This document shows, piece by piece, positions 1 to 46,965 of a stretch of 46,965 nt of DNA. Origin of the DNA: Curtanaerobium respiraculi. Its GTDB lineage: Bacteria; Actinomycetota; Coriobacteriia; Coriobacteriales; Eggerthellaceae. The stretch is from contig NZ_JANIPD030000006.1 in NCBI RefSeq assembly GCF_024609215.1, positions 1-46,965 on the forward strand, in the 5' to 3' direction. The notes beneath the pieces are model-generated. The model was given only the letters and a program-made list of their open reading frames with translations. It ran no database searches and had not been told where the DNA came from. The translations under genes were made by a program, and so were the position numbers. The first letter of the stretch is position 1. Each line of letters starts with the position of its first letter.

Positions 1-2
1 TG

Positions 3-611
3 CGCATGCTCGGCACCGTCGTGGGCCCGCACCACACCCACATGATCCCCAAGGGGCTGCCCGGCGAGGGGAACGTCATGGTCTACGACAACGGCGGCTG
101 GGCCGGCTACGGCGACCCCTGCCAGCACTCCCGCATGGGGCTGAAGGTCACGCGCCGCGACGGCAGCCGCGTCGTGGAGTTCGACCCCACCACGCTCGAG
201 ATCAAGTGGGAGCTCAAGGACACCAACGCCGACGGCGATTTCATGTTCAACGCCCACTACTTCTACAGCCCGCTGACCAGCGACGCCCAGCGCCTGCCCA
301 ACGGCAACACGTTCATCTGCGAGGGCACGAGCGGTCGTTTCATGGAGTACACCCCCGATAAGGAACTGGTTTGGGAGTACATGTACCCCTACACCGGCAA
401 GGCGCTGCTCTACCGCGCCTACCGCATCCCCTACGAGTGGATCCCCCAGCTGGAGAAGCCCGAGGAGACGGCGATCGAGCCGCTGGATGTCAGCGAATTC
501 CACCTGCCCGGCTCAGGCACCTGCGATGTGGATGCTGCGGCGGTCTCCGTGGAAGGTGCGCGGGGATTCGGCGGCGAGGCGATGGCGCATTGCGTGGAGA
601 GCCTGGACTAA
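3..611 (+). CDS. Arylsulfotransferase (ASST family), C-terminal part
   Basis: The reading frame is open at the left edge, so only about the last 200 residues are present. ASST enzymes move sulfate from one phenolic sulfate ester to another phenol in the periplasm. The visible part has the HTHM segment (residues about 11-14 of the fragment) typical of the beta-propeller active-site region, and propeller-blade repeats such as RLPNGNTFICEG and GRFMEYTPDKELVWEY. The N-terminus, any signal sequence and the start codon lie outside the window. The protein stops at TAA 609-611 and a 216-base gap follows before metG. Family assignment is fairly sure; the substrate is unknown. ASST paralogues are common in Eggerthellaceae (family knowledge). 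Confidence 0.8.
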   Translation, partial: RMLGTVVGPHHTHMIPKGLPGEGNVMVYDNGGWAGYGDPCQHSRMGLKVTRRDGSRVVEFDPTTLEIKWELKDTNADGDFMFNAHYFYSPLTSDAQRLPNGNTFICEGTSGRFMEYTPDKELVWEYMYPYTGKALLYRAYRIPYEWIPQLEKPEETAIEPLDVSEFHLPGSGTCDVDAAAVSVEGARGFGGEAMAHCVESLD

Positions 612-781
612 CCCGGCTAACCCGAGAGCCCGTTCGCGCCGTCGCATCCCATGGGGCGCCTGCGCGCAAAAGCCGGGTCCCGGATTCTGCGACGGGCGCA
701 TAAGATGCCGGGCATCCAAGAAGGGGCCGACTCCGGAATCCATCCGGGGCCGGTCCCTTCATATCGCCCCCATGCCCCTGT

Positions 782-789
782 GCTAGAAT
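782..789 (+). promoter_or_regulatory. Extended -10 promoter upstream of metG
   Basis: The sequence TGCTAGAAT (781-789) is an extended -10 element (TG-n-TAGAAT) ending 38 bases before the metG ATG. No good -35 hexamer is seen at 16-18 bases, as is usual for extended -10 promoters. The same TGnTAGAAT word occurs before veg and before the gene at 40002. The rest of 612-827 contains no convincing gene, T-box leader or strong terminator. Confidence 0.5.
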
Positions 790-827
790 CCACGATTCGC
801 ATACTCGACCAAGGAAAGAGAGCCGCC

Positions 828-2408
828 ATGTCCAAGGGCACTTTCAGCATAACGACGCCTATCTATTACGTGAATGCGGCGCCGCATTTGGGCACCGCGT
901 ACACCACGGTGGGAGCGGACACGCTGTCGCGCTACAAGCGCATGGACGGCTACGATGTCGCGTTCGTGACCGGCATGGACGAGCACGGCCAGAAGGTCGC
1001 CGACACCGCTGCGGAGAGGGGGATGACGCCCCAGGAATGGTGCGACAGCATGGAGCCGGCCTTCCGCGAGGCATGGGATCTGCTGAATATCCGCTACACC
1101 GATTTCGTGCGCACCACCGAACCGCGCCAGGCGCGCACCGTGCAGAGGTTCTGGAACGATCTGCACGGGAAGGGGTGGCTGTACAAGGGCAGCTACGAGG
1201 GCTGGTATTGCGTGCACGAGGAAACGTACTACGCCGAAAGCGACCTTGAAAAGGACGAGGACGGCGTGTACGTGTGCCCCGAATGCAAACGCCCGGTGGA
1301 GCGCGCCGGCGGCGAGGAGAACTGGTTCTTCAAGCTTTCCGCGATGCAGGAGCCGCTGCTGAGGTTCTACGACGAGCATCCGGACTTCATCTTGCCGCAA
1401 ACGCGCCGCAACGAGATCGTCAAGTTCGTGGAAGGCGGCCTGAAGGACCTGTCCATCAGCCGCAGCACGTTCGACTGGGGCGTGCCGCTGCCGTTCGACG
1501 AGGGCCACGTGGCCTACGTGTGGGCGGACGCGCTGCTGGCGTACTTCACGGGCATCGGCTACGCCGACCCCGGCCGCGAGGGCGAGTTCGATGCCCGCTG
1601 GCCGTACCAGTACCATTTCGTGGGCAAGGATATCACGCGCTTCCACTGCGTGATCTGGCCCGCCATGCTGCTGGCCGCGGGCCTGCCCGTGCCGGAGCAC
1701 GTGTTCGGGCATGGATTCCTGCTCACAAAGGGCGAGAAGATGTCCAAGAGCAAGGGCAACGGCGTGCAGCCGAAGGACCTGGTGAAGATCTTCGGGGTGG
1801 ATGCGTACCGCTATTACTTCATGAGCGATGTGCAGTTCGGCCACGATGGCAACATCAGCATGGAGCGCATGGTGCAGGTGTACAACGCCGATTTGGCCAA
1901 CACATGGGGCAACCTGGTGTCGCGCGTGTTCAACATGTGCGGCAAGTACTTCGGCGGAACGGTTCCCGCGGCGCCTGCCGGGGCGGAGTCGAACCCGCTC
2001 GCGCAGGTCGCCGAAGGGCTGTACGCGGCGTATGATGCCTGCATGCGCGACGTGGACTTCACGGGGGCCGCCGCCGCCGTGCAGAAGCTCGCCGGCGCCG
2101 CGAACCATTACGTGGAGGACAGCGCCCCGTGGAATCTGGCGAAGGATCCCGCGAAGGCAGACGACCTGGCTGCCGTCATATACAACGCGCTCGAGGCATG
2201 CCGCATCATCGCGCTGTTCATGGCGCCGTTCATGCCCACGACGTCGGCGGAGGTGTTCCGCCGACTGGGCCTGGGCGCGCTGGAGGAGTGCACGGATATC
2301 GAAGCGGCGTCTGCGTGGGGCCGGCTGCCTGTCGGCAACCGGGTGGAGAAGGGCGACCCTCTGTTCCCGCGCCTGGACGCGGATGCCATCGATCTGGATA
2401 TGGAATAG
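828..2408 (+). CDS. metG: Methionyl-tRNA synthetase
   Basis: This class I aminoacyl-tRNA synthetase charges tRNA-Met with methionine in the cytoplasm. The 526-residue protein has the HIGH-type motif as PHLGT (about residue 20), a zinc-knob region containing one CPEC pair (about 150), a WG-rich catalytic core, and the KMSKSKGN signature (about 305). It ends soon after the anticodon-binding helical domain and lacks the C-terminal EMAP-type tRNA-binding domain of the longer Bacillus form. The ATG at 828 is chosen because GGAAAGAG precedes it and the family's N-terminus (ITTPIYYVN) starts right after; the frame is open further upstream but without homology-like sequence. tatD follows after 6 bases, so the two are probably cotranscribed. 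Confidence 0.96.
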   Translation: MSKGTFSITTPIYYVNAAPHLGTAYTTVGADTLSRYKRMDGYDVAFVTGMDEHGQKVADTAAERGMTPQEWCDSMEPAFREAWDLLNIRYTDFVRTTEPRQARTVQRFWNDLHGKGWLYKGSYEGWYCVHEETYYAESDLEKDEDGVYVCPECKRPVERAGGEENWFFKLSAMQEPLLRFYDEHPDFILPQTRRNEIVKFVEGGLKDLSISRSTFDWGVPLPFDEGHVAYVWADALLAYFTGIGYADPGREGEFDARWPYQYHFVGKDITRFHCVIWPAMLLAAGLPVPEHVFGHGFLLTKGEKMSKSKGNGVQPKDLVKIFGVDAYRYYFMSDVQFGHDGNISMERMVQVYNADLANTWGNLVSRVFNMCGKYFGGTVPAAPAGAESNPLAQVAEGLYAAYDACMRDVDFTGAAAAVQKLAGAANHYVEDSAPWNLAKDPAKADDLAAVIYNALEACRIIALFMAPFMPTTSAEVFRRLGLGALEECTDIEAASAWGRLPVGNRVEKGDPLFPRLDADAIDLDME

Positions 2409-2414
2409 GGCGCC

Positions 2415-3398
2415 GTGTCGGTTTCCCGCGCGAAAGACAGGTCGAGGCGTGCCGATTCGACGTCCTACGATTTCGCTTTCCGCATCAGGCGGAAGAGCGG
2501 TACGTGCAAGGACGTGCCCGCACCCGAGCCGGCTCTGGAGGGCTCCCTTGCCGACACCCATTGCCACCTGGGGTCGCTGTCGCGCTGCGATATGAGCCTC
2601 GCCCGCGCCGGCTACCACGGCGTCGATTTCGTCTGCGACATCACGGACGTGGTACAGGATGCCGCGCCATCCCTCGCGGCGGTCGAAGGATGGCGCTTGT
2701 CCGCCCGGGCATGGCTCGACGTCCTCACGCCGAAAAGGCCGGTGGAGGTGCCGCGCGTGCGCGTGGCGTGCGGCTGCCACCCCCATAACGCCAAGGAATA
2801 CGATGGTGAGGCCGAGCGCCGCCTGCTGGGGTTCCTGCGCGATCCGCGCGTCAGCTGCCTCGGCGAGGTGGGCCTCGACTACTTTTACGATCTTTCCCCC
2901 CGCGGCGTGCAGCAGGATGTTTTCCGACGCCAGATCGGGCTTGCCCACGAGACGGGGCTGGTCCTCGCGCTGCACGTGCGCGACGCTCACGAAGACGCCC
3001 TGCGCATCCTCGATGAGGAGGGGTTGCCCGCAGCGGGCACGATACTGCATTGCTGCAGCTTGCCCCCCGATGAGATCCGGCCGTGGATCGACCGGGGGTG
3101 CTTCATTGCCTACGGCGGGGCGGTCACATTCGCCAAGCTGGATGAAGCCCGGGAGGGGGCGAAGCTCGTTCCCGAAGGACGGCTTCTGACGGAGACCGAT
3201 GCCCCGTATATGGCCCCCGTACCGCTGCGCGGGGTCGAGAACGGCCCGGAGTTCACGATGTTCACGGCCGCGAAGCTTGCGGACGTGCGCGGTATTCGAC
3301 CGGGCGATGAACGTCGCGCGTTCCTCGCGCAGCTCCATAAGAACGCAGTCAGCCTACTGGACAGGGAGCCGATGCCATGGCAACGCGTCGAACGGTGA
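2415..3398 (+). CDS. tatD: TatD-family metal-dependent hydrolase
   Basis: TatD proteins are TIM-barrel metal-dependent DNases. The metal ligands are visible: DTHCH (about residues 48-52), GEVGLDY (about 150), the His in LALHVRD (about 190), ILHCCS (about 213), and the ETDAPYMAP signature (about 260). At 327 residues it is longer than the usual 255-265, because about 45 unaligned residues precede DTHCH and extra residues follow it. The start is GTG 2415; no ATG lies between it and the DTHCH motif, so a GTG start or an internal alternative start is needed. The gene follows metG by 6 bases and its end overlaps the next gene by 22 bases. The metG-tatD order matches metS-yabD of Bacillus. Confidence 0.9.
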   Translation: MSVSRAKDRSRRADSTSYDFAFRIRRKSGTCKDVPAPEPALEGSLADTHCHLGSLSRCDMSLARAGYHGVDFVCDITDVVQDAAPSLAAVEGWRLSARAWLDVLTPKRPVEVPRVRVACGCHPHNAKEYDGEAERRLLGFLRDPRVSCLGEVGLDYFYDLSPRGVQQDVFRRQIGLAHETGLVLALHVRDAHEDALRILDEEGLPAAGTILHCCSLPPDEIRPWIDRGCFIAYGGAVTFAKLDEAREGAKLVPEGRLLTETDAPYMAPVPLRGVENGPEFTMFTAAKLADVRGIRPGDERRAFLAQLHKNAVSLLDREPMPWQRVER

Positions 3399-3916
3399 TA
3401 TGCGGCTCGCCGCACGCCGGCGGGGCCTCCCAGCGTGCGTGCGGGGAAGCGGTCGAACTCCTTGAGAAACGGTTCCCCGGCGATGCGGTGCAGATGATCG
3501 CCGCAGGGCGCCTCGGCGTCGAAGGTTGCGTGGGGTGCGATGCCTGCCGAGATACGCACCGCTGCTTCCGGCGCGACGCCATGGACGGCGTGCTGGAAGC
3601 CCTTGCGGCATCGGACGAGCTCTACCTCGCCGTCCCCGTGTACTTCGCGGGGGCACCCTCCCAGTTCAAAGCGGTGCTCGATCGCTTGCAGCCCCTGTAT
3701 TGGAAATGGGCCGACACCCCGAGGGGGGATCGTGTGCCGTTTCGCCCCGCGCGGCTGATGGTGATAGGCGGCGGGGGTGATCCGCATGGGTTCGAACCGC
3801 TGGTGGGGAGCGTGCGGTCGGCGTTGGCAGTTGCCCGATTCTCCGTCGAGCGCGTGGAGGCTTCGATCGGCGACGATCCGCGCGGCCATATCCGGGCATG
3901 GCTGGAGGCGCGATGA
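3377..3916 (+). CDS. Flavodoxin-like NAD(P)H:FMN oxidoreductase
   Basis: A 179-residue protein of the NADPH-dependent FMN reductase / iron-sulfur flavoprotein superfamily. The N-terminal strand followed by the phosphate-binding loop (CGSPHAGGASQRA) and the flavin-ring loop (VPVYFAGAPSQFKAVLDR, about residues 84-101) are clear. A small cysteine cluster, GCVGCDACRDTHRC (about residues 50-63), resembles the CxxCxxC segment of iron-sulfur flavoproteins, so an Fe-S cluster is possible but not proven. The gene overlaps tatD by 22 bases and overlaps ksgA in an ATGA. It occupies the place where Bacillus has rnmV between tatD and ksgA. Its redox partner is unknown. Confidence 0.75.
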   Translation: MATRRTVICGSPHAGGASQRACGEAVELLEKRFPGDAVQMIAAGRLGVEGCVGCDACRDTHRCFRRDAMDGVLEALAASDELYLAVPVYFAGAPSQFKAVLDRLQPLYWKWADTPRGDRVPFRPARLMVIGGGGDPHGFEPLVGSVRSALAVARFSVERVEASIGDDPRGHIRAWLEAR

Positions 3917-4779
3917 GCGGAAACGAAGGCAGGCTGTCCCCGTTGGCGACGCCCGCCGCCACGCGCGCGGTGCTGGAGCGCCACGGCCTGTACGCGAAGA
4001 AGTCGTTGGGCCAGAACTTCCTGGTGAACGATGCGATTCTGAAGAAGATCGCGGCGCTCGCCGATCTGAATCCCGCGGATGCGGTGCTCGAGGTGGGACC
4101 GGGCATCGGCACGCTCACGATCGCGCTTCTGAAAACCGCAGGCCGGGTGGTGTCTGTCGAGCGCGACCGCGACTTGCCCGCCGTGCTCGCGGAGACCTGC
4201 GCGCCCTGGAAGGACCGGTTCACGCTGGTCGAGGGCGATGCGCTTGGGCTTGCTCCCGCCCAGCTTCCCTTCGAGCCGACGAAGCTGGTCAGCAACCTGC
4301 CCTATGCCGTCGCGGCGACGGTGGTGCTGGGGTATTTCGAACGGTTCCCCAGCTTGCGCCAGGCGACGGTGATGGTGCAGGCCGAGGTGGCGGACCGCAT
4401 GGCCGCCGCTCCCGGCGCGAAGGACTACGGGGCGTACACGGTCAAGCTGCGCCAGCTCGCGCGGGTGGCGGGCCGCTTCAACGTGGCCCCCGGGAATTTC
4501 TTCCCGCCCCCGCATGTGCAGAGCAGCGTCATCCGCTTGGACCGCGTTGGCGGAGAGGCCGATCCCGCGGTCGCGACGATGGCGGATGCCGCATTCGCCA
4601 ACCGCCGGAAGACCATCGCGAATTCGTGCCGCGCCTATTTCGGGGAGCGTGCGACCGCCGACCAGCTCGCGGCGGTGTTCGCGGAAGCGGGGATCGATCC
4701 CCGGCGCCGGGGGGAGACCCTTTCGCTCGACGATTTCCGCGCTCTCGCGACAGCGGCCCGTTCCGCAAGGCTCGCATAG
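3913..4779 (+). CDS. rsmA: 16S rRNA dimethyladenosine transferase
   Basis: RsmA/KsgA methylates A1518 and A1519 (E. coli numbering) of 16S rRNA with S-adenosylmethionine. The protein shows the QNFLVN entry motif, the SAM-binding loop EVGPGIGTLT (about residues 58-67), the VERD segment, and the catalytic motif SNLPY (about 125). The C-terminal ANRRKTIANS region is typical of the family. I chose ATG 3913, which overlaps the previous stop (ATGA 3913-3916) and has GGAGG at 3904-3908; an in-frame ATG at 3898 would add five residues. At 288 residues the length is normal. It ends the metG operon. Confidence 0.95.
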   Translation: MSGNEGRLSPLATPAATRAVLERHGLYAKKSLGQNFLVNDAILKKIAALADLNPADAVLEVGPGIGTLTIALLKTAGRVVSVERDRDLPAVLAETCAPWKDRFTLVEGDALGLAPAQLPFEPTKLVSNLPYAVAATVVLGYFERFPSLRQATVMVQAEVADRMAAAPGAKDYGAYTVKLRQLARVAGRFNVAPGNFFPPPHVQSSVIRLDRVGGEADPAVATMADAAFANRRKTIANSCRAYFGERATADQLAAVFAEAGIDPRRRGETLSLDDFRALATAARSARLA

Positions 4780-4780
4780 G

Positions 4781-4797
4781 CGTTGCATGTTGCAACG
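4781..4797. repeat. Inverted repeat just after ksgA, in a 386-base gap
   Basis: CGTTGCA (4781-4787) and TGCAACG (4791-4797) form 7-base arms around TGT, starting one base after the ksgA stop. There is no T-tract, so this may be an operator or mRNA 3' structure and not a classical terminator. The rest of the gap (4780-5165) holds three near-direct copies of TTATGAAGC or CATGAAGC between 5013 and 5058, the palindrome GGGAATTCCC (5062-5071), and the veg promoter. I see no gene in it. Confidence 0.45.
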
Positions 4798-5108
4798 TTG
4801 TCGGCATCGGCGCGCAGCCGGGGCGGCGGCCCGCATGCGCTGCGAGACCGCTTCCAGGGCGGCGTCCTCTGCAAGGGGTGTTCGGCTCGGCGCCCGCTTT
4901 TCCTAGGCGCCCTCGATCCGCGCACGTGCCGGGCGGGGCGCGCATCGCTGCCGCCGTTTCCAATGGCGCCCCGTTATCGCTCGTTGCCTTGCGCGTCGCC
5001 CCCTTCTGGGCTCATGAAGCTTATGAAGCGCTGGAAAGCGACTCTTATGAAGCGTTCATGGGGGAATTCCCTCCAACTTGTAGGGAATATGGGAATCATT
5101 GACCGCGA

Positions 5109-5117
5109 TGGTAGAAT
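5109..5117 (+). promoter_or_regulatory. Extended -10 promoter of veg
   Basis: TGGTAGAAT (5109-5117) is an extended -10 element 49 bases upstream of the veg start. No -35 at the normal distance is convincing. An inverted repeat ATTCCC (5066-5071) / GGGAAT (5083-5088) lies just upstream and could be a regulator site. A purine-rich GAGAAAGAAG (5146-5155) serves as the ribosome-binding site. Confidence 0.5.
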
Positions 5118-5165
5118 ACGGGGCGTATTTTTGCGCTCTCGTAATGAGAAAGAAGAATGTAGTAG

Positions 5166-5504
5166 ATGGAACTCGAACAACAGGCAAATATCGTCACCTC
5201 TATCCACGACACGCTCGACTCGTTCGTCGGCCAGCGTCTGCGCGTCCGCGCTAATATGGGGCGGTCCAAGATCATCGAGAGCGAAGGCGTCCTCGTCCAG
5301 GTGCACCCGCAGCTCTTCATCATGGAGGTCGACCATAAGCGGGGCCGCAAAGCTCGCCAATCGTATCAGTATGTCGATGTCCTCACGGGGACCGTGCAGC
5401 TCAGCCAGAATGGCGAATCCCTGTTCGGGCCGCTTCTGGAAGCCCTCAACGAGAAGCCGGAAGACAAGATGACCGTGGAGGCGCCCACGCGGCTGCTCGA
5501 TTAA
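5166..5504 (+). CDS. veg: Veg family protein
   Basis: A 112-residue Veg-family protein. In Bacillus subtilis Veg is abundant and influences biofilm gene control; its biochemical role is not settled. The family core is visible: a helical start, then VGQRLRVRANMGRSKIIESEGVL (split across residues about 20-42), then HPQLFIMEV and SYQYVDVLTGTVQLS. The C-terminal tail of about 25 residues is longer than in Bacillus. The gene follows ksgA, as it does in Firmicutes, but has its own promoter across a 386-base gap. A strong hairpin follows it. Family call is confident. Confidence 0.88.
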   Translation: MELEQQANIVTSIHDTLDSFVGQRLRVRANMGRSKIIESEGVLVQVHPQLFIMEVDHKRGRKARQSYQYVDVLTGTVQLSQNGESLFGPLLEALNEKPEDKMTVEAPTRLLD

Positions 5505-5550
5505 ACGGGCGCTTCCGAAGCCGAAGCGCGGGGTCGCATCGCGTTTTTAC

Positions 5551-5585
5551 AAGCCGGGCCGGATGCTCTCTTCCGGTCCGGCTTT
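5551..5585 (+). terminator. Rho-independent terminator after veg
   Basis: A 13-base-pair stem (5551-5563 with 5572-5584, one G.T pair) closes an 8-base loop and is followed by a short T run at 5583-5585. It begins 47 bases after the veg stop and ends the metG-veg region. The T-tract is weak. Confidence 0.7.
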
Positions 5586-5724
5586 CAGTATGCGAAGGGT
5601 ATCGGAAAGGCTTCCCCGCGCGCATCCGAGTGCTCTCCGCGCGTTGATCGGCCGCTTCTAACCGCGAGCTCGCGAAGTCGTGATTCCGGACCTCGGATCG
5701 CGCATCGAGGTGCGATTTCCCCTC

Positions 5725-5753
5725 TTGACCCTTCCCGAGCGGTTTGTTAGGTT
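5725..5753 (+). promoter_or_regulatory. Sigma-70 type promoter of the Crp/Fnr gene
   Basis: TTGACC (5725-5730) and TAGGTT (5748-5753) are separated by 17 bases, with TG at 5745-5746 giving an extended -10. This is the best-formed promoter in the window. It lies 51 bases before the ATG at 5805. A pyrimidine-rich tract (TTTTCCTTACTTTTTCCTTT) fills the leader. Confidence 0.65.
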
Positions 5754-5804
5754 TTCCTTACTTTTTCCTTTTCCAAGCGGAATCCAAAGCGACGGTGAGC
5801 TTCC

Positions 5805-6491
5805 ATGGACCAGAATGTAGCCGATGCCATAATCAAGAGCACCCTCTTCGCGGGGCTCGCGCGATGCGACCTCGACCTTGCGGTGAAGAAACTCGACGTG
5901 TACCCGTCCTCGTATGAGGACGGTGAACTGCTTCTAAGCCTGGGTTCGATCTGCCGCAACGCGGGCATCGTCGTGTCCGGGAGGGTCCGCATCGACTTCT
6001 ACGACGAGGCGGGCAACCCCTCCACCATCGCTAAACTGGGTCCGGGCGGGAGCTTCGGCGAGGCCATCGCATGCTCGGGGGATCCCAGCTTGGTGCAGGT
6101 GCAGGCTGTCGGCCCCACCCAGGTGCTCTGGATAGACATCCCCCGCATCATGTCGGCGGAATACATGGCGGGAAGCCCCTATGCCGGCATGGTCATGGTG
6201 AACGCCATGCGCCTGCTGGCGCGCAAGAACATGATGCTCAACAGGAAGATGCAGATGCTTGCGCAGAAGAGGCTCCGCGACCGCATCAAGCTTTATCTTC
6301 TGCAGAGGGAGCGCCAAGATGCCGCAAACGATCAGGTCGATTTCGAGATGACGCGGGCGGCGCTCGCGAAATACCTCAGCGCCGATCGCAGCTCCCTCTC
6401 GCGCGAGCTGGGGAAGCTGCGCGATGAAGGCGTGCTGGCCCTGGAGGGGAACACCATCCGCGTGCTCGACAGAAGCTTCCTCGAAACGTAA
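5805..6491 (+). CDS. Crp/Fnr-family transcriptional regulator
   Basis: A 228-residue regulator with an N-terminal cyclic-nucleotide-binding-like beta barrel (about residues 15-130; GPGGSFGEAIA matches the conserved GxFGE turn), a long dimerisation helix (about 130-165), and a C-terminal winged helix-turn-helix (TRAALAKYLSADRSSLSREL, about 180-199). The cAMP-contact arginine context is not conserved and there is no N-terminal cysteine cluster as in FNR, so the effector is unknown. It is transcribed alone from a strong promoter. Its targets cannot be read from the sequence; the anaerobic respiration genes nearby are possible. Start ATG 5805 has only a modest GGTGAG upstream. Confidence 0.88.
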   Translation: MDQNVADAIIKSTLFAGLARCDLDLAVKKLDVYPSSYEDGELLLSLGSICRNAGIVVSGRVRIDFYDEAGNPSTIAKLGPGGSFGEAIACSGDPSLVQVQAVGPTQVLWIDIPRIMSAEYMAGSPYAGMVMVNAMRLLARKNMMLNRKMQMLAQKRLRDRIKLYLLQRERQDAANDQVDFEMTRAALAKYLSADRSSLSRELGKLRDEGVLALEGNTIRVLDRSFLET

Positions 6492-6763
6492 GCGTTCCAG
6501 GTTCGAAAAGCATCTCCCGGAACACGTCGATGTCCGTATCGCTCATGGCCTGCCGCCATTCCGCGTGCTCGGCAGTAAATCCATCGCCAGGCCGTTCGCG
6601 TAGTGGATGACGGTGCCGATGGCGACAGCATCGCGGTCTCGCCGATGAGGCGCGGGCTTGCAGCCCCATGGACGCGGCCACCCGCTCCTGCGTGCAGCCG
6701 AGCTCCTTTCGCCATACGCGAAGGAGCGGGACGAAGTGCCGGATGCCGTGTCGCGTCGGACAT
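6490..6763 (-). pseudogene. Frameshifted XRE-family regulator relic
   Basis: No single frame is intact, but three - strand frames read in order give a helix-turn-helix protein. The first piece (about 6750 to 6664) reads HGIRHFVPLLRVWRKELG then CTQERVAASMG, a typical XRE helix-turn-helix start. The second (about 6635 to 6575) reads DAVAIGTVIHYANGLAMDLL. The third (about 6580 to 6500) reads AEHAEWRQAMSDTDIDVFREM. At least two frameshifts separate them, and a further shift lies just after the ATG at 6763. It overlaps the end of the Crp/Fnr gene region only at its 3' edge. I infer a decayed autoregulated repressor whose operator may be the 16-base palindrome at 6800. Confidence 0.6.
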
Positions 6764-6799
6764 GGTGATCTGACGAATTTTTCAAAAAAGTTTCCGATC

Positions 6800-6815
6800 T
6801 GTTGCTATAGCAACA
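6800..6815. promoter_or_regulatory. Perfect 16-bp palindrome, likely operator
   Basis: TGTTGCTATAGCAACA is a perfect palindrome 37 bases upstream of the ATG of the XRE relic. It contains TGCTATAGC, which resembles an extended -10 on both strands. This geometry fits an operator overlapping divergent promoters, but no intact regulator is next to it. Confidence 0.55.
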
Positions 6816-6838
6816 ACGCGATTTTCGAAACCATGTAA

Positions 6839-6905
6839 GTTAGGGGAGTCTAATTAGAAGGCCCTAACCGAAGAGGCCGCGTATCGGGCGCTTGCGAAGC
6901 GCCCG
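6839..6905 (+). other. Two consecutive hairpins in the leader of a small ORF
   Basis: GTTAGGG (6839-6845) pairs with CCCTAAC (6862-6868) and encloses the palindrome TCTAATTAGA (6849-6858). A second hairpin has a perfect 9-bp stem, CGGGCGCTT (6885-6893) with AAGCGCCCG (6897-6905), and a three-base loop. It ends just before the GGGGAAAGG ribosome-binding site of the 35-codon ORF. I do not recognise a known riboswitch; folding was judged by eye. Confidence 0.5.
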
Positions 6906-6913
6906 GGGAAAGG

Positions 6914-7021
6914 ATGATCTCCATGTCTCAAACCAATCTCCAATCCGTATCGCGTCGCGACTTTCTGAAGTACTGGGATATCTATTTGAATGTCGACTTC
7001 AATAGTGTGAAAGAGGCGTAA
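6914..7021 (+). CDS. Small ORF with Tat-like motif, possible truncated leader
   Basis: A 35-codon ORF with a good ribosome-binding site (GGGGAAAGG, 6905-6913) and starts at ATG 6914 or 6923. Its product includes QSVSRRDFLKYWDIY, and SRRDFLK is a good match to the twin-arginine consensus. The hydrophobic stretch expected after the motif is missing and the frame ends at TAA 7019-7021. It may be the remnant of a Tat-exported enzyme whose body was deleted, or a real small protein. A hairpin (GGGGAGC 7045-7051 / GCTCCCC 7062-7068) follows. It lies 110 bases upstream of the large surface-protein gene. Confidence 0.4.
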   Translation: MISMSQTNLQSVSRRDFLKYWDIYLNVDFNSVKEA

Positions 7022-7044
7022 CGGTTCGCCTACCGGTTTGCGGA

Positions 7045-7068
7045 GGGGAGCTCGATTGAGGGCTCCCC
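7045..7068 (+). terminator. Hairpin after the small ORF
   Basis: A 7-bp G+C-rich stem (7045-7051 with 7062-7068) with a 10-base loop follows the small ORF by 23 bases. The downstream CTGTTTCC gives only a weak T-tract, so termination or attenuation before the surface-protein operon is possible but not certain. Confidence 0.4.
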
Positions 7069-7131
7069 CTGTTTCCAATGAGAACCCATGACGGGTTTGC
7101 CTGAGATTGCTAATAAAGAAAGTGAAGCGAA

Positions 7132-10100
7132 ATGATACGAAAGCATAGGCAGGTTTGGAGGATAGGTCGGAGTGCCCTTGCGATTATGCTGACCTTCGTC
7201 CTCGCTTTTTCGTCGTTGCGAGTTGATTATCTCTACGCGGGCGAAATCACTATGGCGGAACCGCCATCGAAAGCCGCTTCTGCGGTCGAAAGCCCCTCTG
7301 CTGAAGGGTTGCCTGCGGCTGCGGGGGAGAATACGCAGACGGAGTTCGATGACGGTTCGCAGGCGGTCGCTCCGGAGCCGAAAGGTGAATCTGCCGGCAA
7401 AGCTTCCAGCGTTTCTTCGGAAGATGAGGCTCAGGTTCTAGACACAGCGGACAAGTCCCGCGCAGAGCAGCCGGCTGACGCCCCCGAAGCTGTTGCCCCC
7501 GAAACGGGGCGTGCTCCCGCTCCGTTGCCGGCCCCCGAAGCGGCCTCCCCGTTCTCCCCGTTCTCCCTCGAGGGGCCGAGCCCCTCCGGCTCGCTGCTGA
7601 CGGCCTCCGGCGAGACCTCCGACGCGGCGTTCCTGGCCGCGTGCTCATCGGGCGAGGCCAAGCTCTCCCTGGCGCTGGAGGCGTCCGGGGCCCGCTTCGA
7701 GGCGGCGCGCGCCGCGCTCCAGGCGCGCTACTCCGGCGACCTCACCTTCGAGGTGTGGGACATGCAGCTGAAGGCGGGCGGCGCCGACCTGCCGCTGCCC
7801 GAGGGCTCGTCGGTCGGCCTGAAGTTCATGCGCTACGTCGACGGCTACGGCATGCCCGGCTTCGCCGGCCTGGGGGAGTCCCCCAAGTTCTTCCTGCTCG
7901 GCGCCGACGGCTCCCTCACCGAGGTGGCCCCCGGCGCGAGCGGCCCCTGCCCCGGTGTCGGGTACACGGACGAGTTCTCCTTCGACGGGCTCGTGACCCT
8001 CGTCGCCCTCAACGGCGACAACCTGAGCGAGATTCCCAGCACGACGTTGGAAGCGGGCAATTACAGCATCACAGCGAATCTGTATGTGGTTGCCGCGGAC
8101 GCGCCCATCGGGGCGAAAGCCTATATGACCACCGCGAAGTTCCCGCCTCTTGTGCCTGAATCCGACAATGCCCGGCTGACGGTAGGTGCGGATGGCTCGT
8201 TGACGCTCACGCTCTACGTGAGCAACGAAGTGTTCACGCTCCAGGATGCGACCAGCGGCGAGAAGATCAAGGTGCTCGGCGCCGAGCGGGGCGGGGCGTC
8301 TTCTTCATATGGGGCGCATGCCGACCGCATCACCAAGCTCGTGCTCTCCCTTGACAACGCGACCGATTCCACGTTCGCCCTCGGGTCGTGCACGCAGTGT
8401 CCCACGGTGTTCGGCGGGGGTGCCGACCAGCATTGGCGCATGTGCGTCGACGTGGATTTCGCCAGCATGAAGAAGGGCGGATCCACCGTCGATCCTGGGC
8501 AGGATACGTTCAGCAAAACGTATACCGATGCCGTCACCGGGATAACCGTTGCCGTGTCCACTCAGGACGCAGGGCTTGCCGCCAGGCTCGGTGCGGCTGA
8601 GCTTGCGGTAGCCGAGCACAATCGGGAGGACGATACTTACCAGACGGCGGCAAAGGCATTCTCGAAAACGTTTCTGAGCACGCCGACCATGGAGCTGTAT
8701 TCCATCGCCTTGCTCGATGCTGACGGCAGCGAGATATCCGTGGACGGCAGCAATGTGATGGTCACCATTCCGACCGGGATACGCTATATCGATTCGTATC
8801 GCGTGCAAGAGGATTTGCTGGTCACCCTTTCCTCGTTCAAACAGGGGGGCAACGTCCTCATATCCGATAGCTCCTTGGGCATCTTCGCCGTTGTTGAACA
8901 GAACTCCGCATACTATTGGGTAGATTTCGATTTTTCCGATGAATCAACCGGAGTCTCAGGCAAGATGAAGGTTGCATCCGAGCAGACCGGAGTGGAAGGC
9001 TACAAGGGCCATCTTATTTTCCAAACCGGGAAGGAACCGAGCGAATTCGGGGATGCGTACACTTTCAGCCTTCAAATGCACTTTCCGCCGCAGGACAAAG
9101 AACTGAAGGTCTGGTGGAATGATAACACCCCGGCTTCCCTGAGCTTCTCGCTTCCCGCCGGCTCGCACGGAAAGAGCGTGGCGCTCGTTCGAACGGATGG
9201 TTCCACCACCTCCCTTACGCACCTTCCCTCATCCGTCAAAGATGGGAAGATCTCGTTCGCCCTGCTTCCTTCCTCGAGCTGGATAGGCAAATGGGAGGCG
9301 ACAAAGCTCCTTTCCGATCTGCACAACGGCTGGAAGAACGGGATCGGCTCCGCGAGCGCGACGGCGCCCGTTGCCTACTTCGTCGTTTTGGATTCCGACT
9401 CGACCATCGCCTCCGATCCCCGGGTGGCGGGCAATCTGGTGTACAACGCTGCGGATCAGACGGGCATCGCCTTTGACGAGGCAACATGCGAGCTCGTGGG
9501 CGGCATGATATCCGCAAAGAACGCGGGAACGTACACGGCTTCCTTCAAGCCGAAGGACGGCTATACGTGGGCCGATGGGACGACGGCCGACAAGGAGCTG
9601 ACGTGGAATATCAAGAAGAAGTACCTTTCCTGGGAAGATAACGAATACCTCAAGTACGGGGAGGTGCCCACGTTCACCTCGACGGTGAAAGGACTCGAGG
9701 GGGATGACACTCCGGAATCCGTCGGGATCAAACCCAAGTACATCAAAGAGTCGAGCCGCCCTGCAGTGGTGGAGCCGGGAGTGAGCTATAACTTCAGGTA
9801 TTCGGACATGGTTAATTGGGACCAGGATCCATCCTTCGACAATTACTATTTCGGTCCCCCGTGCGCGGGATGCGAGAACTACCGGGTTTTCATCCAGAAG
9901 CCGACGTTCATCGAAATGCCTGCAGCTGCCACCGATCTTGTGTACAACGGGAAGAGGCAGGTCGGCGTAGCCAAGAGCGAGGGGTACGCCCTTGAGGGCG
10001 CCATCGCCACGAATGCGGGAGATTACGTTGCCACGGTGACGCCCGAACTCGGCTATGCATGGTCCGACGGCGGCAGGGAGCCCGTCCCTGTGCGCTGGTC

Positions 10101-11889
10101 CATCGCCAAGGCACCGCTGACCGCGAAGGCAAAGGACGTCACCGTGGCCCGCGGCGACGAATTGAAGCTCGAAGCCGAGGTCACGGGCTTCAAGGGCGGC
10201 GAGACCGCCGAGACCGCGGCCGGGTACGCCGCCCCCACCGTCTCCCTGCCCGCGGGAGTGACGGCGGACGGCTTGGAGCCCGGCAGGACCTACGAGCTCG
10301 GCGTTTCGGGCGGAAGCGCCAAGAACTACGAGTTCACCCGATACGAGAAGGGCACGCTCACGGTCGCCGCGGCCGGGCCGAAGCCGGACGGGCTCGCCCC
10401 CGGCACGTACGCCGTCACGGCCAACCTCGCCATGTCGGGCGCCTACAACCCGGCCATCCCCGGGCTGACCGTGTATGCGAACAGCCCCGACAACCCCTTC
10501 GGGCCCACAATCGACGAGAACGACCCCGCCGAGGTGAGGCGTGCCGTCCCGCGTGAGCCGCAGAGCATGAACGCGACGCTGGTGATGGGCCCCGACGGTG
10601 CGCGCCACCTGTTGCTGCCCATCAAGAACCCCATATTCACGACGCAGTCGCTGGGAACGTGCGCCGAGCTGCCCGATGTCCGGGTCGAGCGCGTGGCGCC
10701 GACCGCCGGCGGCGGGGAATGGAGCGGCTCCTACAACAAGAGGGCCGACCGCATCCACAAGGCGCTTATCCGCCTGCCCGGCTCCCAGTCCTCGGGCGTG
10801 GGATCCTACGACTTCGCCGGCTCGGTGCTCTACGCCGTGCCGCTGGACATGGAGATCGCCCCCGCGGGGCCGGTGGCGCTTCAGCTGACGGTCGACTATG
10901 GCAGCGCGCGCCGCACGTCCGACAGCACGAAGATCCCCGGGCTGAATGGGTCGGAGCAAGGTGGGGACGATCCTGCTCCGCAGCCTCAACCCGATCCGAA
11001 TGTGAAACCCCAGCCCGATCCGAACCAAGGCGGCGGTACGCAGCCGGGCACGCCCGGCAATCCCAATGTGCCGGCCGATCCCGGTGCCAAGCCCTCCCAG
11101 CCGACGGATCCTTCCCGGCCTGACCGCATCGCTGCAGGCACCTACACCGTGTCCGCCAACATATGGGTGGATAAGGCGACCTCCGGCCTGCCCCTGCAGC
11201 CGCATTTCACCAACGCATCCTTCCCGCCCATGAACCCGGTCGCCAAAAACGCCACCTTGCGCGTCGAATCTGACGGCCATGCCTACCTGACGGTGCCCAT
11301 CGTCATCCAGGCCAGGATCATGCAGGTGCTGTCCATCAGCGGGCTGGATATCGTGTCCTCCGAGCGCGATGGCGCGGGACTCAGCAGCATAACGGTGGAC
11401 ATGGGGATCCTCTCCCCGTCCGACACCGTGGTGACTAAATACTGCACCGCCTCCGTCCGCCTAGGCGACCTCGCCTCCACCATCATCGGCGGCGAGCGGA
11501 ATCGCACGTGGAACGCGGTGTTCCAGATGAACTTCTCCGGTCTGCCTCAGTCCGGTGGCGGCACCGTCCCCGAGGCGGCGCGCAGGCTCATGGAGGGGCA
11601 GGGCGCCGACGGGACGGCGGAGGACGCCGGATCCAAGGCGCAGAGGGCGGAGGAGGCCGCGCTCGCCGCGCTGGGTTCCGGGGGTGCGAACGCCTCGGCG
11701 GGCAAGACGCTGGGAGGCAAAGGCGCCTCCGCGGACCCGGATGCCGATGCGGCGTCCGAAGGGGGGCTCTCGCCCTTCCTGCCCGCGATCGCCCTTGCCG
11801 CCCTGGCCGCGCTGGGCGTTCTGGGGTGGTTCCTCGCCTCCGGCAGGCACCGCAGGAAGCAGCCTTCCGATGAAGGGGGCGTCCGATGA
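7132..11889 (+). CDS. Large surface protein with three Shp/NEAT-like repeats
   Basis: A 1585-residue exported protein. A signal peptide (residues about 1-36, basic start then LAIMLTFVLAFSS) and a C-terminal membrane segment (about 1549-1569) with a basic tail (GRHRRK) anchor it; there is no LPXTG. Three related domains begin AGNYSITANLYV (about 303), PGTYAVTANLAM (about 1088) and AGTYTVSANIWV (about 1333). Each continues with NATL-V-DG and a stretch of beta strands, resembling Shp/NEAT heme-binding domains. Between them lie MBG-type domains (for example VYNGKRQVGV ... NAGDYVATVTPELGYAWSDG, about 935-985) and a proline-rich linker (about 1280-1330). The stop overlaps the lipoprotein start (ATGA), tying it to an ABC importer. 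Heme binding is inferred; adhesion is the alternative. Homologues of the fold exist in Coriobacteriia (recollection, unchecked). Confidence 0.72.
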   Translation: MIRKHRQVWRIGRSALAIMLTFVLAFSSLRVDYLYAGEITMAEPPSKAASAVESPSAEGLPAAAGENTQTEFDDGSQAVAPEPKGESAGKASSVSSEDEAQVLDTADKSRAEQPADAPEAVAPETGRAPAPLPAPEAASPFSPFSLEGPSPSGSLLTASGETSDAAFLAACSSGEAKLSLALEASGARFEAARAALQARYSGDLTFEVWDMQLKAGGADLPLPEGSSVGLKFMRYVDGYGMPGFAGLGESPKFFLLGADGSLTEVAPGASGPCPGVGYTDEFSFDGLVTLVALNGDNLSEIPSTTLEAGNYSITANLYVVAADAPIGAKAYMTTAKFPPLVPESDNARLTVGADGSLTLTLYVSNEVFTLQDATSGEKIKVLGAERGGASSSYGAHADRITKLVLSLDNATDSTFALGSCTQCPTVFGGGADQHWRMCVDVDFASMKKGGSTVDPGQDTFSKTYTDAVTGITVAVSTQDAGLAARLGAAELAVAEHNREDDTYQTAAKAFSKTFLSTPTMELYSIALLDADGSEISVDGSNVMVTIPTGIRYIDSYRVQEDLLVTLSSFKQGGNVLISDSSLGIFAVVEQNSAYYWVDFDFSDESTGVSGKMKVASEQTGVEGYKGHLIFQTGKEPSEFGDAYTFSLQMHFPPQDKELKVWWNDNTPASLSFSLPAGSHGKSVALVRTDGSTTSLTHLPSSVKDGKISFALLPSSSWIGKWEATKLLSDLHNGWKNGIGSASATAPVAYFVVLDSDSTIASDPRVAGNLVYNAADQTGIAFDEATCELVGGMISAKNAGTYTASFKPKDGYTWADGTTADKELTWNIKKKYLSWEDNEYLKYGEVPTFTSTVKGLEGDDTPESVGIKPKYIKESSRPAVVEPGVSYNFRYSDMVNWDQDPSFDNYYFGPPCAGCENYRVFIQKPTFIEMPAAATDLVYNGKRQVGVAKSEGYALEGAIATNAGDYVATVTPELGYAWSDGGREPVPVRWSIAKAPLTAKAKDVTVARGDELKLEAEVTGFKGGETAETAAGYAAPTVSLPAGVTADGLEPGRTYELGVSGGSAKNYEFTRYEKGTLTVAAAGPKPDGLAPGTYAVTANLAMSGAYNPAIPGLTVYANSPDNPFGPTIDENDPAEVRRAVPREPQSMNATLVMGPDGARHLLLPIKNPIFTTQSLGTCAELPDVRVERVAPTAGGGEWSGSYNKRADRIHKALIRLPGSQSSGVGSYDFAGSVLYAVPLDMEIAPAGPVALQLTVDYGSARRTSDSTKIPGLNGSEQGGDDPAPQPQPDPNVKPQPDPNQGGGTQPGTPGNPNVPADPGAKPSQPTDPSRPDRIAAGTYTVSANIWVDKATSGLPLQPHFTNASFPPMNPVAKNATLRVESDGHAYLTVPIVIQARIMQVLSISGLDIVSSERDGAGLSSITVDMGILSPSDTVVTKYCTASVRLGDLASTIIGGERNRTWNAVFQMNFSGLPQSGGGTVPEAARRLMEGQGADGTAEDAGSKAQRAEEAALAALGSGGANASAGKTLGGKGASADPDADAASEGGLSPFLPAIALAALAALGVLGWFLASGRHRRKQPSDEGGVR

Positions 11890-13049
11890 CGGGGCGCATC
11901 ACGCGTAGGGAATTCCTGGCGCTCGCCGGCGCCGCCGCCCTCGCGGCGGGGCCGGTCCTCGCGGGGTGCTCGGCAGGCGCGGGCGGATCCGACAAGGGTT
12001 CCGCCCGGTCCGGGTCCGCATCGTCCGCAGGCATGGATGCGCCGCTCGAAGACCGTGCCCTCATGGGATCCACCGACCCCTGCGCGGTGCGGGTGGGGCT
12101 CATCATGGGGCCGCCTTCCATGGGGCTTTCCCAGTTCATGCTGGCGGCGCGCAACGACCGAACCGAAAACGCCTTCGATTTCACGGTCAACGGCGTCGAT
12201 TACATCGGGCTTTCCGCGGCGCTCAACGAGGGCGACTACGACATCGCCACCCTGCCGTCCAACATTGGCCCGATCCTGTACAACAACCATGAGCTGAAGA
12301 ACCGGTACCAGGTCATCAGCGTGAACAACCTGGGCGTGCTGTACGTCATGACCACCGATGCGGGCGTGTCGTCCCTTGCCGATCTGGCAGGGCGCCGCGT
12401 GTACAGCTATGGCGAAGGCGGCACGCCCGAGTACACCATCGAGGCGCTTCTGGCCAAGATGGGCCTGCTGGACAGCTTCACGGTCGAGTTCAAATCAACG
12501 CCCTTCGAGGTACTGAACCTGATGCAGCAGGAGCCGAACTGCGTGGCCATCCTGCCGCAGCCCTTCGTGGCGCTTTCGAAGCTCATGGTGGATCTGCTGT
12601 ACGTCCCCGTGAACATTACGTCGGAATGGGACCGCGCCTTCGCGGACACGGGCAGCCAGGCGGTCACCACGGTGACCATCGCCAACCGGACCTTCATCGA
12701 AGAGCACGAGCAGGCCGTGGTTGAATACCTGCGCATGGCGGGGAATTCCGTGTCCTGGTCGTTGGAGAACATGGCGGACGCGGCCGCCTTGCAGGAAGAG
12801 CTGGGCACCTTCATGAACAACAGCGTGGCGTTGAATGCCATGCCCAGCATCTCCATGACATGCCTGACCGGCGTGGAGATGCGCACGGCATTGGCGGGCT
12901 TTTACGAAGAGCTGTTCAAGGCGAACCCCGCCTCCATCGGCGGCGCCGTGCCCGACGGCGGGTACTACTACCTTCCGCCGGCGGGGTTGATCGAGGATGA
13001 TGCCGTCGGGAAGGCCCAGGCGGCCGCTGCAACGGGGGCGCAATCGTAG
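11886..13049 (+). CDS. Tat-exported lipoprotein, NitT/TauT-type substrate binding
   Basis: A 387-residue ABC-importer binding protein. The N-terminus has both a twin-arginine motif (ITRREFLAL) and a lipobox (VLAGC, Cys27), so it should be folded before export and then lipid-anchored. The body has the NMT1/SsuA-like pattern: VRVGLIMGPPSMGL at the first strand, DIATLPSNIGPILYNN in the ligand cleft, and SLADLAGRRVYSYGEGGTPEY at the hinge. This family binds nitrate, sulfonates, thiamine precursors and other small ligands; the ligand here is not readable. It overlaps the surface-protein gene by four bases and the permease starts directly after its stop, so all four genes form one unit. Confidence 0.82.
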   Translation: MTGRITRREFLALAGAAALAAGPVLAGCSAGAGGSDKGSARSGSASSAGMDAPLEDRALMGSTDPCAVRVGLIMGPPSMGLSQFMLAARNDRTENAFDFTVNGVDYIGLSAALNEGDYDIATLPSNIGPILYNNHELKNRYQVISVNNLGVLYVMTTDAGVSSLADLAGRRVYSYGEGGTPEYTIEALLAKMGLLDSFTVEFKSTPFEVLNLMQQEPNCVAILPQPFVALSKLMVDLLYVPVNITSEWDRAFADTGSQAVTTVTIANRTFIEEHEQAVVEYLRMAGNSVSWSLENMADAAALQEELGTFMNNSVALNAMPSISMTCLTGVEMRTALAGFYEELFKANPASIGGAVPDGGYYYLPPAGLIEDDAVGKAQAAAATGAQS

Positions 13050-14246
13050 ATGGGGCTGGCTTCCTCTGTGAAAACGACGCTGGGGGCAGTTGCGGCGCGG
13101 GGTTCGGAAACGGATCCCGCGCAGGCCGTTCCCGTGCCGGTGCCCGACATCGCGCGGGTGCTGGGGCTTCCCGAGGAGAAGGTCGCGCAGATGATCCAGG
13201 TGCTGCGCACGAACGGCGTGGACGAGCCCCAGCTTTCCTCCATGATGGCCATGGCGCATGCCAAGGGCATGCCCGCCGACAAGCTGTTCGCCATGCTCGT
13301 GTACGTGGGGGCAGGCGAGGACCGCATCATCGCGTTGATGTGCTCGCAGGATATGGTATCCGCCGAAGAGGCCGACCGCCTCGCCGCGTCCGCGCGCGGG
13401 CGTGCGCAGACGGATGCGCACGCCGGTCGTGCGCGGAGGATCCGCGCCGCCCTGAAGAAGGCGGCCATCATCCTCTTCTGGCTGGCCGTGTGGCAACTGC
13501 TCGACATGGCGATGGACAACCGGCTGGTCCTGTCCGGTCCGCTGCGCGTGATCGAAGCGTTGGCCGATCAGGTGGCGAAGCCGGATTTCTGGTTCGTATG
13601 CGCAGCCTCCCTCTCGCGCATCGCCGCGGGGTTTTTGCTGTCGTTCACGGTGGGCATGGCGCTTGCGCTGGCATCGTACCGCGTGCGCATCGTGCGCGAT
13701 TTCATCGAGCCGGTCATATCGCTTCTGCGCACCATCCCCGTGATCAGCATCATCATCATGCTGCTGATATGGGTGGGCAACCAGATGCTGACCGTGTACC
13801 TGTCCTTCCTCATCGTGCTTCCGCTCATCTACATGAACATGCTGGCGGGGCTCGAGAACGTCGATCCGCAGATGCTGGAGATGGCGCGGGTGTACAGGCT
13901 TTCGCCTTTGCGCAGCTTCCTGTACGTGTACCGGCCCGCCTTCATGCCGTTCTTGGTCAGCAGCAGCAAGCTGTCGCTGGGCATGAGCTGGAAGAGCGGC
14001 ATCATGGCCGAGGTGCTGGCCACGCCCAAGCCCTCGATCGGCAAGGAGATGGCGCAGGCGCGCACGTATTTGAACACCCCCGACCTGTTCGCGTGGACCG
14101 TCGTGGTCATGTTGCTGAGCTGGCTGTTCGAGAGATTGTTCATGGAGCTGCTGAAGAAGGCGGCGGGTCCTTTGGGATCGTTTCTGGGTCGCGGCGAAGA
14201 CGATGGACCCGGTGCGGGCCCGGGTGCGGCGGGGTACGGCGTATGA
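13050..14246 (+). CDS. ABC permease (SsuC/TauC type) with extra N-terminal domain
   Basis: A 398-residue inner-membrane permease. Residues about 137-370 carry six membrane segments, and the EAA-loop region (ENVDPQMLEMARVYRLS, about 266-282) couples it to the ATPase. Unusually, about 130 soluble residues come first, predicted helical (VPDIARVLGLPEEKVAQMIQ, about 30-49), with no membrane segment. SsuC/TauC permeases are normally about 250-280 residues, so this is an added domain of unknown role, perhaps regulatory. The start is ATG 13050, immediately after the previous stop. The gene ends in an ATGA overlap with the ATPase gene. Confidence 0.85.
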   Translation: MGLASSVKTTLGAVAARGSETDPAQAVPVPVPDIARVLGLPEEKVAQMIQVLRTNGVDEPQLSSMMAMAHAKGMPADKLFAMLVYVGAGEDRIIALMCSQDMVSAEEADRLAASARGRAQTDAHAGRARRIRAALKKAAIILFWLAVWQLLDMAMDNRLVLSGPLRVIEALADQVAKPDFWFVCAASLSRIAAGFLLSFTVGMALALASYRVRIVRDFIEPVISLLRTIPVISIIIMLLIWVGNQMLTVYLSFLIVLPLIYMNMLAGLENVDPQMLEMARVYRLSPLRSFLYVYRPAFMPFLVSSSKLSLGMSWKSGIMAEVLATPKPSIGKEMAQARTYLNTPDLFAWTVVVMLLSWLFERLFMELLKKAAGPLGSFLGRGEDDGPGAGPGAAGYGV

Positions 14247-14833
14247 GAGTGACGATGTCGGGCGTAGGGAAATCCTACGGCTCCCAGCGCGTGCTGGATG
14301 GGTTGGAGCTCGTATTGGAAGACGGCGGGCGCTACTGCCTCATGGGGCCTTCGGGTGCGGGTAAGACCACGCTGCTGCGGATCCTGCTGGGGCTGGAGCG
14401 CCCGGACGCGGGTTCCATCGAGGGCCTGCCGCGCGGGTCGGCGTCGATGGTCTTCCAAGAGGATCGGCTGTGCTCGGCGCTCACGCCGGTGGAGAATATC
14501 GCGCTCGTGATGCCGGGCCGGGCGAGCCGCCGTGCGCTGCGCGCGCTGCTGGCGGAGGTGCTTCCCGCGGCATGCCTGGACAAGCCGGCGCTCAACCTGT
14601 CAGGCGGGCAGCGCCGGCGCGTCTCGCTGGTCCGCGCCATGGCGTTTCCCAGCAGCCTGGTGGTTATGGACGAGCCCTTCACGGGGCTCGATCGGGCGAC
14701 TAAGCAGGTGGTCATCGATTTCGTCGCACGGCATTTGGACGGGCGCACGCTTTTGGTGTCGACGCACGGTGAGGATGACGCGGACCTGCTGGATGCCGAG
14801 AAGGTGCAGCTAGCGGAGATTCAGGGGAAGTGA
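14243..14833 (+). CDS. ABC transporter ATPase of the same importer
   Basis: A 196-residue ABC ATPase. Motifs in order: Walker A GPSGAGKTT (about residues 35-43), Q-loop VFQEDRL (about 72), signature LSGGQRRRVSL (about 116), Walker B SLVVMDEPF (about 136) and H-loop STHGEDD (about 171). It is about 50 residues shorter than most SsuB/TauB proteins, missing the C-terminal tail, but all catalytic motifs are present. The start is ATG 14243, which overlaps the permease stop (ATGA). A longer reading of the frame upstream is a shadow of the permease gene. Confidence 0.9.
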   Translation: MRVTMSGVGKSYGSQRVLDGLELVLEDGGRYCLMGPSGAGKTTLLRILLGLERPDAGSIEGLPRGSASMVFQEDRLCSALTPVENIALVMPGRASRRALRALLAEVLPAACLDKPALNLSGGQRRRVSLVRAMAFPSSLVVMDEPFTGLDRATKQVVIDFVARHLDGRTLLVSTHGEDDADLLDAEKVQLAEIQGK

Positions 14834-14931
14834 ACGCTTTGGAGGGCGAAGGCCTCGCGTTCCGGTTTTCGTCCGAGCGGAGGCCGCGCCGATGTGGCCA
14901 GGCGATATCCATGCAGACGGAAGGAATTGAC

Positions 14932-15183
14932 ATGTTTGCCATCGACGACGGGAAGTGCATGCGCGACGTGGTGCTGGACGAACCCCTTTTCGGGGACTTC
15001 CTGGTGGACAAGGGCTTTCCCTTCTCCATCGAGAACCCCATCACCGAGCTCGTGACGTTCGAGGACGTGGTGCAGATGCACCAGCTGGATCGGCGGGCCT
15101 TCCTCGCGGAATATGAGGACTACAAGGCGCGTGGCGGCGCGCTCGCGCCGGGTGCGGGGAAAGCCGTGGACGCGCCGTTCTGA
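14932..15183 (+). CDS. Small protein, DUF1858-like by eye
   Basis: An 83-residue acidic protein from ATG 14932, preceded by GGAAGGA (14919-14925). The frame is also open from GTG 14830, which overlaps the ATPase stop (GTGA) and would add 34 residues; ATG 14911 is a third choice. The core (CMRDVVLDEPLFGDFLVDKG ... LVTFEDVVQMHQLD) has the helical pattern of DUF1858 domains, short regulators often found near hybrid-cluster or radical enzymes, but the usual CxxC is absent. Its position between the ABC operon and the activase gene suggests cotranscription with one of them. Function unknown. Confidence 0.55.
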   Translation: MFAIDDGKCMRDVVLDEPLFGDFLVDKGFPFSIENPITELVTFEDVVQMHQLDRRAFLAEYEDYKARGGALAPGAGKAVDAPF

Positions 15184-15237
15184 TCCGCCCCGCAAACGGG
15201 GTTTCGGGGGTTGCAGCGAAGAAGCAGGAGGGTGAAG

Positions 15238-18200
15238 ATGTACTGCTTGGGAATAGACATAGGCTCGTCATCGGTGAAGCTGGTCGCCGTGGGGGAGGAT
15301 CGCACCATACTGCTCACCCGCCAGCTCCGGCACGGCGGCGATGCGCTTGCGTGCCTTGCCGGGTTGCTGTGCGAGGTGGATGCCGATCTCGGCTTGGATG
15401 CCTGCCTGCGATGGTGTACCACCGGCGCGGGCGCGGGCTCCGTCTCCAAGCTCGTGCCCGATGCGCGCTCGCTCGGGACCGTGCCGGCCCTTACCTTGGG
15501 CGCGGAGCTCATCGCCCCCCATGCGCGCTCCATCGTGGAGATGGGTGCCCAGAGCGCGTGCTACATCACCGACGTGGGGGCGGCCCGCCCTCCCCGCTTC
15601 GCGGCGAACGACGGTTGCGCCGCTGGAACGGGGTCGTTCTTCGAAGACCAGATGGGAAGGCTCGGGCGCGAAATCGAGGACTACTCGCGCCTCGTCGCGG
15701 GCGCCTCCTCCATCCCCCGGCTCTCGGGGAGGTGCGCCGTGTTCGCGAAGACCGATATCATCCACCGCCAGCAGGAGGGCGTGCCCGTCGAGGACATACT
15801 GCTGGGGCTTTGCTACGCGATGGTGCGCAGCTACCGGGCGCTCATCGTGCGGAAGCTTCCCGTGCAGGCGCCCGTCGCCCTTTCCGGCGGGGTGCTGCGC
15901 AACGCGGGCGTCGTGCGCGCCGTACGCGAGGTGTTCGATCTGGGTGAAGGGGAGCTGCTCGCCGACGAGGGCCAGCTGTTCTTCCAAGCGGCCGGAGCGG
16001 CCCTGCAAGCGTGGGAGGACGTTCGGCAGGCTGGCGGGGATGGCTCGCCGCGCCTGCGCGACCTTCTAGATGCATGCCGCGGCGAGATCGTCGGGGAGCC
16101 CTTGCCGCGGCTGGAGCCCCTTCCCCCCGTATCATTGGAAACCGGCCCGGGGTACGTCCTCGCGCCGGAACCCTGGCCGACTGACGGGGATGGGCGCGTT
16201 CCCTGCGCTCTGGGAATCGACGTGGGGTCCACGAGCACGAACCTGGTGCTGGTGGACAGGGAGGGCGGCGTGCTGCACGCGCAGTACGCGCGCACGCGCG
16301 GCAACCCGCAGAAGGCGGTGCGGGAAGGGCTCGCCCTCATCGGGGAGCGCCTGGGGGAGCGGGTGCGCATCGTGTCGGTCGCCACCACGGGATCGGGGCG
16401 TTCGCTGATCGGGCATCTCGTCGGCGCCGATGCGGTCCGCGACGAGATCAGCGCGCAGGCGCGTGCGGCGGCGGAGATCGACTCACAGGTGGATACCGTG
16501 TTCGAGATCGGCGGGCAGGATTCGAAGTACATCGCGCTTGAGGCCGGTGCGGTCGTGGACTTCCAGATGAACAAGATATGCGCGGCGGGGACCGGATCGT
16601 TCATCGAAGAGCAGGCGGCGCGCATCGATATCCCGCTAGAAGACTACGGAAGGCAAGCCCTTTCGTCCACCGCCCCGGTGGACTTGGGAGAGCGCTGCAC
16701 GGTGTTCGTGGAGACGGCGATCAACGCCGCGCTCGCCCAAGGGGCGGAGAAGCGCGATATCGCCGCCGGCCTGTGCCAATCCGTCATCCGCAACTACCTG
16801 CACCGCGTGGTGGGGCAGAAGCGCGTGGGCGACCATATCGTTTTGCAAGGCGGCGTGAACTACAATGCGGGGGTGGTTGCCGCCTTCAAGCAGTTCTACG
16901 GCGACAGGGTGAGCGTGTCCCCGCACTTCGCGGTCAGCGGCGCAGTGGGTGCCGCGCTGCTGGCGTGGGAAGCCGCCCCTCCTCGCACGTCGTTCCGCGG
17001 CTTCGATCTGAAGGGGCCGGTGGCGGAAAGGCGCAAAGCGGGGTCGACGGCGATCGATGAGAACCGCGCGTTCTTCCATGCGACGAAGGATCTGCTGCTG
17101 GAGGGCTACGAGCCCGTGGCAGACCCCTCGAAAAAGACCGTGGGGATCCCGCGCTGCCTTATGGTCTACAAGCTGTTCCCGCTGTTCAACGCATTCTTCC
17201 ACCATCTGGGCTTCAACGTGCTCATCTCCGACGAGAGCAGCGAGGAGACCATCGCGCTCGCCCAGCGCCTGGCGCAGGGGGAGACCTGCTATCCCGTGAA
17301 GCTCATCCACGGGCATATGCGGCAGCTGCTCGACCGCGGGGCGGACTATATCTTCATGCCCTCGATCCACACCATCCGCCACAAGCACTCCACGCTCGCG
17401 CACAACTACGGCTGCCCCTACATGCACGAGGCGCCGCGGCTGGTTGCGAACGAGCTGGATCTGGAGGGGCGCGGCGTGAAGCTGCTCTCGCCCCTGCTGG
17501 ATCTGGATTTCGGGCAGCAAGCCATGGCCAGTGCGATGCTGGGGGTGGGCGAGCAGCTGGGCGCCGATCCGCACGAGGCCGCGCGCGGCCTTCTGGCGGG
17601 GAGCCGCGCGGTCGGCGAGTTCACCCGCAAGACCGAGGAGGCGGGGGAGCGTCTCCTCGCATCGCTGGCGCCCGACGAACGCGTGATCGTCATGGTCACG
17701 CGCAATTACGGCATAGAGGACGCCGTGCTGAACATGGGCATCCCCGACGCCTTGATCGACCGTGGGCAGAAGGTGATCACGATCTCCCACCTCCACGGCC
17801 ACGACATCGATATATCCGACGACTATCCGAACGTGTACTGGCCCTTCGGCCAGCATATCCTATCCTCCTGCAAGATCATCGCCCGCGACCCGCGCCTATT
17901 CGCCGTGTATCTGACGAACCACGGTTGCGGTCCCGATACCATGCTGTCGCATTTGGTCGCGGAGGAGATGGGCGACAAGCCCTACCTGCAGATCGAAGTG
18001 GACGAGCACTTCTCGAAGGTGGGCGTGATCACGCGCATAGAGGCGTTTTTGAACAGCCTGGACCACCGGGCGGGGATGGTTGCCGAGGAGAATCCAACGA
18101 TAAAGGAACGCGCGGCGGCTGAGGGGGATTTCGAAGCGGAAGGGATGCGCGTCCGCCGCTCGGACACCCTCTCTCGCGACCTGCCGGTGCTCATCCCCTC

Positions 18201-19245
18201 GTTCGGACCGTATGGGAAGCTCATCGCAGCTTGGCTGGAGGGCAGGGGCTACGAGGCCCGTGCCGTGCCGCTGGATCGGGGGAGCCTTTCCCGCGGCAAG
18301 GCGTATTCCACCACGAAGGAGTACCTGAGCTTCTCCGCGTTGCTGGGGATGGGGCTCGCGGCCCGCGATGCAGCTGCGGGCAAGCCGTTCCAGCTCCTGT
18401 TGCCGTCGGGCGAGGGGTCCGATGCCGACGGCGTCTACGACCGCGTCGTGCAGAGCGTCATGGAGAACGAGGCGCCGGGCGGGCGCGCCGGCGTGCGCTA
18501 CGTCGCGCCGCGCCTGGAGAGGCTGCCCGAACTTGTCAGCGACTTCGAAGGGCTGTTCCGCTGCCTTTTGGCGGGCGATGTGGTTGCCGCCGCCCGCCCG
18601 GCGGACCGCGCCCGAATCCTCGAGCAGCTTACCGCCTCCGGCTGCGCGCCCGAAGCGCTCATGGGGGCGGCGGAGGATGTCGGATGCACGGCACGCCGCG
18701 ACGGGGCCGATCCGTCGCAGCTCGATTCCGCCTGCCGCGTCCTCGCAGTGGGGGAATGGCTCATCGTCGCCGAAGACGGGCTGAATTCGGGCGTGCTCTC
18801 CGCGGCGGAGGAGCGGGGATGCACCGTCTGCCGCATGGCGCTTTCCGAATACGCCTGGTTCCTATGGTGCGATGCGTTCGAGGATGAGGCGCGGTTCGCC
18901 CCCCTGGTGGAGGCGATGGAGGAGATCGGAGGACTTTTGGGGCCGGCATCCCCCTTCGCCGCGGATCCGCATGCGCTGAGGGGCATCGCCTCCGACCGCG
19001 TCGGGCGCGTCCGCGCCGCGAACATCCGATACCGCATCGCCCGAACCGTCGGCGCGGCGGGGAGGTTCGACGGCGTGGTGTGCGTGTCGTCGATGTACGA
19101 GAACGCCGACATCATGGGCCAGCTGATCGAATCGGCCGCCCCGGCGCCCCTGCCCGTCCTGCATCTTTCGTTCGACGGAACGCTGGGCTCTTCGGAGGGG
19201 GAGAAGCTCTCGTCCTTCCTGTACTTTCTCGAGCGGAAGCGGTGA
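15238..19245 (+). CDS. Fused double acyl-CoA dehydratase activase-like protein
   Basis: A 1335-residue protein. Two BadF/BcrA-type ASKHA ATPase domains come first (about 2-255, starting GIDIGSSSVKLVAV; and about 322-575, starting GIDVGSTSTNLVLVD), each with the GCAAGTGSF or ICAAGTGSF loop whose Cys binds the [4Fe-4S] cluster in 2-hydroxyglutaryl-CoA dehydratase activases. A DUF2229-type region (about 636-860) follows, with conserved Cys in IPRCLM, GETCYPVK and YGCPYMHE, then a region like the HgdB/double-cubane proteins (SSCKIIARD, NHGCGPDTM). The family is ATP-driven low-potential electron transfer; the substrate for such fused forms is unknown. Start ATG 15238 has GGAGGGTG upstream; a TTG at 15211 is less likely. 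Confidence 0.85.
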   Translation: MYCLGIDIGSSSVKLVAVGEDRTILLTRQLRHGGDALACLAGLLCEVDADLGLDACLRWCTTGAGAGSVSKLVPDARSLGTVPALTLGAELIAPHARSIVEMGAQSACYITDVGAARPPRFAANDGCAAGTGSFFEDQMGRLGREIEDYSRLVAGASSIPRLSGRCAVFAKTDIIHRQQEGVPVEDILLGLCYAMVRSYRALIVRKLPVQAPVALSGGVLRNAGVVRAVREVFDLGEGELLADEGQLFFQAAGAALQAWEDVRQAGGDGSPRLRDLLDACRGEIVGEPLPRLEPLPPVSLETGPGYVLAPEPWPTDGDGRVPCALGIDVGSTSTNLVLVDREGGVLHAQYARTRGNPQKAVREGLALIGERLGERVRIVSVATTGSGRSLIGHLVGADAVRDEISAQARAAAEIDSQVDTVFEIGGQDSKYIALEAGAVVDFQMNKICAAGTGSFIEEQAARIDIPLEDYGRQALSSTAPVDLGERCTVFVETAINAALAQGAEKRDIAAGLCQSVIRNYLHRVVGQKRVGDHIVLQGGVNYNAGVVAAFKQFYGDRVSVSPHFAVSGAVGAALLAWEAAPPRTSFRGFDLKGPVAERRKAGSTAIDENRAFFHATKDLLLEGYEPVADPSKKTVGIPRCLMVYKLFPLFNAFFHHLGFNVLISDESSEETIALAQRLAQGETCYPVKLIHGHMRQLLDRGADYIFMPSIHTIRHKHSTLAHNYGCPYMHEAPRLVANELDLEGRGVKLLSPLLDLDFGQQAMASAMLGVGEQLGADPHEAARGLLAGSRAVGEFTRKTEEAGERLLASLAPDERVIVMVTRNYGIEDAVLNMGIPDALIDRGQKVITISHLHGHDIDISDDYPNVYWPFGQHILSSCKIIARDPRLFAVYLTNHGCGPDTMLSHLVAEEMGDKPYLQIEVDEHFSKVGVITRIEAFLNSLDHRAGMVAEENPTIKERAAAEGDFEAEGMRVRRSDTLSRDLPVLIPSFGPYGKLIAAWLEGRGYEARAVPLDRGSLSRGKAYSTTKEYLSFSALLGMGLAARDAAAGKPFQLLLPSGEGSDADGVYDRVVQSVMENEAPGGRAGVRYVAPRLERLPELVSDFEGLFRCLLAGDVVAAARPADRARILEQLTASGCAPEALMGAAEDVGCTARRDGADPSQLDSACRVLAVGEWLIVAEDGLNSGVLSAAEERGCTVCRMALSEYAWFLWCDAFEDEARFAPLVEAMEEIGGLLGPASPFAADPHALRGIASDRVGRVRAANIRYRIARTVGAAGRFDGVVCVSSMYENADIMGQLIESAAPAPLPVLHLSFDGTLGSSEGEKLSSFLYFLERKR

Positions 19246-19275
19246 TCGGAAGGTTCAGGGCCGGCTTCCGGGATT

Positions 19276-19287
19276 CGGGGCGCCCCG
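19276..19287. other. GC palindrome after the activase gene
   Basis: CGGGGCGCCCCG is a perfect 12-bp palindrome, 30 bases after the activase stop, inside a larger GGCCGG ... CCGGCC pairing. It has no T-tract. It may mark the 3' end of the transcript. The rest of 19246-19573 holds the repeat at 19361 and a possible promoter before fdnG, and no gene. Confidence 0.35.
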
Positions 19288-19360
19288 GCCGTTCCCCATT
19301 GCACCCTCGAAACGGAACTGCGCCTCGAGGGGCGCCATGCCTTCCGGACTCGCGGCTGCC

Positions 19361-19386
19361 GTATTATATTCAATCAAGAATAATAC
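19361..19386. promoter_or_regulatory. Inverted repeat upstream of the fdn operon, likely operator
   Basis: GTATTAT (19361-19367) and ATAATAC (19380-19386) are perfect 7-bp arms 12 bases apart in an AT-rich stretch, about 190 bases upstream of fdnG. A smaller repeat ATAAC (19465-19469) / GTTAT (19476-19480) and a possible extended -10 (TTGCATAAT, 19494-19502) lie closer to the gene. The shape fits a dimeric regulator site for the formate dehydrogenase operon; the protein is unknown. Confidence 0.45.
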
Positions 19387-19573
19387 CAGGTCAGCAGTCG
19401 GATTCTCTTGAGCCGTTGGGCGTCGTTTTTCGTCATTTCGCGGCGGGCGCCCGCATCATTAGGGATAACCACCTAGTTATGGGAATTGCTTCATTGCATA
19501 ATCGATCCCGAGCCCCGCATGAGGGGAAAATTCTTTTCTATGCAGACGAAAGGAAAGAAAGGAGGTCGGTTCG

Positions 19574-22500
19574 ATGGAGATCACACGACGCGGTTTGTTC
19601 AAAGCCACGGCGCTTGCATTCGCGGGATCGATGGCCTACGAACTGTCCACCGCTTCCGATGCCTTCGCGTTTGATGCGACGCAGGGGCCATGGAAGTTGG
19701 AAGGAACGCAGGAATACACCACGATCTGCTGCTACTGCGCAGGCGGCTGCGGCATGATCGCCTCCGTCCGCGATGGCGAGCTCGTCCACGTCGAGGGCGA
19801 CCCGGACCACTTCGTGAGCGAAGGAGGCCTGTGCCCGAAGGGCGCCGCCCAGTTCCAGACGGAGCGCATCGTCGATCCGGAGACCGGCGCTTTGGTGGAT
19901 AATCCCACTCGCATCCTGAAGCCGCGTGTCCGCCGTCCGGGCGCAAGCCAGTGGGAGGATATCTCATGGGACGATGCGATCGAGGAGATCGCGCGCCATA
20001 TGAAGGACACGCGCGACGAAACCTTCGAACGCGTCAACGACAAGGGCGTCACGGTCAACCGCACGCCCGCGATCGCCGCTCTGGGCGGCTCCTCGATGAC
20101 GATCGAGGAGGAGTACTTCATCGTCAAGCTCTTCAGGGAGCTGGGTGCCATCACCCTGGACAACCAGGCGCGCGTTTGACACAGCTCCACGGTTGCCGGT
20201 CTGGCACCAACATTCGGCCGCGGCGCGATGACGGGTCAGTGGGGAGACCTCGCTAACGCCAGCGTGCTCATGACATGCGGCTGCAACAATGCCGAAAATC
20301 ATCCTATCTCAATGAAATGGGTCGATAGGGCCCGCGAAAACGGGGCAACGTGGATCGTGGTCGACCCGCGCTTCACCCGCAGCGCGGCGCTCGCCAACAT
20401 CTACTGCCCGATCCGCCCGGGCACCGATATCGCGTTCTTCGGCGGCATGATCAACTACATGTTCGAGAAGGAACGCTGGCAGCGCGATTACTGCCTGGAA
20501 TTCACCAATATCTCCTATCTGATCAACCCCGATTTCAGCTTCAGCGTCGAAGACGGCCTGTTCACGGGCTTCGACAAGGACAAGAAGTCCTACGATAAAG
20601 CGAGCTGGGCGTATCAGACGGAATCCGAGAGCCAGTGGGACACCTCCGCCGCCGGCCCGTATGCGTGGACCGCGGGCGAGGGGGTTCCCCCCTTCACCAC
20701 GCCCACGCTGAAGACGCCCAAGAAGGATCCCACGCTTCAGGACCCGAACTGCGTATACCAGATCATGAGGAAGCATTACTCCCGCTACACGCTTGACACC
20801 GTGTGCAACGTCTGCGGCATGAACAAAGAGGCGCTCGAGCAGGTATACGAGATCTACACCAGCACCGGCACGGCCGACAAGGCGGGCACCATACTGTACG
20901 CCCTCGGCCAGACCCAGCACAGCATCGGCGCGGGCAACACCCGCATCATGTCCATCGTGCAGCTGCTCCTGGGCAATATCGGCGTCCCCGGCGGGCAGCT
21001 CGCCGCGCTCCGCGGAGAGCCCAACGTCCAAGGCTGCACCGATATGTGCGTGGCGCCCGGCGATATGCCCGGCTACCTGCAGTGGCCGAGCGATACCAAG
21101 GACCGCACGCTCTCCGAGTACCTGGCGAACGAGACCGCCAGCGACGGCTACTGGGCGAACAAGCCCAAATTCCTGGTGTCCTTCCTGAAGTCCTTCTTCG
21201 GGGATAACGCCACGCTCGAAAACGACTACGGTTACGACTGGCTGCCGAAGGTCGATTCCGCGCCGAAGCGGTCCATCCAGAACGCGTTCCACCTCATCGA
21301 GGAGGGCGTGATCAAGGGCTATATGTTCTTCGGGCAGAACCCGCTGAGCTCGCTGGCCAACTCGAAGTACCTTCGCCAGGTCACGGGCAACCTCGACTGG
21401 CTGGTGTTCGACGACATGTACATGACCGAGACGGCCTCGTTCTGGGATGCCCCGGACATGAAGGACAAGGCGGCGGACATCAAGACCGAGGTCTACTTCC
21501 TGCCCATATCCAGCATGTTCGAGAAGCCCGGCACCGTGGTCCAATCCGGCCGCGTCATGCAGTGGCGCTACAAGGCGATCGAACCCGTCGGGCAATCGAA
21601 GCCCGACTCCGAGGTCCTCATGCTTTTGCACGAGAAGGTTCGCGAGCTGTACGAGAAGGAGGGCGGGGTCTTCCCCGAGCCGATCCTCAACTCCAAGTGG
21701 GATTACCGCGGCGAGGACGGGCGCCCCGACCATCGCAAGATCGCATGGGAGCTCAACGGATACCTCACCGAAGGCGCCGCGGGCGACTTCGAGGCGGGCA
21801 CGCCGAAGATCGTCGACGGCTACGCCAAGCTGAAAGCGGACGGATCGACCGCCTGCGGATGCTGGATCTACTCCGGCTACTACGGCAACGCCGCGGCGCC
21901 GCTCGATCCCGCGCAGCAGAATGTGGGCCGCCGCGGCAAGGACGACCCGGGCAACCTGCACCTTTTCCCGAAATGGGCGTTCAGCTGGCCGGCGAACCGC
22001 CGCATCCTGTACAACCGCGCCTCATGCGATGCCCAAGGGCGCCCGTGGCGCGAGGGCATGGTCCCCGTCGAATGGAACGGCGAGAAGTGGGTCGCCAACG
22101 ATGTGCCCGACTTCGTGGCGAGCACGACCGACGCCAGCGGCGCCGCGACCCCTGTCGCGCCCAACGGCAAGGCCTTCTTCATGCGCTGGGAGCAGAATGC
22201 CTGCCTGTTCAGCTCGAGCATGAACGATATGCCGCTGCCCGAGCATTACGAACCCTTCGAGAGTCCGACCGAGAACGCGCTCAACGGCTCGAAATCGAAT
22301 CCGGCGATCCTGTTCTCGGAGCATGCGTCGATCAAGGACACCAAGGGCTCGATCGATAAGTTCCCCATCGTCGCGACCACGTACTCGCTGACCGAGCATT
22401 GGTCGACGGGCGCGGAAACGCACGCCATGCCGGTGCTCAACGAGATGATCCCGAAGCAGTATTGCGAGATCAGCGCCGAGCTTGCCGAGGAGAAGGGCAT

Positions 22501-22753
22501 CGCGAACGGCGACGACGTGCGCATATTCAACGAGCGCGGGTCGATCGTCGTGGGCGCCATGGTGACCAAGCGCCTCACGCCCCTGCAAGTGAACGGGAAG
22601 GTGACGGACGTCATCGGCATCGTGCACGACTGGGGTTGGGCGAACGAGTTCTCCACGGGCGACGTCACGAACGACCTCGTGCCCAACGTGGGGGACCCCA
22701 ACTGCTTCATCCCGGAATCCAAGGCATTCCTCGTCGATATCGAGAAGGCATAG
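19574..22753 (+). CDS. fdnG: Formate dehydrogenase-N alpha subunit, selenoprotein
   Basis: A 1059-residue molybdopterin enzyme that oxidises formate to CO2 outside the membrane. The Tat motif is ITRRGLFKA (residues 3-11); a [4Fe-4S] site follows (CCYCAGGCG ... GLCPKG, about 53-92). The frame contains an in-frame TGA at 20177-20179 (residue 202) in the context NQARV-U-HSSTVAGLAPTFGRG, where E. coli FdnG has selenocysteine, and reading continues in the same frame to 22753. A SECIS hairpin follows the TGA directly. RBS AAAGGAGGT (19559-19567) fixes the start. An annotation pipeline would probably split it into 19574-20179 and 20228-22753. It is the first gene of fdnGHI-fdhE. Confidence 0.95.
20177..20208 (+). 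promoter_or_regulatory. Selenocysteine codon and bacterial SECIS element
   Basis: TGA at 20177-20179 is followed by a hairpin: GGTTGCC (20191-20197) pairs with GGCACC (20203-20208), leaving T20194 as a single bulged U, around the loop GGTCT (20198-20202). The GGUCU loop and the bulged U about 17 bases from the UGA match the E. coli fdhF/fdnG SECIS that binds SelB. It is the evidence that the TGA is selenocysteine and not a mutation. Confidence 0.92.
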
Positions 22754-22765
22754 GAGGCGATCGAG

Positions 22766-23695
22766 ATGATGGAGCAACCGGCCAAACGACTTTCCGAAGA
22801 GATGGCCATCTACTACGATGCCTCGAAATGCACGGCCTGCCGCGGCTGCCAAGCTGCCTGCAAGGTCTGGAACGAGCTGCCCTCTCCCATCGAGAAGAAC
22901 GCGGGTGCGAGCACATTCACCGGCTCGTATCAGAACCCCGCCGATCTGGATGAGAACACGCGCCTCATCGTCACCTTCGAGGAGCGCGAGCGCGCGGAGA
23001 GATATGGGATCGATTGGGCGTTCGGACGCCGTTCGTGCATGCACTGCACGGATGCGGCATGCGTCAACGTGTGTCCCAGCGGGTGCCTGTACCATGATCC
23101 CGATGGAAGCGGCCTGGTGATCTACGATGTGGACAAGTGCATCGGGTGCCAGTACTGCCGCAGCGCATGCCCCTTCGACGTTCCGCGCCATACCGGCGTG
23201 GGCCTTGCGGGCACGGGCATCAAGATAAACAAATGCACCGGCTGCATCGATCGCGTGCGGCAGGGCATGGAGCCCGCATGCGTTGCCACCTGCCAGCCCA
23301 ACGCGCTGAAATTCGGCCCGCGCAGCGAGATGCTCGACCTCGCTCGCAAACGCGTGGAGAAGCTGCATAAGATGGGCTTCGCCGATGCGCGCGTGTACGG
23401 CGATGCCGAATGCGGCGGCCTGCATTCCATCCACGTGCTGAAATACGACCTCTCCATGTACCAGAAGCTGCCCGAAGATGCTCACCCGAGCGCTCTGACG
23501 AGCGCCATGGGCGTCATGAAGCCGCTTGCCGCGGTGGGCGCCATCGGTATCGTGGGCGGCTTGGGCATCTCGTTCCTGACGGGTTTGGGCTACAAGCGCG
23601 ACAAGATGTACTACGACGAGGAGAGCGGCGATGTCATCGATACCGATACCGATGAAGTCGTCCGCCATATCTCGCAGGAGGAAGGTGAGCGCTAA
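22766..23695 (+). CDS. fdnH: Formate dehydrogenase-N beta (iron-sulfur) subunit
   Basis: A 309-residue ferredoxin-like electron-transfer subunit that carries electrons from FdnG to the membrane subunit. Four cysteine-rich groups fit four [4Fe-4S] clusters: CTACRGCQAAC (about residues 22-32), CMHCTDAACVNVCP (about 91-104), CIGCQYCRSACP (about 126-137) and CTGCIDRV ... CVATC (about 155-175). One C-terminal membrane helix (about 245-272) anchors it. There is no signal sequence; export is expected by piggyback with FdnG. The ATG at 22766 has GGAGG upstream. Its stop overlaps the fdnI start by one base (TAATG). Confidence 0.94.
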   Translation: MMEQPAKRLSEEMAIYYDASKCTACRGCQAACKVWNELPSPIEKNAGASTFTGSYQNPADLDENTRLIVTFEERERAERYGIDWAFGRRSCMHCTDAACVNVCPSGCLYHDPDGSGLVIYDVDKCIGCQYCRSACPFDVPRHTGVGLAGTGIKINKCTGCIDRVRQGMEPACVATCQPNALKFGPRSEMLDLARKRVEKLHKMGFADARVYGDAECGGLHSIHVLKYDLSMYQKLPEDAHPSALTSAMGVMKPLAAVGAIGIVGGLGISFLTGLGYKRDKMYYDEESGDVIDTDTDEVVRHISQEEGER

Positions 23696-24393
23696 TGGCT
23701 GAGAAGAAATATCCCGAACGTGTCATCCGACGGCACTCCCTGCAGACGCGCATCACCCACGGCGTCGTCGCCGTCTCATGCATCTGGCTTGCGATTTCGG
23801 GGCTGTTCGTGTTCGTCCCGGCGCTCGCCGCCGCGTATCCCGGCATCTCGCAGGGCATGCGGCTCTCGCACCGCATCGTGGGGGCGATATTCATCATCGT
23901 GCCTTTGGCGAGCGCCATCGCCTCCCCCTCGGGGTTCAAGGCGTTCTGGGCGAAGTACTTCACAAAGTGGACGCCCGAGGATTTCGAGTTCATGAAGAAA
24001 TTCGTGCCCTATATGCTGGGCCCCAAACGGGTCCATATGCCCGATCAGGACGAGGTGAAGAGCGGCCAGCGCATCGCCGACGGCATGATGATCCTCGCCG
24101 GCGTGCTGATGGCCATCAGCGGCCTGACGCTCTGGCTCGGCATGAGCGCGTTCCGCGCCCCAGCCGACGTCATCATGGTCATGCGGTTTATCCACGACCT
24201 CTGCTTCATCGTGTTCATCGTGTTCGGCCTGGCGCACATCTACCTGGGCGCGGGAATATTCCAGCCGTATCGCGGCACCGCCCGCCTGATGTGGAAAGAC
24301 GGCAAGGTCACGGAGTCGAACGCCCTGTACCATTGGGGTTTCTGGGCCCGCGATGAGATCCGGAAGGGCAACGTCGAGGAAGTGAAGGAATAG
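23695..24393 (+). CDS. fdnI: Formate dehydrogenase-N gamma (cytochrome b) subunit
   Basis: A 232-residue membrane protein with four hydrophobic helices (about residues 22-47, 60-82, 124-150 and 160-185). Heme-b ligand candidates are the His residues in RITHGVV, LSHRIVG, FIHDLC and LAHIYLG. It passes electrons from FdnH to menaquinone on the inner face. ATG 23695 shares its A with the fdnH stop, giving tight coupling. The protein ends in a cytoplasmic tail, WARDEIRKGNVEEVKE. Confidence 0.92.
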   Translation: MAEKKYPERVIRRHSLQTRITHGVVAVSCIWLAISGLFVFVPALAAAYPGISQGMRLSHRIVGAIFIIVPLASAIASPSGFKAFWAKYFTKWTPEDFEFMKKFVPYMLGPKRVHMPDQDEVKSGQRIADGMMILAGVLMAISGLTLWLGMSAFRAPADVIMVMRFIHDLCFIVFIVFGLAHIYLGAGIFQPYRGTARLMWKDGKVTESNALYHWGFWARDEIRKGNVEEVKE

Positions 24394-24394
24394 G

Positions 24395-25303
24395 ATGGAT
24401 CTGAAGCTCGTGCACGCTGCCGCCGAGGCGTACCGGCAGGGCGCTTTGGCAAGCGATGCCGCGCGGCTCGCGTTCTTCGAGGGCCTGTACGATATCGTGC
24501 AGCGGCGGGCGGATGCCATCGCCTCCCAAGGCGGATGGAGTCCTCTATCGGGGGAGGAGGCCGTGCGTTTGTACGAGGCCTCCGCCCCCGTCTTCTCGCA
24601 GGCACCCGTCTCAATCGACGGAGCCTCCTTCGCCGAGACGTGCGCGCCGATCGCCCACCACATCGCCGAGCATGCGGGTATCGTATCCGAGGCGGCGCGG
24701 GCGCTGGCGTCGTACGACTGGCGCACCTTCTGCGAGCGTGCCGATTTGGCGCTCGCCGGCAGCGATCCGGCGAGCTTCGTCGAGGAGTGCATCAAAACGG
24801 TCGATGCCTTCGACGTGCCGATCGAGCTTTCCGCGACGATCTTCATGATGGTCCCGGCGTTCGCGCTGCGCGCCCATCTCCAGCCGGCAGCGGAGCAGGC
24901 GGTTGAAGCGTATCGCCGGGCGCTTTCCGACGATAAGCGGCCCGCCATCTCCGCGGACTGCCCGGTATGCGGTTCGCCCGCGAGCGCCTCGTGGGTGGGC
25001 AACACCGGCGCGACCGATGGTCGCGGGCGCATGCTCTATTGCGCTGCTTGCGGTACCCAATGGGATTTCGATCGCATTCGCTGCGATACCTGCGGCACGC
25101 GCAACGAGGGCAAGCTGCACTACGTGAACGTTGAGGGCGACCGGGCGCACCGCCTGCTCAAATGCGAGGAGTGCGGCGCGTACCAGCGTGTCGTGTTCCA
25201 AGACGATTTGAAGGTGCACCCGATGGTGATGGAGGTGGAGGATGTGGTCATGAGCAAGCTCGACCAGATCGCGCTCGCCCCCTATGCGGCCAAGCTCGAA
25301 TAG
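24395..25303 (+). CDS. fdhE: Formate dehydrogenase accessory protein
   Basis: A 302-residue FdhE-family protein, needed for active formate dehydrogenase assembly in E. coli. The C-terminal half carries four CxxC rubredoxin-like pairs: CPVC (about residue 189), CAAC (about 216), CDTC (about 229) and CEEC (about 255). The N-terminal half is helical and variable. The start ATG 24395 lies one base after the fdnI stop, so it belongs to the fdn operon. It is close in length to E. coli FdhE (about 309). Confidence 0.9.
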   Translation: MDLKLVHAAAEAYRQGALASDAARLAFFEGLYDIVQRRADAIASQGGWSPLSGEEAVRLYEASAPVFSQAPVSIDGASFAETCAPIAHHIAEHAGIVSEAARALASYDWRTFCERADLALAGSDPASFVEECIKTVDAFDVPIELSATIFMMVPAFALRAHLQPAAEQAVEAYRRALSDDKRPAISADCPVCGSPASASWVGNTGATDGRGRMLYCAACGTQWDFDRIRCDTCGTRNEGKLHYVNVEGDRAHRLLKCEECGAYQRVVFQDDLKVHPMVMEVEDVVMSKLDQIALAPYAAKLE

Positions 25304-25713
25304 GTATCCGGCCCCATATCACCCCTATCGTTTTCGCTTGCCGAAGGATTCAACATCAACTGACCCCTCTCCATCGCCTGGTAGCTGAAGCCTATCGAAG
25401 CACCCGCCAAACGATGCGGAAATCAAACGGGGCAAAGAGGGAGCCATCGCAAGTTAGTGTGGGTAACTCTTTTCGCCTAACCCTAAATCTACGTCTGGGT
25501 ACGGAGAAGACGAGAACCGCGCCAGCAGCTTTCGTCTTCTATAGGCAAGTGCGAACTCTTGTCCCTCACGAGCGAAAGTCCAGCGCTTCATCTTCCATCC
25601 CTCACCGATGCATCGGCATAAATCCGCGTTCGATGCACGGGCTTCCAGAGCAAGAGACACACTGTGCCTATGCTCAGGGGGTTTATCTTTGATGGTAGCA
25701 AAGTAAATGAGAG
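25304..25713. other. Gene-free, lower-GC stretch before the toxin-antitoxin pair
   Basis: About 410 bases of lower GC than both neighbours. I see no intact recognised gene. A - strand frame (25454-25660) containing KMKRWTFAREGQEFALAYRR might be a gene remnant but has no recognisable family. The change in base content begins after fdhE and ends at the tRNA-Ala terminator, so it is probably the left part of an acquired islet. Confidence 0.4.
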
Positions 25714-25730
25714 AACACGCGTGTTACAAT
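25714..25730 (+). promoter_or_regulatory. Promoter with overlapping palindromic operator
   Basis: AACACGCGTGTT (25714-25725) is a perfect 12-bp palindrome directly abutting an extended -10, TGTTACAAT (25722-25730). This geometry is typical of antitoxin autorepression. The antitoxin ATG is 27 bases downstream. Confidence 0.6.
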
Positions 25731-25756
25731 GTTCCTGTCTGAAGATAGGGGGTATC

Positions 25757-26056
25757 ATGAAAGAGAGAAGCGTTCGCTTCAACGACGGAAGCCTCGCTCT
25801 GGCGGAAAGCGTGTTCTCGGCTCATCACACCTCGCTTTCGCAGTACCTGCGCGAGGTGGTTGACTATGTGGGAAGGTCGGGCGAGCTCATCAGCATTCCC
25901 CCCACGGTGCCGCACGATGATAATTCAATGATGGAGAAGATGTTGTCGTTTGAGTCGATGGCGGCCCAACTTACCCACGTCTCAGACTGGCCGCAAGCAA
26001 GCGACGACGATTTGCTGGCAGACGAGTTGGTTACGAGGTTCGGCTATGGCGAATAA
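25757..26056 (+). CDS. RelB-like antitoxin
   Basis: A 99-residue protein from ATG 25757 (GGGGG upstream, 25748-25752). The first 35 residues look like a ribbon-helix-helix DNA-binding domain (SVRFNDGSLALAESVF then SLSQYLREVVDYV); the rest is an acidic toxin-binding tail. It overlaps the PIN-domain gene by 11 bases and a palindrome covers its promoter, both typical of type II toxin-antitoxin modules. It should neutralise the PIN protein and repress the operon. Families vary so much that the RelB label is approximate. Confidence 0.72.
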   Translation: MKERSVRFNDGSLALAESVFSAHHTSLSQYLREVVDYVGRSGELISIPPTVPHDDNSMMEKMLSFESMAAQLTHVSDWPQASDDDLLADELVTRFGYGE

Positions 26057-26507
26057 TCTTGTGCGCACAGTGCTCCTCGATACTAACGTTTTGATCGACT
26101 ACATCGACATATCACGCCCCGAACATGCCAATGCCGTTGCGGCAGTCCACCTCGCTGCGTCGATGGGCATCAGGATGATTGCCCCGACTGGTTCATACAA
26201 GGATGCCTACTACATTCTCCGACGTGTGCTGAAAAGCGAGCCAACTGCTCGAAAGCTTATCTCCCATCTCATCGATGCCGATTACATCAAGCCTGTCGAT
26301 CTGAAGGCTCGCTATCTTCGTCCCGCCCTTGCATCCAACGAGCCTGATTTTGAAGACGGGCTGATACGCCAAACCGCGGAAAGCGAAGCGGCTGACCTCA
26401 TCCTCACGCGCGATATGAATGCATTCGATACATCCCCTGTTCGCCCCATGTCACCCCTGGCGTTCACCAAAGAATTCGTAAATTTATCAACACGAAATGG
26501 CCTATAA
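26046..26507 (+). CDS. PIN-domain ribonuclease toxin
   Basis: A 153-residue VapC-like protein. PIN nucleases cut RNA with metal held by four acidic residues; here the first Asp is in LLDTNVLIDY (residues about 9-18), and the later cluster is in EPDFEDGLI (about 99-107) and ADLILTRD (about 118-125). ATG 26046 overlaps the antitoxin end. An upstream in-frame extension to 25950 is a shadow of the antitoxin. The likely role is growth control or plasmid/islet stability. The RNA target is unknown. Confidence 0.78.
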   Translation: MANNLVRTVLLDTNVLIDYIDISRPEHANAVAAVHLAASMGIRMIAPTGSYKDAYYILRRVLKSEPTARKLISHLIDADYIKPVDLKARYLRPALASNEPDFEDGLIRQTAESEAADLILTRDMNAFDTSPVRPMSPLAFTKEFVNLSTRNGL

Positions 26508-26538
26508 CCCTCAGTATCGGCTGATCTGGAACGCGAAA

Positions 26539-26581
26539 AGGGCGAACCCCCGGAAGCTATGCGCTCCAAAGGGTTCGCCCT
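26539..26581 (-). terminator. Terminator of tRNA-Ala
   Basis: An 11-bp perfect stem (26539-26549 with 26571-26581) with a 21-base loop. Read on the - strand it ends in CCCTTTTCGC, so the T-tract serves the tRNA, which is transcribed leftwards. It may also stop rightward readthrough from the toxin gene. Confidence 0.75.
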
Positions 26582-26590
26582 GTACGATTC

Positions 26591-26666
26591 TGGTGGAGAT
26601 GAAGGGGATCGAACCCTCGGCCTCAGCGTTGCGAACGCTGCGCTCTCCCAACTGAGCTACATCCCC
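26591..26666 (-). tRNA. tRNA-Ala (anticodon CGC)
   Basis: Read on the - strand the 76 bases fold as a cloverleaf: acceptor GGGGATG with CATCTCC, D-arm GCTCAGTTGGGAGAGC, anticodon stem CAGCG/CGCTG around TTCGCAA (anticodon CGC, codon GCG), T-arm GAGGGTTCGATCCCCTT and an encoded CCA (26591-26593 on the + strand as TGG). It is the only RNA gene of its kind in the window. The lower-GC toxin-antitoxin islet lies directly at its 3' side. Confidence 0.96.
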
Positions 26667-26729
26667 GATCGGTGCGGAATGGTATTCTGATCATTTGCAT
26701 GGAAATTGTCAACAGGGGCAGGGGCTTCG

Positions 26730-27545
26730 ATGCTCGAATATGTACACGATATCCACGACCCGCGGCTCGCGCCGTTCGCCGGCATGCGCGATGCGCAGCT
26801 CCGCGGGGACGAAGGTGCGGGCCCCGGCCTGTTCATCGGTGAAAGCGACAAGGTGATCAACCGCGCGCTGGATGCGGGGGTGTGGCCTTCGTGCCTGTTC
26901 ATGGAGGAGAAATGGGTCGAAAAGACCCGGCCGCTCATCGACCGCATCGATGCGGTGGATCCGGCCGTGCCCGCTCTGGTGGCGAGCAGGCGGGTCTTCC
27001 AGGCCGTCACGGGGTACGAGGTCACGCGCGGGGCGATCGCGTCGCTCGTCCGCCCGCCGCTTCCGCGTGCGAGCGAGCTGCTCGGAGGGGCAAACCGTGT
27101 CGTCGTGCTGGAAGACGTCATGAACGCGACCAACATCGGGGCGATTTTCCGCAACGCCGCCGCGCTCGGCATCGACGCGATGCTCCTGACCGACCGTTGC
27201 CACGACCCGTTGTACCGCCGCGCCGCCCGCGTCTCCATGGGAACCGTGTTCCAGATTCCGTGGACGCGCGTCAAAACGTCGGAGGATGCGCTCGCGCTCT
27301 TGGAGCAGCGCGGGTTCGCCACGGTCGCCATGGCGCTCGTTCCCGATGCGCTGCCTCTGGACGACCCGCGCCTCGCCGGGCATGGCAAGCTTGCCATCGT
27401 CATGGGAACGGAAGGGGATGGCCTGGCGGAGGGCACCGTCGACGCCTGCGATTTCGCGGCGGTCATCCCCATGGCGCATGGGGTGGACAGCCTCAATGTC
27501 GCCGCGGCGACCGCCGTCGCGTTCTGGGAGCTGCGCCGGCGATAG
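26730..27545 (+). CDS. SpoU/TrmH-family RNA 2'-O-methyltransferase
   Basis: A 271-residue SPOUT methyltransferase. The knot motifs are clear: LEDVMNATNIGAIFRNAAAL (about residues 129-148), GTEGDGL (about 229) and IPMAHGVDSLNVAAATAV (about 246-263). The N-terminal 90 residues are a substrate-binding part. The target (23S rRNA or tRNA) cannot be told from the sequence. The start ATG 26730 has GGGGCAGGGG just upstream; GTG 26706 would add eight residues. It is probably a single-gene transcript. Confidence 0.87.
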   Translation: MLEYVHDIHDPRLAPFAGMRDAQLRGDEGAGPGLFIGESDKVINRALDAGVWPSCLFMEEKWVEKTRPLIDRIDAVDPAVPALVASRRVFQAVTGYEVTRGAIASLVRPPLPRASELLGGANRVVVLEDVMNATNIGAIFRNAAALGIDAMLLTDRCHDPLYRRAARVSMGTVFQIPWTRVKTSEDALALLEQRGFATVAMALVPDALPLDDPRLAGHGKLAIVMGTEGDGLAEGTVDACDFAAVIPMAHGVDSLNVAAATAVAFWELRRR

Positions 27546-27572
27546 ACCTTCTGCGATGAAAGGGGTTTGAAA

Positions 27573-27635
27573 ACGGGGCCGTCCGTGGCGCCGCGAGGGA
27601 TTCGGGCCCTGCGCCTTTCGGTTAACCGGCCCCGT
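27573..27635 (+). other. Long-range hairpin after the methyltransferase gene
   Basis: ACGGGGCC (27573-27580) and GGCCCCGT (27628-27635) are perfect 8-bp arms, starting 28 bases after the stop. The 47-base loop is too long for a classical terminator. The rest of 27546-28024 holds the promoter at 27820 and a second pairing (GGGAAAA 27856-27862 / TTTTCCC 27901-27907) in the cytochrome leader, but I see no gene. Confidence 0.35.
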
Positions 27636-27819
27636 ACGCTCCCATCGGGAAGAGGGCTCGCATTCGGGCTTGCGTTCCGCGGCCCGCCTCCGTCGAATGG
27701 CGAAGCGGAGGAGGGATCCGCCGGAGCGTCGCGCGCCATGCCGCGATCGGGCTTTATCGGGGAAATCCCGGGAGCTGGTGCGGATACCCGCGACCTATCC
27801 GGAGGGGGCGCCGGCCGTG

Positions 27820-27848
27820 TTGCGCGAAATGGGTGAAATGCCTAGAAT
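27820..27848 (+). promoter_or_regulatory. Probable promoter of the multiheme cytochrome gene
   Basis: TTGCGC (27820-27825) and TAGAAT (27843-27848) are 17 bases apart. The leader to the ATG at 28025 is about 170 bases and contains the pairing GGGAAAA (27856-27862) with TTTTCCC (27901-27907), which could be regulatory. Confidence 0.5.
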
Positions 27849-28024
27849 TGCCCGAGGGAAAAGCCAAATCCCCCTTAATGGGTGATGGCGTGAGGTGGGG
27901 TTTTCCCTAAATTACCGCGTAGCGGATGGCAGAGGGGCCGCTTGCATCGAGACGTTCCCTGTGCGTTCCGCATCTGCGGAAGGAAATGCCCGTTTTCGAG
28001 GAAGCAAGCGAAGGAGGAAAGAAA

Positions 28025-28744
28025 ATGAGCGAAGAGGAAAAGAAGGACGAGAAGACCGCTGAACAGCAGGCAGCTGCAGAGCCTGCTGCAAAGAAGAAGA
28101 AGTGGCCCGTCGTGGTCGGCATCGTTGTCGTGGTCATTGCCGTCGCCGGCATTGGCTTCTGGAACTGGCATGCAACGCCTGGTTTCTGCAATTCGATGTG
28201 CCACGAGTCCATGGACGCTTACGTGGAGACGTACGACAACGTCGCCGGCCAGGCTGGCGTCGACAAGTACGGCAACGCGGTGTCCAACAGCAGCGCGATG
28301 ATGGTCGTGGCTCACAAGGAAGCCAATGTGGCGTGCCTTGACTGCCATGTGCCGTCCATCACGCAGCAGCTGGGCGAGGTCATGGAGACGATCACCGGCA
28401 ACTACTACGTGGTCAACCGCAACGACGGCAAGGGTTTTGCCTTGGAGGAAGTCGACCAGGAGGCCCTCATGGTCAACAGCGGCCACGCCGAGGGCACGGG
28501 CGACCAGTTCTGCCTGAAGAGCGGCTGCCATGACATGACCCGCGCCGACCTGACCGCCGCAACCGCCAACATGGAGCGCAACCCGCACAGCTGGCAGCAC
28601 GGCGAGGAGGCCTGCACCACGTGCCACAAGTCGCATCGTGCGTCGGTTCTCTACTGCACGCAATGCCATAGCGATGCGGTGGACGAGCTGCCCGACGGCT
28701 GGGTAACGTACGAGCAGGGCAAGAAGCTGGTTCCCACCGAGTAG
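28025..28744 (+). CDS. NrfH-like multiheme c-type cytochrome
   Basis: A 239-residue membrane-anchored cytochrome. A lysine-rich cytoplasmic start is followed by one membrane helix (about residues 27-45) and an exported domain. Five heme-attachment motifs are visible: CNSMCH (CX3CH, about 53-58), CLDCH (about 105), CLKSGCH (CX4CH, about 162), CTTCH (about 198) and CTQCH (about 217). The NapC/NrfH family oxidises membrane quinol and passes electrons to an exported reductase, but no reductase gene is next to it. Two of the five motifs are wider than CX2CH. The start ATG 28025 has AAGGAGGAAAG upstream. The next six genes are Ccm genes that would attach its hemes. Confidence 0.85.
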   Translation: MSEEEKKDEKTAEQQAAAEPAAKKKKWPVVVGIVVVVIAVAGIGFWNWHATPGFCNSMCHESMDAYVETYDNVAGQAGVDKYGNAVSNSSAMMVVAHKEANVACLDCHVPSITQQLGEVMETITGNYYVVNRNDGKGFALEEVDQEALMVNSGHAEGTGDQFCLKSGCHDMTRADLTAATANMERNPHSWQHGEEACTTCHKSHRASVLYCTQCHSDAVDELPDGWVTYEQGKKLVPTE

Positions 28745-28762
28745 CCACGCGAGACTCAGCCG

Positions 28763-28836
28763 ATCGTATCGGAGGGGTTTGATACGATTGGTGTACGAAA
28801 CGAAGGGACATGCCGAATTTTCGGTGTGTCCCTTCG
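28763..28836 (+). other. Two hairpins between the cytochrome gene and ccmE
   Basis: ATCGTATC (28763-28770) pairs with GATACGAT (28781-28788). A longer hairpin follows: CGAAGGGACA (28801-28810) with TGTCCCTTCG (28827-28836), plus an inner CCGAA/TTCGG stem. There is no T-tract after either, so they may stabilise or process the mRNA, or serve as regulator sites, and need not terminate. Confidence 0.5.
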
Positions 28837-28934
28837 CATGTCCAGGGTTTCCCCGAGGTGGGCGATGGGGGCATTTGATACCATCAGAACGTTACGCGCG
28901 GGAGGATCTACGCGGACATCGGAGAAGAGGTCGA

Positions 28935-29606
28935 ATGAATGCCCAAATGAAGAAACGCCTGGTCATCGTCACTGGCATCATCGTCATCGTGCTCGTTTTG
29001 CTGCTTGCCATCGTCGGCGGCGGGACGTCCGCGAAGACCATCGCCCTGGCCGACGCCGCCGGCGGGACCTACGCCAACCAGCGTGTCCAGGTCACCGGCA
29101 ATGTGGTGAAGGACTCGTACTCGACGTCGGGCAACGTCCTCTCGTTCAGCATCTACGATCCCGAGCACGTGAACGCGGGCCAGCTGCGGGTCGATTACGA
29201 TGGCGCGGCGGCAAGCACGTTTGGCAACGATGTCACCGCCATCTGCACGGGCAAGATGGGCGAAGACGGCGTCCTGCGCGCGAGCGAGCTGGTCACGAAG
29301 TGCCCCAGCAAGTATGAAAGCGGCACGGAGGCCCTGGAGGTCTCGCGCCTGCTGGACTACGGCGCCGAGGTGAACGGCACGACCGTGCGGGTGAAGGGCA
29401 CGGTGGCAGCGGGCAGCCAGAACCCCGCGGGGAGCGGCGCGCGCTTCGTCTTGGCCGATGCGTCCGACCCCGCCAAGACGGTATCCGTATTGTTCGACGG
29501 CGCCGTTTCCGAAGAGACCCTGGCCGACGGCGCGACGGTCGTCGTGACGGGCGACATGCTCGCCTCCGGCGAATTCTCCGCCACCGATGTGGCCCTGCAG
29601 GGCTAA
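28935..29606 (+). CDS. ccmE: CcmE heme chaperone, CxxxY type, with second OB domain
   Basis: A 223-residue periplasmic heme carrier with one N-terminal membrane helix (about 8-28) and two OB-fold domains (about 36-128 and 140-223). CcmE of E. coli binds heme covalently through His in HxxxY; here the site reads KCPSKYE, with Cys123 and Tyr127, the CxxxY variant known from Desulfovibrio-type CcmE. The second OB domain (DYGAEVNGTTVRVKG onward) is an unusual addition; CcmE is normally about 150 residues. The frame is open upstream to 28779, but ATG 28935 begins the membrane anchor. It opens a Ccm cluster that lacks ccmG, ccmH and ccmI. Confidence 0.88.
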   Translation: MNAQMKKRLVIVTGIIVIVLVLLLAIVGGGTSAKTIALADAAGGTYANQRVQVTGNVVKDSYSTSGNVLSFSIYDPEHVNAGQLRVDYDGAAASTFGNDVTAICTGKMGEDGVLRASELVTKCPSKYESGTEALEVSRLLDYGAEVNGTTVRVKGTVAAGSQNPAGSGARFVLADASDPAKTVSVLFDGAVSEETLADGATVVVTGDMLASGEFSATDVALQG

Positions 29607-29630
29607 CGGCAATCCATAAGGAGACTATTC

Positions 29631-31805
29631 ATGCATCTTGCCATGGTGGGAATGCTTTCCCTGCTGGTGTCCCTTGCGGGCATCGTGATATCGGTGCTGT
29701 GCCTTGTCGTGGGCAGCATCATGGACAAAAAGAACCCCCGGGGGTCGGGCTCCACGCTGGTATGGGGCGGGCACGTCGCCGTCCTGGTCACATTCCTCGG
29801 CCTTACCGTCGCATGCGGCGTGCTGGAGTTCTGCTTCCTTTCGGGCGACACGTCCATCGAGTACGTCGTCCGCGCCCATAGCGACGCCGACGGCATCTTG
29901 GGCATGCTGTACCGCGTGTCCGGCCTGTGGGAGGGCAAGGAGGGCTCGCTTCTATTCTGGGGCTGGCTCATCAGCCTGTTCGCCACCATCATCGCGATGC
30001 GCAACCTGAAGAAGCTCGACAAGCTGGACACCACGGCGGTGGGGGTCCTGCAGCTCGTGCTCGTGGGCTTCGTGGGCATCCTCATGTTCTCGCAGGACAA
30101 CTGCCCGTTCGTCGCGCTCGGGAGCCAGTACCTCGATGCGAAGGGCAATCTGACGGGCGCGGCTGCGCTGTGGGGCATCAACCCGCTGCTCGAGCATTGG
30201 GCCATGGCGGTGCACCCCCCCACGCTGTTCATCGGCTACGCCGGCATGACGGTGCCTTTCGCCTACTCCGTGGGCGCGCTCATCGCGGGCGATTCGAGCG
30301 ATACATGGGTGCGCAAGTCGCAGCGCTACCTCATGGTCGCCTTCTGGTTCCTCACCATCGGCATCGGCCTGGGCTCCGTATGGGCGTACGTGGTGCTCGG
30401 CTGGGGCGGCTACTGGGGCTGGGACCCCGTCGAGAACGCCAGCCTGCTCCCCTGGCTCATCAGCGTGGCGCTCATCCACAGCTTCACGGTGTACCGACAG
30501 CGTGGCGCGTTCAAGCGCTGGGCCATCATGTGCGCCAGCATCGCGTTCGCATTCAGCGTGGTGGGGACGTTCATCGCGCGTTCGGGGCTCATCCAATCGG
30601 TGCACGCCTTCAGCGGCGACCCGGTGTCCACCGTGCTCTTCGGGGTGTTGATCGCCCTGTCCCTGATCGTGGGGGCGGTGGGGCTCATCATCCGCTGGAA
30701 GCGTTTCGCGCCGAAGAACGCGTCTGACGAGGCGGTGGAATCCCTCGCCTCGCGCGAGGCCGCCTATTACTTCAACAATGTGCTGATGGTGGTGTTCGCC
30801 TTCGTGGTGCTCTACCTCACCATCGCGAGCGCGCTGCCCACCTGGCTTCCGTTCGGGGGCAAGAGCGTGGCGACCGGCACCTACAACGCCATCGCCCGCC
30901 CGCTCGGCATCCTCTACCTTGCCGTGCTCGCGTTCTGCCCGCTGCTGGGCTGGGCGCATACGGACCGCGCCGAGTTCGCCAAGCGCGCGAAGGTGCCGGC
31001 GGTTTTCGCCGTCGCGCTGTTCGTCGCGCTGATGGTGTACTTCGCCACCTACCTGTCGCCCAGCTACGATGCCATCATCGCCGCCGGAGGCAGCATGGGC
31101 GAGGGTCTTGCGAGCGAGGGGCCGGCCGCGTACTACAAGGGGCTGGCGGTCGCCGGCTTCCTGGTCGCGAGCGTGCTCTTCTTCAACACGCTGTTCCTGA
31201 TCGGCAAGACGGCGGGCGCTTGGGGCGCCTCGCATGGTGGGAAGAACCCGGTCGTCGGCTTCTTCCAGATGATCGCCGGCAACGCCTCGCGCCTGGGCGG
31301 TTACATCGCCCATCTGGGCATGGCGGTCATCCTCATCGGCCTGGTCTGCTCTTCGATGTTCGTGACCGAGAAAACGGGCTACATCACCTACGACCAGCGC
31401 ACCGACAGCGCCGCGGAGTTCACCATCCAGGATTACACGCTCAAGTATACGAGCAACTCCATCAGCGAGGATGCGAACCACGCGAACGCCTACTACACGG
31501 TGGAATTCGACGTGTACCGCGGCGACGACTACATCGGCCACGTCGCCCCGAGCATGCAGTTGGTGGAGCGCAACCAGCAGACCAAGGCCAACGCCGCGGT
31601 CATCAACCTGCCCACCGAGGACCTTTTCGTGGTATACAAGGGTGTGAACACCGAAGGTGCATACAGCATGGATGTGCGGGTGAACCCCCAGATCAGTCTT
31701 GTGTGGACCGGGTTCGGCATGTTGGTCGTCGGCACGGCCGTGGCGGCGCTGGGGCGCCTGAGCCCGAAGCGGAAGCCGAACGCCGGGGCGGCGGAAGAGC
31801 GTTAA
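29631..31805 (+). CDS. ccmF: CcmF heme lyase
   Basis: A 724-residue multi-membrane-segment protein that joins heme to apocytochrome c at the outer face. The WWD heme-handling motif is GWGGYWGWDPVENAS (about residues 263-277). The N-terminal helices, the WEGKEGSLLFWGW segment (about 102-114) and a periplasmic domain before the last helix (about 583-690) are typical. It follows ccmE by 24 bases with AAGGAG upstream of ATG 29631. A hairpin separates it from ccmA. Confidence 0.93.
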   Translation: MHLAMVGMLSLLVSLAGIVISVLCLVVGSIMDKKNPRGSGSTLVWGGHVAVLVTFLGLTVACGVLEFCFLSGDTSIEYVVRAHSDADGILGMLYRVSGLWEGKEGSLLFWGWLISLFATIIAMRNLKKLDKLDTTAVGVLQLVLVGFVGILMFSQDNCPFVALGSQYLDAKGNLTGAAALWGINPLLEHWAMAVHPPTLFIGYAGMTVPFAYSVGALIAGDSSDTWVRKSQRYLMVAFWFLTIGIGLGSVWAYVVLGWGGYWGWDPVENASLLPWLISVALIHSFTVYRQRGAFKRWAIMCASIAFAFSVVGTFIARSGLIQSVHAFSGDPVSTVLFGVLIALSLIVGAVGLIIRWKRFAPKNASDEAVESLASREAAYYFNNVLMVVFAFVVLYLTIASALPTWLPFGGKSVATGTYNAIARPLGILYLAVLAFCPLLGWAHTDRAEFAKRAKVPAVFAVALFVALMVYFATYLSPSYDAIIAAGGSMGEGLASEGPAAYYKGLAVAGFLVASVLFFNTLFLIGKTAGAWGASHGGKNPVVGFFQMIAGNASRLGGYIAHLGMAVILIGLVCSSMFVTEKTGYITYDQRTDSAAEFTIQDYTLKYTSNSISEDANHANAYYTVEFDVYRGDDYIGHVAPSMQLVERNQQTKANAAVINLPTEDLFVVYKGVNTEGAYSMDVRVNPQISLVWTGFGMLVVGTAVAALGRLSPKRKPNAGAAEER

Positions 31806-31813
31806 CCGCAGCC

Positions 31814-31846
31814 CCCGGATGCGGCTCCTCGGGGCCCGCATCCGGG
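31814..31846 (+). other. Strong hairpin between ccmF and ccmA
   Basis: CCCGGATGCGG (31814-31824) and CCGCATCCGGG (31836-31846) form a perfect 11-bp stem with an 11-base loop, starting nine bases after the ccmF stop. No T-tract follows, so it may be a processing or partial-termination signal between ccmEF and ccmABCD, or a start of a second transcript is needed downstream. Confidence 0.5.
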
Positions 31847-31868
31847 CAGCTGTCTAGCGGGGCAGGGG

Positions 31869-32603
31869 ATGATGGAAGAGATCGGAAATCGCGACGCGGC
31901 GATTCGCATCGAGCGGGTGAGCAAGGTCTTCGGCCGTCGGCGTGCGGTCGATAACTTGAGCCTCGAGGTGCCCGAGGGAGCGTATCTCTCCATCTTCGGA
32001 CCCAATGGAGCGGGCAAGACCACATTGCTCCGCATGCTCGCAACGCTCAGCCGCCCCACGCAGGGGCGCATTGTCATCTCGGGGGTCGACGCGAGGGAGC
32101 ATCCCGATAAGGCGCGCGAACGCATCGGCCTCATCTCGCATAACAGCATGCTCTACCGCGATCTCACCGCCGAGGAGAACCTGCTGCTCTCGGCACGGCT
32201 CTACGGCGTGGCGAATGCGCGGGAGCGGGTGGCGGAGATGCTCGAAGCCGTGGAGCTCTCGCATCGCCGGCTCGACACGGTGGGCACGTTCAGCCGGGGC
32301 ATGACGCAGCGCGTCTGCATCGCCCGCGCCCTGCTCCACGACCCGAAGGTCGTGCTGCTCGACGAGCCGTATTCGGGGCTCGATCCCCACGCGATCGAGA
32401 TCTTCGACGGGCTGATCGAACGCGTGCGATCCGATCGCACCTTCGTCATGGTCAGCCACGACCTGCAAAAAGGGTTCGGCGCCTGCACCCATGCGCTCGT
32501 CCTGGCGCGCGGCAAGAAGGTCGCGTTCGCCCCGAGGGAAGACATCGATTTCGCCGCGTTCGAGGACCTATACCGCCGAACCGTGGGGATGGGGGTGTCG
32601 TAG
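31869..32603 (+). CDS. ccmA: CcmA, ABC ATPase of heme export/CcmE release
   Basis: A 244-residue ABC ATPase that works with CcmB and CcmC to release holo-CcmE. Motifs: Walker A GPNGAGKTTLL (about residues 44-54), signature FSRGMTQRVCIARAL (about 141-155), Walker B KVVLLDEPYSGLDP (about 159-172) and H-loop SHD (about 197). The signature has SRGM in place of SGGQ, as in CcmA. ATG 31869 (or 31872) has GGCAGGGG upstream. ccmB begins immediately after the stop. Confidence 0.9.
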   Translation: MMEEIGNRDAAIRIERVSKVFGRRRAVDNLSLEVPEGAYLSIFGPNGAGKTTLLRMLATLSRPTQGRIVISGVDAREHPDKARERIGLISHNSMLYRDLTAEENLLLSARLYGVANARERVAEMLEAVELSHRRLDTVGTFSRGMTQRVCIARALLHDPKVVLLDEPYSGLDPHAIEIFDGLIERVRSDRTFVMVSHDLQKGFGACTHALVLARGKKVAFAPREDIDFAAFEDLYRRTVGMGVS

Positions 32604-33317
32604 GTGCCGGTCGAGATCAAACGTCCCAGCACGTGGCAGCAGTACAAGGCGCTTCTCGACAAGGACCTGCGCCGCGAATTCCGCACCAAGGAGATGCTCA
32701 CCTCGATGGGGATCTACTCCGTCCTGGTGCTGGTGGTGTACGGCGCCGCGTTGGGCCAGACGTCCAGCCAATTCGATATCATGCAGATGAGCGGCGGCCT
32801 GCTGTGGGCGCTCATCGTATTCACGAGCCTGCTGGGCTTGAACCGCTCCTTCTCGCACGAGCAGGAGAACGGCTGCCTCGAGGGCATACTGCTCGTCCCG
32901 CTCGACCGCAGCGTCGTGTTTCTGGCGAAGGCGACCAGCAACCTGCTGTTCCTGCTCGTTGTCGAGGCCATCGTGCTGCCGCTGTTCTACTTCTTCTTCC
33001 TCACCGCTACCGCGCCGTCCCTCGATCTGCCGCTGATCGCCGGCCCCCTGTTGGCGGGTACCGTCGGCATCGCGGGTATCGGCACGCTGCTCGCCACCAT
33101 CACGGTTGGCACGCGCGGGAAGGATGTGCTGCTGGCGGTGCTGTTCATACCCCTGGTCTACCCGCTGCTGTACGCGTGCGTCTCCGCGACGACGGTCGTG
33201 CTCGCGGGCGGCGACGTCGAGGGCGTGTACGGCTACGCGCTGCTTCTGGCGGGCGGTTACGATGTGATCATGGTGCTGCTGTCCTGGGTGCTGTACGACT
33301 ACGTGATCAGCGCCTGA
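32604..33317 (+). CDS. ccmB: CcmB, heme-exporter membrane subunit
   Basis: A 237-residue membrane protein with six hydrophobic segments (first about 35-55, last about 210-232). The cytoplasmic start (LLDKDLRREFRTKEML) and the SHEQENGCLEGILLVPLDR segment (about 93-111) are family traits. The gene starts with GTG directly after the ccmA stop. CcmA and CcmB form the ABC pair of the Ccm system. Confidence 0.88.
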   Translation: MPVEIKRPSTWQQYKALLDKDLRREFRTKEMLTSMGIYSVLVLVVYGAALGQTSSQFDIMQMSGGLLWALIVFTSLLGLNRSFSHEQENGCLEGILLVPLDRSVVFLAKATSNLLFLLVVEAIVLPLFYFFFLTATAPSLDLPLIAGPLLAGTVGIAGIGTLLATITVGTRGKDVLLAVLFIPLVYPLLYACVSATTVVLAGGDVEGVYGYALLLAGGYDVIMVLLSWVLYDYVISA

Positions 33318-33347
33318 TGGCGGCCATTGCTTGAAAGGAAAAGCTTG

Positions 33348-34112
33348 ATGAATCGAACGGGAAAGAGTCCGCGCGTCGGCGAGGTATGGGATAGGGTGAC
33401 CCCCCTCGTGCTCGTCGTCGGCGCGATCCTCAGCACGGCGGGCTTCGTGCTCGCCTTCACGCTGGCGGGGCCGGTGAACGGCGCCTCGGTCAACGGGGTG
33501 GAGCTCATCGGCGGGCAGATGGTGGCGAACCAGCTGCTGTTCAGCCAGAAGATCTTCTACTGGCACGTGCCCGTCGCCATCGCCAGCTTCCTCGCCCTGA
33601 CCGTGGAGGCGTACTACAGTGTGCGGTTCCTCATGACGCGGGACGCGGCGTTCGACCTGCGGGCGCAGGTGGCAACCGAAGTCTCCTTCGTCTTCGTGGT
33701 GGCCGTCATGGTCACCGGCGTGCCGTGGACGCGGTTCGAATGGGGCGTGTGGTGGACATGGGACCCGCGTTTGACCACGTACCTGATCCTCATGCTGCTG
33801 GTGATTGCGTACTTCGTGCTGCGCGCCGCCATCGACGACCCCGAGCGCAAGGCCGCGTTCAGCAGCGTATTCGGCATCATCATGTTCGTCGATGTGCCCA
33901 TCTGCATGCTGATCACGCGGCTGATCCCCTCGAGCGTGCATCCGGTGGTGTTCCGCACCGATTCGGGGCTTTCGCCCGACATGCTCATCCCGTTCCTGCT
34001 CTCGCTCTTCGGCATGCTGTGCGTGGTGTACGGCCTGTTCCGGTTGCGTCTCCGCACCGCCGAGCTGTCCGAGCGCGTGGAGCGTGCGAAAGAATTGCTG
34101 GACGAAGAATGA
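33348..34112 (+). CDS. ccmC: CcmC, heme transfer to CcmE
   Basis: A 254-residue membrane protein that loads heme onto CcmE. The WWD motif is EWGVWWTWDPRL (about residues 134-145), with His candidates in FYWHVP (about 70) and SSVHPVV (about 197). Six membrane segments are seen. ATG 33348 has GAAAGGAAAAG upstream; an in-frame TTG at 33327 is less likely. ccmD follows after 43 bases. Confidence 0.93.
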   Translation: MNRTGKSPRVGEVWDRVTPLVLVVGAILSTAGFVLAFTLAGPVNGASVNGVELIGGQMVANQLLFSQKIFYWHVPVAIASFLALTVEAYYSVRFLMTRDAAFDLRAQVATEVSFVFVVAVMVTGVPWTRFEWGVWWTWDPRLTTYLILMLLVIAYFVLRAAIDDPERKAAFSSVFGIIMFVDVPICMLITRLIPSSVHPVVFRTDSGLSPDMLIPFLLSLFGMLCVVYGLFRLRLRTAELSERVERAKELLDEE

Positions 34113-34155
34113 ATGCCGCGCTTGCGTTCCGTGCGATTACCCCTAAGGAGATAGT

Positions 34156-34368
34156 ATGAACCCCATCCTTGAGCAGATCTATGCCACCATCCTCCCGTCC
34201 GCGCCTTTTGTAATTGCCGCGTATGCGTTGATTTGGGTGGCCTTGCTGGTGTACGTTGTCTTCATCACCGTGCGCCTGAAGAAAACCGAGGCGCAGATGG
34301 CAGTGCTGGAGGAAGCCCTTGCGGCTCGCCGGCAAGGTGCCGCGGAAGACATCTTGAAGAAGGATTAA
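34156..34368 (+). CDS. ccmD: CcmD, small membrane subunit of the Ccm complex
   Basis: A 70-residue protein with one membrane helix (about residues 17-38) and a charged cytoplasmic tail, the standard CcmD layout. TAAGGAGAT (34144-34152) precedes ATG 34156. Its family sequence is poorly conserved, so the call rests mostly on size, topology and its place after ccmC. Confidence 0.75.
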   Translation: MNPILEQIYATILPSAPFVIAAYALIWVALLVYVVFITVRLKKTEAQMAVLEEALAARRQGAAEDILKKD

Positions 34369-34371
34369 AGC

Positions 34372-35187
34372 ATGAAAGCACTTATCCCCGCAGCCGGCTT
34401 GGGCACGCGTTTCCTGCCCGCCACCAAAGCGATGCCGAAGGAAATGCTCTTGGTGGTCGACCGTCCCGTCATCCAGTATGTCGTGGAGGAAGGCCTGGCC
34501 AGCGGTGCGGATGAGGTCGTGATCATCAGCAATCACGATAAGAAGGCCATCGAGCAGCATTTCAGGCAGGATGACGAGCTCGTGCGGCTGCTTCGCGCGC
34601 GCGGCAAGGATGACCGCGCTGACGCCGTGCACCATGCGGGCAACCTCCCCGTGAGCTTCGTGTACCAGAACGAGCCCCTGGGCCTGGGCGACGCCGTGCA
34701 TTGCGCCGCCGAGAGGACCGGCGACGAGCCGTTCTACGTCCTTCTGGGCGATGTGATCGTCCCCAGCTACAACATCCTCAACCGGATGAAGAAGGTTTCC
34801 GACGACCATGGCGGCGCGAGCGTGATCGCCGTCATGCCGGTTGCGCACGACAAGGTCGACCGCTTCGGCGTCATCGCCGGCGAGGAGATCGACAGCAACG
34901 TATGGAAGGTCACGGGCCTCGTGGAGAAGCCGCGCGTGTGGGAGGCTCCCTCGAACATGGTCGTGTTCGGCCGTTACCTGCTGACGCCGCGCGTCATGGA
35001 CCTGCTCGCCACGACGAAGCCGGGGGAGGGCGGCGAGATCCAACTGACCGACGCACTGGCGGCGCTCTTGGGCGAAGAGGAGATGTACGCGCTGGTCGTC
35101 GCCCCGGACGAGGGTTTCGACACCGGCACCGTGGACACCTGGCTGGACACCAACAACCGCCTGTACGTGCGCCGCAACGCGCTGTAA
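34372..35187 (+). CDS. galU: UTP-glucose-1-phosphate uridylyltransferase
   Basis: A 271-residue nucleotidyltransferase that makes UDP-glucose. The signature PAAGLGTRFLPATKAMPKEM (residues 6-25, of which GxGTRxLPxTK binds UTP) is clear, then QYVVEEGLASGADEVVIIS (about 36-54), the GDVIVPS metal site (about 125) and a C-terminal FDTGTVDTWL. The start is only three bases after ccmD, with AAGGA upstream, so it is read from the ccm transcript. The link to cytochrome biogenesis is probably only positional. Confidence 0.95.
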   Translation: MKALIPAAGLGTRFLPATKAMPKEMLLVVDRPVIQYVVEEGLASGADEVVIISNHDKKAIEQHFRQDDELVRLLRARGKDDRADAVHHAGNLPVSFVYQNEPLGLGDAVHCAAERTGDEPFYVLLGDVIVPSYNILNRMKKVSDDHGGASVIAVMPVAHDKVDRFGVIAGEEIDSNVWKVTGLVEKPRVWEAPSNMVVFGRYLLTPRVMDLLATTKPGEGGEIQLTDALAALLGEEEMYALVVAPDEGFDTGTVDTWLDTNNRLYVRRNAL

Positions 35188-35214
35188 CGCCGTTCGAATT
35201 GCGAGGGAGGATCC

Positions 35215-36102
35215 ATGCCCGACATTCAGATGAGGTTCCACCGCGATATGCTCGTCATCTCCGAGCCGCTGAACGGCGTGCTCTCGAAGGCGGGGTACGA
35301 TGTGGAATCGGGGTTGGAGATGCTCGACCTGCTCGAGGAAGAAGCCGTCGAGCAGGCTCTCCGCACCCAGATGGCGGCGGGGCCGCAATGCCTGTGCACG
35401 CCCACCTTCGGCATCACGCGCGCCCGGCTCGCCCACGCCCGCATGCGCGACCGCCAGCGCGATGCGGCGCAAGCGGCGATCGGGCTGTGCCGTCCGTTCC
35501 GCCCGCAGCACCTCATCGCGGAGGTAGGGTCCACCCGCCTGCCGCTGGACGCGATGTCGAAGGCGTCGCTTGTGGCCAACCGCGACCAGTATGCGGAGGC
35601 GGTGGTCGCGTTCGGGCCGGAAAACGTGGACGCTTTCCTCTTCAACGGGCTGGCGGGCGCCGAAGACGTCCGATGCGCCCTCATGGGGGCGCGCAAGGAG
35701 TGCGCGACGCCCGTCATCGTCAGCGTCGACGTGGATGATCAAGGCACGCTGCTCGGCCGCAGCCAGACGATCGAGGACGTGCTTGCCGTTGCGGACGATC
35801 TCCAAGCTGATGCGGTGGGTATCCGCACGAAGGCCGCCCCGTCCGATGCCGCGGCGATCGCGAGGCGCATGGCCCGGGCGAGCGGGTTGCCCATCCTCGT
35901 GCAGCTGGACGTGGGGGAGCCGGCGCCGCGCCGGGTCGCGCCCGCGGAGGGTAACCCCTACTGGCATCCCGACACCATGGTTGCCGCCGCAGAGCTTCTT
36001 CGCGCCGCCGGCGTGCAGTTCCTGCGTGCCGCAGGCTCGGCGACGCCCAGCTACACCGGCGCCCTCTCCGCCGCGACGGCGGGGCTCCCGACCGTTCGGT
36101 AG
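35215..36102 (+). CDS. Homocysteine methyltransferase-like protein lacking zinc cysteines
   Basis: A 295-residue TIM-barrel protein resembling the MetH homocysteine-binding domain: LNGVLSKAGYDV (about residues 19-30), TPTFGITRARLAHARM (about 63-78, matching the TNTFG region), a glycine-rich GSTRLPLD (about 104) and SVDVDDQGTLL (about 164). In MetH the zinc is held by Cys in GxNC and in GGCCGT. At the matching places this protein has GIRTKAAP (about 200-207) and RAAGSATPSYTG (about 271-282), so all three ligands are gone. It is probably not a normal methyltransferase. GGGAGG precedes ATG 35215. Confidence 0.65.
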   Translation: MPDIQMRFHRDMLVISEPLNGVLSKAGYDVESGLEMLDLLEEEAVEQALRTQMAAGPQCLCTPTFGITRARLAHARMRDRQRDAAQAAIGLCRPFRPQHLIAEVGSTRLPLDAMSKASLVANRDQYAEAVVAFGPENVDAFLFNGLAGAEDVRCALMGARKECATPVIVSVDVDDQGTLLGRSQTIEDVLAVADDLQADAVGIRTKAAPSDAAAIARRMARASGLPILVQLDVGEPAPRRVAPAEGNPYWHPDTMVAAAELLRAAGVQFLRAAGSATPSYTGALSAATAGLPTVR

Positions 36103-36104
36103 CC

Positions 36105-36374
36105 ATGGCACGCCGCCAGCCCATCACCAACCTGCAGCGTTCCGAGGATTACGGGATATTGCAGCATCTCATCGACGTACTGTTCGGCGACGCCGAGTTC
36201 GTTCGCCGCGTGGATGCGATCGTGCTGGCTGAATCGTTCGACCTGCCGGCCGATTTGGTCGAGATAGTGAACCTGCTTCCTCCTGGCACGTACACGCGGC
36301 AACGCATGTGCGATCAGCTGAACAGCGCGATCAGCGGCCATGCTTGGGGCCAGGTGTACGGGACCGTCGAATAG
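36105..36374 (+). CDS. Small protein of unknown function
   Basis: An 89-residue protein starting two bases after the preceding stop, so it is cotranscribed with the methyltransferase-like gene. It is mostly helical by eye, with a hydrophobic-charged repeat (FVRRVDAIVLAESFDLPADL, about residues 32-51) and a tail TRQRMCDQLNSAI (about 64-76) that resembles a DNA- or RNA-binding helix. I do not recognise the family. Confidence 0.55.
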   Translation: MARRQPITNLQRSEDYGILQHLIDVLFGDAEFVRRVDAIVLAESFDLPADLVEIVNLLPPGTYTRQRMCDQLNSAISGHAWGQVYGTVE

Positions 36375-36534
36375 CCTCGGCAGCATCGCGCGGCAGCACG
36401 CCACCGGTTTCGCGGCATCGGCGATCCCGTCCGAGGCATTCCGATAGCGCCCGGCGCGGGCGCGGAGGGTGCGTTTTCCCGTCGCGATGGGCGGGACGCA
36501 AAGCATTCCTCCCTTTGGGCGTCAAAGTCAAGAC

Positions 36535-36562
36535 TTGTCTTTGGGAATGGCGAAAGTATCCT
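36535..36562 (+). promoter_or_regulatory. Promoter of the putative 6S RNA
   Basis: TTGTCT (36535-36540) and TATCCT (36557-36562) are 16 bases apart. A start 7-8 bases downstream would fall at the first base of the closing stem of the RNA described at 36567. Confidence 0.6.
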
Positions 36563-36566
36563 GAAA

Positions 36567-36741
36567 ATAGTTCCACCTTCGTTCCTCGTTTTTTGCGATG
36601 GACCGATGCATTTTCTTTGGGAGCTCCAGATTGCCGTCGGAATGGGAATTGGCATCCGTTGATGCGAAAGCCAGGAAGTCGGCTGCGGGCACCCACCTTT
36701 CTTAGGTGGGTTCATCCTAAGGGCGGGGGTGGAACTTTCTC
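36567..36741 (+). ncRNA. ssrS: Probable 6S RNA
   Basis: An RNA of about 175 bases is predicted from structure. AGTTCCACCTTCG (36569-36581) pairs with CGGGGGTGGAACT (36724-36736) as a 13-bp closing stem (two G.T pairs). On the 3' side of an open central region sits a perfect hairpin ACCCACCT/AGGTGGGT (36691-36698 with 36704-36711) around TTCTT, followed by TTCATCCTAAGGGC. This 3' hairpin and following bases recall 6S RNAs of Gram-positive bacteria, and in Bacillus bsrA lies close to rarA (yrvN). 6S RNA mimics an open promoter and holds sigma-70 RNA polymerase. The length, promoter and rarA neighbourhood all fit; the call was not checked with a model. The rest of 36375-36534 shows nothing. Confidence 0.72.
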
Positions 36742-36766
36742 TGCACCGTCGTATACAATGACTTCC

Positions 36767-38077
36767 ATGGACACTCTTTTCAGCGACTTGGCGGATCAGG
36801 CGAGGCGGCGGATCGCCCCCTTGGCCGTTCGCATGCGCCCCCGCACCCTGAGCGAGCTCGTGGGCCAGCAGCAGGCAGTGGGCCCGGATAGCTGGCTTGC
36901 CCGCGCGATCGAGCGCGACACCCTGACCAGCGTGATCCTCTTCGGACCGGCCGGCACGGGGAAGACCAGCATCGTGCGCATCATCGCCGAGCACACGAAA
37001 GCGATGTTCGTCGAGGTCAGCGCGATCGGAGGCACGGTTGCCGACCTGCGGCGCGAGATCAAGGCCGCCGACGAGCGGCTTGCCCTGCAGGGCAGGCGCA
37101 CCATCCTCTTCGTGGACGAGATCCACCGCTTCAACCGCAGCCAGCAGGATGCGCTCCTGCATGCGGTGGAAGACCGCACGGTGGTGCTGGTGGGTGCCAC
37201 GACCGAGAACCCGTTTTTCGAGGTCAACACCGCGTTGCTGTCCCGCAGCCGCGTGGTGGAGCTGAAGGCGCTCTCCGATGGCGAAATCGGCGAGCTGCTC
37301 GACCATGCGCTCGAGGACGAGCGCGGCTTCGGCGGCGCCTACGCGCTTTCCGACGAAGCGCGCGACCGCATCGAGCTGCTTTCCGGCGGCGATGGGCGCA
37401 GTGCGTTGACGACGCTCGAGCTCGCCGCCGCCCTGGTGGACGCGGGCACGCCGGACGCGCCCGCGGTGATCGGGCTGGACGACGTGGACACCGCCACGCC
37501 GTACCGCATGCTTCCCTATGACAAGGGGAAGGATATGCATTACGACGTGATCAGCGCCTTCATCAAGAGCATGCGCGGGAGCGATCCCGATGCCGCCCTA
37601 TACTGGCTGGCGCGCATGATCGACGGCGGGGAGGATCCGAAGTTCATCGCGCGGCGCATGGTGATCGCCGCATCGGAGGACGTGGGCAACGCCGATCCCC
37701 AGGCGCTGCTCGTCGCCACGGCCGCGTTCAAGGCAGCGGAGGTGATCGGCCTGCCGGAATGCCGCATCAACCTTGCGCAGGCCGCTATCTATCTCGCGTT
37801 GGCGCCCAAGAGCAATGCGGCGGAGGCGGGCATCGATGCCGCCCTCGCGGAGGTGCGCCATGGGCCCGCGCGCGATGTGCCCAGCCACCTGCGCGACCGC
37901 CATCGCCCCGGCTCGGAGGGGTACGGCGAATACAAATACCCCCACGATTTTCCCGGAGGTTGGGCGGATCAGCGCTATCTCCCCGAAGGCTTGGAGAAGG
38001 GTGCGTTCTTCCATCCCACCGAACGTGGATGGGAAGCTTATCGCGTGGAAACCACCCGCCGCGACCGCAAGGGGTGA
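36767..38077 (+). CDS. rarA: Replication-associated recombination protein A (RarA/MgsA)
   Basis: A 436-residue AAA+ ATPase of stalled-fork maintenance. Motifs: GPAGTGKTS Walker A (about residues 64-72), LFVDEIHRFNRSQQDALL (about 115-132, Walker B with family-specific RFN), GATTENP sensor 1 (about 144) and the conserved SFIKSMRGSDPDAALYWLAR (about 262-281; starts ISAFIKS here). The C-terminus YPHDFPGGW is a RarA signature. ATG 36767 or 36758 are possible; a TACAAT at 36754-36759 lies so close that a nearly leaderless mRNA starting at 36767 is possible. The last codons (GCGACCGCAAGGGGTGA) lie inside the 168-bp repeat. Confidence 0.93.
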   Translation: MDTLFSDLADQARRRIAPLAVRMRPRTLSELVGQQQAVGPDSWLARAIERDTLTSVILFGPAGTGKTSIVRIIAEHTKAMFVEVSAIGGTVADLRREIKAADERLALQGRRTILFVDEIHRFNRSQQDALLHAVEDRTVVLVGATTENPFFEVNTALLSRSRVVELKALSDGEIGELLDHALEDERGFGGAYALSDEARDRIELLSGGDGRSALTTLELAAALVDAGTPDAPAVIGLDDVDTATPYRMLPYDKGKDMHYDVISAFIKSMRGSDPDAALYWLARMIDGGEDPKFIARRMVIAASEDVGNADPQALLVATAAFKAAEVIGLPECRINLAQAAIYLALAPKSNAAEAGIDAALAEVRHGPARDVPSHLRDRHRPGSEGYGEYKYPHDFPGGWADQRYLPEGLEKGAFFHPTERGWEAYRVETTRRDRKG

Positions 38078-38227
38078 GGAGTCCGCGCCCGCCGCGATCG
38101 GGGCAGACGAGCCTTACGGGTTGCGGAAAATGCATAGCGAAACGGGCGCCCTGCCTTGTGGGGGCTGCTCCAAACCATCCAATTCCCCCAGGCTGCGTCG
38201 TAGAATTTCCCGGAGGTATATCGGGCG
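38060..38227 (+). repeat. 168-bp direct repeat, copy 1 (rarA 3' end plus intergenic)
   Basis: Identical to 39801-39968 except at one position (C38199 versus G39940). It covers the last codons and stop of rarA and the following intergenic sequence, including a GGGGG/CCCCC hairpin and TAGAATTT. In this copy the -10 context is TCGTAGAAT. The identity starts inside the rarA coding end and stops at GGGCG, after which the flanks differ. Confidence 0.97.
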
Positions 38228-38281
38228 AATTGGCGACCGGGTCCCTTTGTAAATTCCGCATCCGCATCGCAGGGCATCCTA

Positions 38282-39718
38282 TCATCCTCGACGGTCGCTG
38301 ACGATTCTGTTTTTGTCGATGAGGATGAGGGATCTTCCGCTTCCCGATTGCTCGATGAGAGCGTCTTCGAAACCGGTTGCGGAGAACAGCCCGACGAGCG
38401 TGCGTTGGTCGGAACCGGGGATCGAGGGCAGCTTCGCAAGGACTTCTTGGAGCTCGCGCACCGAGAACGCCTTGGTTGCATGGTATTTGCATTCCCCAAC
38501 GAATCGAGCGGGGCTCGTCCCCTCCGTCGCCTGGGCGCATACGTCGGCCTCGACGCTTCCGGATCGGTTCCAGTACGATGCGATCCGCTTCGGTGAAAAA
38601 GGTATCTGCCCCTGTGTGCAAAGCCTGCCGAACGTCTCGCGCGAGATGTCCTCGAATGCGAAGGGCACATGGTTGCTGCGAAACGTTTTCATCATCGCAT
38701 CGTTGCTCGGCCCCAGATTGCCCATTTCCAGCTCTCCCTCGAACGGTTGCACGTAGCGCAGCCAAAAACGAAGGAACGGATCGGTTATATGGTACAAGCC
38801 GTTCTTGCTGCGCTCGGGCTTGTCCTCGTTGAAGGGCACCCTTCTCTCCAGGTATCCCAATGAGATGAGTATCTTGAGGTATCCTGTCAAATCGCTTGCC
38901 CGCTTTCCGACCATGCGCGAGATGTCGGAAAGCCTGTGGTGGCCGAGGGCGATGGCGGTCAGCAACGTAAGGTAGTTCACGGGATCGCTGAGGTCTTGCC
39001 CCAGCAGAAAATAAGGCTCTTCGTGCAAAAAGCCGGTTGTCCGTAAAACATTCTCCGCTATCGCCCGGTCCACGTCGCTTTCTTCGCGGAACGAATCCGC
39101 TTCGAAGAATTCCAGATATTTCGGAACCCCGCCCGTGACCGAGTAGAGTTCGACCAGCCTTTTGAAGGGGGTCCCGACGAAATGGGCCTCCAATTCATGG
39201 AACGGGAGGGGAGGCAGTTTCAGCTGGCTTGTCCGCCTGCCGTAAAGGGGGCTCTCGCGAGAGAGGATCTGGTCGCGCATCATATGAACGGATGAGCCGC
39301 ATAGAATGAGCATTACATTGGCCTGGGAGAGCATCTCGTCCCAAGCGCTCTGGAGCACCGAAAGGAATGCGGGGTTCGTTTTTGCGAGATAGGGAAGTTC
39401 GTCGATCACGAGAACTTTCTTCGTCTCGGGGTCGAAAGCCGCGAAGGCGTTGAATAGGGGGCGCCAATCGGTGAAAGAGGCTTCTGCAAGATAGCCTGCC
39501 CCGGTGAAGCTTGCGACGAGCCTGGCAAATCGCTGCAGGTTCATGGGCTCGCTTTCCTGCGAGGCGAGGAAGTAAAGCGCATTTTTGCCGGAGACGAACT
39601 CCTTGACGAGCCTGGTCTTCCCGATGCGCCGGCGACCATAGATAACGACGAATCCATGGTCCCGCGCGTACTCTCGTTCGAGTATCGCAAGTTCGGATTC
39701 CCTGCCGATGAACTCCAT
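38282..39718 (-). CDS. AAA+ ATPase with DUF234 nuclease-like domain, inserted gene
   Basis: A 478-residue protein of the ATPase_2/DUF234 family (AAA-type proteins with a C-terminal restriction-endonuclease-like domain), frequent in archaea and in some gut bacteria. Walker A YGRRRIGKTRL (about residues 24-34), Walker B VLVIDELPYL (about 97-106) and an arginine-rich RRTSQLKLPPL segment are clear. The C-terminal part carries EADVCAQ and FVGECKY (about 405-425), fitting a D...ExK nuclease site. A winged-helix-like region lies between. ATG 39718 has AGGGGAGAG upstream and an almost pure A+T promoter. It is opposite in strand to its neighbours and lies between two copies of a 168-bp repeat. Its role is unknown; defence or element maintenance is possible. 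Confidence 0.85.
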   Translation of the reverse strand: MEFIGRESELAILEREYARDHGFVVIYGRRRIGKTRLVKEFVSGKNALYFLASQESEPMNLQRFARLVASFTGAGYLAEASFTDWRPLFNAFAAFDPETKKVLVIDELPYLAKTNPAFLSVLQSAWDEMLSQANVMLILCGSSVHMMRDQILSRESPLYGRRTSQLKLPPLPFHELEAHFVGTPFKRLVELYSVTGGVPKYLEFFEADSFREESDVDRAIAENVLRTTGFLHEEPYFLLGQDLSDPVNYLTLLTAIALGHHRLSDISRMVGKRASDLTGYLKILISLGYLERRVPFNEDKPERSKNGLYHITDPFLRFWLRYVQPFEGELEMGNLGPSNDAMMKTFRSNHVPFAFEDISRETFGRLCTQGQIPFSPKRIASYWNRSGSVEADVCAQATEGTSPARFVGECKYHATKAFSVRELQEVLAKLPSIPGSDQRTLVGLFSATGFEDALIEQSGSGRSLILIDKNRIVSDRRG

Positions 39719-39736
39719 GAGTCTCTCCCCTTCGGT

Positions 39737-39776
39737 TTTAATAATAAAAGATTTTATCATAAAAAATATTATTAAA
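39737..39776 (-). promoter_or_regulatory. AT-rich promoter with 10-bp inverted repeat
   Basis: TTTAATAATA (39737-39746) and TATTATTAAA (39767-39776) are perfect 10-bp arms 20 bases apart, in a stretch of about 45 bases that is nearly all A+T. It lies 19-58 bases before the ATPase start. Likely it holds the promoter (TGATAAAAT on the - strand) and an operator for an autoregulator, perhaps the ATPase itself. The composition marks the DUF234 gene as foreign. Confidence 0.6.
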
Positions 39777-39800
39777 TGAAATACGACCGGTGGCATTTGA

Positions 39801-39968
39801 CGCGACCGCAAGGGGTGAGGAGTCCGCGCCCGCCGCGATCGGGGCAGACGAGCCTTACGGGTTGCGGAAAATGCATAGCGAAACGGGCGCCCTGCCTTGT
39901 GGGGGCTGCTCCAAACCATCCAATTCCCCCAGGCTGCGTGGTAGAATTTCCCGGAGGTATATCGGGCG
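39801..39968 (+). repeat. 168-bp direct repeat, copy 2
   Basis: Second copy of the repeat seen at 38060-38227, 1741 bases downstream, 167 of 168 bases identical. Here the copy keeps TGGTAGAAT (39939-39947) and lies just before the DUF948-like gene, so it supplies the promoter of the 40002 operon. It also retains a rarA 3' tail that no longer joins to rarA. Confidence 0.97.
39939..39947 (+). promoter_or_regulatory. Extended -10 promoter of the 40002-46588 operon
   Basis: TGGTAGAAT matches the extended -10 seen before metG and veg. It is 54 bases upstream of ATG 40002. In the first repeat copy the G of TG is C. No -35 is obvious. Confidence 0.55.
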
Positions 39969-40001
39969 GCTGGCGCCCCCTTCGGCAGAGAGGTAACTTC
40001 A

Positions 40002-40499
40002 ATGGATGCTGCGACACTTCTTAACGCGCTGCTCGTGCTCGCTATCGTTTTCGCGGTCGTCGCGCTGGGCGTGCTCTTCCTCCGTCTGAAAAAGACGGTC
40101 GATGCCGTCACGTCGATGGTCGACGACATGAAGGCGAGGCTCATGCCCACGCTGGGCCATGTGGAGCAGCTCACGAACGACCTCCAGCCCGTCGTGAAGA
40201 AGGCGAACCCCCTCATGGATCGCGTGAACCTTACCGTCGACGAGCTCAACCTGGAACTCATGCGCGTGGACCAGCTCCTCAGCGACCTGGGTGATGTGAC
40301 GGCGACCGCTTCCAACGCCGCGGGCGCGGTGGATACCGTCACGGCGGCGCCCGCCAAGCTGGTCACCTCCGTTTCGGATCGCTTCTATCGCGCCCTGAAC
40401 GGCAAGAAGACGTCTTCCATGTCCGCCCAGCTGGCGGAGGCCGCCGAAGAGCGCGTGGAGGAAGCGTCCGACGGGGATTCAGCGGATAAGGTCGAGTAG
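40002..40499 (+). CDS. Small membrane protein, DUF948-like
   Basis: A 165-residue protein with one N-terminal membrane helix (about residues 7-28) and a long, heptad-like helical region (about 30-115) of the kind seen in DUF948 proteins (residues such as VEQLTNDLQPVVKKANPLMD). The acidic tail is variable. Function is unknown; these proteins are often found near cell-envelope genes. AGAGAGGT precedes ATG 40002. It starts an operon with the AI-2E-like permease and two Pip proteins. Confidence 0.7.
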   Translation: MDAATLLNALLVLAIVFAVVALGVLFLRLKKTVDAVTSMVDDMKARLMPTLGHVEQLTNDLQPVVKKANPLMDRVNLTVDELNLELMRVDQLLSDLGDVTATASNAAGAVDTVTAAPAKLVTSVSDRFYRALNGKKTSSMSAQLAEAAEERVEEASDGDSADKVE

Positions 40500-40506
40500 C
40501 CTCTCC

Positions 40507-41811
40507 ATGGGAGAATTCGATCGGCAGGCAGAGTCAGCGGAGCGCCGGATGCAAGAGCCGGTGCCAGGCACCGGCGGCGTCGATGTCTCGCTCGGCGCAT
40601 GGCGGCGCCGAGCATATGCCGTCTGGGCCATCATCGGCTCGTTCCTCCTGCTCTTCGGCTTCGGCTACGTCCTCAACGTGCTCGCGATTCCCGTGGGCAT
40701 CCTCATCTGGTCGGCGGTCATCGTCTTCTGCCTGCGTGGCCTCGTGATCGCGATCGAGAAGCGCGGCCATTCGCGGATGGTGGCGGTCACCTGGTCGTAT
40801 ATCGTGCTTGCCGTCGCCATCGGCGCCATCGTGGGGCTGATGTCCTCGCCGCTGTTCGGCATCGGCGATCAGTTCAAGAGCATGGCGCTCAGCCTGCCGG
40901 ATTACATCTCCGGCGTCCAGAGCGCGTACAACGGGTTCGTCGAGGAGCATCCCGACCTGATGCAGAATCCCGCGGTGACCGATGTGGTCAACAATGTCAC
41001 CAGCTCGCTTGTGGGAACGCTCGAGGAGGCGATGCGCAACGGGCTGGACAGCCTGGCCGACATCGGCATCATCGTGGCGAATTCCGTGCTCTGCATCGGC
41101 TTCGCCCTGGTCGTGGCGTTCTGGATGCTGCTCGCCCTGCCCGACATGGGCCGTGAGATCAGGCGGCTGACCGGCGGGGCGCATAGTGAGAGCATGGAGT
41201 TCATCTACTTCACCTTCACGCGCGTGGTGGGCGGTTACATCAAGGGCATGCTGGTGCAATGCGGCCTGATCACGGTCGCCTGCGCAGTGCTGTTCCTGTG
41301 CCTGGGCGTGCCGAACGCGGTGGCGTTCGCCATCATCACCGGCATTTTGAATTTCGTCCCCGTGGTGGGGCCCTGGCTCGGCGGTGCCGCAGCGGGCCTT
41401 GCCGCGTTGGGCACGAGTCCCTTCACCGCCTTGATGGCGATCATCCTCACCGTGGCGGTGCAACAGGTGGTGTACACCTTTGTCAGCCCGAAGATCATGA
41501 GCGACACCGTCGATGTGCATCCCATGATGGTCATCTTCGCGATGGTCATCGGCCTGGCGGTGGGGACGCAGATGAGCGGCATCGTGGGCGGGCTCACGGG
41601 CATGCTGCTCGGTATCCCCGCTGCGGCCTTGGGAAAGTCCCTGTTCGTGTACTTCTTCGAGAAGCGCACCGGCCGTACCATCGTCGCCCCCGACGGCGTC
41701 TTCTTCAAAGGGTCGCCCAGCCTCGAGGGCAGCGCCATCGCCGATGCGACCGGTCGGAAGCATCCCCACCGCCGCTTCAAGCGACCGTCATCCATGCCTC
41801 CCGCGGAGTAG
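40507..41811 (+). CDS. AI-2E family transporter
   Basis: A 434-residue membrane protein of the AI-2E/PerM superfamily. An N-terminal pair of helices (about residues 38-80), a third (about 97-120), a soluble helical region (about 125-185) and four to five C-terminal helices (about 195-385) are seen; the typical GILNFVPVVGPWLGG (about 278-292) and PKIMSDTVDVHPMMVIF (about 329-345) segments are present. The substrate is not known for most members. The gene follows the DUF948-like gene by seven bases, but its ribosome-binding site is poor, so coupling is likely. Confidence 0.85.
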   Translation: MGEFDRQAESAERRMQEPVPGTGGVDVSLGAWRRRAYAVWAIIGSFLLLFGFGYVLNVLAIPVGILIWSAVIVFCLRGLVIAIEKRGHSRMVAVTWSYIVLAVAIGAIVGLMSSPLFGIGDQFKSMALSLPDYISGVQSAYNGFVEEHPDLMQNPAVTDVVNNVTSSLVGTLEEAMRNGLDSLADIGIIVANSVLCIGFALVVAFWMLLALPDMGREIRRLTGGAHSESMEFIYFTFTRVVGGYIKGMLVQCGLITVACAVLFLCLGVPNAVAFAIITGILNFVPVVGPWLGGAAAGLAALGTSPFTALMAIILTVAVQQVVYTFVSPKIMSDTVDVHPMMVIFAMVIGLAVGTQMSGIVGGLTGMLLGIPAAALGKSLFVYFFEKRTGRTIVAPDGVFFKGSPSLEGSAIADATGRKHPHRRFKRPSSMPPAE

Positions 41812-41820
41812 GTGCCGTCC

Positions 41821-44406
41821 GTGCGTAACATCTGGCGCGTGCTCAAGCGCGATATCCTGCGTCTGCTGAAGGCGCCTGCCGCCCTGGTGGTGGTGCTGGT
41901 GCTGATCGTGCTGCCTTCGCTGTACACCTGGTTCAACGTGGCGGGATTCTGGAACCCCTACGACAACACCGGCAACCTGCGCATATGCGTGGTGAATCAG
42001 GACGAGGGCGCCTCGAGCGAGCTCACGGGCGACTTACGCCTGGGTGATGAGATCGTCGACGAGCTGCACGGAAACACCCAGCTGGGATGGACGTTCACCG
42101 ACTACGATACCGCCATGCGGGAGGTGGAATCGGGGGAAGCCTATGCGGCGTTCGTGATCCCCTCCGATTTCAGCTACTGCTTCACGACGCTGCTTTCCGG
42201 CGATGTGCAGCAGCCCGCCCTGGGATACTACGTCAACGAGAAGGCGGGCGCCGTCTCCCCGAAGGTGACCGACACAGGCGCCACCAGTTTGGAGCAGACC
42301 ATCAACAGCACGTTCGTCTCGGTGGCGAGCGGCATCGTGGCGGATCGGCTGCAGCAGGACCTCGATGACGCCCGCGCGGAGATCGGCTCCGCGCAGGATA
42401 GCGCCGCGGGGAAGATCGGGGAGGCCAAGGCCCACGTGGGCGAGGCCCGGGTGTCGCTCGAGAACCTGGGCTCTGCCGGATCCGCCGCGAAGGGGAAGTC
42501 GCAAGAGGCCGTTTCCGCCTTGCAGGAGGCGCGGTCCACCGTCGAGGCGCTGCAGGACCAGATCTCCCGCATTTCGGATGACACCGTCACCGTGCAGAAC
42601 GAGCTCGGACCGCTGTCGACGCGGATCCTCTCGTCGTTGGAGAGGGGGTCGCTTTCCGCCTCGCAGGGGGTCTCCAAAGCGCATGTGGAGCTTTCCGGCG
42701 TGGCGTCCACGATCGAGGGCGCTTCGGGCACGGTGAAATCCGCCCTGGCGCAAGGCCAGAGGGCGCTTGACGAGTACAACCGGATCATCGCCCGCTTGGA
42801 GCAGGTGAAAGCAGCCCTTCCCGCCGACCGGCAGGGCGATTTCGACGCCGTGCTCTCCAAGGTGAAGGACAACCGCGACAAGCTCCAGAGCGCCCTCGAT
42901 GCGTTGAAGACGGCCGACACGGACGTCGAGGCCTTCGCATCCGGCATCGTCCAAGCCGGCGACGACGCCGACAGCGCCGTGCAGCAGTCCCTGTCCCGCG
43001 CCGATGCATATCGATCCGCGGTCTCAGACACCGCATTGCCCGCGGTGAACGACGCGCTTTCGCGGACGGTCTCGCTTGCCGCGGACCTCTCCACGGCCGC
43101 TTCCACCCAGAAGATGCTCATCGATCAGGCCATCACGGCATGCAACCAGCTGTCGATGACGCTCGACGGCCTCTCCGGGGCGCTCGATCAGACCGACTCG
43201 CTCATGGCGAACGTCGAGCAGGGACTCGGATCCACGCAGTCCGATCTCGCCGCGCTGGGAACCTCCGACCTCCTGTCGCAGATCGCGGGAGGGAAGATCG
43301 ATTCGGGCACGGTCGCCGATTTCATGCTCTCGCCCACGAAGATCACCACGATCCCGGTGTACGCGCCCAACTCGTACGGCGCGGCGATGGCGCCCCTGTT
43401 CTTCAACCTGACGCTGTGGATCGGTGTGTTCATGCTGATGGTCATCCTCCTGCAGGAAGTCGACGACGAGGGCATCCCGGGCCTCACGCTGGGGCAGCGG
43501 TATTGGGGCCGCTACCTGTTCCTAGCCCCCATCGCGGCCCTGCAGGCGGTGGTGTGCTGCATCGGGTGCCTGGTGCTCGGCATGCTTCCGGCAAGCGTGC
43601 CCCTATTCTTCGTCACCGCGGTGGTCGCATCCCTCACGTACCTGACCATCCAGTTCACGTTGTCGGTGTCGCTGCAGCACATCGGCAAGGGCCTCTGCGT
43701 CGTGCTGGTGTTCGTGCAGATACCAGGGGCGACGGGCCTCTACCCGGTGGAGATGATGCCCGAGTTCTTCCGGAACGTGTACCCGTTCTTCCCGTTCACT
43801 TATGGCATCAACGCGCTGCGCGAGACCATCGGCGGCTTCTATCAGGATGCATGGCTGTCGATGATGGGCATGCTCGTGCTGTTCGGTGTGATATTCCTCA
43901 TTCTCGGCCTGGCGCTGCGGCCTTACCTGACCAACCTCAACCGCATGTTCGCCTCGCAGATCAGGGAAAGCGACATATTCAACGGGGAGGAGGTCCACGC
44001 CCCCGCGCGGCGCTACCGGTGGGAGCAGCTGATGGACGCCCTGTCGGACCGCGAGGAGTACCGCGAGGGGATGCGCGTCTCGGCCGCCCGCTTCCTGCAC
44101 GTCTATCCCCGCCTGAAGGCATGCGCTTGGGCCTTCGGGATCGGGGTGCCGGCGTTGATGACGGTGGTGCTGACGTTGAACGAGGGCGAGAAGGTCGTGC
44201 TTTTGACGGTGTGGCTCATCTGGCTGGTCCTGATGATAACCTTCCTGGTCGTCGTCGAGTTCGTGCGCGACAGCGTGCAGCATCGGTTGGGCCTGGCGGA
44301 CATGAGCGACGAGGAGCTGCGGGGCCTGTTCCGCGTTCGCAGCCAGAAGATCGGACCGAACGTCGAACCGGGGGATGGGCCGGCGGGAGGCGATTCCGGT
44401 GCGTAA
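41821..44406 (+). CDS. YhgE/Pip-family membrane protein 1
   Basis: A Pip/YhgE protein of 861 residues (864 if GTG 41812 is used). One N-terminal membrane helix (about 17-37), a large extracellular coiled-coil-rich domain (about 50-510, heptad pattern), then five or six C-terminal helices of the ABC-2 type (from about 520). The paired gene has the same start, VRNIWR, which favours GTG 41821. Families near this are linked to phage infection in Lactococcus and to type VII secretion, but none of that can be inferred here. The end overlaps the next gene by eight bases. Confidence 0.85.
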   Translation: MRNIWRVLKRDILRLLKAPAALVVVLVLIVLPSLYTWFNVAGFWNPYDNTGNLRICVVNQDEGASSELTGDLRLGDEIVDELHGNTQLGWTFTDYDTAMREVESGEAYAAFVIPSDFSYCFTTLLSGDVQQPALGYYVNEKAGAVSPKVTDTGATSLEQTINSTFVSVASGIVADRLQQDLDDARAEIGSAQDSAAGKIGEAKAHVGEARVSLENLGSAGSAAKGKSQEAVSALQEARSTVEALQDQISRISDDTVTVQNELGPLSTRILSSLERGSLSASQGVSKAHVELSGVASTIEGASGTVKSALAQGQRALDEYNRIIARLEQVKAALPADRQGDFDAVLSKVKDNRDKLQSALDALKTADTDVEAFASGIVQAGDDADSAVQQSLSRADAYRSAVSDTALPAVNDALSRTVSLAADLSTAASTQKMLIDQAITACNQLSMTLDGLSGALDQTDSLMANVEQGLGSTQSDLAALGTSDLLSQIAGGKIDSGTVADFMLSPTKITTIPVYAPNSYGAAMAPLFFNLTLWIGVFMLMVILLQEVDDEGIPGLTLGQRYWGRYLFLAPIAALQAVVCCIGCLVLGMLPASVPLFFVTAVVASLTYLTIQFTLSVSLQHIGKGLCVVLVFVQIPGATGLYPVEMMPEFFRNVYPFFPFTYGINALRETIGGFYQDAWLSMMGMLVLFGVIFLILGLALRPYLTNLNRMFASQIRESDIFNGEEVHAPARRYRWEQLMDALSDREEYREGMRVSAARFLHVYPRLKACAWAFGIGVPALMTVVLTLNEGEKVVLLTVWLIWLVLMITFLVVVEFVRDSVQHRLGLADMSDEELRGLFRVRSQKIGPNVEPGDGPAGGDSGA

Positions 44407-46588
44407 TATCTGGCGCCTCTTCGTCGACGACCTGAAACGGCTGGGGATGAACGTGGTCACGGCCATCATCGTGATCGGGCTGGTGTTCATGCCCTCGATT
44501 TTCAGCTGGTACAACATCATCGGATGCTGGGATGTGTTCGCCAACACGGGCAACCTGGAGGTTGCCGTGGCGAACGCCGACGAAGGGTACACGAGCGATC
44601 TGATGCCCCTGCGGATCAACATCGGCGAGCAGCTGGTGAGCTCGCTGCGCGCCAACGACCAGCTGGATTGGGTGTTCGTGGACGCCGACGAGGCAGTGGA
44701 TGGCGCGATGTCGGGCGAGTATTACGCCGCGGTCGTCATCCCGGCGTCGTTCAGCCGCGACATGATGACGTTCTACTCGCAGGGCTCCGAGCATAGCAGC
44801 CTCGAGTACTACACGAACGAGAAGAAGAACGCCGTCGCGCCCAAGATCACCGGCCGTGGCGCCGATCAGGTATCGTACCAGGTCAACAAAGTGTTCAGCG
44901 AAACCATATCGGAAACCGCCCTGGGATTGGCCTCCGCTCTGTCCGACTACGTCGATACATCGGATGCGAAGGGCCGCATCGGCATCATCGCATCGCGCGT
45001 GAACGCCATGAGCGGCCAGATGACGCAGGCGTCCTCGGTGCTGCGCTCATACGCGCAGATCATGGATGCCGCGCAGGCATTGGTGGGCGATTCGACGCAG
45101 CTGCTCGAGCAGGCGCAAGGTGCGGTTGCGGATGTCGGGCGATCGGCACAGCAGGGCGATCAGGCCTCCTCGGGGCTTTCCGATGTGCTGAAGGAGTCCT
45201 CCGCCAGTTTGAGGGCGTCCCTGAAGCAGAGCAGTGCCGATTACGATACTGTCGCGTCCGATATCGAGTCTGCGTTCAGCGCCGCGAAGAAGGGTGCCTC
45301 CGACGCCTCGTCGCGCCTGCAAACGCAGGCGGACGAAGCGCAGAAACGCTCGGACGAGTACCGCAGTGCGGCGAACCAGCTTGCCGCGATTGCGAAAGAT
45401 CTGCCCGACGGCGCGGCGAAGGACTCCCTTGCAGCGGCGGCTTCCCGCATCAACGGCCTCGCCGATGCGCAGGCCGAGCTTTCGAAGAGCCTGTCCCAGT
45501 CCGCCGCCGACATCGCAGCGGGCGCAGACGGTGCGCAGGAGGGCTTCGACAAGGCGAAGCAGCAGGTCGATTCCGCAAAGGAATCGGCGCAGCAGGTCGA
45601 TCGGGATTTCGAGGAAAATGTCGAACCGGCCCTCGACGACCTTGCCGATAGCGTTTCCGTCGCGGTATCGACGCTCAAGGGCAGCGCGGGCAAGCTCGCC
45701 GACATCGATAGCGACTTGACGGGCGCGACCGACTCGGTGCAGGGCGGGCTTCGGTCGACGAAGGAAGACCTGCTGGCTGCAGCCGACGATGTCGATGGGT
45801 CGGCCGCGCGGCTGTCCTCCCTTTCCCAAGCGCTGAGCACGGCGCTTGCCAACGATGACGCCGCCGCGCTCAAGGCGGCTATCGGAAGCGACCCCGAGGC
45901 CATCGCCTCGGTCCTTTCCGCCCCGGTGAAACTCGACCGCCACGAGGTGTTCCCCGCGGAGAACTTCGGCAGCCAGATGGCGCCGCTCTACTCCACGCTG
46001 GGGTTATGGATCGGGTCGTTGCTCCTCGCGGTTGCCATCAAGGTCGTCGTGTCGAAGGACAATCGGAAGAATCTGGCCGATCCGAAGCCGCGCGAGCTGT
46101 TCTTCGGGCGCTTCGGCGTGTTCGCCCTGCTCTCGCTCGCGCAGAGCACCATCATGGCCGTGGGCAACCTTGTCTTCTTGAAGGTCCAGGCCGTCGAGCC
46201 GCTGCTGTACCTCATCTGCTTCTGGGTCGCGGGGCTGGTGTTCACGCTCTTCATCTATTCTCTGGTGGTGTCGTTTGCGAACCTGGGGAAGGGCATCGCC
46301 GTGTTCTTCCTGATCATCCAAGTGACCGCAGGCGGAGGCAGCTTCCCGTTGCAGATGCTGCCCGACTTCTTCCAGCAGGTGAGCCCCTATGTGCCGGCGA
46401 CGCACGTGATCAACGCGATGCGCGCCGCCATGATGGGCGTCTACCAGGGCGATTTCTGGGTCGAGCTCGCTTATCTGCTGCCCTTCGCCGCGATCGCCCT
46501 GCTCCTAGGGCTCGCCCTGCGCAAACCCTTCGAGCGGTTCATGCGCTGGTACGTGAAGAAAGTCGAGGCCAGCAAACTCGCCGCGTAG
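44399..46588 (+). CDS. YhgE/Pip-family membrane protein 2
   Basis: A second Pip/YhgE protein of 729 residues, paralogous to the one before it. It has the N-terminal helix (about residues 17-37), a DEGYTSDLMPLRINIGEQL segment (about 62-80), an extracellular coiled coil (about 190-490) and six C-terminal helices. The GTG 44399 start is supported by GGGAGG at 44385-44390 and by the shared VRNIWR start; the frame is also open from ATG 44375. It overlaps the previous stop by eight bases. A pair of unequal Pip paralogues suggests a heteromer. Confidence 0.85.
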   Translation: MRNIWRLFVDDLKRLGMNVVTAIIVIGLVFMPSIFSWYNIIGCWDVFANTGNLEVAVANADEGYTSDLMPLRINIGEQLVSSLRANDQLDWVFVDADEAVDGAMSGEYYAAVVIPASFSRDMMTFYSQGSEHSSLEYYTNEKKNAVAPKITGRGADQVSYQVNKVFSETISETALGLASALSDYVDTSDAKGRIGIIASRVNAMSGQMTQASSVLRSYAQIMDAAQALVGDSTQLLEQAQGAVADVGRSAQQGDQASSGLSDVLKESSASLRASLKQSSADYDTVASDIESAFSAAKKGASDASSRLQTQADEAQKRSDEYRSAANQLAAIAKDLPDGAAKDSLAAAASRINGLADAQAELSKSLSQSAADIAAGADGAQEGFDKAKQQVDSAKESAQQVDRDFEENVEPALDDLADSVSVAVSTLKGSAGKLADIDSDLTGATDSVQGGLRSTKEDLLAAADDVDGSAARLSSLSQALSTALANDDAAALKAAIGSDPEAIASVLSAPVKLDRHEVFPAENFGSQMAPLYSTLGLWIGSLLLAVAIKVVVSKDNRKNLADPKPRELFFGRFGVFALLSLAQSTIMAVGNLVFLKVQAVEPLLYLICFWVAGLVFTLFIYSLVVSFANLGKGIAVFFLIIQVTAGGGSFPLQMLPDFFQQVSPYVPATHVINAMRAAMMGVYQGDFWVELAYLLPFAAIALLLGLALRKPFERFMRWYVKKVEASKLAA

Positions 46589-46618
46589 GGAGCGCGGGTT
46601 AAGTTGAAGGAGCCGACT

Positions 46619-46642
46619 CCCTGACTCCGGAGGAGATCAGGG
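46619..46642 (+). terminator. Hairpin after the Pip operon
   Basis: CCCTGACTCC (46619-46628) pairs with GGAGATCAGGG (46632-46642) with one bulged A and a three-base loop, 30 bases after the last stop. A T-rich stretch only comes later (TGATTGTTT). The remainder to 46965 contains no gene I can support. Confidence 0.45.
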
Positions 46643-46965
46643 GCCAGTTCCTGATTGTTTACCCCTTTAGTTATCGCGTTTAAGTAGCGGGGGCTGTTCA
46701 CAGCTGGTTTTTCCTCCCCTCGGACATGCCAATGCGAGCAAGATCGCAATACGGTTTGGCTGCACATTTGCAGAGATCTGCGGGAGGCGGGCGGCATCGA
46801 CTGCTCATGGGTGCCGTTCTCTAGGGAACCGCCGATGAATTCCGCCAGCCCGGGGGCGGCATGCTGGCGCCGGAGCGGCCCGATCCCCGTCCGCGCACGC
46901 CTGCGCCCGCTCGGCTTCCGCCGCTTTGGCGCTCAGCCCGCCGCCCCCGGCCAAGGCGGAATTAA

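Follow-up and report, generated by a model that had tools for sequence, protein, structure and literature searches.

According to PMC7815599, NEAT domains are known to serve Gram-positive bacteria as heme chaperones and to supply importers of the IsdE or HtsA type. Honsa et al. (2014, PMC4143258) report the YXXXY motif for 165 of 343 such domains and mention one of 159 residues, from an Eggerthella sp., that has neither SXXXXY nor YXXXY. The locus described below comes from the same wider bacterial group as that domain; an importer is not mentioned in the passages concerned of PMC4143258, which, among the matches listed, is the only paper known to us that touches on NEAT in this group. As in the Shp and HtsABC system (PF11545, PF01497, FecCD), a NEAT-fold surface domain gene lies beside the genes of an ABC importer with a lipoprotein, and Shp is among the best structural matches of the first and third domains (d1 and d3). 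However, the surface protein studied here has no PF11545 match, its domains d1 and d2 lack the VxxM pattern of the control sequences, it is multi-domain with a distinct domain (type B) in the last position, and its importer belongs to PF09084/PF00528. With the Isd-type NEAT proteins (IsdA, IsdC, IsdX1; PF05031), it shares the fold, the presence of several domains and the idea of a chain leading from the outside to the membrane, but neither a PF05031 match nor YxxxY.

The importer itself resembles the NitT/TauT importers (SsuABC, TauABC, NrtABC, SaoP) in that PF09084, PF00528 and PF00005 are all matched over the cut-off, but it stays below every NCBIfam equivalog cut-off and has a surface partner. 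Similarly, a predicted activase encoded nearby carries both the BadFG/BcrAD-type and the DUF2229 domains over the cut-off, but its gene stands by a NitT/TauT-type importer. No pairing of a NEAT-type surface protein with a NitT/TauT importer was found among the matches listed from the open-access literature, as judged from titles and the starts of abstracts. Our best reading of the sequences and models is that the system would be a variant of the surface NEAT relay with an importer of an unaccustomed class.

The analysed stretch, hereafter the window, comprises 46,965 nucleotides of Curtanaerobium respiraculi (contig NZ_JANIPD030000006.1, positions 1 to 46,965), and the genes and ORFs given with coordinates in it lie on its plus strand. 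The gene of the 1585-residue surface protein (7132..11889) overlaps that of a Tat lipoprotein, the putative substrate-binding protein (SBP; 387 residues, 11886..13049), by ATGA at 11886. The SBP gene abuts the gene of the ABC permease (398 residues, 13050..14246) as TAG|ATG at 13049/13050, and the permease gene overlaps that of the ABC ATPase (196 residues, 14243..14833) by ATGA at 14243. The four frames, both overlaps and the abutment were thus all located where they had originally been placed. The tight coupling that had been claimed for them holds in the window, but it is not a general rule, since the gap between the surface and SBP genes varies among the relatives. By predicted ORF limits, it is 3-89 bases at six loci and about 260-270 bases at two, and at five further loci other ORFs or more than 1 kb intervene. 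Moreover, the chain continues 3' of the ATPase gene with a small ORF (14830..15183, GTGA overlap at 14830) and a long one, running from about 15238 to 19245, whose single product carries two BadFG-type activase domains and DUF2229. Upstream lie a gene for a CRP/FNR-type regulator (5805..6491; PF13545 47.0 bits, PF00027 44.8 bits) and a 35-codon ORF (6914..7021). The original prediction had overlooked this regulator, a single-domain partner and the BadFG/DUF2229 protein, which extend the unit beyond its four genes to about 5805-19245.

The predicted importer is of the NitT/TauT class, not of the PF01497/FecCD class, in agreement with the original assignment. The SBP matched PF09084 with 23.9 bits (cut-off 20.5), the permease matched PF00528 with 67.5 bits at residues 200-358, and the ATPase matched PF00005 with 86.0 bits, all three over the Pfam cut-off; these families stand in place of a PF01497 SBP with a FecCD permease. 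A twin-arginine leader and a lipobox (TRREF...LAGC) can be recognized by eye in the SBP. When its family profile was compared with the PDB, the only match at E 0.01 was 3hn0 (E 1.2e-12), which is named a nitrate transport protein. None of the importer proteins reached an NCBIfam equivalog or subfamily cut-off of the Ssu, Tau, Nrt or Sao systems; the permease was nearest to SaoP (92.9 of 295 bits), and the SBP scored 19.7 of 163.5 bits against the SsuA family. The permease also has, by eye, an N-terminal extension of about 130 residues (13050-13440), and its relatives in Leucobacter edaphi and a Clostridiales MAG are shorter (256-262 residues).

The surface protein has an export signal, recognized by eye, and a C-terminal hydrophobic helix. 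Between them lie domain d1 (residues 305-451, 8044..8484), an MBG_2 domain (residues 996-1077, 10117..10362; PF18676, 34 bits against a cut-off of 25), domain d2 (residues 1087-1265, 10390..10926) and domain d3, which is nearest to the membrane (residues 1332-1476, 11125..11559). The start motif proposed for d1 to d3, [AP]G[NT]Y[ST]-[VI]-[TS]AN, fits d1 and d3, but d2 reads PGTYAVTAN with an A at the [ST] position. In the fetched family loci, a profile of d1-d3 found the domain in 10 more surface-protein ORFs and 4 small ORFs (E <=2.3e-12), and in one further fragment at E 2e-5. Since the profile finds the domain in other loci of the family, and in 13 of 119 family genomes, the kinship of the three domains is no chance likeness. 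Two types can be distinguished, A (d1, d2) and B (d3); a one-pair profile comparison relates them at 98.9%, and the order in the window is A-A-B. In multi-domain ORFs holding type B, this domain is the last in 20 of 20 and ends 42-145 residues ahead of the frame end, and a crude pattern detects a membrane helix in 15 of these ORFs; the 20 include two pairs whose members are near-copies or the same gene. Clostridia have compact A-B versions, about 530 residues long, that are encoded next to the SBP gene. In genome G102, a surface protein (L198, 6894-11504) combines a single type A domain with two of type B, and the SBP gene lies on a different contig.

The models of d1 and d3 were confident (pLDDT 93.3 and 92.9), and both are NEAT-type beta-sandwiches. 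NEAT/Shp chains occupied VIA ranks 1-27 for d1 and ranks 1-9 for d3, and in Foldseek IsdX1 and Shp appeared in rows 1-4 for d1, with prob 1.00 for IsdX1 and 0.98 for Shp. An adhesin-only fold, the outcome that had been named as contrary to a Shp/NEAT likeness, never ranked first for the modelled domains. The profiles of d1, d2 and d3 reached 89, 76 and 80% against the NEAT+Shp profile, and pooled sets reached 94% against NEAT/Shp, all being one-pair values and not results of database searches. With such wide alignments the range was thus 76-94%, against less than 8% for the controls. The positive control, Shp against NEAT, gave 98.6%. For six other segments of the surface protein, MBG included, the value never exceeded 1.8%, whether they were compared with NEAT, with Shp or with both; one of these controls consists of one row only, and each of the three domain profiles recruits the other domains. 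Furthermore, block-shuffled NEAT or Shp columns scored at most 22 (60 trials per pair) and reversed profiles less than 13, compared with observed scores of 28.7 and 38.8 for A1 and 29.4 and 27.5 for A3. The curated Pfam models gave a different result from the profiles. Neither NEAT (PF05031) nor Shp (PF11545) matched the whole protein at E 0.1 or the 29 domain copies at E 1, although PF11545 does match in 21 of 341 clostridial genomes. The likeness to Shp and NEAT is therefore borne out by structure for d1 and d3 and by profile for all three domains, but not as membership of PF11545. We conclude from the models and profiles that d1-d3 are a divergent branch of the NEAT superfamily, distant relatives in two types, A and B.

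The pairing of surface protein and importer is stable and spans two phyla. An SBP match at E 1e-10 was present in 42 of 119 family genomes; the best match had at least 55% identity in 13 of them and at most 38% in the remainder. The domain was found in the same 13 genomes, which cover 9 of 48 genera, and the chance of identical sets of 13 is 1.3e-17 by genome or 6e-10 by genus, with kinship ignored. In 10 of these 13 genomes, no more than about 3 kb separate the surface gene from the SBP gene. The pair also occurs in Slackia exigua, L. edaphi, Intestinimonas butyriciproducens and the Clostridiales MAG, as well as in a genome from a different family of the same order. The gene order is thus conserved beyond this strain; lack of such conservation had been named as an outcome contrary to the proposal. 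In a midpoint-rooted tree of 39 SBPs, the 19 with a surface partner formed one group (support 100/100) apart from the 20 without one, three genomes with unlinked genes being counted as having a partner. In one clostridial genome, G502, a Shp gene adjoins PF01497 and FecCD genes, and the gene of an A-B protein adjoins NMT1 and PF00528 genes; the same genome thus holds a second NEAT-type receptor with a second importer class.

Slackia exigua has a second surface protein (L071, 9653-13705) with the order A-A and no type B domain. It is the only such protein with an intact C-terminus among the ORFs seen, and its gene lies away from the NitT/TauT-type locus, beside a zinc-type SBP gene (AztC, 183 of 350 bits), ZinT and PF01497 genes. 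Type A domains thus also occur in the company of genes for metal-type uptake.

The fold relation, the domain order, the gene order and the co-occurrence together underlie the explanation that we favor. Because NEAT/Shp chains rank first for d1 and d3 with domain profiles at 76-89%, because the 13 of 119 sets are identical, the partnered SBPs form one group and type B is always last, and because the A-A protein without type B lies elsewhere, among zinc-type and PF01497 genes, we consider it probable, with some reserve, that the locus encodes a dedicated uptake route in which a divergent NEAT-fold relay on the surface feeds its own importer. The type A domains would catch the ligand, in many relatives with the help of a single-domain partner. 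The ligand would then pass to the membrane-proximal type B domain, which might hand it over to the Tat lipoprotein SBP, and the NitT/TauT-type permease and ATPase would import it. In most lineages, the BadFG/DUF2229 protein may act on the ligand or on a product made from it.

Since NEAT domains are known as heme chaperones, heme or another tetrapyrrole may be the likeliest single class of ligand, a tentative choice that we put somewhat below an even chance. Heme in particular, which had originally been suggested, was not supported by the residues. In the last 62 residues, all 14 Shp and all 11 NEAT sequences of the clostridial controls carry VxxM near the C-terminus, against none of the 23 type A copies, 1 of the 9 type B copies and 2 of the 29 copies of a mixed set; the sole type B case is the window's own d3, with VFQM in the last strand. 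YxxxY was found in none of the 29, 23 and 9 copies, and the controls were also low (1 of 14 Shp, 0 of 11 NEAT). By eye, YVxPM of Shp aligns with YxVPL or EYPTLL in the domains, so that Met is replaced by Leu, or by Val in d1. Because the VxxM pattern of the controls is missing, iron would have to be held differently, and binding of heme by these domains would need other iron ligands. The genome also has a full-length AhbD-like match of 483.5 bits (cut-off 500) and may therefore make its own heme. A second, weaker match of 212.9 bits near this gene may be its AhbC partner. The absent pattern, the lack of a Pfam NEAT or Shp match and the AhbD-like gene all tell against the suggestion of heme, and the cytochrome genes near the locus, which had been taken as a sign of a need for heme, are no evidence of heme import.

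Strict heme import would accordingly have to employ unusual ligands, for example His1358 and Met1397, the invariant His and Met of type B, and the SBP would be a new class of heme-binding lipoprotein. The NEAT/Shp fold speaks for such a route, as do the lip position, where more than 90% of the type A rows have Tyr and all 9 type B rows have His, and an S....[YF] pattern that 7 of 29 copies, including the window's d2 and d3, show in their lip stretch. In L. edaphi, moreover, a single run of genes (L077, 2532-15501) holds a PF01497/FecCD importer just upstream of the single-domain and surface NEAT-type genes, followed by a methyltransferase gene and NitT/TauT-type genes. Nevertheless, the near absence of the iron-ligand patterns, the canonical Shp locus that G502 already possesses and the AhbD-like match of the present genome make strict heme import rather unlikely in our estimation. 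If heme were the ligand, this would be a new heme route in the Eggerthellales (Gordonibacter, Slackia, Paraeggerthella). In two phyla, a divergent branch of NEAT is paired with a different class of importer and lacks the customary iron ligands. This leaves two options, a novel mode of holding and importing heme or a NEAT fold that has taken on some other ligand.

The second of these options, reuse of the NEAT fold for a metal complex or an aromatic or vitamin-like compound that the BadFG/DUF2229 protein would reduce or use as a cofactor, is doubtful to a similar degree. It would account for the missing iron-ligand pattern, the NMT1 class of the SBP and the type A domains in the zinc-type gene cluster of Slackia exigua, but we know of no non-tetrapyrrole ligand of NEAT domains except whole proteins such as hemoglobin. 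Also in its favor, the BadFG/DUF2229 protein stays near the importer even without the surface protein: genomes G020 and G087 have a related importer together with this protein and no NEAT-type surface protein nearby. The window's protein matched PF01869 in 2 stretches (223.5 bits), PF09989 (183.8 bits) and TIGR00241 (260 bits). A BadFG/DUF2229 match at E 1e-60 was present in 49 of 119 family genomes and absent from G102 at that threshold. When up to 5 candidates per genome were scored, kin of at least 44% identity over long stretches were found in all but one (G102) of the 13 genomes that encode the surface protein, as well as in G020 and G087. The gene stands beside the importer in 11 of the 13 and on another contig in G117; in the 20 kb seen of the L. 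edaphi locus there is no BadFG protein. A BadFG-type partner at most loci points to a possible oxygen-free reduction chemistry. Carried further, an anaerobic route of capture, import and reduction may be imagined in Eggerthellales and Clostridia, in which a tetrapyrrole or other ring compound would be taken up without known iron ligands through the NitT/TauT importer and then reduced or opened without oxygen by the BadFG/DUF2229 protein as an ATP-driven reductase; we regard this as a long shot.

It is less likely still that the surface protein is an adhesin or a binder of host proteins and that its gene accompanies those of the importer by coincidence. The protein is long and carries an MBG_2 domain, some NEAT domains bind proteins according to PMC7815599, and the surface and SBP genes are unlinked in 3 of the 13 genomes (on different contigs in G063, G102 and G117). 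The identical sets of 13 genomes, the single SBP group across phyla and the short A-B versions beside the SBP gene in Clostridia argue against such a coincidence. That the NEAT likeness reflects a shared Ig-like arrangement without common descent is just as improbable: the structural matches were of middling Z, with no Foldseek E below 0.001, and narrow alignments of types A and B scored 30-35% and 12%, respectively, against NEAT/Shp, but the structural and the sequence comparisons point to one and the same family, and the wider profiles stand well above their low controls.

Several neighbors bear on the dedicated uptake route. A complete single-domain type A ORF lies upstream of the surface gene at eight loci, and L035 has a single-domain type B ORF downstream of it. 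The 35-codon ORF of the window begins much like the twin-arginine leader of this single-domain partner and ends with the final strand of its type A domain; it is probably a relic of such a partner gene, left by an internal deletion. CRP-type ORFs occur near the locus at nine of the relatives. Related sequence to the small protein at 14830-15183 is found in several relatives and is fused to the ATPase frame in L035; family-model searches gave no family match for this protein, which by eye recalls DUF1858. Of the G020 and G087 loci (L194 and L195) with a related importer and the BadFG/DUF2229 protein, L194 also holds a CRP-type regulator and small ORFs that look cupin-like by eye.
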